64,000 bases of DNA, from positions 1 through 64,000 of the forward strand of contig CANRIG010000007.1 in NCBI GenBank assembly GCA_947630595.1, read 5' to 3'. Below are positions 1 to 64,000 of the stretch, piece by piece. The notes under the pieces were generated by a model. It had not been told where the DNA came from. It made no database searches and saw only the letters and a list, made by a program, of their open reading frames with translations. This DNA is from an uncultured Lachnospiraceae bacterium. GTDB taxonomy: Bacteria > Bacillota > Clostridia > Lachnospirales > Lachnospiraceae. A program made the translations under genes and the position numbers. Positions within the stretch are counted from its first letter, which is position 1. Each line of letters starts with the position of its first letter.

Positions 1-87
1 AAGCGGGGAATCCTGGAGAGCCGTCAGGCATATGTATCCCTGGCGCTGCCGTATTTTGCAGACTATATTAAAGAATATTGTTTATGA
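1..87 (+). CDS. 3' end of an unidentified protein (partial, ...RGILESRQAYVSLALPYFADYIKEYCL)
   Basis: Open frame 1 from window start to TGA at 85-87. Confidence 0.45.
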   Translation, partial: KRGILESRQAYVSLALPYFADYIKEYCL

Positions 88-157
88 GCCGACAGAACGA
101 AATGAAAAAGCTGAAAATCGACCAATACACGCTGGAGGACGCGAAGCTGAATTTGGC

Positions 158-187
158 TTGACAGATTATTTTACCATATGTTACAAT
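158..187 (+). promoter_or_regulatory. Putative sigma-A promoter TTGACA-N18-TACAAT for the ABC-F leader
   Basis: TTGACA 158-163, TACAAT 182-187. Confidence 0.6.
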
Positions 188-215
188 TAGGCCAATAAAT
201 GAGAGGGGTGAAAAG

Positions 216-227
216 ATGAGGAGATAA
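216..227 (+). CDS. Putative 3-codon leader uORF (M-R-R-stop)
   Basis: ATG AGG AGA TAA preceded by purine-rich SD GAGAGGGGTG (201-210). Confidence 0.45.
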   Translation: MRR

Positions 228-360
228 TTTACTTTTGATTGCATGAAGATAAGATGATTTCATGTTGCCAAAAGTGGATTATGTTCTCATAACCGCTCTC
301 TTTTTTGTTGATAAAAATAAAAGATCGCAGGGGCTCCCTGTATGGTTATGATGCGTAATG

Positions 361-392
361 GAACTGTTTGGTGACGAACGGTTCTTTTTTTT
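361..392 (+). terminator. Intrinsic terminator / attenuator immediately upstream of the ABC-F ORF
   Basis: GAACTGTTT(361-369)/GAACGGTTC(376-384) stem with GU wobbles, loop GGTGAC, then T8 (385-392). Confidence 0.7.
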
Positions 393-419
393 GTGGAACC
401 GCAGAAGGGAGAGAAGGCA

Positions 420-1946
420 TTGGCACAGATACTTGTGGATCATTTGACGTTTGCCTATGAAGGCAGCTTTGACCATATTTTTGAGGATGTCTCCTTTTCC
501 GTTGATACGAACTGGAAGCTTGGCTTTTTAGGACGAAACGGAAAAGGAAAAACCACATTTTTAAACCTGCTGCTGGGAAAGTATGAGTACAGCGGAAGCA
601 TTACCGCATCCGCCGCATTCGACTATTTTCCCTATCCGGTCACACAGGGGCAGCTGCAGCTTCCGGCCGCGGATATTCTGGATCAGTGGAAAGCGGGATG
701 CGAGCCGTGGCGCGTCCTCGTGGAGCTGGATCAGCTTCGGGAAAGCGCGGAGGTTTTGTACCGCCCGTTTCGCACGTTAAGCCCCGGGGAACGCACGAAG
801 GTCATGCTGGCGGCGCTGTTTTCCGGTGAGAATGATTTCCTGCTGATCGATGAGCCGACGAATCATCTGGATCGGGAGTCCAGAGAGAACGTAAAAGATT
901 ATCTGACATCGAAGAAGGGCTTTATTCTGGTATCCCACGACCGGGATTTGCTGGATGCCTGCACGGATCATGTGCTGGTGCTAAACCGGAAAAGCATTGA
1001 CGTGCAGAACGGCAATTTTTCTGTCTGGTGGGAAAATAAACAGCGCAGAGATCAGTTTGCGCGTGCGGAGAATGAAAAGCATGTAAAAGAAATCGGCAAG
1101 CTGAAACAGTCCGCGGCGCAGAAGGCGCAGTGGGCAGACCGAAACGAACGGACGAAGATCGGGTTTGATCCTGTGAAAGAGCACGACCGTTCCCATGGCG
1201 CCCGCGCATACATCGGGGTGAAAACGAAAAAGGCGCAGAGCCGGGTATCGCAGATGCGGAAGAGGATCGAGCGGGAGATTGAGGAAAAGGAAGGACTGCT
1301 TGCCGACCTGGAGGAACCGGTGGATTTGAAACTCATGCCCTTAAGGCACCACCGGGAACGTCTGATTCATATCCGCGAGTTTACCGCCGCCTATGAGGAC
1401 TCGGCCCGCCCGGCGTTTTCCAATCTAACCTTTGACCTGATGCAGGGCGAGCGGATGGCGCTTCACGGGGAAAACGGGTGTGGAAAATCCACTTTAATCA
1501 AGCTGATTTTGCAGAAAGCAGGCGTTGGGGAAGCGGAACTTCCGGTGAGAACATCCGGCATCTGCGAGACGGCGGCCGGGCTGGCGATTTCTTACGTCAG
1601 TCAGGACACTTCCATGCTGAGGGGCAGCATTCAGGCCTTTTGCAGGGCGCGCAGACTGGATGAAAGCCTGTTCTGCGCAATTCTGCGGCAGCTCGATATG
1701 GAACGGGGGCAGTTTCTGAAAAATATGGAGGATTATTCCGAAGGCCAGAAAAAGAAGGTGCTGATCGCGGCGAGTCTCCTGACGCCTGCGCACGTGTATA
1801 TCTGGGATGAGCCGCTGAACTATATCGACGTTTTTTCGCGAATGCAGATCGAGAAGCTGCTGCTCACATACCAGCCGACGATGCTGTTTGTGGAGCACGA
1901 TGTGCGATTCCGCGAACAGATTGCCACGAGGACGGTAGAATTTTAA
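420..1946 (+). CDS. ABC-F family ATPase, Lsa-like ribosomal protection protein
   Basis: Two ABC domains (GRNGKGKTT, LSPGERTK, DEPTNHLD; GENGCGKST, YSEGQKKK, DEPLNYID); no TM segments; TTG start at 420 with upstream GGGAGAG; ORF opens at GTG 393. Confidence 0.85.
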   Translation: MAQILVDHLTFAYEGSFDHIFEDVSFSVDTNWKLGFLGRNGKGKTTFLNLLLGKYEYSGSITASAAFDYFPYPVTQGQLQLPAADILDQWKAGCEPWRVLVELDQLRESAEVLYRPFRTLSPGERTKVMLAALFSGENDFLLIDEPTNHLDRESRENVKDYLTSKKGFILVSHDRDLLDACTDHVLVLNRKSIDVQNGNFSVWWENKQRRDQFARAENEKHVKEIGKLKQSAAQKAQWADRNERTKIGFDPVKEHDRSHGARAYIGVKTKKAQSRVSQMRKRIEREIEEKEGLLADLEEPVDLKLMPLRHHRERLIHIREFTAAYEDSARPAFSNLTFDLMQGERMALHGENGCGKSTLIKLILQKAGVGEAELPVRTSGICETAAGLAISYVSQDTSMLRGSIQAFCRARRLDESLFCAILRQLDMERGQFLKNMEDYSEGQKKKVLIAASLLTPAHVYIWDEPLNYIDVFSRMQIEKLLLTYQPTMLFVEHDVRFREQIATRTVEF

Positions 1947-2196
1947 AAACTTTAAAACTGTTTCATTCGATTACAGATGAAAAGAGCATAGAAAAATACG
2001 GCGGGAACAGAATGTATTTTGCACCGCCGGGATTTTTGTATCGATTGCGGCATGGGCAAATGATCAGCGCTCTGAGGAGAAAATGCCCTATTGGCGAACG
2101 CTGAAAGCGAACGGAGAGCTGAATGGGCAGACAACGTAAAAATGAACTATGAGATTGTCAGGGAAACATTAGGAATCGAAATTTAGCGAGGATAAT

Positions 2197-2847
2197 ATGA
2201 AACTTGAGAAAATGGATGCTTTTTTTACTGTACGTTTGAACGGATATGACGAGCATATGATGACGGAAATCGCTGGCGCAAAAGAGTTTTACCCCTATAC
2301 GGCAGCCTTGCTGCCGCTGGAACATGATGTAAATGTGCTGGATTTGGGCTGCGGTACAGGACTTGAACTTGAATATTACTTTGGCCTGAACGGTGGGGCG
2401 TCGGTGACAGGGATTGATCTGTCGCCCGATATGCTGGCGGCGCTGAAACGGAAATTTTCAGGCCGTAAAATGAAGCTGATCTGCGGTTCTTATTTCGATG
2501 TCCCTTTTGAGGCAAACTGCTTTGACGCCGCCGTATCCGTCGAATCGCTTCATCACTTCACCGCCGCACAAAAGTTGAAGCTGTATAAAAAACTGAATAC
2601 CGCACTGGCCAACAACGGATATTTCGTTCTGACAGATTATTTCGCGGAGTCGGAAGAAGCAGAGCATCTTTACCTTTCTGAACTGGAAAGGCTGAAAAGC
2701 GAACAGGGGCTTGGGCCTAATGCGTTTTATCATTATGACACGCCCCTGACCGTGGAGCATGAAATTGAGGTTTTGAAGAAAGCAGGCTTTTCGGATGTGC
2801 GAATTATGCGAAACTGGGGAGCCACTTACACCATACTGGCACGCTGA
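2197..2847 (+). CDS. Class I SAM-dependent methyltransferase
   Basis: VLDLGCGTGLELEYY motif I, GIDLSPDML. Confidence 0.85.
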   Translation: MKLEKMDAFFTVRLNGYDEHMMTEIAGAKEFYPYTAALLPLEHDVNVLDLGCGTGLELEYYFGLNGGASVTGIDLSPDMLAALKRKFSGRKMKLICGSYFDVPFEANCFDAAVSVESLHHFTAAQKLKLYKKLNTALANNGYFVLTDYFAESEEAEHLYLSELERLKSEQGLGPNAFYHYDTPLTVEHEIEVLKKAGFSDVRIMRNWGATYTILAR

Positions 2848-2867
2848 CAATCTCCAGTTGCAGAGGC

Positions 2868-2907
2868 AAAGGGATATACCGCCAATCAAAGCAATATATC
2901 CCTTTTT
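2868..2907 (+). terminator. Intrinsic terminator
   Basis: AAAGGGATATA ... TATATCCCTTTTT. Confidence 0.7.
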
Positions 2908-2970
2908 CCATGCCCAAAATCATTCCGCAGACAATTTCACAGGCAAAATCATCCGCAGGAAAACTGAACG

Positions 2971-3594
2971 CTATTTCGCATTCGCCGTGCAGCACACCGG
3001 AGCGTCAAAGCTCGGGTTGAACGCATAGAAGTTCTTTGCGTCGAGCTGTTCCTGGACGGAGCGCAGTGCTTCGCCGAATCGCTGGAAGTGCACGACCTCG
3101 CGGGCGCGCAGGAAGCGGATCGGGTCGGCAACCTCCGGGTCTTTTACGAGCCGGAGGATGTTGTCGTAGGTGGTGCGGGCTTTCTGTTCTGCAGCCAGAT
3201 CCTCATGCAGATCGGTGATCGGGTCGCCCTTGCTCTGAAATTCGCAGGCATTGAACGGTACACCGCCAGCGGCCTGCGGCCAGATGCCGACCGTGTGATC
3301 AACATAATACGGGGCAAAGCCTGCTTTTTCAATTTCCTCCATGGACAGACCGCGGGTGAGCTGGTGGATGATCGTGGCCACGATTTCCAGATGTGCGAGC
3401 TCCTCCGTGCCGATGTCGGTGAGCGTGGCGGCCGCGATGCGGTTCGGAGCCGTGTAGCGCTGGGAGAGATAACGCATGGAAGCGCCCATCTCGCCGTCCG
3501 GCCCGCCGTACTGGCTGATGATAATCTGCGCCAGCTTCGCGTTCGGAGCCGTGATGTTTACCGGATATTCCAGTCTTTTTTCATAATTCCACAT
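2971..3594 (-). CDS. cotJC: Spore coat protein CotJC, manganese-catalase family
   Basis: MWNYEKRLEYPV..., ferritin-like EELAHLE / REVVHFQRF motifs; operon with CotJA/B. Confidence 0.9.
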   Translation of the reverse strand: MWNYEKRLEYPVNITAPNAKLAQIIISQYGGPDGEMGASMRYLSQRYTAPNRIAAATLTDIGTEELAHLEIVATIIHQLTRGLSMEEIEKAGFAPYYVDHTVGIWPQAAGGVPFNACEFQSKGDPITDLHEDLAAEQKARTTYDNILRLVKDPEVADPIRFLRAREVVHFQRFGEALRSVQEQLDAKNFYAFNPSFDAPVCCTANAK

Positions 3595-3597
3595 AAG

Positions 3598-4242
3598 TCA
3601 GCATTTCCCTCCTTCCCATGGCCACGGCTGGCTGACCCATTTCCAGTTTGAGCTTCCGCAGTCGCATGCTTCTTCGCCGGCCTGCGTCAGAACCAGCGGG
3701 CCGTAGAGTTTTTCGTATTCTTTGAGCGCCAGTTCGCGTTTTTCGTTGTGCGCGAGAAAATACTGCATGGCGTTCTGGCAGTCCGGATGGGTGTCGAGAT
3801 AGAGCGCTGCTTCGTAGGCGGCAAAGCTCACTTCGTCGATATATTTGAGCAGCTCCCCGCGGCTGCCGGTGGGAATATCCGCGATGCACGAGGTTTCCGT
3901 GCGCGCAGACGTCTCATTACAGCAGTTTCCGTTTGTCTGAACTGTTGGTGCGGCAACCCGGTAATTCACGGCCGGAGTTGTCTGGCAGTTTGTCGGGGTC
4001 TCGCTGCAGCGACTTCCATTTGTCTGAACTGCCGGTGCGGCAGCCCGGTAATTCACGGCCGGAGCCGTTGCCTGGCAGTTTGTCGGCGTCTCACTGCAGC
4101 AGCTTCCCTGCCGGGATAACGGCATTTCGCTGCCACAGCTGTTCTGCCGGGACACCGGCATTTCCGCTCCGCAGTTTGCTGTGCAGTTTCCGCGCATGCC
4201 GCGCATATTCGTGTTCATATAAGAGTTACAAGTACGGTTCAC
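3598..4242 (-). CDS. cotJB: CotJB-like spore coat protein with Cys-rich repetitive N-terminal extension
   Basis: C-terminal LLKYIDEVSFAAYEAALYLDTHPDCQNAMQYF is CotJB-like; GTG start 4242 with AGGAGG upstream, overlapping the CotJA stop (GTGA). Confidence 0.75.
   Translation of the reverse strand: MNRTCNSYMNTNMRGMRGNCTANCGAEMPVSRQNSCGSEMPLSRQGSCCSETPTNCQATAPAVNYRAAAPAVQTNGSRCSETPTNCQTTPAVNYRVAAPTVQTNGNCCNETSARTETSCIADIPTGSRGELLKYIDEVSFAAYEAALYLDTHPDCQNAMQYFLAHNEKRELALKEYEKLYGPLVLTQAGEEACDCGSSNWKWVSQPWPWEGGKC
3915..4105 (-). repeat. About 90-bp imperfect tandem duplication (SETPTNCQ..TAPAVNYRAAAPAVQTNGxxC)
   Basis: Two 29-30-residue units in the translation. Confidence 0.8.
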
Positions 4243-4463
4243 CTGCAGTTTCCTCCTTTCCCGCAGAACGGTTTGTGAAGCGACGGGAACACCGTACCGG
4301 CCTGAAGGCCGCGGCACGGGTCATAAGTCGCTTCCCACTGCTGATATGGCACATAGGCCATGGCCAGCGGTGCGTCGGCCACGGTCATATAATGATAGAT
4401 TTCGCTGACACGGCTGTTGACAGCATTGCTGCAGCCGCAGTCAGGGCTTTGCATTTCTGACAT
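4239..4463 (-). CDS. cotJA: CotJA-family spore coat associated protein
   Basis: LAMAYVPYQQWEATYDPCRGLQAGTVFPSLHKPF. Confidence 0.85.
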   Translation of the reverse strand: MSEMQSPDCGCSNAVNSRVSEIYHYMTVADAPLAMAYVPYQQWEATYDPCRGLQAGTVFPSLHKPFCGKGGNCR

Positions 4464-4601
4464 TGGATTTCCTTTCCTGTTTATCGTTCTTCCATACCAG
4501 AATATGACCGAAGCGAAAAAATGATGGTTGTACTGGAAAAAAGAGGATGAGTATGGTATGATACAGGAAGATTTGCAAAAAATGCGACAGGAAGGGATAT
4601 T

Positions 4602-5819
4602 ATGGCGGTAAGGTCCGGGAATCTGCGCCCGGTTCCCACCAGGAAAGAATCCTCGGGCGGGACAAATAAAAAATATGTGCGGAAATCATTCCGAACAGAG
4701 CGGGACTACTACGATTACAACCTGCTGGCGATTGTGATTCTGCTGACCTGTTTCGGGCTCGTCATGCTGTACAGCACCAGCGCATATGAGGCGATGCTGG
4801 AGCCGGGCGGAGACGATATGGCCTATTTCCGGAAGCAGGCTGTGATCAGCGTCGCTTCCCTTTTGCTGGCGCTGGTCGGCTCGCAGATTGACTACCATTT
4901 CATCGCGCGGTTTGCGTCGCCGATCTACTGGGGTTCGATCGCGCTGCTGATCATCACCCGGTTTGCGGGGCGCGAGTCCCACGGCGCGACGCGCTGGCTT
5001 CGTCTGGGACCGATTTCCTTCCAGACGGCGGAGCTGGCCAAGCTGGCGATCATTCTGTTTCTGCCGGTGCTGATTGTGAAAATGGGGCATCAGCTGAAAG
5101 GGTTCCGGGCCCCGGCGGTCGTCTGCGGCTTCGGCTTTCTGTCGTCGGCCTGCGCTTACATTTTCACGGAGAATCTGAGCACGGCTATCATCATCGCCGG
5201 CATGACCATCGTGCTGGTGTTTATCGCGCATCCGCGGACGGCCCCGTTCGTCATCGGCGGCTGTGTCGGGGTGGTTGTGATCGGCATCGGCGTGGCGTTC
5301 CTGATTCAGAGCGCCATTCAGTCGGACAGCTTCCGCATCCGGCGTATTCAGACCTGGCTGGACCCGGAGGCGCATGCCAGCGTCGGCGGCTATCAGGTTA
5401 TGCAGGGACTTTACGCCATCGGCTCGGGCGGCTTTTTCGGCAAAGGGCTCGGCAACAGTACCCAGAAGCTGGGTGCGCTGCCGGAGGCGCAGAACGATAT
5501 GATCTTTTCCATCATCTGCGAGGAGCTGGGCGTGTTCGGCGCGGTGCTGATGATCCTGATGTTTGTATTCATGCTGTACCGTCTGTTTTTCATCGCCCAG
5601 AACGCGCCGGACCTGCTGGGTTCGCTGATCGCGTCCGGCGTTTTCGTGCACATTGCGCTGCAGGTGGTGCTGAACATCGCCGTGGTCACCAACCTGATTC
5701 CCACCACCGGCATCACGCTGCCCTTTGTCAGCTACGGAGGCACATCCATCCTGTTTTTGATGGCGGAGATGGCGCTGGCCCTCAGCGTGTCCCGGCAGAT
5801 TCGCTTCCGCAGCGCCTGA
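4602..5819 (+). CDS. FtsW/RodA/SpoVE family SEDS protein
   Basis: Multi-TM; NDMIFSIICEELG and LIPTTGITLPFVSYGGTS motifs. Confidence 0.9.
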   Translation: MAVRSGNLRPVPTRKESSGGTNKKYVRKSFRTERDYYDYNLLAIVILLTCFGLVMLYSTSAYEAMLEPGGDDMAYFRKQAVISVASLLLALVGSQIDYHFIARFASPIYWGSIALLIITRFAGRESHGATRWLRLGPISFQTAELAKLAIILFLPVLIVKMGHQLKGFRAPAVVCGFGFLSSACAYIFTENLSTAIIIAGMTIVLVFIAHPRTAPFVIGGCVGVVVIGIGVAFLIQSAIQSDSFRIRRIQTWLDPEAHASVGGYQVMQGLYAIGSGGFFGKGLGNSTQKLGALPEAQNDMIFSIICEELGVFGAVLMILMFVFMLYRLFFIAQNAPDLLGSLIASGVFVHIALQVVLNIAVVTNLIPTTGITLPFVSYGGTSILFLMAEMALALSVSRQIRFRSA

Positions 5820-5886
5820 ATGCGCGGTTTTCAGACAGCCGGATATCAGTCAAATAACATTATCATAGAAGACAGGAGAATATACC

Positions 5887-7347
5887 ATGACCAAAGTAAA
5901 GACCAGATTTGCCCCCAGCCCGACCGGAAGAATGCACGTCGGCAATTTGCGTACGGCCCTGTACGCTTACCTGATCGCCAAGCATGAGGGCGGCACTTTC
6001 ATGCTGCGCATCGAGGACACCGACCAGGAGCGCTACGTCGAGGGCGCGGTAGAGATCATTTACCGCACGCTGCAGAAGACCGGCCTCATTCACGACGAAG
6101 GCCCGGACCGGGACGGCGGCTGCGGCCCCTACGTGCAGAGTGAGCGGCAGAAAGCCGGCATCTATATGGAATATGCGAAGAAGCTGATCGAAAAAGGCGA
6201 AGCCTATTACTGTTTCTGCGACAAGGAACGCCTGGAATCACTGAAACAGGTGGTTGCGGGCAAGGAGATTTCCATTTACGACAAGCACTGCCTGCATCTG
6301 TCCAAGGAGGAGGTCGAGGAAAAGCTGGCTTCCGGGATTCCGTATGTGATCCGGCAGAATGTTCCGCAGGAGGGGACGACCCGTTTTGTGGACGAGATTT
6401 ACGGGACGATTGAGGTGCCGAACGCGGAGCTGGAGGACATGATCCTGATCAAGTCGGACGGCTATCCGACCTACAATTTCGCCAACGTCGTGGACGACCA
6501 TCTGATGGGCATCACCCACGTGGTGCGCGGCAACGAATACCTGTCCTCTGCACCGAAGTACAACCGCCTTTACGAGGCGTTCGGCTGGGAGGTGCCGGTC
6601 TATGTGCACTGCCCGCTGATCACGGACGCGGAGCACAAAAAGCTCTCCAAGCGCTCCGGCCATTCCTCCTATGAAGATCTTCTGGAGCAGGGCTTCGTCT
6701 CGGAGGCCATCGTCAACTATGTGGCGCTGCTGGGCTGGTGCCCGCAGGACAACCGCGAAATTTTCTCGCTGGAGGAGCTGGTGGAGGCGTTTGACTACCA
6801 TGCCATGAGCAAATCCCCGGCGGTGTTTGATATCCAGAAGCTGCGCTGGATGAACGGAGAGTACCTCAAGGCGATGGATGAGGACCGGTTTTACGAGGCC
6901 GCGCTGCCGTATCTGAAGCAGGCGATTTCAAAGGATCTGGATTTCCGCAGGATTGCGCGCATGGTCAAGACCAGGATTGAAATCTATCCGGACATTGCGG
7001 AGATGGTGGATTTCTTTGAGGCGCTGCCTTCGTATGATGTTTCCATGTACACGCATAAAAAATCAAAGACCAGCGCACAGTCCAGCTATGAGGTGCTGAC
7101 CGAGCTGCTGCCGCGTCTGGAGGCGCAGGAGGACTATGGAAACGACGCTCTGTTTGAGATGCTGAAAGCATACGTCGAAGAAAAGGGATGCAAGGTCAAC
7201 TTCGTTATGTGGCCGCTGCGCGTGGCTGTTTCCGGCAAGGCGATGACGCCGGCCGGCGCGACCGAGATCATGGAGGTGCTCGGCAAGGAGGAGTCTCTGG
7301 CGCGCATCCGCAAAGCAATCGAACTGTTAGGTGAAGCATGCAGATAA
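5887..7347 (+). CDS. gltX: Glutamyl-tRNA synthetase
   Basis: [20 protein letters not shown] and KLSKRSGH. Confidence 0.95.
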
Positions 7348-9164
7348 GCCATGCACAGTCACGGGCAATCGCCCACGGAGCCGGCCCTGCCATTGTTCTG
7401 GCGGGGCCCGGTTCCGGCAAAACCCTCGTTATCACACAGCGAACCAAATATCTGATCGAACAGCACCATGTCAACCCACAGGAAATCCTGGTGATCACCT
7501 TTACCAAAGCGGCGGCGGAAGAGATGCGCGGTCGTTTTCAGGCGGCATCGGACGCGCGCGGGGTGACGTTCGGGACCTTTCACGCTGTGTTTTTCGGGAT
7601 TCTGCGGCACGCCTACCATTATACCGCGGCCAATATCCTGAGCGAGGAACGCAAATTTCAGATTCTGCAGCAGCTGCTGCGCGGCCTGCGGCTGGAAGCG
7701 CAGGACATAAAGGAAATGCTGCCGGAGGTGGCGGCGGAGATCAGCCTGGTCAAGAACGAGCAGATCGACCTCTCCAATTATTATTCCCGCTCCTGCCCGG
7801 AGGACGCGTTCCGCCTGATTTATCAGCGCTACGAACAGATTCACCGGGAGCAGAACCTGCTGGACTTCGACGACATGATGGTTTATACCTATGAGCTTTT
7901 GAACGCCCGGCCGGATATTCTTGCAGCCTGGCAGCGGCGGTTCCGCTACATCCTTGTCGACGAATTCCAGGACATCAATCTGCTCCAGTACCGGATTCTG
8001 CGGCTGCTGGCGGCGCCGGAAAACAATCTCTTTATCGTCGGGGACGACGACCAGTCCATTTACCGGTTCCGCGGGGCGAAGCCGGAAATCATGCTTGGCT
8101 TTGCCAGGGATTTCCCGCAGGCTGTGAAGATTGTGCTGGATCAGAATTTTCGCTCGACCGCTCCCGTCATCGACGGGGCGATGCGCGTGATCGGGGAGAA
8201 TGTGAACCGCTACCGGAAAAAGATTCAGCCGGTGCGGGGCGGCGGAGCCGGAATCGATGTGCGGGAATTTGACAGCCAGGAGCATGAGAGCCTGTACCTT
8301 GTAAAATGCATCCGAAAGAGCATGGAAGAGGGGATTCCGCTGTCGGAGATCGCGGTGCTGCTGCGCACCAATCAGGGCGCGGGGCCTTTTGCCCAGCGGC
8401 TGACGGAGTTTCAGCTTCCGTTTGTGATGCGCGACGTGCTGCCGAATATTTTCGACCACTGGATTGCGCAGGATATTTTCGCCTACCTTCATCTGGCGCG
8501 CGAGGGGCTGGACCGGCGCGAATTTCTGCAGGTCATGAACCGTCCCGTGCGCTACATCGGGCGGGATGCAGTCGACGAGGAGCGCGTCTCCTTTGAGACG
8601 CTGGAACAGTATTATGAAGAAAAGCCCTGGATGCTGGAACGGCTCGATCAGATGGAGGACGACCTGCAGCGGCTGCGCGATCTGCCGCCGTTCGCAGCGG
8701 TCAATTACATACGCTATGGCATTCGCTACGGGGAATACCTGGATGAATATGCAAGGCAGCGGAAGCTGAAAACAGAAGAGCTTACGGATTTGTACGATGA
8801 GATTGCACAGAGCGCCCGGCCGTACCGCACCTGTGAAGAATGGTTCGCGCACATCGAGGAGTACCGGCAGGCACTGCAGAAGCGGAGCGCGCGGGACCGG
8901 CAGGAGGACGCGGTCGTGCTGGCGACGCTGCACAGCGCAAAGGGGCTGGAATTTAGAGAGGTTTTTGTGGTCGATGTGAACGAAGGTGTGATTCCGCACC
9001 GCAAAGCCTGCGTGGAGGCGGACATCGAGGAGGAGCGGCGGCTGTTTTACGTGGGCATGACGCGGGCGCGGGACCGCCTGCACCTGTTCTACACGAAGCA
9101 GCGATACGGGAAAGCGCAGGAGCCGTCGCGATTTCTGCGGCCGTTTCTGGAGGACGGCGGATGA
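7338..9164 (+). CDS. UvrD/PcrA-like superfamily 1 ATP-dependent helicase
   Basis: [44 protein letters not shown]; 10-bp overlap with gltX. Confidence 0.92.
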
Positions 9165-9198
9165 GTCCCTGCAAAAAGAGGCTGTTGTAACATAAAAC

Positions 9199-9242
9199 GG
9201 GCCCGTCACAATCCAGGCGTACAGCCAGATTGTGCCAGGCCC
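9199..9242. terminator. Inverted repeat between convergent genes
   Basis: GGGCC..CACAATC...GATTGTG..GGCCC; no strong T-tract. Confidence 0.4.
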
Positions 9243-9271
9243 TGTCCGGTATCATTACCACAGCCCTTTGC

Positions 9272-9625
9272 TCAGGATTCGGTCTCGTCCGCGGATACGA
9301 GCTCGTCGTACTCCATGGAGTCGAGCCATTGATCGAATCCGTCGGAGGCGGCCTCGTACTCATCGTCGTCTTCAATGTTTTCGAGAACCGGCGCGCCGTT
9401 TTCTGTCCGGAAACGATAAATGAACACCTCGCCGTCTTCGTTGACGCCCTCCTCATTCAGGGGCAGCAGCGCGATGTACTGCTTTCCGGCCGCCGGATAG
9501 GTCGTGAGGATGGAACATTCGATCGTTTCGTCATTGTCAAGTGTCAGAGTAATGGTAGCTTTTCCGTCGGCGCAGTTCTCGCCGCAGCTGGAGCAGTTGC
9601 CATTGCAGGTCTCAAAATCGCTCAT
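9272..9625 (-). CDS. DUF1292 (YrzB-like) protein
   Basis: ITLTLDNDETIECSILTTYPAAGKQYIALLPLNE..EGEVFIYRF. Confidence 0.8.
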   Translation of the reverse strand: MSDFETCNGNCSSCGENCADGKATITLTLDNDETIECSILTTYPAAGKQYIALLPLNEEGVNEDGEVFIYRFRTENGAPVLENIEDDDEYEAASDGFDQWLDSMEYDELVSADETES

Positions 9626-9844
9626 TAACGAAGCACCTCCTTCAAGCGAAACCGCATGGATTTCGGATTTTATTTCTTATTATCACTTTAACAGAATCCG
9701 CGGCAAATAGCAAGCGGGAAATATTTTGATAAAAAGAAGATTGTGCTGGGAAAAAACAGGAAACAATGATATACTGAACATGACCGTTTCCGCGCCGTCG
9801 CTGCGCGGGACGGAGGATTACGACAAAACGACGGGAGAAAGAGC

Positions 9845-10603
9845 ATGAAATTCATTTCTTGGAATGTAAACGGACTTCGGGCCTGCGTACAGAAGGGATT
9901 TTCCGACTATTTCCGCAGCGCGGACGCCGATATTTTCTGCATTCAGGAGAGCAAGCTGCAGGAAGGCCAGATCGAGCTGGAGACGGACGGCTATTTCCAG
10001 TACTGGAATTATGCGAAAAAGAAGGGCTACTCGGGGACGGCCGTGTTTACGAAAAAGGAGCCTCTTTCGGTGGCCTATGGGATCAGCATCGAGGAGCACG
10101 ACCAGGAGGGCCGCGTCATCACGCTGGAATTTGACCGTTTTTACCTGGTCACGGTGTATACCCCGAATTCCCAGAACGAGCTGGTGCGTCTGGACTACCG
10201 GATGCGCTGGGAGGACGACTTCCTGGCTTACCTGAAAGGGCTGGAACAGAAAAAACCGGTTATCTTCTGCGGCGACCTCAATGTGGCGCATCAGGAGATC
10301 GACCTCAAGAACCCGAAGACCAACCGCCGCAACGCCGGCTTTACCGACGAGGAGCGCGCGAAGTTTACAAGACTGACAGAACAGGGATTTATCGATACCT
10401 ACCGCTATTTTTATCCGGACACGGAGGGCGTCTACAGCTGGTGGTCGTACCGTTTCCGCGCACGGGAGAAGAATGCGGGCTGGCGTATCGATTATTTCTG
10501 CGTTTCAGAGGCGCTGAAGGACAGCCTCGTAAGCGCCGCCATTCACACGGAGGTAATGGGCTCCGACCACTGTCCGGTGGAGCTTGTGGTTTCTTTTGAC
10601 TGA
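9845..10603 (+). CDS. xth: Exodeoxyribonuclease III (AP endonuclease)
   Basis: [38 protein letters not shown]. Confidence 0.93.
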
Positions 10604-10722
10604 ACATTCGGATGCGCAGGCGTGCGGCAGTTCACGGCCTGCGAAAGCAGCAACTTGGAAGGCTGGCATTTTCTCCTTCCTGTCATCAGTGCGATACTAC
10701 GGGAAAGGCAAGGGTGGAACGA

Positions 10723-12600
10723 TTGAGCGAGAGAGGAAATGAATTCAAAATAATTGCAGACAGCAGTATGATACCAGGCGCGGTTGTGGAAAAGGACGGA
10801 ATACATTTTGGATATTATGCGGCGGACGGCGAACGGCCCTCCCTGCTGCTCTACAGAAAGGGCAGTCAGGAGCCGGCCGCGGAGATACCGTTTCCGCAGG
10901 AAGAGGCTGAGAACGGATTTTATGCGCTGAAGGTGAAGATATCGCCCCGGCGCTACGAATATAATTTCAAACAGGGAGAGCGCGTCGTCATCGACCCGTA
11001 TGCAAAGAAGATCTGCGGGCGCGAGACGTTCGGACAGATACCGGACGCGTCGCCGCACGGAATCCGCGGCGGCTTCGCGGAGGAAAACTACGACTGGGAG
11101 GGAGACCGGTGCCCGCAGCTGCCGTTTGAGGAAGCGGTGATGTACCATCTCCATGTGCGCGGGTTTACGATGCAGAAAAACTCCCGGGTCCGCAAAAAAG
11201 GCACCTTCGCCGGTCTGCAGGAGAAAATTCCCTATCTGCGGGAGCTGGGGGTTAACCAGCTGAAATTGATGCCGGTGTATGAATTTACCGAGCGGGAGCT
11301 GGACGAACGGGTGCGTCCCGGCGCAGCCGCCACGCAGGCGGAGGCGCTTGCGGCGGCATTTGTGGATGCGAGCACGCAGGAAGCGTGGAGACTGAATTAC
11401 TGGGGCTACGGCGGAGGCTTTTATTTCGCGCCCAAGGCTTCCTATGCCTCCGGCCGCAGCGCCGAACGCGAGCTGAAAAACCTGGTTAAGGCGCTGCACG
11501 CGGAAAATATGGAGCTTTTGCTGGAGTTTGCGTTTGACGACGAGACGGATATCGGGGTCATTGAGCGCTGCCTGAATTACTGGGCGTGCGAATATCACAT
11601 CGACGGCTTTTCCGTCATCGCCCGGGACAGCGTGATCGCGGAGATCGCCCGTCTGCCGCTGTTTCGCAGGAGAAAGCTGATCAGCACGTGGTACCCGGAT
11701 TATGTGACCGCATATAATAAAGAAAAAGTCCACGCGCACCTGGCCTCCTCCAACGACGGTTTTATGAACGACTGCCGCCGTCTGCTCAAGGGGGACGAGC
11801 GCTGCCTGAGCGCGTTCGCCGGGCGCCTGCGCGCAAAGCCGGAGGGCTGTGCGCAGATCAATTACATGACAAACCACGACGGCTTTACGATGCTGGATCT
11901 GGTGTCCTATGACCGCAAGCACAACGAGGAAAACGGGGAGCAGAACCGCGATGGCTCCAACTACAACTGCAGCTGGAACTGCGGCATCGAGGGCCCGTCA
12001 AAGAAGCGCGAGGTTCTGGAACGGCGCATGCGGCAGCGCAAAAACGCGTACGCGATGATGCTGTTCTCACAGGGGACGCCGATGCTGCTGGCGGGTGACG
12101 AGTTCGGCAATACGCAGAACGGCAACAACAATCCCTACTGCCACGACAGCGAGCTGACCTGGACCGACTGGAGCCGCCTGCGCAGCGAGCGGGAGCTGAC
12201 CGGTTTTGTGCGCTCGGCGATCGCTTACCGGAAGGCGCATCCGGTTCTGCACCAGTACCGGAGACTGCAGTGCACGGATGACCGCGCCGTCGGCTTCCCG
12301 GATCTCTCGTATCACGGGACGCAGGCGTGGCACAACGACTTCGAGCAGATGCACGGCCATATGGGCTGCATGTACGCCGGCGTCTACGCGGGCGAGGAGG
12401 GGCTTCTCTACATCGCCTACAATTTCCACTGGATGCCGCAGGAGTTTGCGCTGCCGCTGCCGCCGAGGGGCTGTTCCTGGTACAAGGTGATGGACACCTC
12501 GCAGAAGGAGAGCTTTCTGCCCCGGGAGGCTCAGGAGCCGCTGGAAGCCAAGTCCTTTTTTGTGCCGGAGCGCACGATCGTGATACTGGAAGGAAGATAA
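10723..12600 (+). CDS. GH13 isoamylase/GlgX-like protein, catalytic motifs degenerate
   Basis: CBM48-like N-terminus; NYMTNHDGFTMLDLVSY region IV and HNEENGEQNRDGSNYNCSWNCG retained; TTG start 10723 after AAGGGTGG; ORF opens at 10612. Confidence 0.8.
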   Translation: MSERGNEFKIIADSSMIPGAVVEKDGIHFGYYAADGERPSLLLYRKGSQEPAAEIPFPQEEAENGFYALKVKISPRRYEYNFKQGERVVIDPYAKKICGRETFGQIPDASPHGIRGGFAEENYDWEGDRCPQLPFEEAVMYHLHVRGFTMQKNSRVRKKGTFAGLQEKIPYLRELGVNQLKLMPVYEFTERELDERVRPGAAATQAEALAAAFVDASTQEAWRLNYWGYGGGFYFAPKASYASGRSAERELKNLVKALHAENMELLLEFAFDDETDIGVIERCLNYWACEYHIDGFSVIARDSVIAEIARLPLFRRRKLISTWYPDYVTAYNKEKVHAHLASSNDGFMNDCRRLLKGDERCLSAFAGRLRAKPEGCAQINYMTNHDGFTMLDLVSYDRKHNEENGEQNRDGSNYNCSWNCGIEGPSKKREVLERRMRQRKNAYAMMLFSQGTPMLLAGDEFGNTQNGNNNPYCHDSELTWTDWSRLRSERELTGFVRSAIAYRKAHPVLHQYRRLQCTDDRAVGFPDLSYHGTQAWHNDFEQMHGHMGCMYAGVYAGEEGLLYIAYNFHWMPQEFALPLPPRGCSWYKVMDTSQKESFLPREAQEPLEAKSFFVPERTIVILEGR

Positions 12601-12601
12601 C

Positions 12602-13189
12602 ATGAAGCTACCGAAAGAATACAGACAGATTACCCGGAAAAAAGCGTGGGGGCACCTGAAGACCATCACCGAGCACAAGCTGCTCGTGATGCGGCACTGC
12701 TTTCAGGTCGGCCTCTACCGTCAGGGCCTGACGCACGACCTGTCCAAATACATGCCGTCCGAGCTGCTGATGGGCTTCGCCTATTTTAACGACGGCAAGA
12801 GCAGCCCCAACAACGGAGAGCGGGAAGCAAAGGGCAGTTCCTACGCCTGGATGCACCACAAGGGCAGGAACCGCCATCATTTTGAATACTGGACCGATTA
12901 CGCGCTGCACCCGTCCCAGCGGAAATATCCGCTGCAGACGGTGCAGATGCCCAGAAAATATGTGGTTGAGATGCTGATGGACCGGATTTCGGCGTCGAAA
13001 AATTACAATAAAGAAACGTACACCCAGCACGACCCGCTGGCTTACTTCGAGCGCGGCAAAAGCCATTACCTGATGCATCCGCAGACCAAGAAGGAGCTGC
13101 TCGGGATGCTGCGCATTCTCGACCAGCGCGGAGAAAAGGAGCTGATGCGCTTCGTGCGCGACTATTATCTGAAAGGATACCCGATCTGA
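12602..13189 (+). CDS. DUF5662-like protein
   Basis: HKLLVMRHCFQVGLYRQGLTHDLSKY ... HHKGRNRHHFEYW. Confidence 0.7.
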   Translation: MKLPKEYRQITRKKAWGHLKTITEHKLLVMRHCFQVGLYRQGLTHDLSKYMPSELLMGFAYFNDGKSSPNNGEREAKGSSYAWMHHKGRNRHHFEYWTDYALHPSQRKYPLQTVQMPRKYVVEMLMDRISASKNYNKETYTQHDPLAYFERGKSHYLMHPQTKKELLGMLRILDQRGEKELMRFVRDYYLKGYPI

Positions 13190-13275
13190 AAAAACGCAAC
13201 CGGACGGAACAGGAATCCGCGGCTGCGTTTTGCAAAAAAGGCATTCGTCGTTTCCATCCGGCGGGAGAGTGCCGG

Positions 13276-13755
13276 TCACTGCGGATAGACGAGGCGTTCC
13301 TCAGTGATGCCGTCCAGCACCTCGCGCAGATAGCGGTCCGCCAGATAATTTGCCATCGGCAGATTCATGTCAAGGTAATTTCCGCAGTCCTTTGCGCAGG
13401 CGCCCGGCACCTCGCCGCGGTAATCGCGGATAAAGAGAAACATTTCCTTCATCAGCGGCACGATGTCCGCCGACGCGTAATCGCCGGCCAGCAGCAGATA
13501 AAAGCCGGTGCGGCAGCCCATGGGGCCGAAATAGACGGTTCGGTCCGCGAACTGCGGATGGTTGCGCAAAAACGTCGCGCCGAGGTGCTCGATCGTGTGC
13601 ACCTCCGCCGTGTTCATCACCGGCTCGCCGTTCGGCTTGGTCATGCGGATATCGAAGGTCGTAATCACCTCCGCGCCGACGTGGTCTTTCCGGGAGACGT
13701 ACAGTCCCGGAAGCAGCTTGATGTGGTCAATCGTAAAGCTCGCAATCTTTTCCAT
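13276..13755 (-). CDS. luxS: S-ribosylhomocysteine lyase
   Basis: FDIRMTKPNGEPVMNTAEVHTIEHLGATFLRN, GPMGCRTGFYLL. Confidence 0.95.
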   Translation of the reverse strand: MEKIASFTIDHIKLLPGLYVSRKDHVGAEVITTFDIRMTKPNGEPVMNTAEVHTIEHLGATFLRNHPQFADRTVYFGPMGCRTGFYLLLAGDYASADIVPLMKEMFLFIRDYRGEVPGACAKDCGNYLDMNLPMANYLADRYLREVLDGITEERLVYPQ

Positions 13756-13937
13756 AGTATACAGTCCTTCCTTATATGAAATGATCTTATTTTTCCCTGT
13801 CCTTTATTTTAACAGATCGCGGCCTCGGACACAAGCGGGATTGCGCCCATAAAACCATTTGACTTTTCCCACTGCAGGTGATAAAATTGCGGTATGTTTT
13901 GCGGGTACTGTCCGCATACGGACGAGGAGGGACGATT

Positions 13938-14942
13938 ATGATTGACAACAAAAAAGTACTGTTCAGCGGGATGCAGGCGACCGGTTCCCTGACCCTGGGA
14001 AATTACCTCGGCGCTCTGAAAAACTGGGTGGCGCTGAGCGATGAATACGAATGTTTCTATGCGGTGGTCGATCTGCATTCGATCACGATACGACAGGACC
14101 CGGCTGTACTGCGCAAACGCGCGCGCGCACTGCTGACGCTTTACATAGCGGCGGGACTCGACCCGGAAAAAAACTGCATTTACTACCAGTCGCACGTCTC
14201 CGGACACGCCGAGCTGTCGTGGATTCTCAGCTGTTTTACCTATATGGGAGAGCTGAACCGCATGACGCAGTTCAAGGACAAGGCCTCCAAGCACGCGGAC
14301 AATATCAACGCCGGTCTCTACACCTATCCGGTGCTGATGGCGGCGGACATTCTGCTGTATCAGGCGGACGTGGTGCCGGTCGGCATCGACCAGATGCAGC
14401 ATCTGGAGCTGACGCGCAACATCGCGCAGCGTTTCAATGCCATTTACGGCGACGTGTTTACGATACCGGAGGTATACATCGGCAAGGCGGGCGCGAAAAT
14501 CATGAGCCTGCAGGACCCGACGAAGAAGATGAGCAAATCCGACGAAAACCCGAACGCCAGCATCTACCTGATGGACGACGCGGACGCCATCCGCAGGAAA
14601 TGCAGGCGCGCCGTGACCGACTCGGTCGGCGAATTCCGCTACTGCGAGGAACAGCCCGGCCTGCGCAACCTGATCGACATTTACTGCGCCTGCCTGAACA
14701 AAACGCCGGACGAAGTCGTAAAAGAATTCTCCGGCAGCGGTTACGGACAGTTCAAGGAAGCAGTGGGAGAGGCCGTCGTCTCCGTACTCGATCCGCTGCA
14801 GAAGCGCGTGGCCGAACTGGAAAAAGACAAAGCCTACATCGACAGCGTCATCAAAAACAACGCCGAGAAAGCAAGCTACTATTCCATGAAGACCCTGCGC
14901 AAGGTCCAGAGAAAAGTAGGCTTCCCGGACCGTATCCGCTGA
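13938..14942 (+). CDS. trpS: Tryptophanyl-tRNA synthetase
   Basis: FSGMQATGSLTLGNYLGAL, KKMSKSDEN; ATG 13938 after GAGGAGGG. Confidence 0.95.
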   Translation: MIDNKKVLFSGMQATGSLTLGNYLGALKNWVALSDEYECFYAVVDLHSITIRQDPAVLRKRARALLTLYIAAGLDPEKNCIYYQSHVSGHAELSWILSCFTYMGELNRMTQFKDKASKHADNINAGLYTYPVLMAADILLYQADVVPVGIDQMQHLELTRNIAQRFNAIYGDVFTIPEVYIGKAGAKIMSLQDPTKKMSKSDENPNASIYLMDDADAIRRKCRRAVTDSVGEFRYCEEQPGLRNLIDIYCACLNKTPDEVVKEFSGSGYGQFKEAVGEAVVSVLDPLQKRVAELEKDKAYIDSVIKNNAEKASYYSMKTLRKVQRKVGFPDRIR

Positions 14943-15021
14943 TACCTTGAAAGGATAAACAGCAAAAAAAGAGCAGTTTAAGAAGATAATAGGAAATTAA
15001 AAAACAACCAGAGAAACTAAA

Positions 15022-15055
15022 GACAGTTAGAGACAGATAACGACAGGGGATGACA
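15022..15055 (+). repeat. GACAG motif phased every 10 bp
   Basis: GACAG at 15022, 15032, 15042 and GACAA at 15052. Confidence 0.6.
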
Positions 15056-15153
15056 AAAAATCGTTCGGTACCCTTTCGGGTATTTCCCCCAGAAAGCGAG
15101 GAAAGCTTTCCGGGGGAAACACACCGAAAATCCAAACGATTTTTTGCATCCCC
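15046..15153. other. Multi-arm inverted-repeat element between trpS and the RluD-like gene
   Basis: Outer GGGGATG(A)CAAAAAATCGTT / AACGATTTTTTGCATCCCC, CGGT/ACCG, TACCC/GGGTA hairpin, TTTCCCCC-A-GAAAGC / GCTTTC-C-GGGGGAAA hairpin. Confidence 0.8.
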
Positions 15154-15211
15154 GTTCTCATTCCATATCCCCATACAACATTCTCATATATAACAAACCA
15201 TTACCCGCAAT

Positions 15212-16225
15212 TTAATCAGCAACCACCCTCCGCATATCCTCCGGCATCCCACAGACAAAGGAAAGCTCCTCCCCGGTGATCGGGTGCACAAATTCCAGCC
15301 GGTGCGAGTGCAGCGCCTGCCGTTCGATCAGGGCCTGCGACTGCGGATTGTAGAGAAAATCGCCGATCAGCGGATGGCCGATGTGCTTCATGTGCACGCG
15401 AATCTGGTGCGTGCGCCCGGTCTCCAGCGTGACCGCAGCCAGCGAGACCTCCGCCTTTTCAGAACATCCCACCTTTTCGGAATGTCCCGTAGTTCCCGGA
15501 ACGACCACAGTCGGCTGGTTATTCTGTGCAGCGCAGGCGTCGATTTCAGTGGGCCGAAAATCGGAAACCGCAACAGTGCGACAGTCCAGCCTCCGGTAAT
15601 GCGTGACCGCGCACTGCCCGCGCTCCTGGTCGACGCAGCGCATGAGCACCGAATCCGGCTGACGGGCGATCGGCGCGTCGATGGTGCCGGATTCCGGCAG
15701 CCTTCCCTCGACGATGGCCAGATATTCCCGGTGAATCCGGCGTTCGGCCGACATTTCCGAGAGGACGGCAGCGCTCAGCAAATGTTTGGCAATGATCAGC
15801 AGGCCGCTGGTGTCGCGGTCGAGGCGGTTGATGCAGCGGTAGACGAACGGAATTCCGCGCGATGCATAATAATACATGACCCCGTTGGCCAGCGTATTTT
15901 CGTAGTTGTTTATGGAAGGGTGAATCGGCGTGTCGCCGTCCTTGTTGAGCACGAGGATGTCCTCGTCCTCATAGACGATGTCGAGCGGCATTTCCACGGG
16001 CACAATGTTGGGAGAGGATTCCGTCTCGCGGATGCAGACGGTCACCGTATCGCCGGCTGCCAGCCTGCGGTTGGTATAGGCCGGAGAGCCGTTGTGCAAA
16101 ATTCCGCGCTCGCAGGCTTTCAGGTGCACAAGCACATGGTGAGAGCAGCCGCGGGCGCGGAGAAACTGTCCGACCGTCGCCGATTCCCAGTCCGGAGTGA
16201 CGTTCCAGGTGAGGGTGCGTTCCAT
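15212..16225 (-). CDS. RluA/RluD-family pseudouridine synthase
   Basis: INRLDRDTSGLLIIAK, LETGRTHQIRVHMKHIGHPLIGD. Confidence 0.9.
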   Translation of the reverse strand: MERTLTWNVTPDWESATVGQFLRARGCSHHVLVHLKACERGILHNGSPAYTNRRLAAGDTVTVCIRETESSPNIVPVEMPLDIVYEDEDILVLNKDGDTPIHPSINNYENTLANGVMYYYASRGIPFVYRCINRLDRDTSGLLIIAKHLLSAAVLSEMSAERRIHREYLAIVEGRLPESGTIDAPIARQPDSVLMRCVDQERGQCAVTHYRRLDCRTVAVSDFRPTEIDACAAQNNQPTVVVPGTTGHSEKVGCSEKAEVSLAAVTLETGRTHQIRVHMKHIGHPLIGDFLYNPQSQALIERQALHSHRLEFVHPITGEELSFVCGMPEDMRRVVAD

Positions 16226-16230
16226 GGCGG

Positions 16231-17301
16231 TCAGCTCGATTTTACTTTGTTCCAGTATTCGTTGTACATGTTGTCCACCTCGTCGCCGAGATAGCGGAAG
16301 GTCTCGCAGCGCTCCAGATCCTCGGCCGGCGGGAACGCAATCGTGCTGTTGCGGATGTCTTCGTCCTCGATCAGGTCGCGGGCCGCGGTGTTCGGGGTGG
16401 AGTAGGTGATGTAGTCAAACGTCATGAGGGCGATGTCCGGACGGCAGAGAAAGTCGATGAATTTCTCTGCGTTTTCTTTGTTCTTGGCGTTTTTCGGAAT
16501 CACCCAGCTGTCGATCCAGATGTTGGAGCCCTCCTCCGGGATGACGTATTCCAGATTCTCGTTTTCACGCTGGGTATAGATGGCTTCACCGGAGTAGATG
16601 ACGCCGATTGCGGCCTCGTCGCCGATCATCTTGTCGCGCACCTGGTCGATGACGTAAGCCTGTACGAGCGGTTTCTGCTCGATCAGCAGGTCGGTGGCCT
16701 CCGCGATTTCCGACTCGTCGGTGGAGTTGAGCGAGTAGCCCAGCTTTTTGAGGGCGACCGCATAGGCGTCACGCACGCTGTCCTGCATCAGGATGTTGTC
16801 GGCGTATTTCTCGTCCCAGAGTATATCCCAGCTCGTGACCGGCACGTCGACCATGGTTTTGTTGTAGAGAATGCCGACTGTGCCCCAGCAGTAGGGGACG
16901 GAATATTTGTTCTCCGGATCAAATTCGCGGGAGGCGTCCAGATATTCCTGCCCGATGTTTTTGATATTGGGAATGTTGTCAAAATTCAGTTCTGCCAGCA
17001 GATCGTTTTCCAGCATTTTCTGAATCATATAGTCGGAGGGGCAGATAACGTCGTAGGCGACGGCGCCTGCCTCCACCTTCGGGTACATGATCTCGTTCGT
17101 CTCAAACTCGTCATAAACGACCTTGATGCCGGTTTCCTCCTCAAACATCTCGATCGTCTCCGGGTCCATGTATTCGCCCCAGTTGTAGACGACGACTTCT
17201 CCGGCGTCAGCCGTTTTGGATGCGGAGCCGTCTCCGCCGCAGCCCGTCAGAAGCAGCGCCGGGACAATGCCGGCCAGTACGAAGAAAACAGATTTTTTCA
17301 T
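16231..17301 (-). CDS. potD: Spermidine/putrescine ABC transporter substrate-binding lipoprotein
   Basis: Lipobox LLTGCGG; VVYNWGEYMDPETIEMFEEETGIKV; in pot operon. Confidence 0.92.
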   Translation of the reverse strand: MKKSVFFVLAGIVPALLLTGCGGDGSASKTADAGEVVVYNWGEYMDPETIEMFEEETGIKVVYDEFETNEIMYPKVEAGAVAYDVICPSDYMIQKMLENDLLAELNFDNIPNIKNIGQEYLDASREFDPENKYSVPYCWGTVGILYNKTMVDVPVTSWDILWDEKYADNILMQDSVRDAYAVALKKLGYSLNSTDESEIAEATDLLIEQKPLVQAYVIDQVRDKMIGDEAAIGVIYSGEAIYTQRENENLEYVIPEEGSNIWIDSWVIPKNAKNKENAEKFIDFLCRPDIALMTFDYITYSTPNTAARDLIEDEDIRNSTIAFPPAEDLERCETFRYLGDEVDNMYNEYWNKVKSS

Positions 17302-17337
17302 GGCAGATTTCCTTTCCTTTTTCATAATTTCCTGTGG

Positions 17338-18153
17338 TTATATCTTGATTTTTACAGAACCGCTTTCCGATTTCGGGCGGCAGTTGACGAGAAGCAGCAA
17401 GAGCAGCACCGTCACGAACATGAGCGTCGAGAGCGCGTACATCTCGGGCTTGATGCCCTTGCGCACCTCCGTGTAAATCTTGGTGGACAGCGTGTCGAAG
17501 CCCGGGCCCTTCACAAAGTGCGTGATGATAAAATCGTCCAGCGACATGGTGAACGCCAGCAGAAAACCGGAGAGCACGCCGGGCATGATGTCCGGCAGCA
17601 CCACCCGGTAAAATGCGTACAGCGGGGAGGCGCCGATGTCGAGCGCGGCCTCGTAGGTCGACAGATTGACCTGCCGGAGCTTGGGCATGACGCTGAGGAC
17701 GACGTAGGGCAGGTTGAACGTAATGTGCCCGATCAGAATCGTCCAGAAACCGAAGGTCACAGTCTGTCCGAAGACGGAGAGCAGGTTGCCAAACGCGATG
17801 AAGAGCAGCATCAGCGAGATGCCGGTGACGATCTCCGCATTCAGCATCGGGATGTTGGCCACGGAAAACCAGAACGCGCGGGTGCGGCTTTTCATGGAAT
17901 TAAGGCCGATGGCCGCCATCGTGCCGAAGAGCGTGGCGACGAGGGCGGAGAGGAACGCGATCAGCAGCGTGTTGGCAAGCGCCTGCAGAATCTGCTCATT
18001 CTGAAACAGGGAGGCGTACCATTTCAGGGAAAAGCCGCCCCATTTTGCGCGCGTCTTCGAGGCGTTGAACGAGAGCACGATCAGCGTCAGGATGGGCGCG
18101 TACAGCAGGACAAAGATGAAAACCAGGTAGCATTTTTTGAAAAAACGCTTCAT
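17338..18153 (-). CDS. potC: Spermidine/putrescine ABC transporter permease
   Basis: Six TM, EAALDIGASPLYAFYRVVLPDIMPG. Confidence 0.92.
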   Translation of the reverse strand: MKRFFKKCYLVFIFVLLYAPILTLIVLSFNASKTRAKWGGFSLKWYASLFQNEQILQALANTLLIAFLSALVATLFGTMAAIGLNSMKSRTRAFWFSVANIPMLNAEIVTGISLMLLFIAFGNLLSVFGQTVTFGFWTILIGHITFNLPYVVLSVMPKLRQVNLSTYEAALDIGASPLYAFYRVVLPDIMPGVLSGFLLAFTMSLDDFIITHFVKGPGFDTLSTKIYTEVRKGIKPEMYALSTLMFVTVLLLLLLVNCRPKSESGSVKIKI

Positions 18154-18977
18154 CAGAATGCCACCCCCTCTCCGTCCTTGTCATACTTGTGCATGGTGGC
18201 CATGCTGATGAAGATGAATACCATCAGAATCAGCGACAGGCCGCTGCCGACGTTCCAGTTGCTTCCCTGCTTGAATTTCTGCTCGATCACATTGCCGATC
18301 AGCAGAATCTTGGCTCCGCCCAGCAGGTCGCTGATGACGAAGGTCGTCAGGGCCGGCACGAATACCATCGTGATGCCGCTGATCACGCCGGGCAGGCTGA
18401 GCGGGAAGATGACGCGGCAGAAGGTCTGCGCTCCGTTGGCGCCGAGGTCCCGGGCCGCGTTGACCACGTTTTTGTCGATCTTGATCAGGCTGTTGTAGAT
18501 CGGCAGCAGCATAAACGGCAGGAAATTGTATACCATGCCAAGGATGATGGCGTACGGCGTATTGATGATGTTGAGCGCGGGCAGATGCAGCGCCTCCAGC
18601 AGCATGTTGATGACGCCGCTTTTCTCCAGCAGCGTCTGCCAGGCCAGCGTCCGCAGCAGGAAATTCATCCACATGGGGATGATGAAAATCATCACGATAA
18701 AGCCGTTGGCGTTAAAATTCAGATCGCTGAGAATCATCGCCAGCGGGTAGGCCATGACGAGGCAGATGACCGTGCTGATCAGCGAGAGCGCAAGCGCGTA
18801 AACCAGCGCCTTGATGTTTTCGGGCCGCCCCATCTCGGCGAGATTGGCCAGGGTGAAGCTGCCGTCCGCGGCCGTCATCCCGTAATAGATGATGATGACG
18901 AGCGGGATTACGATGAAGGCGACGCTCCAGACCAGAAAGGGGCCGGAGAGCAGCCATTTGGATTTTCCTTTACTCAT
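18153..18977 (-). CDS. potB: Spermidine/putrescine ABC transporter permease
   Basis: [26 protein letters not shown]. Confidence 0.92.
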
Positions 18978-20043
18978 TGACGGCCACGGCCTCCTCGTCC
19001 TCGGATTCCGGCTTGTTCATGATCTGGATGTCAAACGGGTCCACGTGAATGCCGACCCGGGTGCCGACCGGGAACAGGTCGGTGCTGTGTACCAGCCACT
19101 CGAAGCCGCCGGCCTGCACCTCCATCTCGTAGTGCACGCCCTTGAAGATCAGATGGCTGACCACGCCCTCGATCGTTCCCTCCTCCGGTTTGAGCAGGTC
19201 GATGTCCTCCGGGCGGATCACCACGTCCACCGGGCGGTTACGGCCGAAGCCCTCGTCCACGCAGGGGAACTTCGCGCCCAGGATTTCCACCAGCCGGTCC
19301 TCCAGCATCGTGCCGTGGATGATGTTGCTGTCGCCGATGAAATCCGCCACGAACGCGTTTTTCGGCTCGTTGTAGATGTCCTCGGGCGTGCCGATCTGCT
19401 GGATGTAGCCCTGGTTCATGACCACGATCGTGTCCGACATCGTCAGGGCTTCCTCCTGGTCGTGGGTAACGTAGATAAAGGTAATCCCCAGCTCGTTTTT
19501 CAGGCGGATCAGCTCGTACTGCATGTCCTGCCGGAGCTTGAGGTCGAGCGCGCCAAGCGGCTCGTCGAGCAGCAGTACCCTTGGCTCGTTGACGATCGCG
19601 CGGGCGATGGCGATGCGCTGCTGCTGGCCGCCGCTTAGGGAATCCGGCATGCGGTTTTCATAGCCCTCCAGGTTGACGAGCTTCAGCGCGTATTTGATCT
19701 TGTCGTTGATGTAGTCTTTGCTTTTCTTTTTGATGCGGAGGCCGAAAGCAATGTTCTCGGCGATCGTCATATGCGTAAAAAGCGCATATTTCTGGAAGAC
19801 GGTATTGAGCTGCCGCTTGTTGGGCGGAAGATTCGTGATGTCCTCGCCATTGAAAATAACGCGGCCCCGGTCCGGGCTTTCAAAACCGCCGAGGATGCGC
19901 AGCGTCGTCGTCTTGCCGCAGCCGGACGGCCCCAGCAGCGTCAGAAATTCGTTCTCGCGTATGTAGAGATTCAGGTCGTCGAGCACCACCTCGCCGTCGA
20001 AGGATTTTGTGATGCCGACCAGATCGATCAGTTTATTGCTCAT
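18970..20043 (-). CDS. potA: Spermidine/putrescine ABC transporter ATPase
   Basis: [34 protein letters not shown]-like C-terminus. Confidence 0.93.
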
Positions 20044-20061
20044 ACGTGCCTCCCGTTTGAT

Positions 20062-20601
20062 TCAGAAGCTTGGCGGAGTGCTGACCCAGATCAGCGATGC
20101 CCCTGTTTTTTCGTTTGCGGTGATATAGTGCCGGGTGTGCGGCACAAAGTAAAAGGATTCGCCCTTTTTCGCCTTGTACAGACGCGCGCCCAGATGGACG
20201 GTGACGCTCCCCTGCAGGACGTAGCCGAATTCCTCGCCCTCATGCGGCTGATCCGGATAGGTGGAGCCGCCCGGCTCCAGCGTCAGGCGGATCGGTTCCA
20301 TCGCGTTTTTCTGCGCGTTGGGAATGATCCATTCAATCTTGTTTTTCAGTTCAGAATCAATTTTTTCAAAATAATCAGCATCGTGAAATACGATCTGTTC
20401 GTCCGCCGGCGCGCTGAAAAATTCCTGCAGATCCGTGCCCAGGCACTGCAGAATATCGACCAGCGTCGCGATGGACGGAGAGGTAAGGTCGCGCTCAAGC
20501 TGTGAGATAAAGCCCTTGGACAGCTCGGCCCGGTCGGCCAGCTCCTCCTGGGTCAGGTTTTTGGCAATGCGCAGTTCCTTGAGTTTCGTTCCGATATGCA
20601 T
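20062..20601 (-). CDS. XRE-family HTH + cupin regulator (PuuR-like)
   Basis: IGTKLKELRIAKNLTQEELADRAELSKGFISQLERD; C-terminal cupin; start ATG 20601 after AGAGGA. Confidence 0.9.
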   Translation of the reverse strand: MHIGTKLKELRIAKNLTQEELADRAELSKGFISQLERDLTSPSIATLVDILQCLGTDLQEFFSAPADEQIVFHDADYFEKIDSELKNKIEWIIPNAQKNAMEPIRLTLEPGGSTYPDQPHEGEEFGYVLQGSVTVHLGARLYKAKKGESFYFVPHTRHYITANEKTGASLIWVSTPPSF

Positions 20602-20851
20602 AACATGTCCTCTTTTCTTTTGGATAGTAAAAATAAACAAAAAGTTTACTTTCACTAAACAGACAGTAACATTGATTATACTACGATTCAGGTGCATGTC
20701 AATAGATTTTTCGCAAGTTTCCAAAGTATTTCGGAGTATTTCGCTTAACAAAGCGGGGCAGGTATGGTATGATAACGGAAGAAAACCAGGACAAAGCCTG
20801 ACGGGCCGCGGAAAAATCGCGCGGGACAGGCATTTTTACAGGAGGTTTGGA

Positions 20852-21910
20852 ATGGAAGACCAGAAAAAATATGTGGCCTACGTCGGCACCTACACCCACG
20901 GGAGCAGCATAGGGATTCACGTCTACGATATCGATACGGAAGCCGGCTATATGACGGAGCGGACGGTGATTCCGGTGAACAACGCTTCCCACATGACGAA
21001 ATCATACAACGGAAAGTATCTTTATTCTATTGCGGACGAGGGCGTGGAGGTGCTGAAGATTCTTCCGGACGGCGGACTCGAGCCGATCAATAAAGTAGGC
21101 ATCGACGGGATGCGCGGCTGTTACCTGTCCACGGACCGGAACGGGCGTTTTCTGTACGTGGGCGGCTACCACGACGGCAAGGTCACCGTGGTGCACACGC
21201 ATCAGGACGGCCGCCTCGGCTCGCTGATGGACGGGATTTTCCACAAGGGTCTGGGGAGCGTGGCGGAGCGCAATTTCCGCCCGCATGTGAGCTGCGTGAT
21301 TCCGACGCCGGACGACAAGTACCTGTGCGCGGTCGACAACGGCATCGATCAGGTGAAGCTCTACAAGATCGATGAGAAGCGCGGACGGCTTCAGCTCTAC
21401 GATATTCTGCGCTGCAAGCTGGATTCCGGCCCGCGCCTGCTCGCGTTCAGCCAGGACGGGCGTTTTGCCTACATCAACACCGAGCTGACCAACGAGATCT
21501 GCGTGTACCGCTATGACGGCTCCGGGAAATCGCCGGATTTTGATAAGATTCAGGAAATTTCCGTGCTGCGCGACCGCGACAGCAAGGGCAGCGCCTGCTG
21601 CGGGATGAAGCTCTCGCCCAGCGGGAAGTATCTCTATGCCTCCACGGCCGGGGAGAATACGGTGGCAGTGTTCCGCATCGATCAGGAGACCGGGCTGCTC
21701 ACCAGGCTGTGCTGCCTGCCGATCAGCGGGGACTACCCCAAGGACATCGACGTCCTCCCGGGCGAAAAAACTCTGGTCGTGTTAAACCACGAGACCAATG
21801 AGATCCGCTTTTTTACGATTGATTATGAGAAGGGACTGCTGGTCATGAAAGGGCGTCCGATCAAGATCGATACGCCCAACTGCATCCTGATTTCTCAGTG
21901 TGAGGAATAA
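20852..21910 (+). CDS. Lactonase (6-phosphogluconolactonase/YkgB-type beta-propeller) family
   Basis: [19 protein letters not shown]..., [27 protein letters not shown] upstream. Confidence 0.85.
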
Positions 21911-23001
21911 ATTTTTTTCAGAAAGTCGATGCGCGACGCGGCCGCCAGCAGCAGATGATCCGCCAGCGTGAGCGCGGTCATGGCCTCGACGACGACGACC
22001 GCCCGCGGTACGATAACGGGGTCGTGACGGCCATGGATTACGGCCTCGCGGCAATTGCCGCTGCGGTCCAGCATCTGCTGCGGCTGCGCGATCGAGGGCG
22101 TCGGCTTGAAGGAGACGCGCAGCAGAATCGGCGAGCCGTCGCTGATGCCGCCGAGGATGCCGCCGCTGTGGTTGCTGGCCTTGTACGGCACGCCGTTTTC
22201 GCCCACGGCGCAGCAGTCGTTGTTTTCGGAGCCTTTGCTGCGGGAGACGGCGGTGCCGTCCCCGATTTCGACGGCCTTGACGGCGCCGATGGACATCAGG
22301 GCTTTCGCAAGGTTGGCGTCGAGCTTCTCAAAAACCGGCTCGCCGAGCCCTGCCGGCACGCCGGAGGCGATGCACTCGATGACGCCGCCGCTGGAGTCCA
22401 GCTCCCGCATGCATTCGCTCAGATAGCTTTCCGCCGCTGCGCTGGCCGCCGGGTCGGGCATGCGCACCGGACTCTGCTCGATAAAATCAAAATCCATCTT
22501 TGCACGGTCGATGGAGACGGGGCCGATTGCCGAGACATAGGCCCGCACCGACACGCCGAGCTCGGCGAGCAGCCTGCCCGCCACCGCGCCGGCCGCCACG
22601 CGGCCGATGGTCTCGCGGCCGGAGGAGCGTCCGCCGCCGCGGTAATCGCGGAAGCCGTATTTCCGGTCAAAGGTATAATCCGCATGGCCCGGACGGTACA
22701 GTTCGGCGATGTTGCCGTAGTCGCGGGAGCGCTGATCCTGATTGCGCACCAGCAGCGAGATGGGCGTGCCCGTCGTCCTGCCCTCAAAGGTGCCGGAAAG
22801 AATCTCCACAGCGTCGGATTCCGCGCGCGCAGTGGTATACCGGTTTTGCCCCGGCCGCCGGCGGTCGAGCCAGGACTGAATGTCCTCCTCGCTCAGGGGA
22901 ATGCCGGCCGGACAGCCGTCGATGACGACGCCGATTCCTTTCCCGTGGGATTCTCCCCATGTATTAATTCTGAATATTGTGCCAAATCCAGAGCCTGCCA
23001 T
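21895..23001 (-). CDS. aroC: Chorismate synthase
   Basis: [51 protein letters not shown]. Confidence 0.95.
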
Positions 23002-23339
23002 ATCATGATCCTCCGTATATTTTTATATGTAGTCCGGTATTCGCATACGCCGAAAGCGCAGCACGGTTCCGGTGCCTTTTTCCTCTTTTATGATATCCAT
23101 GCCGGCAGCAGCATATTTTGGAAAACTGCATCAACGCCGCCGTATTTCATTTTCAGTGTCCAGTATATAAAGGAATCTGCGATTTTGCAAGTCCCGCCCT
23201 GTGTAAAATGTGGAGTAATGCCTGTGTAAGATGCGAAGCAAGTCTGCGCAAAAATACAAAGCGGCGGACGTACCCTGTCGCCGGATGAACGGCCGCTGCA
23301 TATCATAGGACAGAGCAGTATCAGAAAAGGAGAACGGAT

Positions 23340-23525
23340 ATGAACGACTGTTACAGATGCATCGGCTTTACGCATACGATCGAGAAGGGCGACACCCTTT
23401 ACAGCCTCGGCAAACGGTACGGCGTGCGGGTGTCCGCGCTGATCTTCGCCAATCCCTATGTGGACATTTATAACCTGCGCGTCGGCGACCAGCTCTGTAT
23501 TCCGAAGCTGCGCCCGCTTTCTTAA
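23340..23525 (+). CDS. Small single-LysM-domain protein
   Basis: THTIEKGDTLYSLGKRYGVRVSALIFANPYVDIYNLRVGDQLCIP. Confidence 0.85.
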   Translation: MNDCYRCIGFTHTIEKGDTLYSLGKRYGVRVSALIFANPYVDIYNLRVGDQLCIPKLRPLS

Positions 23526-23562
23526 AAAAATCTAAAGATACGCAAAACGGGAGGGCCGCTGA

Positions 23563-23591
23563 TTGACAAACCGGTTTCAGAAATTTATAAT
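23563..23591 (+). promoter_or_regulatory. Consensus promoter TTGACA-N17-TATAAT
   Basis: TTGACA 23563-23568, TATAAT 23586-23591. Confidence 0.75.
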
Positions 23592-23633
23592 GAGCAGGTA
23601 TGGAAAACCGCATTGAGAGAAAGAGGATGCACT

Positions 23634-24446
23634 ATGAATTTTCTGGATAACATGGAGCGAAAATACGGCCGGTACGCGATTCACAATCTGCCGTTTATCA
23701 TCGTCGGGCTGTATGCGCTGGGCTACGTGATTTCCCTTGTGATGCCGCAGCTTCTGTATTTCCTGACCCTGCGCCCGGATCTGATTCTGCGCGGGCAGGT
23801 CTGGCGCCTGATTTCGTGGGTGCTGGTGCCTCCGAGCCAGTTCAGCCTGTTTACGGTGATCATGCTGTACTTTTACTTTTCGCTGGGCCGCACGCTGGAG
23901 TACACCTGGGGCGCGTTCCGCTTCAATGTGTATATTATTTCCGGCGTCGTGTTTACGGTGATCGGCGCGTTTCTGCTGTATCTTTTTGGCGGCGTGATCG
24001 GCTATTTCAGCACGTATTACATCAATATGTCCATCTTTCTGGCGTTTGCCCTCACGTATCCGGATATGCAGGTGCTCCTGTATTTTCTGATTCCGATCAA
24101 GATGAAATGGATGGGCGCGGTCTACGGCTTCTTTATCATCCTTTCGATGATGCAGGGAGGCTGGGCGGACCGTGTGGCGATTGTGATGTCGCTGCTCAAT
24201 TTCGTGATTTTTTTCTTCATGACGCGCAACCTGCGCCGCTATTCGCCGAAGGAAGTGCACCGGCGCGCAGAGTTTAAGCGCAACGTGCAGAAGGTACAGC
24301 CCAAGGGCGCTACGCGCCACAAATGCGCGGTCTGCGGGCGCACGGAGAAGGACGGAGATCAGCTGGAGTTTCGTTTCTGCTCCAAATGCGCGGGCAATTA
24401 CGAATACTGTCAGGATCATCTGTTCACCCACCAGCATGTGAAATAA
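23634..24446 (+). CDS. Rhomboid-like membrane protein with C-terminal zinc-ribbon-like domain
   Basis: Multi-TM rhomboid-like fold sequence; CAVCGRTEKDGDQLEFRFCSKCAGNYEYCQDH. Confidence 0.65.
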   Translation: MNFLDNMERKYGRYAIHNLPFIIVGLYALGYVISLVMPQLLYFLTLRPDLILRGQVWRLISWVLVPPSQFSLFTVIMLYFYFSLGRTLEYTWGAFRFNVYIISGVVFTVIGAFLLYLFGGVIGYFSTYYINMSIFLAFALTYPDMQVLLYFLIPIKMKWMGAVYGFFIILSMMQGGWADRVAIVMSLLNFVIFFFMTRNLRRYSPKEVHRRAEFKRNVQKVQPKGATRHKCAVCGRTEKDGDQLEFRFCSKCAGNYEYCQDHLFTHQHVK

Positions 24447-24516
24447 CCGCTCCGGGTGTCTGGCAGGAGAGTGAACGTGCGGAGCACGGGACAAACCGGG
24501 GCTATGGGATACAAAA

Positions 24517-26595
24517 ATGAGTCATAAAGATAAGAAAAAAGAAATGAAAGATCAGAAAAAATGGATTCACTGTGACAAAAAGACGGCTGCGGCAGCTATT
24601 CTGGTGACCGCAGCCATGTTTCTTGCTGTGGGGCTGGCCGTGCTCGGAGAGGGCGCGGACGGTCTGCTTTTTGTGCTGGCCATTCTGCTCAGCCTCTGCG
24701 CCGGCCTTTTCGTTCTGGTTCCGGTGAAAGCCGGCAGGATCGCGTCGGCTCTGATGTATCTTTTACTGCCGTTTCTGGCTTTCTTTGCGCTGGAGCATTA
24801 CACGCATGTGCTCAGTGATCTGGATCCCCTCATCATTGTGCTGAACCTGCTGTTTTTCTATCTGCTGTACGGCCTGTGCGCGCTGCTGTTCGGCAGCGTC
24901 CGCCTCGGCTTCGGCGTCGCCACGCTGGTGCCGATGCTGTTCGGCCTCGCCAATTACTATGTGGTCAGCTTCCGCGGCTCGCCGATTGTGCCCTGGGATT
25001 TTCTGTCCCTCGGGACGGCGATGTCGGTGGCGGACAATTACTCGTTTGCCCTGACCTGGAAAACGGCGCTGGTGGTGATCGGATTTCTCTGGATTATCCT
25101 CGTCGCCTCCAAGTCTGACGTCCGTTTCCGCAGAAAAGGAACGCGCCTTTTTGGCACGGCAATCTATGCGGTACTGCTGTGCGTGTACCTGCTGGCGATA
25201 CAAAAGAGCACGGTGCAGAGCTTTTTCGGCATGGATACGACGCTGTTCACCCTCAATGTCCTGTACCGCAACAACGGCATTGCGGCGGCGTTCCTGGGCA
25301 ATCTGCGTTTTTTGAATATCGAGCAGCCGGACGGCTATTCGCCGCAGCGGGTGCAGGAAATCGCGGCGGCTTATGCGGGCGGCGATGCGCTGACGGGAGA
25401 GGCTGAGACGACGGACGGAACAAACAATACCGTGGACGGTACGGATGCCGGACAGGCTGCGGAGACAGTCGGAGCTCTGCCCGATAATGCGGAAATGCCG
25501 AATATTATTGTGATCATGGATGAAGCCTTCTCCGATCTCTCCGTGTGGGGCGATTTCGCGACCAGCGAGGAGGTTATGCCGTTTTTCAAGGAGATGCAGC
25601 AGGAGGCGGTCGGCGGCGAGCTCTACGTCTCGGTCAAGGGGGGAAATACCGCCAACACCGAATATGAGCTTCTGACCGGCGATACGATGGGCTTTCTGCC
25701 GGTGGGCAGCATTCCCTACCAGCAGTATATCAAGGGCGACATGCCGTCGCTGGCCAGTTATCTGAAGACGCTCGGCTACGGGACGCTGGCGATCCACCCC
25801 TACAACCGTTCCGGCTGGGACCGGGATGTGGTCTACGACTATTTCGGCTTCGACGAATTCCTTGACGTGACGGACTTTTCCAATCCGATACGGATGCGCG
25901 GCTACGTCAGCGACCTCTCCGCCTTTGACAAGATCATCGAAAAATGCCAGCAGAAGGAGGACGGCGAGCGGTTGTTTGTGTTTGAGGTGACGATGCAGAA
26001 CCATGGCGGCTACAGCCGGGCGACGCCGGACTTTGACTCCTATCTGAAGCTGCCGGAGGTCACCAACAAAACCACCAGCGTGCTGGCCACCGAGAAATAC
26101 CTGACGCTGATGAACGAGACCGACTGCGCGCTGGAGCGATTGTGCGTCTGGATGCGGGAGCAGGAGGAGCCTTACCTTGTGCTGATGCTGGGCGACCACC
26201 AGCCCTCGGACTATATCACCAATGTGATTCAGCGCATCTGCGGCGTCAAGAGCGACGAGTCGCTGGATTACCTGCAGCAGGGCTACCGCGTGCCGTTTCT
26301 GATCTGGGGCAACAAAGGACTGGAGCATCAGTATTATGACGGTATCAGCGTCAACTACCTGGGCGGCATCCTGATGGAACAGGCGGGCCTGCCGCTGACC
26401 GGTTACCAGCAGTTCCTGAAACAGCTGATGGAGGCTTTCCCGGTGGTAAACGGAAACGTCTACCGCGACCGCGAGGGGACCTTCCACAGCTACGGCGACG
26501 GCAGAGAGGAAGAGCTGCTGAACGAATACCGGATTCTGCAGTATAACCATCTGGTCGACGAAAAGCACCGGAAGGATGCATTTTTTGGCTCCTGA
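24517..26595 (+). CDS. LTA synthase family (sulfatase-fold) membrane protein
   Basis: N-terminal TMs; MPNIIVIMDEAFSDLSVWG, KGGNTANTEYELLTGDTMGFLP, MLGDHQPS. Confidence 0.88.
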   Translation: MSHKDKKKEMKDQKKWIHCDKKTAAAAILVTAAMFLAVGLAVLGEGADGLLFVLAILLSLCAGLFVLVPVKAGRIASALMYLLLPFLAFFALEHYTHVLSDLDPLIIVLNLLFFYLLYGLCALLFGSVRLGFGVATLVPMLFGLANYYVVSFRGSPIVPWDFLSLGTAMSVADNYSFALTWKTALVVIGFLWIILVASKSDVRFRRKGTRLFGTAIYAVLLCVYLLAIQKSTVQSFFGMDTTLFTLNVLYRNNGIAAAFLGNLRFLNIEQPDGYSPQRVQEIAAAYAGGDALTGEAETTDGTNNTVDGTDAGQAAETVGALPDNAEMPNIIVIMDEAFSDLSVWGDFATSEEVMPFFKEMQQEAVGGELYVSVKGGNTANTEYELLTGDTMGFLPVGSIPYQQYIKGDMPSLASYLKTLGYGTLAIHPYNRSGWDRDVVYDYFGFDEFLDVTDFSNPIRMRGYVSDLSAFDKIIEKCQQKEDGERLFVFEVTMQNHGGYSRATPDFDSYLKLPEVTNKTTSVLATEKYLTLMNETDCALERLCVWMREQEEPYLVLMLGDHQPSDYITNVIQRICGVKSDESLDYLQQGYRVPFLIWGNKGLEHQYYDGISVNYLGGILMEQAGLPLTGYQQFLKQLMEAFPVVNGNVYRDREGTFHSYGDGREEELLNEYRILQYNHLVDEKHRKDAFFGS

Positions 26596-26706
26596 GTCTT
26601 GACAATTTCCGTTTCTCCATCGTATAGTGAGTGCGGCGTTTTTCTGTCCGCTTTGCGGCGGGCGCGGGACCGGGGTACAGAGGAAAGCAAGAAGGAGTGT
26701 GCGATT

Positions 26707-27978
26707 ATGAAAAAGACGTTTGTGAATAAGGAAAAGCTGGAGGAAATTGCACAACAGTTTCCGACGCCGTTTCATCTCTACGATGAAAAGGGAATCCGTG
26801 AAAATGTGAAGGAGCTGTACGACGCATTTTCCTGGAACAAAGGCTATAAGGAATTTTTTGCGGTGAAGGCGACGCCCAATCCGTTTCTGATCAATATCCT
26901 GCATGAATACGGCTGCGGCACCGACTGCTCGTCGATGACGGAGCTGATGCTCTCCGAGGCGATCGGCATTCACGGCCATGACATCATGTTCTCGTCGAAC
27001 GACACGCCGACGGAAGAATTTAAAAAGGCTGCCGAGCTCGGCGGCATCATCAATCTCGACGATATTACCCATATCGAAAAGGTGGAAAAGACCCTCGGCG
27101 CCCTGCCGAAGACCATGTCCTCCCGCTACAATCCGGGCGGACTGTTCAAAATCAGCAACGACATCATGGACAACCCCGGCGACGCCAAGTACGGCATGAC
27201 CACGGAACAGATCAAGGAAGCGTTCCGCATCATGAAGGCGAAGGGCGTGGAGGAGTTCGGCATCCATGCGTTTCTGGCCAGCAACACCGTGACCAACGAC
27301 TATTATCCGCTGCTGGCGAAGGTGCTGTTTGAGCTGGCGGTGAAGCTGCAGAAATCCACCGGCGCCAACATCCGCTTTATCAATCTCTCCGGCGGCATCG
27401 GCATCCCTTACCGCCCGGACCAGGAGGCAAACGACATCCGCAAGATTGCCAACGGCGTCCGCAAAGTCTACGAGGAGGTGCTCGTTCCCGCCGGCATGGG
27501 CGACGTGGCGCTCTACACAGAGCTGGGCCGCTACATGCTGGGGCCGTTCGGCTGCCTGGTCACGCGGGCCATCAACGAGAAGCACACGCACAAGGAATAC
27601 ATCGGCGTCGACGCCTGCGCGGTCAACCTCATGCGTCCGGCCATGTACGGCGCGTACCATCACATCACCGTCATGGGCAAGGAGGATGCGCCGTGCGACC
27701 ATGTGTATGACGTGACCGGCTCTCTGTGCGAGAACAACGACAAGTTCGCGATCGATCGCCAGCTGCCGGAGATCGAAATGGGAGATCTGCTGGTGATCCA
27801 CGACACCGGAGCGCACGGCTATTCGATGGGCTACAATTACAACGGCAAGCTGCGTTCCGCCGAGGTGCTGCTGCGCGAGGACGGCACGGCGCAGCTGATC
27901 CGACGCGCCGAGACGCCGCGGGATTATTTTGCGACCTTTGATTTCTGTGATATACTCAAAAATATGCGCTATGAGTGA
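26707..27978 (+). CDS. lysA: Diaminopimelate decarboxylase-type PLP enzyme
   Basis: TPFHLYDEKGIRENVKELYDAFSWNKGYKEFFAVKATPNP; ELGRYMLGPFG. Confidence 0.85.
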   Translation: MKKTFVNKEKLEEIAQQFPTPFHLYDEKGIRENVKELYDAFSWNKGYKEFFAVKATPNPFLINILHEYGCGTDCSSMTELMLSEAIGIHGHDIMFSSNDTPTEEFKKAAELGGIINLDDITHIEKVEKTLGALPKTMSSRYNPGGLFKISNDIMDNPGDAKYGMTTEQIKEAFRIMKAKGVEEFGIHAFLASNTVTNDYYPLLAKVLFELAVKLQKSTGANIRFINLSGGIGIPYRPDQEANDIRKIANGVRKVYEEVLVPAGMGDVALYTELGRYMLGPFGCLVTRAINEKHTHKEYIGVDACAVNLMRPAMYGAYHHITVMGKEDAPCDHVYDVTGSLCENNDKFAIDRQLPEIEMGDLLVIHDTGAHGYSMGYNYNGKLRSAEVLLREDGTAQLIRRAETPRDYFATFDFCDILKNMRYE

Positions 27979-28073
27979 TGAGCGGATGAGCGGATAAGCA
28001 GATGAGCTCAAATTGTGCTTGCATTTGAAAGTGAAGTATGCTATCATAACAACCGTGCAAAATTTGTGCACGG

Positions 28074-28155
28074 GCCGCTGTGGCGGAATTGGCAGACGCA
28101 CTTGACTCAAAATCAAGCGGGTAACACCGTGCCGGTTCGAGTCCGGCCAGCGGCA
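28074..28155 (+). tRNA. tRNA-Leu (anticodon CAA)
   Basis: Acceptor GCCGCTG/CAGCGGC, anticodon loop CTCAAAA, T-arm CCGGTTCGAGTCCGG; CCA not encoded. Confidence 0.93.
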
Positions 28156-28157
28156 GA

Positions 28158-28187
28158 AGAAAAGTCCTGTATTTACGGGACTTTTTC
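28158..28187 (+). terminator. Intrinsic terminator after tRNA-Leu
   Basis: AAAGTCC TGTATTTACG GGACTTTTT. Confidence 0.75.
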
Positions 28188-28216
28188 TATTTGCCAACAC
28201 CGGGCGGTTTTGCTTG

Positions 28217-28245
28217 TTGACAATGTCCCGTACAGGGGCTATAAT
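28217..28245 (+). promoter_or_regulatory. Consensus promoter TTGACA-N17-TATAAT for putative antitoxin RNA
   Basis: TTGACA 28217-28222, TATAAT 28240-28245. Confidence 0.8.
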
Positions 28246-28251
28246 ATGCTT

Positions 28252-28352
28252 AACAAGACAGCCGGTAAGGAAGGTCAGCTCTTCCCGTTCCGGTGACAAT
28301 AAGTAGTGAAGCCGCTTATCTTACCAGGGACAGAGCGGCTTTACTTATTTTT
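28252..28352 (+). ncRNA. Putative type I antitoxin RNA, convergent with the toxin gene
   Basis: Starts about 7 nt after consensus -10; ends at hairpin AAGCCGCT(28309-28316)/AGCGGCTT(28334-28341) then TTACTTATTTTT; overlaps toxin 3' end. Confidence 0.6.
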
Positions 28353-28421
28353 CAAATTCAGAACCGCGACGATTAGCAGCATAACTGTCAGAATCACCAT
28401 GAATTCTTCATATGTTCTCAT
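28341..28421 (-). CDS. Holin-like / Fst-type small hydrophobic type I toxin, 26 aa
   Basis: MRTYEEFMVILTVMLLIVAVLNLKNK, RBS AAGGGGGAG; single TM with charged tail. Confidence 0.7.
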   Translation of the reverse strand: MRTYEEFMVILTVMLLIVAVLNLKNK

Positions 28422-28526
28422 AAGCACTCCCCCTTCCGCAAGACTCGGAACGGGTTGTGGCCGCCCTACCGGCTGCCCGGTGAAGCATATTGTGTTGTCA
28501 GGGTGCAGGACGAAAGGACGTATCTG

Positions 28527-29309
28527 TCAAAAACATTTGGAGCAGGCATCATAACCCCTTGATTGTGCTTCTTGCAGAGTTACTTGCCGCGCTTTGGCCG
28601 GATTCATTCTGCCACAATTTGGAATCGAGTGGTATTTTTCCCCAGTTGCAGACAACCAAACCATCTGTTCATTTATTTGTTCACTTTGCTCACTTTTTTC
28701 AGTTTGCGGCTGGGCATCTGAAAGATATGCAGAGGCAATATAAGCAGTAATGCCACCATAAGCTACTTGTGCCCATTCTCCATCAATGTGCTGTACATCA
28801 ATAGAATCAGATTGATTCAAGGTTCCTAAAATATCATAGTCTGTACCGGCTCCACTCCGCACATTAACGGTTGCGGTTGCGTACATTTGCCTTGACGGTT
28901 CGGAGGTTGTAACTGGTTCTGACTCAGGTTCAGACAGTGGTGGTTCCTGTATTTGAGTTTGAGGCTCAACAGGCGCCTGCACTTGCGGTTCTGTTTGCTC
29001 TGATGCCTGTATCTGAATTTTTGTTTTCGCTTCTGAATGCGTTTCTTTTTCAGTGATCAACTCCGTAGGCTCGGCTTCTACAAGTGTTTCTTCTACAGGT
29101 ATTTCTTCTGCAGGTATTTCTTCTGCAGGTGTTTCTTCTGCAGATATTTCTTCTACTGGTATTTCTGTCTGGATAGAAGTTTCTGCCTCAGTTTCAAGCC
29201 GTGCGCTCGATATAGCAGAATTGGCCGGTTGGTCATTTTTATTGTTTCCAACACTTCCGATCATTGCAATAACAGCAAGAGCACAAATGGCTACGCCAAG
29301 TTTTTTCAT
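28527..29309 (-). CDS. Secreted/anchored SH3b-domain protein with C-terminal Cys/His metal-binding-like motif
   Basis: N-terminal signal/TM, Glu-rich repeats, SH3b (TATVNVRSGAGTDYDILGTLNQSDSIDV), YHSIPNCGRMN..YDACSKCF. Confidence 0.75.
   Translation of the reverse strand: MKKLGVAICALAVIAMIGSVGNNKNDQPANSAISSARLETEAETSIQTEIPVEEISAEETPAEEIPAEEIPVEETLVEAEPTELITEKETHSEAKTKIQIQASEQTEPQVQAPVEPQTQIQEPPLSEPESEPVTTSEPSRQMYATATVNVRSGAGTDYDILGTLNQSDSIDVQHIDGEWAQVAYGGITAYIASAYLSDAQPQTEKSEQSEQINEQMVWLSATGEKYHSIPNCGRMNPAKARQVTLQEAQSRGYDACSKCF
29083..29157 (-). repeat. 15-bp tandem repeat (EEIPA/EETPA units)
   Basis: 5 units of GGTATTTCTTCTGCA-like sequence. Confidence 0.85.
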
Positions 29310-29385
29310 AAGAGTCCCCTTCTTTCTTTTGTGAATTACTGTATAGCTGTAAGCACTGGAAGATTGCATGGTGTCTTTTGTATTT

Positions 29386-29643
29386 TCAGCGTTCCTTAAT
29401 TTGGTTGATGATTTTTCCCACTTCTTTGGGCGGGCAATATCTTTCTGGGAGCCTCCGAATATCTTTATTTTTCTGCACCTGCTGATTTCCTATTTTTCTT
29501 CCATAGACCATAATAAAGATTCCACATAAAATGCCTATAGTTCCGCCGATGGGAGATACGATAAGCAGTAAAAGGCTCATGCAAATAAGTATTATGCCAA
29601 GGGCAGTAACAAAAGTCCGATATGCTTTTTCATGCTTCATCAT
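29386..29643 (-). CDS. Small two-TM membrane protein
   Basis: GIILICMSLLLLIVSPIGGTIGILCGIFIMVYG; in line with repressor and SH3 gene. Confidence 0.6.
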   Translation of the reverse strand: MMKHEKAYRTFVTALGIILICMSLLLLIVSPIGGTIGILCGIFIMVYGRKIGNQQVQKNKDIRRLPERYCPPKEVGKIINQIKER

Positions 29644-29673
29644 TTGTCTCTTTCATTTTTCATAAATTGCTAT

Positions 29674-30351
29674 CTATATCACATCACTCTGAAAAGCCAC
29701 AGCCTTTCCGAGTACACGTACTTGGTTAAGGTCTTCACCCTGGTATATCTGGTCTTTGTGTAATGGATTCTCCGGTTTTAATATAAGCAGGGATTTTTCC
29801 TGGTAATAGTAGAAGCGCTTCAGTGTCGCTTCACTATCATTATTTACCACCACAGCAGCGATTTCTCCATTCTCCACGGTATCTTGCTGGCGGATAAATA
29901 CTATATCACCGTCATGGATACGGGCATTTATCATACTGTCACCTTTGGCACGGAGACAGAAGTCAGCCTTGATGTCCGTTCCCGCCAGAACATAGCTTTT
30001 CCTGTCCTCGTTAGTGAATTTGGGTTCACCACAGGCAATCTCTCCGAGCATGGGGAAACGCTTGGCGGAAATGGGATAGAGGTTCAGGGAATCATATTGC
30101 CGTTCTCTGGAAACATCATACCCCATAAGCCATGCTTCATTTACACCGAGTGCAGCGCCTAATACGAAAAGCTTATCCTGCATTGGTTCTGTTTTACCAG
30201 AACAGTATTGACTAATGTCAGATTTATTCATTTTAACATTATATTTTTTGCAATACGGAATAGTTAGATTTAAGATGTCAATCTGGCGCAGACCACGTTC
30301 TGTCATAATTCTATTTAATCTGATAGATGTATTTTCCTTTTCCATTTTCAT
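29674..30351 (-). CDS. LexA/CI-type repressor (XRE HTH + S24 peptidase)
   Basis: HTH N-terminus; IACGEP cleavage-like site, GDSMINARIHDGDIV Ser motif, TLKRFYYY Lys motif. Confidence 0.85.
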   Translation of the reverse strand: MKMEKENTSIRLNRIMTERGLRQIDILNLTIPYCKKYNVKMNKSDISQYCSGKTEPMQDKLFVLGAALGVNEAWLMGYDVSRERQYDSLNLYPISAKRFPMLGEIACGEPKFTNEDRKSYVLAGTDIKADFCLRAKGDSMINARIHDGDIVFIRQQDTVENGEIAAVVVNNDSEATLKRFYYYQEKSLLILKPENPLHKDQIYQGEDLNQVRVLGKAVAFQSDVI

Positions 30352-30390
30352 GCCGCCTTCCTTTTCATAAGACTACCACATAGTATACAT

Positions 30391-30492
30391 AAGTTCAATA
30401 CCGAAAACATAAGAAGTTCAAATTTTTGAATTTTTGTATTGACAGGGCATGGTAGCGGTGATATGACATAGAAGAGTTCAAAAATTGAATTG
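30391..30492. promoter_or_regulatory. Divergent operator/promoter region
   Basis: AGTTCAAATTTTTGAATT (30415-30432), AGTTCAAAAATTGAATTG (30475-30492), half-site AGTTCAATACCGAAAA (30392); rightward TTGACA(30439)-N17-TATGAC(30462). Confidence 0.6.
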
Positions 30493-30511
30493 CAAAAGGG
30501 GGGGGATTTCG

Positions 30512-30748
30512 TTGGCGTTCGATTATAGTAAATTGAAAGGAAGGATTATAGAGGTGTCTGGTTCTCAGTCTCATTTTGCTGCGGCAATGAATTGGCCTGA
30601 GCGAACGTTTTCTCTGAAAATGACTGGGGCGTGAAACTGGAAACAGTCGGATATCTGCAAGGCGGTTGCTCTGTTGAAGCTGTCTGGAGATCAGATTCCT
30701 GCTTATTTTTTTGCAGAGAAAATTCAAAATATTGAACAAACTGGGTAA
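30512..30748 (+). pseudogene. DUF739-like phage protein interrupted by in-frame TGA at codon 41
   Basis: LAFDYSKLKGRIIEVSGSQSHFAAAMNWPERTFSLKMTGA*NWKQSDICKAVALLKLSGDQIPAYFFAEKIQNIEQTG; GGGGGGGA upstream of TTG. Confidence 0.7.
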
Positions 30749-30764
30749 AGGGCGAGGTGAGACG

Positions 30765-30854
30765 ATGGGATACGGAGAGCTTGAACTACTAGTTGGCTGC
30801 ATCGTGATTTGTTTTTTGGTCATAGCAACATGCGATATACTACGGCTCCCATAA
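30765..30854 (+). CDS. 29-aa single-TM peptide
   Basis: MGYGELELLVGCIVICFLVIATCDILRLP with GGCGAGGTGA RBS. Confidence 0.4.
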   Translation: MGYGELELLVGCIVICFLVIATCDILRLP

Positions 30855-30996
30855 CAGAAAAATTACTTTTTGGTTGGCTTTGGAGGGCATGGTATTGGAT
30901 GTCTCGGGCCGGGAGCACCACCTCCGGAATTTCTTTTGCTTGTTTGTGGAGCACGGGGGATGAGCTCGGATTAGATGAAGATTTTTTTGTTGGCAT
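30820..30996 (-). CDS. Small ORF starting MPTKKSSSNPSSSP; a +/-1 shift at C5 gives a Pro/Gly-rich tail (...RNSGGGAPGPRHPIPCPPKPTKK*)
   Basis: Good RBS (AGAGGTGAG); alternative frame ends coherently at TAA. Confidence 0.35.
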   Translation of the reverse strand: MPTKKSSSNPSSSPVLHKQAKEIPEVVLPARDIQYHALQSQPKSNFSVMGAVVYRMLL

Positions 30997-31000
30997 TATC

Positions 31001-31377
31001 TCACCTCTTTTGAACTGGGATAAACGACTTCAAAATATCGTATCCAATCAGTTTCGCCTTTTTTATGGATACATTTTGAATCCGGGAGAAAAATTCCAGG
31101 GAAAAAGAGAAACCATATCAGAATATTGAGTTTCAAATTTATAAATTAATTCGCGGATTTCTTCGTCTGAATAGGCATCGCTCTCAATGAAAAGCCATTC
31201 GTGACGCATATCAATGAGCATATTGCTTAGGGGCGTTGCAATTAATTTTGATGAAAGGACCAAGTCGTTTTTGAGTATATACGAAGTTAGGGCTTGAAGA
31301 ATTTGTAAAAGGACAATTATGGCTGACCACATAGCCGGTATAAGCGTCCATATTTTCAATGACGAAATACACGCCAA
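31001..31377 (-). pseudogene. Frameshifted two-TM membrane protein (SLATT-like?)
   Basis: TM segments then soluble tail; frame change near CTTTTTCCCTGG restores ...LEFFSRIQNVSIKKAKLIGYDILKSFIPVQKR*. Confidence 0.45.
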
Positions 31378-31587
31378 AGAACCAAATAAGCAAATTCACG
31401 TAAAGGATTTTTCCTTTGCATTTGAGAGTTATCGTTGGTAATTATAGGAGAATTATACTACATTGCAAATTATTTTTTAATCAAGGTGTTTGAACCTTTT
31501 GTTATGTTCAGCTATGTGCGGAAACGATTTTTTTGTTGCCAGCACCCGGGAAAAGCATTAGAATAGAAAAGCAGGGGAGGGCGGCCG

Positions 31588-32208
31588 ATGAACTGTATCG
31601 AGGCGCGGAGGATGGTGACTCCGTTCATAAAAAAAGAATTGTCGGACCGGGAGACGGAGCAGTTTCTGAATCATGTGGAGCACTGCGCCGACTGCATGGA
31701 CGAGCTGGACATCCATTTCACCGTTTACAAAGCTTTGGACACGCTGGATTCGGGCGTCCACCATGAATACGATTTTCGCCGGATGTTGAATGAGGAAATC
31801 CGGAACGCGCGCCGCAGGATCCTGCGGCGGAAAATGTTCCGGGCGCTGTACTGGCTGGTTCTTTTCCTGACGGAGCTTCTCCTGGTGATGAGCATTTACA
31901 CCGGCTATCAGCAGAAGCGGGAGCGCTCCGAAAAACGGCAGAGCCAGGAAATCGAGGCAATAACGGAGAGCGAAGAAACGACGGAGAGCGAAGCACAGAC
32001 GGAAAGCAAAACACAAACGGAAAGCGAAATACAGACAGAAAGCAAAACACGGGGAACACAAGCGGCACAGCCGGAAATACTGCGGACAAAATCGCCGGAG
32101 AACAAAACGGACGCGCCTGCTGCGAAAGAAGAAAGACTGCCGGAGACTAAAACAAATGGTTACGTTGCAAACGAGGAAACGGCAGAACCCAAGAGTATAG
32201 AAGAATAA
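31588..32208 (+). CDS. Anti-sigma-factor-like zf-HC2 single-TM protein with repetitive C-terminus
   Basis: MNCIEARRMVTPFIKKELSDRETEQFLNHVEHCADCMDEL; TM ALYWLVLFLTELLLVMSIYTG. Confidence 0.7.
   Translation: MNCIEARRMVTPFIKKELSDRETEQFLNHVEHCADCMDELDIHFTVYKALDTLDSGVHHEYDFRRMLNEEIRNARRRILRRKMFRALYWLVLFLTELLLVMSIYTGYQQKRERSEKRQSQEIEAITESEETTESEAQTESKTQTESEIQTESKTRGTQAAQPEILRTKSPENKTDAPAAKEERLPETKTNGYVANEETAEPKSIEE
31981..32052 (+). repeat. 18-bp tandem repeat (TESKTQ units)
   Basis: 4 units ACGGAAAGCRAAANACAR. Confidence 0.85.
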
Positions 32209-32250
32209 TGGAAAAAGACCGAGATTGAGTGAAATATGAGAGGTGCATAT

Positions 32251-34896
32251 ATGGCGGAAAAGGAAAAAATCGTACTGATCGACGGACACAGCATTTTGAA
32301 CCGCGCGTTCTACGGGCTGCCGACGCTGACCAACAGCGAGGGGCTTCACACCAACGCGGTCTACGGTTTTCTGAATATCCTGTTCAAGGTGCTGGAGGAG
32401 GAGCGCGCCGCCTACGCGGCGGTCGCCTTTGACTTGAAAGCGCCGACATTCCGGCATAAAATGTACGAAGGATACAAGGGTACGCGCAAGCCGATGCCGC
32501 AGGAGCTGCACGAACAGGTGCCGTTGATGAAAGAGATGCTGCGCGCCATGCGGATTCCGGTGCTGGAGTTGGAAGGCTACGAGGCCGACGATGTGCTGGG
32601 CACCGTGTCGCGTCAGATGGAGCGGGAGGGACTGGCCGTTTCGGTGGTGTCCGGCGACCGCGACCTGCTGCAGCTGGCGACGGACGAAATCCGCATCCGC
32701 ATTCCCAAGACGAAAGCTACCGGGACGGAGATCGAGGATTACTACGCCGCGGATGTGGCCGCGCGCTATCAGGTGACGCCGGTGCAGTTTATCGACGTCA
32801 AGGCGCTGATGGGCGATGCCTCGGACAATATTCCGGGCGTGCCCGGCATCGGCGAAAAGACGGCCACAAAACTGATCGCGCAGTACGGCTCGATCGAGGA
32901 GGCGTACGCGCATGTGGACGAGATCACGCCGGCAAAGGCACGGGAGGCTCTGCGCGCGCACTATGACCTGGCGCAGATGAGCAAGACGCTCGCCACCATA
33001 GAGCTGCAGGCGCCGATCACGCTGGAGAAGGACGCGGCGCGGATTGGGAATCTTTACACGAAAGAAGCGCTGGAGCTCTGCCGCAGGCTGGAGTTTAAGA
33101 ACCTGCTCGGCCGCTTTCCTATCGAGGAAGCGCCGCCGGAGCGGGAGGCCTCGTTTGTCCGGATTACCGGACTGAGCGAGGCGGAGCAGGCGTTTGCGCA
33201 GCTGGCCGGGCAGGAGCCGGCGTTTCAGCTGATCATGGAAAACGGCGCGCTTCTGGGCGCGGCGCTGTGCGGCGGGCCGGACGGCGCCTGCTTTCTGGAG
33301 GCGGGAGGCTTTCTGACGCCGGAATATCTGAGCGGCCGCATTTCCGAGCTGATTGCGCAGAGCGGAAAAGCTACTGCGATGTATCTCAAGGAACAGCTTG
33401 CTTTCCTCTCTGTCCCGGAGGACCGCCGCGGCGGCCTGTTTGACGCGGCGATCGCCGCCTATCTGCTGAACCCGCTCAAGGACAGCTATACCTGCGAGGA
33501 TATCGCGCGGGAGTATCTGGGGCAGATGCTTCCGTCGCGCCAGGAGCTGTTCGGAAAGGATTCCTGGGAAAAAATTCTCGCGGAAAAGCCGCAGGCTTTT
33601 CTGAATTATGTGTGCCGGATACCGCTGGTTCTCCGGCAGGCGCGCCCTGTGCTGGAGGCGCGGCTGGAAGAACTGGGGATGCGCCGCCTGTTTGAGGAGA
33701 TTGAGATGCCGCTGGTGTTCACCCTCTCCGATATGGAGCGCGCGGGCATCCGTGTGCGCGCGGAGGAACTGCAGGCTTACGGGGAGCAGCTGACGGGCCG
33801 CATTCAGGAGCTGGAGCAAACGATCTATGAGGCGGCCGGAGAGCAGTTCAACATCAACTCGCCGAAGCAGCTGGGTGTTATCTTATTTGAAAAGCTGCAG
33901 CTTCCGCACGGGAAAAAGACGAAGACGGGCTATTCCACGGCGGCGGATGTGCTGGAACGGCTGGCGGAGGAGTTCCCGATTGTATCGGAGATTCTCGAGT
34001 ACCGCCAGATGACAAAGCTGAAATCGACCTACGCCGACGGCCTGGCCAATTATATTTCCGCCGACGGTCGGATTCACGGAAAGTTTAATCAGACCATCAC
34101 GGCCACCGGGCGCATCAGCAGCACGGAGCCGAACCTGCAGAATATCCCGGTGCGCATGGAGCTGGGACGGCTGATCCGCAAGGTGTTTGTGCCGGACGAC
34201 GGCTTTGTGTTCCTTGACGCCGATTACTCGCAGATCGAGCTGCGCGTGCTGGCGCATTTTTCCGACGACGAAAATCTGATTCAGGCGTACCGCGAGGCGC
34301 AGGACATCCATACCATGACGGCCTCCCAGGTATTCCATGTGGCGCCGGAGGAGGTCACGCCGCTGCTTCGCCGCAACGCCAAGGCGGTCAATTTCGGCAT
34401 CGTCTATGGCATCAGCTCGTTCGGGCTGAGCCAGGACCTCAGCATCACCCGCAGGGAAGCGCAGGAATACATTGAACAGTATTTTCATACATTTCCCGGC
34501 ATCAAGCGCTTCCTCGACCGCACCGTGGCGGAGGCGAAGGAAAACGGCTACGTGACGACCATGTTCGGGCGGCGGAGGCCGGTGCCCGAGCTGAAATCCT
34601 CCAATTTCATGCAGCGCTCGTTCGGTGAGCGCGTCGCCATGAACGCGCCGATTCAGGGGACGGCGGCCGATATCATCAAGATCGCGATGAACCGCGTCAA
34701 CGAATGGCTGCGCAGCCGTCACATGCGTTCGCGCCTGATTCTGCAGGTGCACGACGAACTGCTGGTGGAGACGGCGAAGGAGGAACTGGACGAGGTGCGG
34801 GAGATGATGCTGCGGGAGATGCAGCATGCGGCCGAATTGAAGGTGCGGCTGGAGGTGGACATTCACGCCGGCTCCAACTGGTACGAGGCCAAATGA
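32251..34896 (+). CDS. polA: DNA polymerase I
   Basis: 5' nuclease domain; DADYSQIELRVLAHFS; RRNAKAVNFGIVYGIS; QVHDELLVE. Confidence 0.95.
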   Translation: MAEKEKIVLIDGHSILNRAFYGLPTLTNSEGLHTNAVYGFLNILFKVLEEERAAYAAVAFDLKAPTFRHKMYEGYKGTRKPMPQELHEQVPLMKEMLRAMRIPVLELEGYEADDVLGTVSRQMEREGLAVSVVSGDRDLLQLATDEIRIRIPKTKATGTEIEDYYAADVAARYQVTPVQFIDVKALMGDASDNIPGVPGIGEKTATKLIAQYGSIEEAYAHVDEITPAKAREALRAHYDLAQMSKTLATIELQAPITLEKDAARIGNLYTKEALELCRRLEFKNLLGRFPIEEAPPEREASFVRITGLSEAEQAFAQLAGQEPAFQLIMENGALLGAALCGGPDGACFLEAGGFLTPEYLSGRISELIAQSGKATAMYLKEQLAFLSVPEDRRGGLFDAAIAAYLLNPLKDSYTCEDIAREYLGQMLPSRQELFGKDSWEKILAEKPQAFLNYVCRIPLVLRQARPVLEARLEELGMRRLFEEIEMPLVFTLSDMERAGIRVRAEELQAYGEQLTGRIQELEQTIYEAAGEQFNINSPKQLGVILFEKLQLPHGKKTKTGYSTAADVLERLAEEFPIVSEILEYRQMTKLKSTYADGLANYISADGRIHGKFNQTITATGRISSTEPNLQNIPVRMELGRLIRKVFVPDDGFVFLDADYSQIELRVLAHFSDDENLIQAYREAQDIHTMTASQVFHVAPEEVTPLLRRNAKAVNFGIVYGISSFGLSQDLSITRREAQEYIEQYFHTFPGIKRFLDRTVAEAKENGYVTTMFGRRRPVPELKSSNFMQRSFGERVAMNAPIQGTAADIIKIAMNRVNEWLRSRHMRSRLILQVHDELLVETAKEELDEVREMMLREMQHAAELKVRLEVDIHAGSNWYEAK

Positions 34897-35038
34897 CGCC
34901 GCAGCGGCGTTTCCCGTTTTGTATTCCCTGCGGGCCTCCTTTTAAGACAGCGCGGCCATTCTGCGGGAGGAACGGAGCCAGACGGAACGGCTGGAACGAT
35001 GAGTGTGAGAAACAAACGCGAAGCGGGGAGGAACAGAT

Positions 35039-35647
35039 GTGAAAATACTGGGGATCACCGGCGGCGTGGGGGCCGGCAAAAGTACGGTGCTGGCCTATCT
35101 GGCGCAGCGGTACGGCGCATATGTGATACAGGCGGACGAGGTGGGCCGTCTGCTGCAGACGCCGGGGCACAGCTGCTATGAGCAGATTGCCGCGCAGTTC
35201 GGGCCGGAAATCCTGGGGCCGGACGGCGCCATTCTCCGGGACCGCCTGGCTGCTCTGGTGTTTGCGGACGCCGGTCTGCGGGAAAAGCTCAACGCCATCG
35301 TGCATCCGGCGGTGAAGGCCTATATAATAGAAGAAATTGCGCTCCGGCAAAAGCAGCATCCCAAGACGCCGTTTATCGTGCTGGAAGCGGCGCTTTTGCT
35401 GGAGGATCATTATGACACGGTTTGTGATGAAATCTGGTATATTTATGCATCGGATGCCGTGCGAATCCGCCGCCTGGCGCTCAGCCGCGGCTACAGCGCG
35501 GAGAAGTCGGGCAGCATCATCGCCAGTCAGCTCCCGGAGGCGGAGTACCGCCGAAGATGCAAAACGGTCATTGACAACAGCAGTGAATTTATGGAAAATA
35601 CGTATGAACAAATCGATAAAGGATTGAGAGAACATGGATTTTTGTAG
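35039..35647 (+). CDS. coaE: Dephospho-CoA kinase
   Basis: ILGITGGVGAGKSTVLAYLAQ, QADEVGRLL. Confidence 0.93.
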   Translation: MKILGITGGVGAGKSTVLAYLAQRYGAYVIQADEVGRLLQTPGHSCYEQIAAQFGPEILGPDGAILRDRLAALVFADAGLREKLNAIVHPAVKAYIIEEIALRQKQHPKTPFIVLEAALLLEDHYDTVCDEIWYIYASDAVRIRRLALSRGYSAEKSGSIIASQLPEAEYRRRCKTVIDNSSEFMENTYEQIDKGLREHGFL

Positions 35648-36431
35648 TATCGCCAGCGGCAGCAGCGGCAACTGTATCTTTGTGGGCACACAGCAGACAA
35701 GCGTTCTGATCGACGCCGGAATCAGCGGGAAACGGGTGACGGACGGACTCCGCTCGCTCGGCCGCGAGCCGCAGGAGCTGGATGCGATTCTGATCACGCA
35801 TGAGCATTCGGATCATATCAAGGGACTCGGCGTACTCGCGCGCAAATACGGCGTTCCGATTTACGCCTCGGCCGGCACCATACGCGCGCTGCGCGAACAG
35901 AACCTGCTGGGCGAGGTGGACGAATCCCTGTTTCATGTGATTCTGGCCGATCAGAACTTTCAGATACAGGATCTGGAAATCGAGCCGTTTCACATTTCGC
36001 ATGACGCGGCGGAGCCGGTGGCCTATCGTCTCGGCGACGGCCGGAAGTCTCTGGCCGTGGCGACGGATCTCGGCTGCTACGACGATTACATTGTGCAGCA
36101 CCTGCAGAACCTTGACGCCGTGCTCGTGGAATCAAACCACGACCTCAATATGCTGCAGGTGGGCACCTACCCCTACTACCTGAAACGCCGGATTGCCGGC
36201 AGCAGAGGCCACCTCTCAAACGAACACGCCGGCCGGCTGCTGTGCGAGATTCTCAACGACCACATGGAGGCGGTCATGCTCGGCCATCTGAGCAAGGAGA
36301 ATAATTATGAGGCGCTGGCGCTGGCGACGGTCTGCGCGGAGATCACCATGGGCGACAACCCCTACCGGGCGGAGGACTTCCGCATCGGGATTGCCAGGCG
36401 GGACGAGCCGTCGCAGCTGATTGCGGTGTAA
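35634..36431 (+). CDS. MBL-fold metallohydrolase (YycJ/WalJ-like)
   Basis: SGSSGNCIFV, LITHEHSDHIKGLGVLARKY. Confidence 0.88.
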   Translation: MDFCSIASGSSGNCIFVGTQQTSVLIDAGISGKRVTDGLRSLGREPQELDAILITHEHSDHIKGLGVLARKYGVPIYASAGTIRALREQNLLGEVDESLFHVILADQNFQIQDLEIEPFHISHDAAEPVAYRLGDGRKSLAVATDLGCYDDYIVQHLQNLDAVLVESNHDLNMLQVGTYPYYLKRRIAGSRGHLSNEHAGRLLCEILNDHMEAVMLGHLSKENNYEALALATVCAEITMGDNPYRAEDFRIGIARRDEPSQLIAV

Positions 36432-36506
36432 GGCAAAAGACTGCCGCAAAATACCGACAGGTTTCGGCAGAATTTTATAAATGAGACAATGAAAGGGCAG
36501 GAGATT

Positions 36507-36779
36507 ATGAAAAAGACAATTATCACGGTGGTGGGAACGGACCGGGTCGGCATCATCGCCAGGGTATGCACCTATCTCGCGGAAAACAACGTCAATATTC
36601 TCGATATTTCACAGACGATCGTGCAGGGATTTTTCAATATGATGATGGTGACCGACGCCACGCAGTCGCCCAAGAGCGGCGCGCAGATTGCGGAGGAACT
36701 GGATGCGGTGGGACAGGAGATCGGCGTGGTGATCCGCTGCCAGCATGAAGATATTTTCAATATGATGCATCGTATCTGA
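36507..36779 (+). CDS. ACT domain protein (UPF0237-like)
   Basis: [34 protein letters not shown]. Confidence 0.9.
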
Positions 36780-36789
36780 GGGAGACGAC

Positions 36790-38154
36790 ATGATAAACAT
36801 ATTTGAAGTAAACGAGACGAATAAAATGATCACGCAGGAGAATCTGGACGTGCGCACCATTACGCTCGGCATCAGCCTGCTGGACTGCATTCACGACGAT
36901 CTGGACACGCTGAACGAGAATATTTACCGCAAGATCACGACGGTGGCCCGCGATCTGGTGGCGACGGGCGAGGAAATCGAGCGGGAATACGGAATCCCGA
37001 TCGTCAATAAAAGGATTTCCGTGACCCCGGCGGCGCTGATCGGCGGCAGCGCCTGCCGCGGCCCGGAGGATTTCGTGGCCATTGCGCGGACGCTGGACCG
37101 CGCGGCCAGGGAGGTCGGCGTTAATTTCCTCGGCGGCTATTCAGCGCTGGTGTCGAAGGGCATGACGCGCTCGGACGAGTATCTGATCCGCTCGATTCCG
37201 CAGGCGCTGGCGGAGACGGAGCGCGTATGCAGTTCGGTCAACGTCGGTTCCACCAAGTGCGGTATCGACATGGACGCCGTGCGTCTGCTCGGCCAGATGA
37301 TCCTGGAGACCGCACAGAAGACAAAGGAGCAGGATTCCCTGGGCTGCGCCAAGCTGGTTGTGTTCTGCAACGCGCCGGACGACAATCCGTTTATGGCGGG
37401 CGCGTTTCACGGCGTGACCGAGGGCGATTCCGTGATCAACGTCGGCGTCAGCGGTCCTGGCGTGGTCAAACACGCGCTTGCCGAGGTGCGGGGGAAAGAT
37501 TTCGAGACGCTCTGCGAGACGATCAAAAAGACTGCGTTTAAGGTGACGCGCGTCGGTCAGCTTGTGGCGCAGGAGGCGTCGCGCCGCATGAATATTCCGT
37601 TCGGCATCATTGATCTGTCGCTGGCTCCGACGCCGGCGATTGGCGACAGCGTCGCCGACATTCTCTGCGAGATGGGGCTTGAATACGCCGGAGCGCCCGG
37701 CACGACAGCGGCGCTGGCTCTTCTGAATGACCAGGTCAAAAAGGGCGGCGTGATGGCTTCCTCCTATGTAGGCGGCCTGAGCGGTGCGTTTATCCCGGTC
37801 AGCGAGGATCAGGGCATGATCGACGCCGTCAAAGCGAACGCGCTGTCCCTGGAAAAGCTGGAGGCCATGACCTGCGTCTGCTCCGTGGGCCTCGACATGA
37901 TCGCCATCCCCGGGAGCACGAAGGCATCGACGATCTCGGGTATCATCGCGGATGAGATGGCGATCGGCATGGTCAATCAGAAGACCACGGCGGTGCGCAT
38001 CATCCCTGTCATTGGCAAGGACGTGGGAGAGATGGTGGAGTTCGGCGGACTGCTCGGCTACGCGCCGATCATGCCGGTGAATCCGTATTCCTGCGAGGCC
38101 TTTGTCAGCAGGAGGGGGCGGATTCCGGCGCCGATTCACAGCTTTAAGAACTAG
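36790..38154 (+). CDS. UPF0210 / PFL family protein (DUF711)
   Basis: [40 protein letters not shown]. Confidence 0.9.
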
Positions 38155-38169
38155 GCTATACGAAAGATA

Positions 38170-39678
38170 TTATATAATCACCGGACTGATTTCATACTCC
38201 GTGCGAAACGCCGGCCGTGCGCCGGCGTCTTTTGCATTGCAGTTTTGCGCATCGCAGTCAGCCGGATTCGGAATGTTTCGTGCGCTGCAGTCAGCCGGAT
38301 TCGAAGCGTTTTGTGCGCTGCGGTCAGCCGGGTTCAGAACGCTCCATGCACCGCGGTAGGCCATCTGCATGCTGCGGTAAAAATGCGACGCAAACACATC
38401 TTGTTTCCACATCTGCACCCCGCATGGATTTGTCAGCTGCGCCGCGTGCGCAGGCTTGGTGATAAAGGGCAGGGAACAGGACCGCCTGATCTGATGCAGC
38501 AGCGGTGCGGCCTCGCGGCGGAAGCCGAGTACTTTTGCATAATATACAACGCCGTTTGCGCGAAAACGTTCCACATCTTCCTGTTTCAGACCGAGCACCA
38601 GATGCAGCAGCGCCCGCCGGATGCGGGCCCCGGTCATCTGTTTTGTTTTCAGCAGATTTACCATTTCTTCCCAGGACCGCCCGATGCAGGCATGGCGAAG
38701 GCTGCAAATGCGGTCCGACAGGTCGGAGGAGATGTCCAGTATATCGTCAAATTTTTCACGAATAAGCAGCTGATACGTCAGAACCGGCAAAAGCTGCGCG
38801 GGCTGTACGGCGTTGGCCGCAGCCTCCTGATATAAAGAACGGCAATTCTCAGGAATGTATGCTATCCAAGGAAGACAAGCGATCTCAGGATTATAGGCCA
38901 TCTCAAGATTATAAGCGGTCTCAGGATTGTAAGTAATCTTAGAACTACATGCAATCTCAGAACTGCAAGTAATCTTGAAATTATAAGCGGCAATGGCGGA
39001 ATCCGCCATCCCTCCATGCGCCGGAACAGTTTCCGCCCGCAGCGCCCTGCGTAGGGCCGTGGCGGAGCAGTATGTTCCGCCGAAATCTTCGCTGTGGTAC
39101 CCGCTTCCCCGGCGGGCGACGGGCAGCGGCGTGATGCCGCTGTCTCTCTTTTTTAAGGCCCTGCAGTATTCCACGCCGAGGATGTTGTTGGGGGAGGCGA
39201 GAAAGTCCGCAATGAAAGGCTCCGGGCAGACTTCGCGCAGGGCCTCGCTGCGCGCCTGCGGATACGTCAGGCCCTGCCGCAGCCGCGCCTGCAGCGCCTG
39301 CCGGTACGCTTCCGGTTCCGCGCATAAAAATTCGGCCGCCTGCATGAAACGGGCAAGATCCGCCTGCTCTGCGCCAAAGCAGAGCGCGTCGACGACGCCG
39401 AGGCGGTCGAGCAGGGCAACCGCGCCCTCCGCGAAATATTCGGCGCTGCCCGTGGCATAGCAGACCGGCAGTTCGAGCACGAGGTCGGCGCCGTTTTGCA
39501 GCGCCATGCGTGTCCGTGTATATTTATCAAACACCGCGGGCTCCCCGCGCTGCACGAAATCCGGGCTCATGACGACGGCCGCATAGTCCGCCCCGGCCTG
39601 CCGTTTCGCCTCGGCGATGTGATATGCATGGCCCGTGTGAAACGGGTTGTATTCCGCGATGATTCCGACTGTGCGCAT
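38170..39678 (-). CDS. tmcAL: tRNA(Met) cytidine acetate ligase-like (YlbM/TmcAL) with repeat insertions
   Basis: MRTVGIIAEYNPFHTGHAYHIAEAKRQAGADYAAVVMSPDFVQRGEPA. Confidence 0.85.
   Translation of the reverse strand: MRTVGIIAEYNPFHTGHAYHIAEAKRQAGADYAAVVMSPDFVQRGEPAVFDKYTRTRMALQNGADLVLELPVCYATGSAEYFAEGAVALLDRLGVVDALCFGAEQADLARFMQAAEFLCAEPEAYRQALQARLRQGLTYPQARSEALREVCPEPFIADFLASPNNILGVEYCRALKKRDSGITPLPVARRGSGYHSEDFGGTYCSATALRRALRAETVPAHGGMADSAIAAYNFKITCSSEIACSSKITYNPETAYNLEMAYNPEIACLPWIAYIPENCRSLYQEAAANAVQPAQLLPVLTYQLLIREKFDDILDISSDLSDRICSLRHACIGRSWEEMVNLLKTKQMTGARIRRALLHLVLGLKQEDVERFRANGVVYYAKVLGFRREAAPLLHQIRRSCSLPFITKPAHAAQLTNPCGVQMWKQDVFASHFYRSMQMAYRGAWSVLNPADRSAQNASNPADCSARNIPNPADCDAQNCNAKDAGARPAFRTEYEISPVII
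38246..38344 (-). repeat. 33-bp x3 tandem repeat in tmcAL C-terminus
   Basis: TGCGCTGCAGTCAGCCGGATTCGAAGCGTTT-like units; NPADRSAQNAS/NPADCSARNIP/NPADCDAQNCN. Confidence 0.9.
38852..38977 (-). repeat. 18-bp x7 tandem repeat inside tmcAL
   Basis: GGATTATAGGCCATCTCA-like units; KITCSS EIACSS KITYNP ETAYNL EMAYNP EIACLP WIAYIP. Confidence 0.9.
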
Positions 39679-39772
39679 CCTTTTTCCCTTCCCGTATTGT
39701 TCTATTTTTCGTACACTGCGAATTTTCCCTATTTTAGCAGACAAAAAACACCGGCGCAATGCAAAAATAATC

Positions 39773-39801
39773 TTGTCCGCTGTAAAAAATTGGGGTATAA
39801 T
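39773..39801 (+). promoter_or_regulatory. Promoter TTGTCC-N17-TATAAT for pta-ackA
   Basis: Spacing and -10 match. Confidence 0.65.
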
Positions 39802-39840
39802 CGAACTAACGCAAAAACGGTAGAAAGGAGTCCATAAACC

Positions 39841-40842
39841 ATGGCATTTATTGACATTCTGAAAGCAAAAGCAAAAGCAAACAAAAAAACAATTGTACTT
39901 CCGGAGACCGAGGACAGACGCACCTATGAAGCGGCTGCGAAGATCCTTGCAGAGGGCATCGCGAATATCGTGCTCGTCGGCAGCGAGGAAGCGGTGAAAA
40001 AAGGCAGCGAAGGCCTCGATATCTCCGGTGCGGTTGTAGTAGATCCCGCGACCAGCGACAGGACCGCGGCTTACATCGACAAGCTCGTCGAACTGCGTTC
40101 CAAGAAGGGCATGACCCCGGAGCAGGCGAAGGAGATCCTCCTGAACCAGTATCTGTACTACGGCGTCATGATGGTCAAGATGGGCGACGCAGACGGCATG
40201 GTTTCCGGCGCATGCCATTCCACGGCCGATACCCTGCGCCCGTGCCTGCAGATCCTCAAGACGAAGCCGGGCACAAAGCTCGTATCCGCCTTCTTCCTGA
40301 TGATCGTTCCGGACTGCGAGTACGGTGCAAACGGCGCCTTTGTATTTGCTGACTCCGGCCTGGTACAGGATCCGAGCCCGGAAGAACTGGCGGCGATCGC
40401 GGCTTCCTCCGCAGAGTCCTTCGAGCTGCTGGTCGGCGAGGAAGCAAAGGTAGCGATGCTGTCTCACTCCACGATGGGCAGCGCAAAGCATGCGCTGGTA
40501 GACAAGGTCACAGAGGCGACCAGGATTGCAAAGGAGCAGTACCCGAACCTCAAGCTCGACGGCGAGCTGCAGCTTGACGCGGCGATCGTTCCCAGCGTCG
40601 GTGCTTCCAAGGCCCCGAACAGCGACGTGGCGGGCAAGGCGAACGTTCTGATCTTCCCGAACCTCGACGCGGGCAACATCGGCTACAAGCTGGTGCAGAG
40701 ACTGGGCAAGGCGGAGGCTTACGGCCCGGTTACGCAGGGTATCGCGGCTCCGGTCAACGACCTCTCCAGAGGCTGTTCCGCGGACGATATCGTCGGCGTG
40801 GTGGCGATCACGGCAGTACAGTGCCAGGCGGCGGACAAATAA
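39841..40842 (+). CDS. pta: Phosphate acetyltransferase
   Basis: IVLPETEDRRTYEAA, ACHSTADTLRP. Confidence 0.95.
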   Translation: MAFIDILKAKAKANKKTIVLPETEDRRTYEAAAKILAEGIANIVLVGSEEAVKKGSEGLDISGAVVVDPATSDRTAAYIDKLVELRSKKGMTPEQAKEILLNQYLYYGVMMVKMGDADGMVSGACHSTADTLRPCLQILKTKPGTKLVSAFFLMIVPDCEYGANGAFVFADSGLVQDPSPEELAAIAASSAESFELLVGEEAKVAMLSHSTMGSAKHALVDKVTEATRIAKEQYPNLKLDGELQLDAAIVPSVGASKAPNSDVAGKANVLIFPNLDAGNIGYKLVQRLGKAEAYGPVTQGIAAPVNDLSRGCSADDIVGVVAITAVQCQAADK

Positions 40843-40866
40843 TATAAATTGGAGGAAATCACAGAC

Positions 40867-42057
40867 ATGAACGTTTTAGTTATCAACTGCGGAAGTTCAT
40901 CTTTAAAATATCAGTTAATCAATTCCGAATCCGAAGAAGTGCTGGCGAAGGGCCTCTGCGAGCGCATCGGCATCGACGGCAGGCTGACCTATCAGAAAGC
41001 TGGCTGCGACAAGGAAGTGACCGACGCTCCGATGCCCACCCATAAGGAAGCGATCCAGATGGTGCTGGATGCCCTGGTAAACGAAAAGACCGGCGCGATC
41101 AGCAGCCTGGCGGACGTCAGCGCGGTAGGCCACAGAGTGGTCCACGGCGGCGAGAAGTTTGCGAGCTCCGTTGTGATCAACGGGGAAGTGCTGAAAGCGA
41201 TCGAGGAGTGCAACGACCTGGCTCCGCTGCACAATCCGGCGAACCTGATCGGCATCAATGCCTGCGCAGAGCTGATGCCGGGCGTGCCGATGGTGGCGGT
41301 GTTCGATACCGCGTTCCACCAGACCATGCCGGAGAAGGCGTATCTGTACGGGCTTCCGTATGAATATTATGAGAAATACAAGGTGAGACGCTACGGCTTC
41401 CACGGCACCAGCCACAGCTTCGTCTCCAAACATATGACCGAGTTCCTCGGCCTGGACGCGAACAACAGCAAGGTGATCGTCGCGCACCTCGGCAACGGCG
41501 CATCCATCTCCGCAGTCGTGAACGGCAAGTGCGCGGACACCTCCATGGGCCTGACCCCGCTCGAGGGCCTGGTGATGGGCACGCGTTCCGGCGATATCGA
41601 TCCGGCGATCATGGAGTACATCGCAAAGAAAGAGGATCTGGACATCGCGGGCGTGATGAACGTCCTGAACAAGAAATCCGGCGTGCTCGGTATCTCTGGC
41701 GGCCTCTCCAGCGATTTCCGCGATCTGGAGGAGGGCATGAACTCCGGCAACAAGCTGGCGGAGAATGCGATCGACGTGTTCAGCTACCGTGTGGCCAAAT
41801 ACATCGGCTCCTATGTGGCGGCGATGAACGGCGTGGATGCGATCGCGTTTACGGCAGGCATCGGCGAGAACGCCCCGCTGGTGCGCAGAAAGGTGCTCAG
41901 CTATCTCGGCTACCTCGGCATCACGATCGACGAGGAAGCGAACGGAAAGCGCGGCAGCGACTGCGTGATTTCCACACCGGATTCCAAAGTGAAGGTAGCG
42001 GTGATCCCGACCAACGAGGAGCTCGCGATCTGCCGTGAGACGGTGGCGCTGGTATAA
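40867..42057 (+). CDS. ackA: Acetate kinase
   Basis: VLVINCGSSSLKYQL, GHRVVHGGE, RRYGFHGTSH. Confidence 0.97.
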   Translation: MNVLVINCGSSSLKYQLINSESEEVLAKGLCERIGIDGRLTYQKAGCDKEVTDAPMPTHKEAIQMVLDALVNEKTGAISSLADVSAVGHRVVHGGEKFASSVVINGEVLKAIEECNDLAPLHNPANLIGINACAELMPGVPMVAVFDTAFHQTMPEKAYLYGLPYEYYEKYKVRRYGFHGTSHSFVSKHMTEFLGLDANNSKVIVAHLGNGASISAVVNGKCADTSMGLTPLEGLVMGTRSGDIDPAIMEYIAKKEDLDIAGVMNVLNKKSGVLGISGGLSSDFRDLEEGMNSGNKLAENAIDVFSYRVAKYIGSYVAAMNGVDAIAFTAGIGENAPLVRRKVLSYLGYLGITIDEEANGKRGSDCVISTPDSKVKVAVIPTNEELAICRETVALV

Positions 42058-42092
42058 GCGCGGCCCTGGCCTTTGCTGACTGAATGAAAAAA

Positions 42093-42152
42093 CGAAAGAC
42101 TGCTTTTGCCTGTCTGAGAAAGCGCCGGTGAAAGCAGTCTGCTGTTTTTGCA
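42093..42152 (+). terminator. Terminator after ackA
   Basis: AGACTGCTTT...AAAGCAGTCT ... TGTTTTTG. Confidence 0.55.
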
Positions 42153-42219
42153 GGGAAAACGACAACAGACGCTATATTGAGTAAATAATCTCAAATGTAA
42201 CAAAATGTGTAAAAAACTG

Positions 42220-42248
42220 TTGACAAATCAATATCTGGTAGGTATAAT
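42220..42248 (+). promoter_or_regulatory. Consensus promoter TTGACA-N17-TATAAT for yceD-rpmF
   Basis: TTGACA 42220-42225, TATAAT 42243-42248. Confidence 0.8.
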
Positions 42249-42276
42249 CTTAAACGTGCGTTAGGAGGAGTATGCG

Positions 42277-42768
42277 TTGTTGGATCTGACCGATGTACTT
42301 TTGACCGAGGGAAAGGTGATTCAGAGAGAAGCGGTGCTGGGTCTGGAGGCCCTGACCTATCGCTTCGGCACGTTTCCGGTTGCGGAGAAAGCGCCGGTCT
42401 CGCTCACGATCGAGCATGCCAGCGGCCGAAAGCTTCTTCTGGACGGGGAGACGCGCCTGCAGGTGCTGATTCCGTGCGCGCGCTGCCTGGAGCCCGTGGC
42501 GGCCGGGCTGGATGTCCGGCTTCATCTGGAGATCGAGGCGGACGACAGGGATTATATGGACGGATACAATCTGAATATAGATCAGCTTGTCCACGATGAG
42601 GCGTTATTGATCTGGCCGGAGAGGATACTCTGCCGGGAGGACTGCAGAGGACTCTGCCCCGTCTGCGGGCAGAACCTGAACGAGAAGTCCTGCGGCTGCG
42701 AGCGGACGGATTACGATCCGCGCATGGCCAAGATCCTTGATATTTTCAGTAATTTTAAGGAGGTGTGA
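42277..42768 (+). CDS. DUF177 (YceD) protein
   Basis: CARCLEPVAAGLDVRLHLEIE; C-terminal Cys cluster; upstream of rpmF. Confidence 0.85.
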   Translation: MLDLTDVLLTEGKVIQREAVLGLEALTYRFGTFPVAEKAPVSLTIEHASGRKLLLDGETRLQVLIPCARCLEPVAAGLDVRLHLEIEADDRDYMDGYNLNIDQLVHDEALLIWPERILCREDCRGLCPVCGQNLNEKSCGCERTDYDPRMAKILDIFSNFKEV

Positions 42769-42771
42769 GGT

Positions 42772-42951
42772 ATGTCAATCTGTCCCAAAAATAAAACTTC
42801 CAAGGCCAGGAGAGACAAGAGAAGAGCGACTTGGAAAATGTCCGCTCCGAACCTTGTAAAATGCAGCAAATGCGGTGAGCTGATGCTTCCGCACAGAGTC
42901 TGCAAGGCCTGCGGAACTTACAACAAAAAAGAGATTATTGCAATGGATTGA
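42772..42951 (+). CDS. rpmF: 50S ribosomal protein L32
   Basis: MSICPKNKTSKARRDKRRATWKMSAPNLVKCSKCGELMLPHRVCKACGTYNKKEII; absent from supplied ORF track (59 aa). Confidence 0.95.
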   Translation: MSICPKNKTSKARRDKRRATWKMSAPNLVKCSKCGELMLPHRVCKACGTYNKKEIIAMD

Positions 42952-42967
42952 TCTGAGCAACATAAGC

Positions 42968-43012
42968 CAGGGCTGTCGTAAAAGACTTTTGCGGCAGCCC
43001 CGTTTTTTCTGT
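42968..43012 (+). terminator. Terminator after rpmF
   Basis: GGGCTGTCG...GCGGCAGCCCCGTTTTTT. Confidence 0.75.
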
Positions 43013-43078
43013 TGATTTTTACTATAATGTCTGGTACGATATGCTTAACACAGAGCGGTTGTCATTGGAGGTGCCACT

Positions 43079-44089
43079 ATGGGCGAGACAGTGCGGGTCG
43101 TGGTTGACGCCATGGGCGGCGATCACGCGCCCGGAGAGATTGTAAAAGGCGCGGTGCAGGCCGTGTCCCGGCGGGAGGATATTCATGTGATCCTGGTTGG
43201 CCGGGAGGATGCGGTCCGGGAGGAACTGGAGAAATACACGTTCCCTGCGGAGCGGATCGAGGCCGTGCACGCATCGATGGTGATCGAGACGGCGGAGCCT
43301 CCTGTCATGGCGATCCGCACGAAGAAGGATTCCTCCATCGTGGTCGGCATGATGATGGTGCGCAGAGGCGAGGCCGACGCGTTTGTCTCCGCCGGAAATT
43401 CCGGCGCGATTCTGGTCGGCGGCCAGACGATTGTGGGCCGCATCAAAGGCATCGAGCGCCCGGCGCTGGCGCCGCTGATCCCGACGAAGAACGGCGTCGC
43501 TTTGCTGATCGACTGCGGGGCCAACGTGGATGCGCGTCCCTCCCATCTGGTGCAGTTTGCGAAGATGGGTTCCATCTACATGGAAAATGTGATGGGCGTC
43601 CGTCAGCCGCGTGTCGGCATTGTCAATATCGGAGCCGAGGAGGAGAAGGGAAACGCGCTCGTGAAGGAGACGTTCCCGCTTTTGAAGGAATGCCGGGACA
43701 TTCATTTCACCGGCAGCGTGGAGGCCCGGGACATCCCGGCCGGAGCCTGCGACGTCGTCGTCTGCGAGGCGTTTGTGGGGAACGTCATCCTCAAGATGTA
43801 CGAGGGCGTCGGCGGCACCCTGATTCAGATGGTGAAGGCCGGCCTGATGCAGAACCTGCGGACCAAGATCGGCGGACTGCTGATCAAGCCGGCGCTGAAG
43901 AGCACGCTGAAAGCTTTTGACGCCACCGAGTACGGCGGCGCGCCGCTTCTGGGACTGAAAGGACTGGTGGTAAAGACGCACGGAAACTCCAGCGCGAAAG
44001 AGGTGGAACATTCCATTTATCAGTGCGTGCAGTTTAAAGAACAGAAGATCAACGAAAAAATCAAAGAGCACATCCAGCTGGATGCTTAA
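43079..44089 (+). CDS. plsX: Phosphate acyltransferase
   Basis: VVVDAMGGDHAPGEIVKGA, SAGNSGAI. Confidence 0.95.
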   Translation: MGETVRVVVDAMGGDHAPGEIVKGAVQAVSRREDIHVILVGREDAVREELEKYTFPAERIEAVHASMVIETAEPPVMAIRTKKDSSIVVGMMMVRRGEADAFVSAGNSGAILVGGQTIVGRIKGIERPALAPLIPTKNGVALLIDCGANVDARPSHLVQFAKMGSIYMENVMGVRQPRVGIVNIGAEEEKGNALVKETFPLLKECRDIHFTGSVEARDIPAGACDVVVCEAFVGNVILKMYEGVGGTLIQMVKAGLMQNLRTKIGGLLIKPALKSTLKAFDATEYGGAPLLGLKGLVVKTHGNSSAKEVEHSIYQCVQFKEQKINEKIKEHIQLDA

Positions 44090-44126
44090 ATAGGACAGAC
44101 ATCAAATAAAAGGAGAGAGTTACGGC

Positions 44127-44357
44127 ATGGAATTTGAAAAATTGCAGAGTATTATCGCGGAAGTATTGAATGTGGACGCAGATGAGATTCGCCCGGAGAC
44201 GACGTTCGTAGACGACCTTGGGGCGGATTCCCTGGATGTTTTTCAGATCATCATGGGGATCGAAGAAGAATTCGACATCGAAATCTCAAATGAAAAAGCG
44301 GAAAAAATCGTATCGGTGGGGGATGCCGCAGAGGCGATCAAAAATGCGATAGAGTAA
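44127..44357 (+). CDS. acpP: Acyl carrier protein
   Basis: DDLGADSLDVFQIIMGIEEEFDIEI. Confidence 0.95.
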   Translation: MEFEKLQSIIAEVLNVDADEIRPETTFVDDLGADSLDVFQIIMGIEEEFDIEISNEKAEKIVSVGDAAEAIKNAIE

Positions 44358-44362
44358 GGCAG

Positions 44363-44386
44363 GGAGGCTTTCTAAGCCTCCTTTTT
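44363..44386 (+). terminator. Terminator after acpP
   Basis: GGAGGCTT TCT AAGCCTCC TTTTT. Confidence 0.8.
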
Positions 44387-44408
44387 AAAAGAATGAAAGT
44401 GAGCGGAA

Positions 44409-45140
44409 ATGAAAAAAAATAATCTGAGAGAACTGGAGCAACGTATCGGCTACAAGTTTCGCAACCCGGAGATGCTCTTTCAGGCGATGAGCCACAGCTC
44501 CTACGCCAACGAGCACAAACCGTCCCCGCTTGAAAGCAACGAGCGCCTGGAGTTTCTGGGCGACGCCGTTTTGGAAGTCATCAGCAGCGATTACCTCTAC
44601 CACAATTACCCGGATATGCCGGAGGGCAGGCTCACGAAGCTGCGCGCCAGCATCGTCTGCGAGCCGACGCTGGCCCTCTGCGCACGGGAATTTGACCTGG
44701 GCAGCTACCTGCTGCTCGGCAGAGGCGAGGAGCAGACCGGAGGACGGACACGCAATTCCATCGTTTCCGACGCCATCGAGGCGCTGATCGGGGCCATCTA
44801 TTTAGACGGCGGCTTCGGCAGCGCAAAAACGTTTGTTGAACGCTTTATCCTGACCGGCATCGAGCACAAAAAGCTGTTTTACGACAGCAAGACCATTCTG
44901 CAGGAGATCGTTCAGAGAGATTACAAAGAAGAAGAAATTAAATACATCCTCATCGGTTCCGAGGGACCGGATCACGCCAAGGTGTTTATCGTCGAAGTGC
45001 AGATCGGCGGCAAAACGGAGGGCACCGGCCGCGGCAGCACCAAAAAATCCGCTGAGCAGGAAGCCGCGTATCAGGCGATTATCGGATTGAAAGGGAATAC
45101 GCAGCATGTATCTGAAAAGCATCGAAATACAGGGGTTTAA
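44409..45140 (+). CDS. rnc: Ribonuclease III
   Basis: NERLEFLGDAVLEVI, dsRBD C-terminus; overlaps smc by 35 nt. Confidence 0.95.
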   Translation: MKKNNLRELEQRIGYKFRNPEMLFQAMSHSSYANEHKPSPLESNERLEFLGDAVLEVISSDYLYHNYPDMPEGRLTKLRASIVCEPTLALCAREFDLGSYLLLGRGEEQTGGRTRNSIVSDAIEALIGAIYLDGGFGSAKTFVERFILTGIEHKKLFYDSKTILQEIVQRDYKEEEIKYILIGSEGPDHAKVFIVEVQIGGKTEGTGRGSTKKSAEQEAAYQAIIGLKGNTQHVSEKHRNTGV

Positions 45141-48100
45141 ATCCTTCACCAACAAAATTGTATTTCAGTTTCACAACGGCATTACGGCCATTGTCGGCCC
45201 GAACGGCAGCGGCAAAAGCAATGTCGCGGACGCGGTGCGCTGGGTCCTGGGCGAACAGAGCGCCCGGCAGCTGCGCGGCGCCAGCATGCAGGACGTCATT
45301 TTCGCCGGCACCGAGACGCGCAGGCCGCTCGGCTTCGCCTCCGTCTCCATCACGCTCGACAATTCCGATCACCGTCTGCCGGTTTCCTACGAGGAAATCA
45401 CCGTGACCCGGCGCGTCTACCGCTCCGGGGAGAGCGAATACCTGATCAACGGCACGCAGGTGCGCCTGCGCGATATCAATGAGATTTTTTATGACACCGG
45501 TATCGGCAAGGAGGGCTATTCCATCATCGGCCAGGGCCAGATCGACCGGATTTTAAGCGGCAAGCCCGAGGAACGGCGCGAGCTGTTCGACGAGGCCGCC
45601 GGCATCGTCAAATTCAAGCGGCGCAAGAGCGCGGCGCAAAAAAAACTGGACGCGGAGCGCCAGAACATGGTGCGCGTCAACGACATCCTCGCCGAGCTGA
45701 CGAGACAGCTCGGCCCTCTGGAGCGGCAGGCGGAGACGGCGCGGATTTATCTCGAGAAAAAGGAGGCGCTGAAGCACTGCGAGGTCAACCTCTTTCTCCT
45801 CGAATTCGCGCGGATGCGCCGGGAGCTGGAGGAGACTGAGGAAAAGCGCGGCATCGCGCAGGCGCAGCTGGACGAGGCCAGAGCGGCGTACGAGAAGGCC
45901 AGAAGCGAATACGAACAGCTGGAGGCGGAAATCGAGCAGATGGACGCCGGCCTGCAGGAAAAGCGCGACGGCATCGCGCAGGGACAGCTGCGCAGCCAGC
46001 AGCTGGAAAATCAGATTCAGCTTCTGCATGAGCAGATCAACACGGCCCGCACCAGCGACGAACACATCAAAACGCGGATCGACGCCATCGCGCAGCAGCT
46101 TTCAGAGTACGAGCGGCAGGAGCAGGAGGCCGGCGAAGAGCTGGGCGCCCTGCGCGTGCGCATCCTGGACACCGGAGGGAAAGAAGCGAAGGCCTCTGAG
46201 GCCGTCAACGCTGTGCGCGGCGAGACCGCCCTGCTGGAGCAGCAGATCGCACAGGGCAAGGGCGGGATCATTGAGCTGTTGAATCAGCGGGCCACCGTAA
46301 AGGCGCGCCTGCAGCGCTACGACACGATGCTGGAGCAGTCGCAGATCCGCAGCGCCCAGCTGGCGCAGGAGGAGCTGAAGCTCCGGAGCGAGAAAACCGA
46401 GCAGGAGGCCGTGCGGCAGGAGGTCACGCAGGAGTACGAGGCCGTCAGCGCCCGCATTCAGGAGCTGACCGCGCAGAGCGACCAGGTCAGCGGGGAGCTG
46501 GAGACGGTGCAGCAGAAGCTGCAGGAGCACAACCGCCGCGTCGAGCAGGAGCAGACCGAGTACCACCGGGAATCCTCCCGCCTCGAATCCCTCAAAAACA
46601 TCGCCGAGCGCTACGACGGCTACGGCAACAGCATCCGCCGCGTGATGGAGCAGCGGGACCGCAATCCCGGCATCCTGGGCGTGGTGGCGGATATCATTAA
46701 GGTAGAAAAGGACTGCGAGGTGGCCATCGAGACGGCGCTGGGCGGCAGTATCCAGAATATTGTCACCGACACCGAGGAGACCGCCAAGCGGCAGATTGAA
46801 TTTTTAAAGAAAAACAAGTTCGGGCGGGCGACCTTTCTCCCGCTCTCCGGCATCCGCGGGAAAAATGACTTTTCCAGCCCGCAGGCGCTCTCGGAGCAGG
46901 GCGTCATCGGACTGGCCAGCGCGCTGGTAAAGACGGAGGACCGGTACCGGGAGCTGGCGTTGTCCCTGCTCGGGCGGACCGTGGTGGTGGACCATATCGA
47001 CCATGCGATCGCGCTGGCGCGCAAATACCGCCATACCCTGCGCATCGTCACCCTCGACGGCGAACTGCTGAATCCGGGCGGCGCCATGTCGGGCGGCGCA
47101 TTCAAAAATTCCAGCAACCTGCTGGGCCGCCGCCGCGAGATCGAGGAGCTGGAGCGCCAGGTGGAAGCGCGCAGAGCGGTCCTGCAGAAGCTGCAGAACG
47201 CCATCGACGAGGAGCGCACGGTGCGCAACCGCATGCGCGACGAGATCGTCCGGCTCAAAGACGCGCTGCAGGAGCAGTACCTGGCCCAGAACACGGCCAG
47301 GCTCCGCTTAAATGAAATCGGGGAGCGCGGCGACAGCACCGAGCTCGGCTGTCAGAGAATCCGGTCGGAATCCGCCGAGCTGGCGCAGCAGGCGCGCGAA
47401 ATCCGGGAAAACCAGGAAAACGAGCGCCGGGAGCTGGCGCAGTCGGAGCAGGCAGAGCGGGAGACCGAACAGAAAATCCTGCAGTGGCAGGAGCAGCTGG
47501 AACAGAAGCGCGCGCAGGAGCAGGAGGCGCTCTCCGGCGTGGAGGAAATCCGCCTGCAGCTCTCACAGCTGCAGCAGCAGGAATCTTTTATCCGCCAGAA
47601 CCTTGCGCGCATCACGCAGGAGCAGGAGCAGCTTGCGCAGGAGCAGAAGCAGCATGAGTCGGAGCGCTCCGGCACGGCCCGCAGCATTCAGGAAAAGGAA
47701 CGGGAGATCGCCAGGCTTCAGGAGGCGGCGCAGGAGATGGCCGCCGGCGCCGGCAGGATGCGGGAGGAAATCGCGCGGCTGCAGGCGGAGCGGGAGCAGA
47801 AAAGCGCCGTACATAAGCAGTTCTTCGCCACCCGCGAGGACCTCTCCGAGCGCATGAGCCTGCTCGACCGCGAGAACTTCCGCCTCAACGCGCAGATCGA
47901 GCGCCTGAACGAGCAGAAGGACGGCCAGGTCAGCTATCTGTGGGAGGAATACCGGCTGACCCCCAATGCGGCCGCGGAGCTGGCCGACGAGTCAGTGAAA
48001 AGCTCCGCCTCCCTCAAGCGCAGCATCTCCGCGCTCAAGAGCGAAATCAAGGGGCTGGGCAACGTCAATGTCAATGCCATCGAGGACTACCGGGAGGTGT

Positions 48101-48666
48101 CGGAGCGGCATGCGTTCCTGACCGCCCAGCATGAGGATCTGCAAAAGGCCGAGGAGGCGCTGCTGAAAATCATCGCGGAGCTGGACGACGGCATGCGCAC
48201 CCGGTTCCGGGAGCAGTTCGCCCGCATCCAGACGGAATTCGACAAGGCGTTCCGGCAACTGTTCGGCGGCGGACGCGGCACGCTGGAGCTCGTCGAGGAC
48301 GAGGACATCCTGGAGGCCGGCATCCGCATCATTGCCCAGCCGCCCGGCAAGAAGCTGCAGAACATGATGCAGCTCTCCGGCGGCGAAAAATCGCTGACGG
48401 CGATCGCGCTGCTTTTCGCCATCCAGAATCTGAAGCCGTCGCCGTTCTGCCTGCTGGACGAGATCGAGGCGGCGCTCGATGAAAACAACGTGGAGCGCTA
48501 TGCAGGTTATCTGCACAAGTTGACAAAAAATACACAATTTATTATTATTACTCATAGAAGGGGCACGATGGCAGCGGCGGACCGCCTGTACGGCATCACG
48601 ATGCAGGAAAAGGGAGTCTCCGCCCTGGTGTCCGTCAATCTGATCGAGGACGACCTCGACGCATAG
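45106..48666 (+). CDS. smc: Chromosome segregation protein SMC
   Basis: Walker A GPNGSGKSN, coiled coils, hinge, LSGGEKSLTAIALLFAI. Confidence 0.97.
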   Translation: MYLKSIEIQGFKSFTNKIVFQFHNGITAIVGPNGSGKSNVADAVRWVLGEQSARQLRGASMQDVIFAGTETRRPLGFASVSITLDNSDHRLPVSYEEITVTRRVYRSGESEYLINGTQVRLRDINEIFYDTGIGKEGYSIIGQGQIDRILSGKPEERRELFDEAAGIVKFKRRKSAAQKKLDAERQNMVRVNDILAELTRQLGPLERQAETARIYLEKKEALKHCEVNLFLLEFARMRRELEETEEKRGIAQAQLDEARAAYEKARSEYEQLEAEIEQMDAGLQEKRDGIAQGQLRSQQLENQIQLLHEQINTARTSDEHIKTRIDAIAQQLSEYERQEQEAGEELGALRVRILDTGGKEAKASEAVNAVRGETALLEQQIAQGKGGIIELLNQRATVKARLQRYDTMLEQSQIRSAQLAQEELKLRSEKTEQEAVRQEVTQEYEAVSARIQELTAQSDQVSGELETVQQKLQEHNRRVEQEQTEYHRESSRLESLKNIAERYDGYGNSIRRVMEQRDRNPGILGVVADIIKVEKDCEVAIETALGGSIQNIVTDTEETAKRQIEFLKKNKFGRATFLPLSGIRGKNDFSSPQALSEQGVIGLASALVKTEDRYRELALSLLGRTVVVDHIDHAIALARKYRHTLRIVTLDGELLNPGGAMSGGAFKNSSNLLGRRREIEELERQVEARRAVLQKLQNAIDEERTVRNRMRDEIVRLKDALQEQYLAQNTARLRLNEIGERGDSTELGCQRIRSESAELAQQAREIRENQENERRELAQSEQAERETEQKILQWQEQLEQKRAQEQEALSGVEEIRLQLSQLQQQESFIRQNLARITQEQEQLAQEQKQHESERSGTARSIQEKEREIARLQEAAQEMAAGAGRMREEIARLQAEREQKSAVHKQFFATREDLSERMSLLDRENFRLNAQIERLNEQKDGQVSYLWEEYRLTPNAAAELADESVKSSASLKRSISALKSEIKGLGNVNVNAIEDYREVSERHAFLTAQHEDLQKAEEALLKIIAELDDGMRTRFREQFARIQTEFDKAFRQLFGGGRGTLELVEDEDILEAGIRIIAQPPGKKLQNMMQLSGGEKSLTAIALLFAIQNLKPSPFCLLDEIEAALDENNVERYAGYLHKLTKNTQFIIITHRRGTMAAADRLYGITMQEKGVSALVSVNLIEDDLDA

Positions 48667-48718
48667 GGACGGCTTCTGCAGCCTTCCCGGCGTCGCGCGC
48701 AGCGTGCGGCGCATAAAA

Positions 48719-49678
48719 ATGACCGGAATGGAGCGTGATCACATGGAAGAAAAGAAGGGCTTTTTCAAACGCCTCGTGGAGGGTCTGGCCAAGACCCGCG
48801 ACAATATTGTGTCCGGCATCGATGCCATATTCAGCGGATTTTCCAGCATCGACGACGATTTTTACGATGAGATCGAGGAGATTCTGGTCATGGGCGATCT
48901 GGGCATCAACGCCACGGCTTCGATCATCAGCGACCTGAAATCAAAGGTAAAGGAACGCGGGATCAAGGATCCGGCGGAGTGCAAGCAGCTGCTGATCGAC
49001 AGCATCAAAAGCGAGCTGACGGTCGGCGAGACGGCCTACGAATTTGAGCACCGCAAATCCGTGGTGCTGGTGATCGGCGTCAACGGCGTCGGCAAGACGA
49101 CGAGCGTCGGCAAGCTCGCGGGCAAGCTCAAAGACCAGGGCAAAAAGGTGGTGGTGGCGGCAGCGGATACGTTCCGCGCGGCGGCCGGAGAGCAGCTCAC
49201 CGAGTGGGCGAACCGCGCCGGCGTCGACGTCATCGGCGGCCAGGAGGGCTCGGACCCCGCCTCCGTCATCTACGACGCGATTGCGGCTGCGAAGGCCAGG
49301 GACGCGGACGTGCTGCTCTGTGATACGGCGGGCCGCCTCCACAACAAAAAGAACCTCATGAACGAGCTGGGCAAGATCAACCGCATCATCGAGCGCGAAT
49401 ACCCGGAGGCGTTCCGCGAGACGCTGGTGGTGCTCGACGGCACGACGGGCCAGAACGCGCTGGCGCAGGCCCGGGAGTTCAAAGAGGTGGCCGACATCAC
49501 CGGCATTATCCTGACCAAGCTCGACGGCACGGCCAAGGGCGGCATTGCGGTGGCGATTTACTCCGAGCTGGGCATTCCGGTGAAATACATCGGCGTCGGC
49601 GAGTCGATCGACGATCTCCAGAAATTTGACGCCGACGAGTTCGTCAACGCGCTGTTCGACGTAAAAGAAGAAAAATAA
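48719..49678 (+). CDS. ftsY: SRP receptor FtsY
   Basis: [31 protein letters not shown]. Confidence 0.95.
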
Positions 49679-49699
49679 TATAAAGAAGGGCAAAAACCT

Positions 49700-50911
49700 A
49701 TGTTGACATTAGAGGCATTTGAAGAGGCTTCCGAGTGTGTGAAGCAGGTAATTCAGGAAACGAAGCTGGTTTACAGCGAATATTTCAGCGCGCAGACCGG
49801 CAACAAGGTCTATCTGAAGGCGGAGAACATGCAGGTCACGGGCGCCTACAAGATTCGCGGCGCCTATTACAAAATCAGCACCCTGACGGAGGAGGAGCGG
49901 GCCAGGGGCCTGATCGCAGCCTCCGCCGGCAACCACGCGCAGGGCGTCGCTTATGCGGCCAAGGCCTACGGCTGCAAGGCGGTCATCGTGATGCCGGCGA
50001 CGACGCCGCTGATGAAGGTCAACCGCACCAAGAGCTACGGCGCGGAGGTGGTGCTGTACGGGGACGTGTACGACGAGGCCTGCGAGTACGCGTACAAGCT
50101 GGCGGAGGAAAACGGCTACACCTTTATCCATCCGTTCGACGATCTGGCGGTAGCCACCGGCCAGGGCACGATCGCGATGGAGATCGTCAAGGAGCTGCCG
50201 CTCGTGGATTACATTCTGGTGCCGATCGGAGGCGGCGGGCTGGCGACCGGCATCTCGACGCTGGCGAAGCTGCTGAATCCCAAGATCAAGGTCATCGGCG
50301 TGGAGCCGGAGGAGGCGGCCTGCATGAAGGCATCCCTCGAAAACGGCAAGGTGGTGACCCTTCCGAGCGCCAACACTATCGCCGACGGCACGGCGGTGAA
50401 AACGCCGGGCGTCAACATTTTCCCGTACATTCAGCAGAACATCGACGACATCATCACCGTCAGCGACGACGAGCTGATCGTCGCGTTCCTTGACATGGTG
50501 GAAAACCACAAGATGATCGTGGAAAATTCCGGACTGCTGACTGTGGCCGCGCTCAAGCATCTGGATGTCAAAAACAAAAAGGTCGTGGCGGTGCTCAGCG
50601 GCGGCAACATGGACGTGATCACCATGGCGTCCGTGGTGCAGCACGGCCTGATTCAGCGCGACCGCATTTTCACCATTTCGGTGCTGCTTCCGGACCGTCC
50701 AGGCGAGCTGGTGCGGGTAGCCACCATCATCGCCGAGGAGCAGGGCAACGTCATCAAGCTCGACCACAACCAGTTTGTGAGCACCAACCGCAACGCGGCC
50801 GTGGAGCTGACTATCACGATGGAGGCCTTCGGCACCGAGCACAAGACGCGCATCATCCATGCGCTGCGGTCGCACGGCTATGAGCCGAACCTCAAGCTGG
50901 CGAGCCTGTAA
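49700..50911 (+). CDS. ilvA: Threonine ammonia-lyase
   Basis: YKIRGAYYKIS PLP lysine motif, SAGNHAQGVA, C-terminal ACT. Confidence 0.92.
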   Translation: MLTLEAFEEASECVKQVIQETKLVYSEYFSAQTGNKVYLKAENMQVTGAYKIRGAYYKISTLTEEERARGLIAASAGNHAQGVAYAAKAYGCKAVIVMPATTPLMKVNRTKSYGAEVVLYGDVYDEACEYAYKLAEENGYTFIHPFDDLAVATGQGTIAMEIVKELPLVDYILVPIGGGGLATGISTLAKLLNPKIKVIGVEPEEAACMKASLENGKVVTLPSANTIADGTAVKTPGVNIFPYIQQNIDDIITVSDDELIVAFLDMVENHKMIVENSGLLTVAALKHLDVKNKKVVAVLSGGNMDVITMASVVQHGLIQRDRIFTISVLLPDRPGELVRVATIIAEEQGNVIKLDHNQFVSTNRNAAVELTITMEAFGTEHKTRIIHALRSHGYEPNLKLASL

Positions 50912-50952
50912 TCGGATTTTAAATTCTTCGGATTCATGTCAATAAAAAATAC

Positions 50953-50981
50953 TTGACAGCCTGCCACATTCCGTGTATGAT
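50953..50981 (+). promoter_or_regulatory. Promoter TTGACA-N17-TATGAT immediately before ylxM
   Basis: TTGACA 50953-50958, TATGAT 50976-50981. Confidence 0.65.
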
Positions 50982-50991
50982 AGCAGCGGTG

Positions 50992-51342
50992 ATGGACATG
51001 GAGCAGTTTTTGATGCAGTCCCTTTTGTATGATTTTTACGGAGATCTGCTCACCGAGCATCAGCGGAGCGTGTACGAGGAGGTTGTGCAGAACGACATTT
51101 CCTACTCAGAGGCGGCAGAGATGTTCGGCATCAGCCGCCAGGGCGTGCACGAGCTTGTGAAGCGGTGCAACCGCATTCTCGAGGATTACGAGTCAAAGCT
51201 CCATCTGGTGGAGCGGTTTCTGCGCGTGCGGGAGCGGGTGCAGGAGATCCGGCAGCTGGCCGGGCACTGCGGGGAGATCGACAAGGAAGAGCTGGCGGAG
51301 CGCGTGGCCGGCATTTCGGAGAAAATTTTAGAGGAGTTGTAG
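50992..51342 (+). CDS. ylxM: YlxM-like HTH protein (UPF0122)
   Basis: LLYDFYGDLLTEHQRSVYEEVVQNDISYSEAAEMFGISRQGVHELVKR; precedes ffh. Confidence 0.9.
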   Translation: MDMEQFLMQSLLYDFYGDLLTEHQRSVYEEVVQNDISYSEAAEMFGISRQGVHELVKRCNRILEDYESKLHLVERFLRVRERVQEIRQLAGHCGEIDKEELAERVAGISEKILEEL

Positions 51343-51343
51343 C

Positions 51344-52693
51344 ATGGCTTTTGAGAGCTTATCGGAAAAGCTGCAGAATGTGTTCAAAAATCTGCGCGGC
51401 AAGGGCCGCCTGACCGAGGCCGACGTCAAGACCGCATTGCGGGAAGTGAAAATGGCGCTTCTGGAGGCGGACGTCAGCTTCAAGGTCGTAAAGCAGTTCA
51501 TCAGCGCGGTGCAGGAGAAGGCCATCGGGCAGGACGTCATGAACGGACTGAATCCCGGCCAGATGGTGATCAAGATCGTCAACGACGAGCTGATCTCCCT
51601 GATGGGCTCAGAGACGACGGAGATCGCGCTGAAGCCCGGCGCGGAGATTACCGTCATCATGATGGCCGGGCTGCAGGGCGCCGGCAAGACGACGACGGCC
51701 GCCAAGCTGGCGGGCAAGCTCAAGTCCAAGGGGCGCCGTCCGCTGCTGGTCGCATGCGACGTTTACCGTCCGGCCGCGATCCGGCAGCTGGAGATCAACG
51801 GCGAGAAGCAGGGCGTCGAGGTATTTTCCCTGGGCGACAAGATCAGCCCGGTGGAGATCGCGCGGCAGTCGGTGGCTTACGCGAAGGAGCGCGGCATCAA
51901 TACCGTGATGCTGGACACCGCCGGACGCCTGCACATCGACGAGGACATGATGCGCGAGCTGCAGGAGATCAAGGAGCAGGTGTCGGTCGACCAGACGCTG
52001 CTGGTGGTGGACGCCATGACCGGACAGGACGCGGTCAACGTGGCCGCGATGTTTGAGGAAAAGATCGGCATCGACGGCGTGATCCTGACCAAGCTCGACG
52101 GCGACACGCGCGGCGGCGCGGCGCTTTCGATCAAGGCCACCTGCGGCAAGCCGATTCTGTACGCCGGCATGGGCGAAAAGCTCTCCGACCTGGAGCAGTT
52201 TTACCCGGAGCGCATGGCGTCGCGGATTCTCGGGATGGGCGACGTGCTCTCCCTGATCGAGAAGGCGCAGGAGACGATTGACGAGGAGAAGGCAAAGTCC
52301 ATGGAGCAGAAGCTGCGCAAGGCGCAGTTCGGCTTCGACGATTATCTGGAGAGCATGAACCAGATGAAAAACATGGGCGGCATCTCCAGCATTCTCAGCA
52401 TGCTGCCGGGGATCGGCGGCGCCCAGATGAAACAGCTCGAGGACGCGGTCGATGAGAAAAAAATGAAGCAGATCGAGGCGATCATCCTCTCGATGACGCC
52501 GCGGGAGCGCGCAAACCCGGACATCCTGAATCCGTCGCGGAAGCGCAGGATTGCGGACGGTTCCGGCGTCGACATCAGCGAGGTCAACAAGCTGGTCAAA
52601 CAGTTCGAGCAGAGCCGCAAGATGATGAAGCAGTATTCCGGCCTGCTGGGCGGCAAAATGGGTAAAAGGGGCAGATTCAAGCTTCCCTTTTAA
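51344..52693 (+). CDS. ffh: Signal recognition particle protein Ffh
   Basis: GLQGAGKTTTAAKLA, DTAGRLHIDEDMM, M-domain. Confidence 0.97.
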   Translation: MAFESLSEKLQNVFKNLRGKGRLTEADVKTALREVKMALLEADVSFKVVKQFISAVQEKAIGQDVMNGLNPGQMVIKIVNDELISLMGSETTEIALKPGAEITVIMMAGLQGAGKTTTAAKLAGKLKSKGRRPLLVACDVYRPAAIRQLEINGEKQGVEVFSLGDKISPVEIARQSVAYAKERGINTVMLDTAGRLHIDEDMMRELQEIKEQVSVDQTLLVVDAMTGQDAVNVAAMFEEKIGIDGVILTKLDGDTRGGAALSIKATCGKPILYAGMGEKLSDLEQFYPERMASRILGMGDVLSLIEKAQETIDEEKAKSMEQKLRKAQFGFDDYLESMNQMKNMGGISSILSMLPGIGGAQMKQLEDAVDEKKMKQIEAIILSMTPRERANPDILNPSRKRRIADGSGVDISEVNKLVKQFEQSRKMMKQYSGLLGGKMGKRGRFKLPF

Positions 52694-52726
52694 CATAGTC
52701 AAATTATTTCAAGGAGGTGAAACGCA

Positions 52727-52972
52727 GTGGCAGTAAAGATCAGACTGAGAAGAATGGGTCAGAAGAAGGCTCCTTTCTATAGAATCGTGGTAGCGGATTC
52801 CAGAGCTCCGAGAGACGGAAGATTCATCGAGGAGATTGGCACCTACAATCCGAACGCAGATCCGAGCGAGTTCAAGATTAACGAGGAGTTGGCTAAAAAA
52901 TGGCTTGCAAACGGCGCTCAGCCGACAGAGGTTGTGGGCAAACTCTTCAAAATAGCTGGCATCGAGAAATAG
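52727..52972 (+). CDS. rpsP: 30S ribosomal protein S16
   Basis: [24 protein letters not shown]. Confidence 0.97.
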
Positions 52973-52987
52973 GTTGAGGTGAGCGGT

Positions 52988-53218
52988 ATGAAAGAGTTGG
53001 TAGAGGTAATTGCGAAATCTCTGGTTGAGCATCCGGATGAAGTTGTAGTTACGCAGAGGGAGAGCGGGAAATCGCTCATACTGGAATTAAAGGTCGCGCC
53101 TTCCGATATGGGAAAGGTGATCGGCAAGCAGGGCAGGATTGCGAAGGCGATCCGCTCCGTGGTAAAAGCCGCAGCATCGAGGGAAGACCAGAAGGTGATT
53201 GTGGATATTTTACAGTGA
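52988..53218 (+). CDS. khpA: KH-domain RNA-binding protein (YlqC/KhpA)
   Basis: VIGKQGRIAKAIRSVVKAA. Confidence 0.9.
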   Translation: MKELVEVIAKSLVEHPDEVVVTQRESGKSLILELKVAPSDMGKVIGKQGRIAKAIRSVVKAAASREDQKVIVDILQ

Positions 53219-53295
53219 GTACGCATGGCAGTCGGAGGCTGCTGCAGAGCTGGATTCTGCGGCAGCCTTTTGTCGCACAAAGATGAGGAGAGATT

Positions 53296-53805
53296 ATGGA
53301 AAATCTGCTGCAGGTGGGCGTGGTGACCTCCACGCACGGCCTTGCCGGGGAGGTAAAGGTGTTTCCGACGACCGACGATCCGCAGCGCTTCCGGGCGCTG
53401 AAATCCGTGCTGCTTGATACCGGCGGCGAAATGCGCGAGCTGAAGATCGCCGGCGTCCGGTTTTTCAAGCAGATGGTGATTCTCCGCTTTCAGGGCCACA
53501 GCCGGATTGAGGATGTCATGCCCTACAAGGGGAAAAGCCTGTATGTGACGCGCGAAAACGCGGTGGAACTGGGTGAAAACGAATATTTCATCGCCGACCT
53601 GATCGGCATGGAGGTATATGAGGAGGACGGCAGCCGCCTGGGTGAGCTCACGGACGTGCTGCAGACCGGGGCCAACGACGTCTACACGGTGAAAATGGCC
53701 GGCGGGCGGGAGGTGCTGATCCCGGCCATCCGCCAGTGCATCCTGGAGGTGGACGTGGAGGCGGCGCGGATGACCGTGCACCTGCTGGAGGGACTGCTTT
53801 CATGA
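53296..53805 (+). CDS. rimM: Ribosome maturation factor RimM
   Basis: VGVVTSTHGLAGEVKVFPTTDDPQRF. Confidence 0.93.
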   Translation: MENLLQVGVVTSTHGLAGEVKVFPTTDDPQRFRALKSVLLDTGGEMRELKIAGVRFFKQMVILRFQGHSRIEDVMPYKGKSLYVTRENAVELGENEYFIADLIGMEVYEEDGSRLGELTDVLQTGANDVYTVKMAGGREVLIPAIRQCILEVDVEAARMTVHLLEGLLS

Positions 53806-54602
53806 ATTATTATGTGATGACTCTGTTTCCGGAAATGATTGAAAACGGCATGCACACGAGCATCATCGGCCGTGCCATTGAGCGCGGCTGCCTCTCGCTC
53901 TCGACCGTCAACATCCGCGACTATTCTGTGACCGGAAACGGCCGCATCGACGACTATCCGTACGGCGGCGGGGCCGGCATGGTGATGCAGGCGGAGCCGG
54001 TGTACCGGGCTTACGAGGCGCTGGCCGGCCGTCTGGGCAGGCGTCCGCGCCTGATCTACCTGACGCCGCAGGGCCGCGTTTTCGACCAGGGCATGGCGGT
54101 CAGCTTCGCCGTGGAGCAGGAGCTTGTCTTTCTGTGCGGGCATTACGAGGGCGTGGACGAGCGGGTGCTGGACGAGATCGTCACGGATTTCGTGTCCATC
54201 GGCGACTACGTGCTGACCGGCGGCGAGCTGGCCGCGATGGTGATGATGGACGCTATCTCCCGCATGGTCCCGGGCGTGCTCAGCAACCAGGAATCGGGGC
54301 AGTACGAGAGCTTTCAGGACGGGCTCCTGGAATATCCGCAGTACAGCCGCCCGGAAGAGTGGCGAGGCAGGCTTGTGCCGCCGGTGCTGCTCTCGGGCCA
54401 TCACGGCAAAGTCGGCCGATGGCGGCGCGACCAGTCTCTGCTGCGCACGCTGAAAAGCCGGCCGGAGCTGCTGGAGAAGGCGGAGCTTGACCGGTACGAC
54501 CGGGACTACCTGCAGCGGCTGGCCCGGGGCGAAGCGGGAGCGGTCACGCCGGAGGAACAGAGTTTTTTGGCAAAACTTCTTGCAATTTCAGAAAAAGCAT
54601 GA
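53802..54602 (+). CDS. trmD: tRNA (guanine-N1)-methyltransferase
   Basis: GAGMVMQAEP, LCGHYEGVDERV, GDYVLTGGELAAM. Confidence 0.95.
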   Translation: MNYYVMTLFPEMIENGMHTSIIGRAIERGCLSLSTVNIRDYSVTGNGRIDDYPYGGGAGMVMQAEPVYRAYEALAGRLGRRPRLIYLTPQGRVFDQGMAVSFAVEQELVFLCGHYEGVDERVLDEIVTDFVSIGDYVLTGGELAAMVMMDAISRMVPGVLSNQESGQYESFQDGLLEYPQYSRPEEWRGRLVPPVLLSGHHGKVGRWRRDQSLLRTLKSRPELLEKAELDRYDRDYLQRLARGEAGAVTPEEQSFLAKLLAISEKA

Positions 54603-54685
54603 TAGAATAATTTGCGTTGTGAGAAAGAGATGGTCCTCTGTTACAGTTTGTATTAAGAACATCCGAGAATATAAGGAGGCACACA

Positions 54686-55033
54686 ATGAACGATATCATC
54701 AGAGACATTGAAGCGGCTCAGCTGAAAGAGGATGCGCCGCAGTTCCGCGTAGGCGACACCGTCAGAGTCTACGGAAAGATCAAAGAGGGAAACCGCGAGA
54801 GAATCCAGATGTTTGAGGGCATCGTGATCAAGCGGCAGGGCGGCAGCGTCAGAGAGACCTTCACGGTCCGCAAGACGTCCAACGGCATCGGCGTGGAAAA
54901 GACCTGGCCACTGCATTCCCCGAACGTAGAAAAGGTGGAGGTAATCAGACGCGGTAAGGTAAGACGCGCGAAGCTGACCTATCTGAGAGGCCGTGTCGGA
55001 AAGAAAGCCAAAGTAAAAGAACTGGTGAGATAA
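54686..55033 (+). CDS. rplS: 50S ribosomal protein L19
   Basis: [29 protein letters not shown]. Confidence 0.97.
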
Positions 55034-55040
55034 TGGGTGG

Positions 55041-55075
55041 ATCAGGGACAATTACACCATGTGTATTGTCCCTGT
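55041..55075 (+). terminator. Terminator after rplS
   Basis: CAGGGACAATTACAC CAT GTGTATTGTCCCTG TTT. Confidence 0.65.
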
Positions 55076-55101
55076 TTGCTTATACGCAGGAGGAGCAGGA
55101 T

Positions 55102-55770
55102 ATGAGAAAGAAACAGCCGAAGCCGCAGCCTGCGGACGCGATGGAATTCCTATCGTCCGCGGATGCCATGGAGTTTGCGCAGCCGGCGAATGCCATGGAA
55201 TTTGCGCAGCCGGCGAACGCGCTGCCCGCAAAGAAAAAAAAGTCCGTGGTGCGCAATATTTTCCTGTGGACCTTTGAGATTCTCGTCATCATCCTGTTTG
55301 CATACGTTGTGGTCTATTTCTTCGGACAGTCCCGCACCAACATCGGGCAGTCCATGGACGTGACCCTGTCCGGCGGCGACACGGTGCTGCTGAACGTGCT
55401 GGCCTACCAGCTTGGCACGCCCAGGCGCGGGGACGTCGTCTCGTTTAAGCCCAACGGCAGCACGACCGGGCACTCCAGCATCAAGCGCATTATCGGCCTG
55501 CCGGGGGAGATCATTCAGATCCGCGACGGCATGATCTATATCAACGGGGAGGTCTATCTGGAGAAAAAGAGCTATCCCGTGATCACCAACCCGGGCATGG
55601 CGGGCGATGGCATCACGCTCGGGGACAAGGAATACTTTGTCCTCGGGGACAACCGCAACAACAGCGAGGACAGCCGTTTCGCCGATATCGGGCCGGTCAG
55701 CGCGGAGCACATCGAGGGAAAGGTATGGTTCGTGCTCTCGCCGGCGGCGCACCGCGGCTTCCTGCAGTAA
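55102..55770 (+). CDS. lepB: Signal peptidase I (paralogue 1)
   Basis: NIGQSMDVTL Ser motif, SSIKRIIGLPGE Lys motif, GDNRNNSEDSR. Confidence 0.9.
   Translation: MRKKQPKPQPADAMEFLSSADAMEFAQPANAMEFAQPANALPAKKKKSVVRNIFLWTFEILVIILFAYVVVYFFGQSRTNIGQSMDVTLSGGDTVLLNVLAYQLGTPRRGDVVSFKPNGSTTGHSSIKRIIGLPGEIIQIRDGMIYINGEVYLEKKSYPVITNPGMAGDGITLGDKEYFVLGDNRNNSEDSRFADIGPVSAEHIEGKVWFVLSPAAHRGFLQ
55132..55212 (+). repeat. 27-bp x3 tandem repeat (ADAMEFAQP) in lepB paralogue 1 N-terminus
   Basis: GCGRAYGCSATGGARTTYGCGCAGCCG units; first unit diverged. Confidence 0.85.
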
Positions 55771-55836
55771 GGGCGGACAGTGGCTGCGTCTGTGCGGCGC
55801 ATGGAAGCATGACATCGGAAAAATAAGAGGTAGGAC

Positions 55837-56712
55837 ATGAATTATCAGTGGTATCCCGGTCATATGACCAGGGCCAGGCGGATGATGCAGGAGGACATCA
55901 GGCTCATCGACCTGGTGATCGAGCTCACCGACGCGAGAGCCCCCTGTTCCAGCCGCAATCCGGACATCGACGAGCTCGGCAAAAACAAGGCGCGGCTGAT
56001 TCTGCTGAACAAATCCGATCTCGCGGACGAGCAGCAGAACCGGGCCTGGGCGGAGTATTTTCGTTCGCGCGGCTTTCAGGCCGTGCAGATCAACGCCCGC
56101 AGCGGAGCCGGCATCAAGCAGATCACCGAGGCCATCCGCGAGGCCTGCAGGGAAAAAACGGAGCGGGACCGCCGCCGAGGCATCCAGAACCGCCCGGTGC
56201 GGGCGATGGTCGTCGGCATCCCCAACGTCGGAAAGTCGACGTTTATCAATACGCTGGCCGGCAAGGCCTGCACGAAAACCGGCAACCGCCCCGGCGTCAC
56301 CAAGGGCAAGCAGTGGATCCGCCTCAACAAACAGGTGGAGATGCTCGACACGCCGGGCATTCTCTGGCCGAAGTTTGAAGACCAGAGCGTGGGGCTGAAG
56401 CTGGCGGTGATCGGCACCATCCGCGACGAGCTGCTGCAGACGGAGGAGCTGGCGCTGTGGATGTTCGATTATCTGCGCGCGCAGTACCCCGGCAGGCTGA
56501 GCGGGCGCTATCAGATCGCGGAGGAAGGCAGCGGCGGGGAGCTGCTGGGCCGGGTGGCCGCGGCCAGAGGCTGTCTGTTAAAGGGCGGCCTGCCCGACCT
56601 GGAGAAGGCGGCGGCGCTGGTCGTCGACGATTTTCGCAGCGGACGGCTGGGCCGGGTCACACTGGAGACAGTGAATGATTTTGAAACGAAAGAGAGTGAG
56701 AAAGAGCAATGA
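55837..56712 (+). CDS. rbgA: Ribosome biogenesis GTPase (RbgA/YlqF)
   Basis: WYPGHMTRARRMMQEDI, circularly permuted GTPase motifs NKSDL, GIPNVGKST. Confidence 0.93.
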   Translation: MNYQWYPGHMTRARRMMQEDIRLIDLVIELTDARAPCSSRNPDIDELGKNKARLILLNKSDLADEQQNRAWAEYFRSRGFQAVQINARSGAGIKQITEAIREACREKTERDRRRGIQNRPVRAMVVGIPNVGKSTFINTLAGKACTKTGNRPGVTKGKQWIRLNKQVEMLDTPGILWPKFEDQSVGLKLAVIGTIRDELLQTEELALWMFDYLRAQYPGRLSGRYQIAEEGSGGELLGRVAAARGCLLKGGLPDLEKAAALVVDDFRSGRLGRVTLETVNDFETKESEKEQ

Positions 56713-57308
56713 GCAAAGAGCAGAACGCGCAGCAGCGCACGGACGGAGGCTCCGGCGAGGAGAAAAAAATGGATGTGAAAAAAGAGATTTTAAGCTGGGT
56801 TCTCTATATCCTGTTTGTAGTCGTGGTGGTCTATGTGATTATCACATATGTCGGGCAGCGCACGATGGTGGACGGACGTTCCATGAACGACACGCTGCAG
56901 GACGGAGACAACCTGATTGTGGACAAGATTTCCTACCGCTTCCGGGATCCGCAGCGCTTTGATATCATTGTATTCCCGCCGCAGGGCGAACCGAAAGAGC
57001 ACTACATCAAGCGCATCATCGGCCTGCCGGGCGAAACCGTGCAGATCGGCGAAGACGGCACGATCTACATCAACGGCGAGGTGCTGGAGGAGCATTACGG
57101 CAAAGAGGTCATCGAGGATCCCGGCTGGGCCGCGGAGCCGGTCACGCTGGGCGACGACGAATATTTTGTGCTCGGCGACAACCGCAACAACAGCCGCGAC
57201 AGCCGTGACGAGGATCAGGTGGGCAAGGTCAAGCGCAGTACGATCACCGGACGGGCATGGCTGCGGATCTGGCCTCTGTCGTCCATCGGATTTTTGAAGC
57301 ATCAATAG
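56709..57308 (+). CDS. lepB: Signal peptidase I (paralogue 2)
   Basis: VDGRSMNDTLQDGDNLIVDKISYRF, YIKRIIGLPGE. Confidence 0.92.
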   Translation: MSKEQNAQQRTDGGSGEEKKMDVKKEILSWVLYILFVVVVVYVIITYVGQRTMVDGRSMNDTLQDGDNLIVDKISYRFRDPQRFDIIVFPPQGEPKEHYIKRIIGLPGETVQIGEDGTIYINGEVLEEHYGKEVIEDPGWAAEPVTLGDDEYFVLGDNRNNSRDSRDEDQVGKVKRSTITGRAWLRIWPLSSIGFLKHQ

Positions 57309-57341
57309 GACAGATTTACGCCGGACAGGAGGTGAGTGTGA

Positions 57342-57905
57342 TTGCGCAGGGAAAAGGCTCCCAAAAAGCCGAAAAAGAGAAGTATTCTGCGGGAGGCCGC
57401 AGGCTGGGTTTTCTTCCTGATTTTTCTCTTCGGTGCAATCTACCTCACCGTCCATTACGTCGGCGAGCGCACCGTGGTCAGCGGGGATTCCATGTATCCG
57501 TCCCTGGAGGACGGCGACAACCTGATCGTGGACAAGATTTCCTACCGTTTCCTCGACCCGGCGCGCTTTGACGTGGTGGTCTTCCCGTTCCAGTATCAGG
57601 AGGATACGTTCTACATCAAGCGGATCATGGGGCTTCCGGGCGAGACCGTGCAGATCATCGACGGCGAGATTTACATCAACGGGCAGAAGATGCGCGACCC
57701 TTACGCGGACGAGCCGATCCGCAATCCGGGCCTGGCCTCCGACGTCATCACGCTCGGCGAGGACGAGTATTTCGTGCTGGGGGACAACCGCAACAACAGC
57801 GCGGACAGCCGCGAACCGAGCGTCGGCAACGTGCCGCGCGAAGAGATCATCGGCCGCGCGTTTTTCCGCATCTGGCCCGCGTCGAGGCTGGGGCTGATCT
57901 CCTGA
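57342..57905 (+). CDS. lepB: Signal peptidase I (paralogue 3), TTG start
   Basis: VSGDSMYPSLEDGDNLIVDKISYRF, YIKRIMGLPGE; TGA directly precedes TTG in frame. Confidence 0.9.
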   Translation: MRREKAPKKPKKRSILREAAGWVFFLIFLFGAIYLTVHYVGERTVVSGDSMYPSLEDGDNLIVDKISYRFLDPARFDVVVFPFQYQEDTFYIKRIMGLPGETVQIIDGEIYINGQKMRDPYADEPIRNPGLASDVITLGEDEYFVLGDNRNNSADSREPSVGNVPREEIIGRAFFRIWPASRLGLIS

Positions 57906-57940
57906 CGGCGGGTCCCGCATACGCGGAAAAAGAGGGATTC

Positions 57941-58696
57941 ATGAAAAAGATAGCTGAAATAAAAAAAGAATTCATGCAGGCTGACAGCGCAGACCTGCCC
58001 GCATTGTTTGAGCAGTACGCAGACGATGCGCGCGGCGGCGTTGCCGGCCTGATTGCGCAGTATCGGAAAAAACTGGAGAAGCTGGAGCAGGAGAGGGAAC
58101 GGCTGGCGCAGATGGGCTCTTACGAGCGCCGGTACGCGCACTGCGGCCTGATCTGCGGCGTGGACGAGGCCGGGCGCGGGCCGCTGGCCGGACCCGTGGT
58201 CGCCGGCGCGGTCATTCTGCCGGAGGACTGCGAAATCCTGTACCTGAACGACTCCAAAAAGCTGAGCGCCAGACGCCGCGAGGAGCTGTTTGACGAGATT
58301 CAGGAGAAGGCGGTGGTCTGGGGCATCGGTATGGCTTCGCCGGCGCGCATCGACGAGATCAACATCCTGCAGGCAACCTACGAGGCCATGCGGGAGGCCG
58401 TCGCCGCGCTCGACCCGCAGCCGCAGCTGCTGCTCAACGACGCGGTGCGCATCCCCGGCATCGAGACGGAGCAGGTGCCGATCATCGGCGGCGACGGCAA
58501 GAGCCTCTCGATCGCGGCCGCCAGCGTGCTGGCCAAGGTGACGAGGGACCGGCTGATGCTCGAATACGACCGGATCATGCCGGAGTACGGCTTTGCCGCC
58601 CACAAGGGCTACGGCTCCGCGGCCCACATCGCGGCCCTGCAGAAATACGGTCCGTCCCCGATTCACCGGCGCAGCTTTATCGGGCACTTCGTATAA
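57941..58696 (+). CDS. rnhB: Ribonuclease HII
   Basis: CGVDEAGRGPLAGPVVAGAVIL. Confidence 0.95.
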   Translation: MKKIAEIKKEFMQADSADLPALFEQYADDARGGVAGLIAQYRKKLEKLEQERERLAQMGSYERRYAHCGLICGVDEAGRGPLAGPVVAGAVILPEDCEILYLNDSKKLSARRREELFDEIQEKAVVWGIGMASPARIDEINILQATYEAMREAVAALDPQPQLLLNDAVRIPGIETEQVPIIGGDGKSLSIAAASVLAKVTRDRLMLEYDRIMPEYGFAAHKGYGSAAHIAALQKYGPSPIHRRSFIGHFV

Positions 58697-58871
58697 AAGC
58701 CTGCCCTGCGCCAAGGCAGAACAGCCGCAATGCCAAACATAATCCTGAACATAATCCCGTCGCCAGGCTGCCCGCCGGCCGCAATTTGCGCCGGGACAAC
58801 ACAATCGCGGCGCCAGGCACCGCGGAAAGAACAACATTACCTGCATACCCCAGAAACGGAGTACATACGCA

Positions 58872-59222
58872 TTGAATAAGCGCAGCACCGGAACCGCCTA
58901 CGAGAAGAAGGCGCAGCAATACCTGCGGGAACGGGGATACCGCATCCTCGCCTCCAACTACCGCTGCAGGGCGGGCGAAATCGACCTCGTCGCCGAGCAC
59001 GGCGGCTACCTTGTCTTTATCGAGGTCAAATACCGCGCGGACCTTCATGCCGGCTACGGGCTGGAGGCTGTCGACGGGCGCAAGCAGCGGCGGATTCTGC
59101 GCGCCGCCTCCTGGTATCTCGCGCAGCACGGCGGGTACGATCGGCCGTGCCGCTTCGACGTGGTATCGTTTCTCGGGGAGGAGATCACGCTGGTGCAGGA
59201 TGCGTTTCAGCTGCATGCCTGA
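58872..59222 (+). CDS. UPF0102 (YraN) endonuclease-like protein
   Basis: GTAYEKKAQQYLRERGYRILASNYRCRAGEIDLVAEHGGYLVFIEVKYR. Confidence 0.93.
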   Translation: MNKRSTGTAYEKKAQQYLRERGYRILASNYRCRAGEIDLVAEHGGYLVFIEVKYRADLHAGYGLEAVDGRKQRRILRAASWYLAQHGGYDRPCRFDVVSFLGEEITLVQDAFQLHA

Positions 59223-59277
59223 TATCATCCACAGAGAATGCAGCAATTTTCATACTTATCCACAGAAAGGACAACTC

Positions 59278-60153
59278 ATGATGCCGACACTTCGCCGCAA
59301 ATACCGGACGCCCATCCTTCAGGAACAGAATAAAAACGGCGTCCTTTATTTTACCTTTCCTTCCCTGAGCGCGCAGCCGGGCATCGTCCACGGCTTCAGC
59401 AGCCGCATCGGCGGCGTCAGCCAGGGGCAGTTTGCACAGATGAACCTGAGCTTCACCAGAGGCGACGACCCGGACTGCGTGCGGGAGAATTACCGCCGCA
59501 TTGCCGCCGCGATCGGCTTTGACGACCGGAATATCGTCTGCTCCGACCAGACGCACACCAGCAACGTGCGCAGGGTGTCGCGGGAGGACTGCGGCAAGGG
59601 CTATCTGCGCCCGCGCGACTATACCGACGTCGACGGACTGGTCACGGATGAGCCGGAGGTCATCCTGGCAACCTTTTACGCGGACTGCGTGCCGCTTTAC
59701 TTTGTGGACCCGGTGCATCGGGCAATCGGGCTGTCGCATTCCGGGTGGCGCGGCACCGTGAGCGACATCGCAGGCGCGACGGTCGCGAAGATGGCGGCGT
59801 GCTACGGGACAAAGCCGCAGGACCTGATCGCGGCCATCGGGCCGTCGATCTGTCAGGACTGCTATGAGGTGAGCGAAGACGTTATCGAAGAAATCCGCGC
59901 GCATTATCCGCAGGATGTGTGGGACGTTTTGTTTTACCGGAAAGAGAACGGAAAATATCAGCTGAACTTATGGGAGGCCTGCCGCCAGAATATGCTGCGG
60001 GCCGGAATCACGCCCGAACACATCGAGGTGACCGACCTGTGCACCTGCTGTAATCCGGACGTACTGTTTTCCCACCGCGCCTCCCATGGAAAACGCGGCA
60101 ACCTGGCCGCGTTCCTCGGCTTAACCGGCAGCCAAGGCCGACCGGTCGTATGA
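59278..60153 (+). CDS. pgeF: Laccase-domain / YfiH (PgeF-like) protein
   Basis: HGFSSRIGGVSQGQFAQMNLSF, TFYADCVPLYFVDPVHRAIGLSHSGWRGT. Confidence 0.9.
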   Translation: MMPTLRRKYRTPILQEQNKNGVLYFTFPSLSAQPGIVHGFSSRIGGVSQGQFAQMNLSFTRGDDPDCVRENYRRIAAAIGFDDRNIVCSDQTHTSNVRRVSREDCGKGYLRPRDYTDVDGLVTDEPEVILATFYADCVPLYFVDPVHRAIGLSHSGWRGTVSDIAGATVAKMAACYGTKPQDLIAAIGPSICQDCYEVSEDVIEEIRAHYPQDVWDVLFYRKENGKYQLNLWEACRQNMLRAGITPEHIEVTDLCTCCNPDVLFSHRASHGKRGNLAAFLGLTGSQGRPVV

Positions 60154-60187
60154 TATAAAAATGCGAAAGCGGCTGCCACAAAAAACA

Positions 60188-60310
60188 GGGCTTGGCATGC
60201 TCCAGTTGTCCACATGTCTGAGACATCTGTCTGATCTGAGGCGGATGCAGTCCGCCGCGGACAGACAGATGTAACGAAGACTAAGTGAACAACTGGAGTG
60301 TGCCAAGCCC
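60188..60310. other. Long branched/extended hairpin element flanked by T-tracts on both strands
   Basis: 22-bp outer stem GGGCTTGGCATGCTCCAGTTGT/ACAACTGGAGTGTGCCAAGCCC, 11-bp ACATCTGTCTG/CAGACAGATGT, 6-bp GGCGGA/TCCGCC. Confidence 0.8.
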
Positions 60311-60336
60311 GTCTTGTTTTTTTGTATTTAAAACAT

Positions 60337-61509
60337 TTACCGGCCGCGCCTGGACTCCAGCAGCTCATTGATCTTCCCGGTCGGGGATTCGATCTTGCTC
60401 AGGGTGATGTCGTGGTTCAGAGACTCGATGATGGTCGCCAGGAATTTGGTCATGTCCGCCTCCGCGTAGTAGGGCTTCGTGAACAGCTCCGGGTCGCGGT
60501 AGTTGAGGTTGGTGGTCACGACCTTGTCGATATAGCCTTTTTCATAATACTCGTCGAACTTGCGGAAACCGTCGGTAAAAAGGCCGAACGTCGTACAGAC
60601 GAAGACGCGGCTGGCGCCCCGCTCCTTGATCTGTCTGGCCACGTCGAGCATGCTGTCGCCGGAGGAGATCATGTCGTCCACAATAATCACGTCCTTGTCC
60701 TCCACGGAATCTCCGAGAAATTCATGCGCGACGATCGGATTCTTGCCGTTGACGACGGTGGAGTAGTCGCGTCTCTTGTAGAACATACCCATGTCCACGC
60801 CGAGAATATTGGAGAAATACACCGCGCGGCTCATCGCGCCCTCGTCCGGGCTGATGATCATCAGGTGGTCGTTGTCGACGCTGAAATCCGGCACGCTGTC
60901 AAACAGCGCCTTGAGAAACTGATAGGTGGGCATAAAGGAGTCGAAGCCGCTCAGCGGGATGGCGTTCTGGACGCGCGGGTCGTGCGCGTCAAAGGTGATG
61001 ATATTGGAAACGCCCATGTCGGCCAGCTCCTGCAGCGCCAGGGAGCAGTCCAGGGATTCGCGCTTCGAGCGCTTGTGCTGGCGGCCTTCGTACAGGAAGG
61101 GCATCACGACATTGATGCGCTTCGCCTTGCCGTTGGCCGCGGAGATGATGCGTTTTAAGTCCTGATAGTGGTTGTCCGGGGACATGTGGTTTTCATAGCC
61201 GCACACCGTGTAGGTGAGGCTGTAATTGCAGACGTCCACGAGAATGTAGAGGTCTGCGCCGCGGACGGAGTCGTTGATCTGGCCTTTGCCCTCGCCGGTG
61301 CCGAACCGCGGGCATTGGCATTCTAATAGGTAGGAATCGGAAATGTAACCGGGCAGCAGAGCTGTGTCCCCGTATACGAAATGGGAGTCCTTTCTTGACT
61401 CGACCAGACACTGGTCCACCGCCTTCCCGAGCTCAAGGCAGCCCTCGAGGGCGGCAATCTTTAACGTGCCAACAGGCAGTATGTGTTCCGTTTTATCAAA
61501 GTCAGCCAT
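60337..61509 (-). CDS. prs: Ribose-phosphate pyrophosphokinase
   Basis: FDAHDPRVQNAIP, DVIIVDDMISSGDSMLDVARQ. Confidence 0.9.
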   Translation of the reverse strand: MADFDKTEHILPVGTLKIAALEGCLELGKAVDQCLVESRKDSHFVYGDTALLPGYISDSYLLECQCPRFGTGEGKGQINDSVRGADLYILVDVCNYSLTYTVCGYENHMSPDNHYQDLKRIISAANGKAKRINVVMPFLYEGRQHKRSKRESLDCSLALQELADMGVSNIITFDAHDPRVQNAIPLSGFDSFMPTYQFLKALFDSVPDFSVDNDHLMIISPDEGAMSRAVYFSNILGVDMGMFYKRRDYSTVVNGKNPIVAHEFLGDSVEDKDVIIVDDMISSGDSMLDVARQIKERGASRVFVCTTFGLFTDGFRKFDEYYEKGYIDKVVTTNLNYRDPELFTKPYYAEADMTKFLATIIESLNHDITLSKIESPTGKINELLESRRGR

Positions 61510-61665
61510 TCTTATCCTCCAGTGTACACGACATTTTTCTACACTGTATTTATATCATTTTGCGGCGGGTGCGTCAAGGCATATATCGGCGGCAAAAGCG
61601 GTTGAAGAAACGGGAATGATCGGCTATAATGAAGAAAGCAGAAGAAAGGGGAGCAGATAATAAAG

Positions 61666-63030
61666 ATGAAAAAAACGGAGCATAAAATCCGCGAAGTCCT
61701 GCCGGACAGCATCGCGCAGGAGCTGGAGGTAGCGCCCGGCGACGTGCTGGTGGCGGTGAACGGCCAGCCGGTGGAGGACGTATTCGATTACCATTACCTC
61801 ACGAACGAGGAATACCTGACCGTATTGATCCGCAAGCCGGACGGAGAGGAATGGGAGCTGGAAATCGAGAAAGAATATGAGGAGGACCTGGGGATTGTCT
61901 TTGAAAATTCCCTGATGGACGATTACCGTTCCTGCAGCAACCGCTGCATTTTCTGTTTCATCGACCAGATGCCGAAGGGCATGCGCGAGACACTGTATTT
62001 CAAGGACGACGACTCCAGGCTTTCGTTTCTGCAGGGAAACTATGTGACCCTGACCAACATGAGCGACCACGACATCGACCGCATCATCCGCTACCGCCTG
62101 GAGCCGATCAACATTTCGTTTCAAACGATGAACCCGGAATTGCGCTGCCGGATGCTGAACAACCGCTTCGCCGGCGATATTTTCCCGAAGGTGGAGCGGC
62201 TGGCCGCGGCCGGCATCGAGATGAACGGGCAGATCGTGCTCTGCCGGGGTGTCAACGACGGCGCAGAGCTGGAGGACTCCCTGCAAAAGCTGACGCGGTA
62301 TCTGCCGTCCCTGCGCAGCGTTTCCGTGGTGCCGGTGGGGCTGACGCGGTTCCGCGACGGCCTCTATCCGCTGGAGCCGTTCACTCCGGAGGATGCAGGG
62401 GCAGTCATCGACTGCATCGAGGCCTGGCAGAAAAAGATATTCTGCACGCACGGCCTGCACTTCGTGCACGCCTCCGACGAATGGTATCTGCTGGCGGGGC
62501 GCGAACTGCCGGAGGCGGAGCGCTACGACGGCTACCTGCAGCTGGAAAACGGCGTGGGCATGCTGCGGCTGCTGTGCGAGGAGGTGCGGGAGGCGCTCAC
62601 AGATTATAAAAAGGCAGTGAAGGAGCGCCCCGCGGCCGGCGAAAGCCACACAGAGCTCTCCCTGGCCACCGGCCTGCTGGCCGCGCCCTGCCTGCGGCTT
62701 CTGTATGGAGAAATCCATGAGCAGTTCCCGCAGGTGACGCTGCACATCCATGAGATTCGCAACGATTTTTTCGGCGAGCGCATCACCGTTTCCGGCCTGC
62801 TGACCGGCGCCGACCTGATCCGGCAGCTGAAAGGGAAACCGCTGGGAGAGGAGCTTCTGCTCCCGGTCAACATGCTGCGCAGCGGCGAGCAGGTCTTTCT
62901 GGACGACGTCACGGTGGAGGAGCTGGAAAAAGCTTTACAAATAAAAGTACGTATTGTAAAATCAAGCGGATACGATTTCTTCCGGGCCGTCACCGGCCTG
63001 GAGCCAGACAAGGAGGACACGGATGAGTAA
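61666..63030 (+). CDS. DUF512 family PDZ/radical-SAM-like protein
   Basis: N-terminal PDZ-like; [42 protein letters not shown]. Confidence 0.88.
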
Positions 63031-64000
63031 GCCTATCGCAGCAATCGTCGGCCGTCCCAACGTCGGCAAATCCACGCTGTTCAACGCGCTGGCGGGCGCC
63101 AACATCGCCATCGTCAAGGACACGCCGGGCGTCACCCGGGACCGGATTTACACCGATGTGGAATGGCTCAACATAAATTTCACCCTCATCGACACGGGAG
63201 GCATCGAGCCCGACAGCTCCGATGTGATTCTCTCGCAGATGCGCGACCAGGCGCAGATCGCGATCGACACCGCCGACGTCATTCTCTTTATGGTCGACTG
63301 CCGGCAGGGCCTCGTGGACTCGGATTCCAAGGTCGCGGACATGCTGCGGCGCTCGCACAAGCCCGTCGTCCTGGTCGTCAACAAGGTCGACGATTTTGAT
63401 AAATACATGTCCGACGTCTACGAGTTTTACAACCTCGGCATCGGCGACCCGATCCCAATCTCCGCCAGCAACAAGCTCGGCATCGGGGACATGCTCGACC
63501 GCGTCGTCAGCTATTTTGAGGACGGCGACGGGGAGGAGGAAGAGGAGGAGCGCCCGCGGATTGCCATCGTCGGCAAGCCGAACGTCGGCAAATCCTCCCT
63601 CATCAACAAGCTCCTCGGGGAGAAGCGCCTGCTGGTATCGGATATCGCCGGCACCACGCGGGACGCGGTCGACACCGTGGTGACCTGGGAGGGCCGGGAG
63701 TACGTCTTCATCGACACCGCCGGGCTGCGCCGCAAGAACAAAATAAAAGAAGAACTGGAGCGCTACAGCATCATCCGCACCGTGACCGCGGTGGAGCGGG
63801 CCGACGTGGTGGTGATCCTGATCGACGCCACCGAGGGCGTGACGGAGCAGGACGCGAAGATCGCCGGGATCGCGCACGACCGCGGCAAGGGCATCGTGAT
63901 CGCCGTCAACAAATGGGACGCCATCGAGAAGGACGACAAAACCGTTTACAAATACACGAACGACGTGCGCGCCACGCTTTCCTACATGCCCTACGCGGAG
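63023..64000 (+). CDS. der: GTPase Der (partial, runs off window)
   Basis: [19 protein letters not shown] and second GTPase [20 protein letters not shown]. Confidence 0.95.

What the first reader, a model, noticed from the sequence alone, without database searches (positions are those of the whole stretch)
158..420. ABC-F gene with complete attenuator leader: promoter, 3-codon uORF (ATG AGG AGA TAA) and premature terminator
Seen: TTGACA-N18-TACAAT (158-187), uORF MRR with its own SD (216-227), and a 9-bp-stem/T8 intrinsic terminator (361-392) ending exactly where the Lsa-like ABC-F ORF opens. An upstream arm TCATAACC (287-294) is complementary to GGTTATGA (344-351), and GTTC (283-286) to GAAC (361-364) within the terminator stem, giving a candidate anti-terminator. 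Known: ABC-F resistance genes (e.g. Listeria lmo0919, B. subtilis vmlR) can be induced by ribosome-targeting antibiotics through leader attenuation. Inference: this gene is antibiotic-inducible, and such a short uORF means stalling probably occurs at initiation or the first codons. The uORF overlaps an SD-like AGGAGA; a second mini-ORF (MKIR, 243-257) is an alternative sensor.
Basis: partly seen in the sequence, partly recalled or inferred. Interest (0 to 1): 0.72.

Follow-up and report, generated by a model that had tools for sequence, protein, structure and literature searches.

The report
Drug-sensing leader of resistance gene

Summary
The leader is real and strongly conserved. Of 79 ABC-F homologues, 67 carry the same promoter, SD, three-codon uORF (MRR and other basic variants) and hairpins. 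Free RNA folds into one long hairpin (201-300) that buries SD, start and stop of the uORF and ends in a U-run: a candidate first terminator (T1) and an anti-antiterminator. Blocking the uORF frees 264-296, which pairs with 342-375 as an antiterminator against the second terminator (T2, 361-392). That pairing is kept in 93% of cells, with 32 double-change cells, more than in any of 500 shuffles. In about 20 relatives T2 is missing; most keep its antiterminator strand, and in several that strand lies in a predicted hairpin over the ABC-F SD. MKIR is not an ORF: its ATG belongs to a stem. The ABC-F starts at TTG 420, not at 393. The mechanism is of the vmlR/cplR type (uORF-mediated attenuation), but Rfam has no matching family above threshold (the Bacillus ncr1575 model scores 33.7 against 60). 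Induction by a drug, the stall site and T1 termination are inferred, not shown.

The parts
158..187 (+). sigma-70-type promoter TTGACA-N18-TACAAT with extended -10
   Evidence: 11/12 match; 42 of 44 aligned leaders have a promoter of at least 10/12 upstream of the SD
201..210 (+). uORF Shine-Dalgarno GAGAGGGGTG; 201-208 is also the 5' arm of P1, paired with 293-300
   Evidence: near-invariant in A1 and A2; P1 91.8% of cells paired
216..227 (+). sensing uORF ATG AGG AGA TAA (MRR)
   Evidence: three-codon uORF in nearly all of 86 unique leaders: MRR 37, MRK 14, MKR 10, MRI 9, MKK 5; stop TAA 80, TAG 4, TGA 2
201..300 (+). anti-antiterminator hairpin: P1 201-208:293-300, P5 216-222:284-290, P2x 224-237:269-282, P3 242-247:259-264
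   Evidence: MFE -41.9 kcal/mol for 195-306; 94.8% of cells paired, 16 double-change cells, 0/500 shuffles; slid versions 45-63%
301..306 (+). U-run directly after the long hairpin: candidate terminator T1 (or pause site)
   Evidence: at least 4 T in the next 8 nt in 42/44 leaders, at least 5 in 32/44, against 9% of linker octamers
264..296 (+). 5' strand of the antiterminator
   Evidence: pairs with 342-375; formed only when the uORF is blocked
342..375 (+). 3' strand of the antiterminator (264-275:363-375 with a bulge at 366, 278-284:353-359, 287-296:342-351)
   Evidence: 92.9% of cells paired, 9 pairs and 32 cells with changes on both sides (0-3 of 500 shuffles reach this); slid versions 34-53%
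361..392 (+). intrinsic terminator T2: stem 361-370:375-384, U8 385-392
   Evidence: 98.4% of cells paired, 13 double-change cells, 0/500; U-tract with at least 5 T in 44/44
406..414 (+). ABC-F Shine-Dalgarno (AGAAGGGAG region)
   Evidence: sequence; conserved in A2
420..1946 (+). Lsa-like ABC-F ribosome protection protein, TTG start, 508 aa
   Evidence: NCBIfam ribo_prot_ABC_F 425 bits, cut-off 380; Lsa_all 602 bits, cut-off 750; best PDB hit Lsa(A) 7nhk, E 1e-108

Best explanation
This is a uORF-sensing attenuator of an Lsa-like ARE-ABCF gene. Without drug, the ribosome leaves the three-codon uORF quickly. The new RNA then folds into a long hairpin that buries the uORF, its SD and the antiterminator strand 264-296, so transcription ends at the U-run after that hairpin (T1) and, for polymerases that pass it, at T2. 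When a drug (by analogy a lincosamide, streptogramin A or pleuromutilin) holds a ribosome on the uORF, the 5' arms of the hairpin are covered and T1 cannot form. The freed 264-296 captures 342-375, including the upper 5' arm and loop of T2, before T2's 3' arm is made; the polymerase reads on and the protection protein is made. Shown here: the parts, their conservation and covariation, and the computed switch. Inferred: drug, stalling, T1 activity and the kinetic win of the antiterminator over T2.
For: The same leader stands before 67 of 79 ABC-F homologues. Two mutually exclusive structures are each supported: the hairpin 94.8% paired with 16 double-change cells, the antiterminator 92.9% paired with 32 double-change cells; T2 98.4%. 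Lengthened or altered uORFs have matching 3' strands: L095 and L104 (AGCACC:GGTGCT) and L108 (ATGCGG:CCGCAT); given the consensus partner instead, L104 and L108 lose about 12 and 6 kcal/mol. Folding at nt 377: antiterminator helix AT3 0.02 when free, 0.87-0.88 with the uORF blocked, above 0.5 in 43/44 leaders. The uORF keeps basic residues through Arg codon changes (AGA, AGG, CGA, CGG, CGC). A covariance model finds the leader in 40 of 299 genomes sampled from the family, nearly always before an ABC-F. Known analogue: vmlR uORF(MIN), where uORF translation is needed for induction and a natural MRK variant works, though less well (PMC9226507); cplR uORF MR[I/M] (PMC10201436).
Against: At equilibrium, once the T2 3' arm exists, T2 (0.71) beats AT3 (0.24) even with the uORF blocked, so antitermination of T2 must be kinetic. 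Hairpin helices P2x and P3 hardly vary, so their covariation is weak. No transcript, terminator or drug data exist for this organism. T1 could be a pause site and not a terminator.
Confidence: 0.85

Rival explanations
1. Same uORF attenuator, but with T2 as the only working terminator; the U-run at 301-306 is a polymerase pause that gives the ribosome time, as at the pause sites in the vmlR leader.
For: vmlR has pauses and a single terminator (PMC9226507); the run is only T4-T6 in most leaders.
Against: About 20 leaders have no T2, and their U-run after the long hairpin is always T5 or longer (mean 5.8 against 5.2), as expected if it terminates.
Confidence: 0.35
2. The leader regulates mainly translation: hairpins hide the SD of the ABC-F gene and a stalled ribosome frees it.
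For: In most T2-less relatives the antiterminator strand TTTGGC[AG] sits just before the ABC-F SD, within a predicted SD-covering hairpin in at least six (L094, L105, L110, L127, L137, L145).
Against: The window and most relatives keep a strong T2 with a U-tract (U8 in the window).
Confidence: 0.15
3. A constitutive structured 5' UTR with an ordinary terminator read through at a fixed rate; no drug sensing.
For: No expression data.
Against: Two mutually exclusive covarying structures, and a uORF whose SD, start, stop and basic residues are kept, are not expected of a passive leader.
Confidence: 0.04
4. The RNA binds a ligand or protein directly (riboswitch-like) and the uORF is incidental.
For: High conservation of the hairpin.
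Against: The most conserved bases are explained by pairing or by the uORF and SD; the apical loop varies freely in length and sequence; no Rfam riboswitch hit.
Confidence: 0.03

Closest known systems
Bacillus subtilis vmlR leader (Rfam RF02452 ncr1575 appears to be this leader; the link is my inference from its MIN* uORF)
   Same: three-codon uORF inside a long anti-antiterminator hairpin, alternative antiterminator, intrinsic terminator, ABC-F gene of the lincosamide/streptogramin A/pleuromutilin type
   Different: uORF MIN against basic MRR-type; here a U-run follows the anti-antiterminator directly (possible second terminator); sequence does not reach the model's threshold (33.7 bits, gathering 60)
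Clostridioides difficile cplR leader (PMC10201436)
   Same: three-codon uORF MR[I/M], very close to MRR/MRI here; transcription and translation attenuation combined
   Different: different ABC-F subfamily; there the terminator stem itself holds the gene's SD, here terminator and SD are separate and only in some relatives is T2 replaced by an SD-covering hairpin
Enterococcus faecalis lsa(A) leader (uORF MAGN, PMC10201436)
   Same: Lsa-type ABC-F with an upstream uORF
   Different: different uORF; leader structure not compared here
Listeria lmo0919/vgaL, staphylococcal vga(A), streptococcal msrD, Streptomyces are5sc/tiaA leaders
   Same: uORF-dependent attenuation of ARE-ABCF genes
   Different: other uORFs; RNA structures not compared here; msrD responds to macrolides through elongation arrest (PMC9226507, PMC10314930 abstract)

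Membership tests
uORF-mediated attenuators of ARE-ABCF genes (vmlR/cplR type) | short uORF with its own SD upstream of an ARE-ABCF | tested here: met
   67 of 79 homologues; 86 unique leaders, nearly all with three-codon uORFs
uORF-mediated attenuators of ARE-ABCF genes (vmlR/cplR type) | mutually exclusive anti-antiterminator, antiterminator and terminator | tested here: met
   pair counts and constrained folding
uORF-mediated attenuators of ARE-ABCF genes (vmlR/cplR type) | drug-dependent read-through and ribosome stalling on the uORF | not testable with these tools
   needs Term-seq, reporters, toeprinting
Rfam RF02452 ncr1575 | score at or above the gathering threshold of 60 bits | tested here: not met
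   33.7 bits, E 0.0017 on a 281-base search
NCBIfam Lsa family (NF000167) | score at or above the curated cut-off of 750 | tested here: not met
   601.9 bits, E 1e-180
NCBIfam ribosomal protection-like ABC-F (NF000355) | score at or above the curated cut-off of 380 | tested here: met
   425.5 bits
NCBIfam ribosomal protection-like ABC-F (NF000355) | protects the ribosome from antibiotics | not testable with these tools
   nearest solved relative is Lsa(A), 7nhk

The most novel reading that the evidence does not exclude
An undescribed family of dual-checkpoint leaders: one hairpin is both terminator (T1) and anti-antiterminator, and one antiterminator strand can work on two interchangeable outputs (terminator T2 or an SD-covering hairpin). 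The start of helix P2 lies 3-4 nt after the uORF stop in three-, four- and five-codon uORFs, and the last sense codon is usually Lys or Arg; so the sensed event may be a ribosome held at the end of the uORF ([K/R] codon in the P site, stop in the A site, leading edge at 237, the end of the ACTTTTG arm) and not at the start codon as proposed for vmlR. The constant spacing could also follow from the hairpin alone.
Probability: 0.3. Interest if true: 0.65.

Novelty: new variant of a known kind. Interest (0 to 1): 0.52.

Why it matters
It suggests that a widespread gut-anaerobe lineage of Lsa-like resistance genes is held silent until a ribosome drug arrives, so susceptibility tests without inducer may miss it. 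The many natural variants of one leader (with and without T2, uORFs of three to five codons, other ABC-F classes or other genes downstream) form a ready comparative set for asking how short uORFs sense early-elongation drugs and how the same RNA switch is rewired from transcription to translation control.

Tried and rejected
(1) First model of the repressed state with a small hairpin 276-283:288-294 (P4): folding shows that it forms only when the uORF is blocked; in free RNA the same bases pair with the uORF strand. (2) MKIR mini-ORF as second sensor: rejected. (3) GTTC:GAAC as antiterminator core: replaced by the longer pairing. (4) Start-codon against stop-codon footprint: both release the antiterminator equally in silico, so folding does not decide the stall site. 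(5) Presence on plasmids, phages or viral contigs: none found. (6) Post-T2 hairpin 379-384:396-401 resembling vmlR SL-4: most of the gap-free cells pair but many relatives lack it; left open. (7) Homology with ncr1575: architecture alike, score below threshold; undecided. (8) Papers: five searches found no description of this leader in Lachnospiraceae; the library lacks most subscription journals.

Full report
Setting. The window is G000:C7, a 3.3-Mb assembly. Its nearest named relatives are rabbit-gut Lachnospiraceae MAGs, so I take it for a Lachnospiraceae genome (inference). The gene at 420-1946 encodes a 508-aa ABC-F protein: 425 bits against the NCBIfam ribosomal-protection ABC-F model (cut-off 380), 602 bits against the Lsa model (cut-off 750, not met), nearest solved structure Lsa(A) 7nhk. 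I call it Lsa-like.

Observation. Corrections: the T2 stem has 10-11 pairs; the ORF starts at TTG 420, where homologues align, not at GTG 393; the MKIR ATG is one arm of a stem.

Conservation. Reading upstream of 79 ABC-F homologues, 67 carry the same leader; several of the other 12 have recognisably different uORF leaders (L109, L113, L116: MFNR/MINR; L114, L115: MKNISCK/MRNISCK). Consensus core: GAGAGAGGTGAAAAGATGAGRAGATAATTTACTTTTGATTRCATGAA-(variable)-TTCATGTTGCCAAAAGTGGATTATGTTCTCATAACCTCTCTTTTTT. Of 44 aligned full leaders, 42 have a promoter of at least 10/12 just upstream; shuffles reach this in 1.6%. Among 86 unique leaders the uORFs are MRR 37, MRK 14, MKR 10, MRI 9, MKK 5 and rarer ones; the stop is always kept (TAA 80, TAG 4, TGA 2) and Arg at codon 2 uses five codons, including nine CGN cases, some of which break a base pair. 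This argues for selection on the peptide as well as on the RNA, though A-to-G changes in the stop codon also keep the pairing.

Structures. (a) Free RNA 195-306 folds into one hairpin of -41.9 kcal/mol: P1 (SD 201-208 with 293-300), P5 (uORF 216-222 with 284-290), P2x (224-237 with 269-282, 14 pairs), P3 (242-247 with 259-264). On 44 sequences 94.8% of cells pair, with 16 double-change cells (0/500 shuffles reach this); slid versions pair 45-63%. Two five-codon uORFs (L095 MSSTK, L104 MSSTR) and L108 (MRK, with Arg written CGG) have matching changes in the 3' strand. (b) Antiterminator 264-275:363-375, 278-284:353-359, 287-296:342-351: 92.9% paired, 9 pairs and 32 cells with double changes (shuffle means 5.0 and 11.6), slid versions 34-53%. 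(c) T2: 98.4% paired, 13 double-change cells. The shuffle control does not correct for relatedness; the slid control keeps it, and the margins are large.

Switch. With RNA ended at nt 377, the antiterminator helix next to T2 has mean probability 0.02 in free RNA and 0.87-0.88 when the uORF region is blocked, above 0.5 in 43 of 44 leaders. Once the T2 3' arm is present, T2 is favoured at equilibrium (0.71 against 0.24), so antitermination needs the antiterminator to form first and displacement to be slow. This is plausible, since T2 would have only 2-3 free bases at the foot of its 5' arm, but it is not shown.

T1. The long hairpin is followed at once by a U-run in nearly all leaders (42/44 with at least 4 T in 8; at least 5 in 32/44 against 9% of linker octamers). 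A crude scan classed 25 of 77 leaders as lacking T2; about 20 truly lack it (L061, L084 and L126 have one that the scan missed). T1 runs in that class are T5-T7, mean 5.8, against 5.2 elsewhere. Of 21 such leaders examined, 17 keep the antiterminator strand TTTGGC[AG] or TTGGC[AG] close to the ABC-F SD, and in at least six a local hairpin covers the SD. So the same antiterminator strand seems to serve a terminator in some relatives and an SD-covering hairpin in others.

Distribution. A covariance model from 53 cores finds the leader in 40 of 299 genomes of the family, in 18 family members (own included) plus two weak hits among 392 of the order, and, apart from the own genome, in none convincingly among 399 of the phylum. 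It was not found on plasmids, phages or viral contigs. Downstream is nearly always the Lsa-like ABC-F; exceptions are other ABC-F classes (L147, L157, L162) and complete leaders before a metallophosphoesterase (L121), a GNAT (L123) or a P-loop kinase-like gene (L124). The kinase and GNAT follow the ABC-F in several relatives, so L123, L124 and L148 look like losses of the ABC-F from that operon.

Comparison. The principle is that of vmlR (uORF MIN, anti-antiterminator with the uORF inside, antiterminator, terminator; natural MRK variant functional but weaker; PMC9226507) and cplR (uORF MR[I/M]; PMC10201436). Rfam ncr1575, whose consensus holds AUG AUU AAC UAA and which I take for the vmlR leader, matches the window at 33.7 bits, below its threshold of 60; an above-threshold ncr1575 hit, L173, stands before an Lsa-like gene with uORF MIS. 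This is therefore a new variant of a known kind, not a member of ncr1575 by the curated test.

What stays open. Which drugs induce; whether the ribosome stops at the start codon or at the end of the uORF (the helix P2 begins 3-4 nt after the stop in uORFs of three, four and five codons, which hints at the end, but the hairpin geometry alone could explain this); whether T1 terminates.

Noticed in passing
L098, L099, L102, L074, L077, L080 (and kinase only in L046, L047, L069, L112), downstream of the ABC-F: The ABC-F is followed by a P-loop kinase-like gene (weak match to PRK06761, no Pfam hit) and a GNAT acetyltransferase; in L124 and L123 the leader stands directly before the kinase or the GNAT, and in L148 the ABC-F is truncated. 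Possible drug-inducible extra resistance functions. The window lacks both genes in its first 8 kb.
   Followed up: partly
L121:1500-2900: Complete leader with T2 before a calcineurin-like phosphoesterase, with no ABC-F in the 1.5 kb downstream.
   Followed up: partly
L147, L157, L162: Related leaders (uORFs MSR, MINR, MKK) before ABC-F proteins of another class (23-25% identity to the window protein).
   Followed up: partly
L109, L113, L116: Sister leaders with uORFs MFNR/MINR and a different inner stem (GATTTGG:CCGAATC by eye).
   Followed up: no
L014, L016, L019, L020, L114, L115: More distant Lsa-like genes with longer uORFs (MYNFSC, MFQFSC, MIVFSC, MEIISRK, MKNISCK, MRNISCK) whose last codons seem to lie in a stem.
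   Followed up: no
L175 about 1500-1800 (minus strand): ncr1575-like leader with uORF MIY and a terminator before an MFS transporter in another Bacillota genome.
   Followed up: no
L053 about 1120-1250: Two tandem leader copies joined by a run of N; could be a scaffolding artefact.
   Followed up: no
window 328-340 and 406-414: CTCCCT (334-339), kept in the close clade, could pair with the ABC-F SD (AGGGAG) in free RNA; possible translational layer.
   Followed up: partly
window 2197-2847: SAM-dependent methyltransferase gene of unclear family 250 nt after the ABC-F.
   Followed up: no
window 2971-4463 (minus): CotJ-like spore coat genes (identified by eye); the middle ORF carries a Cys/Ser-rich repetitive N-terminal extension.
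   Followed up: no
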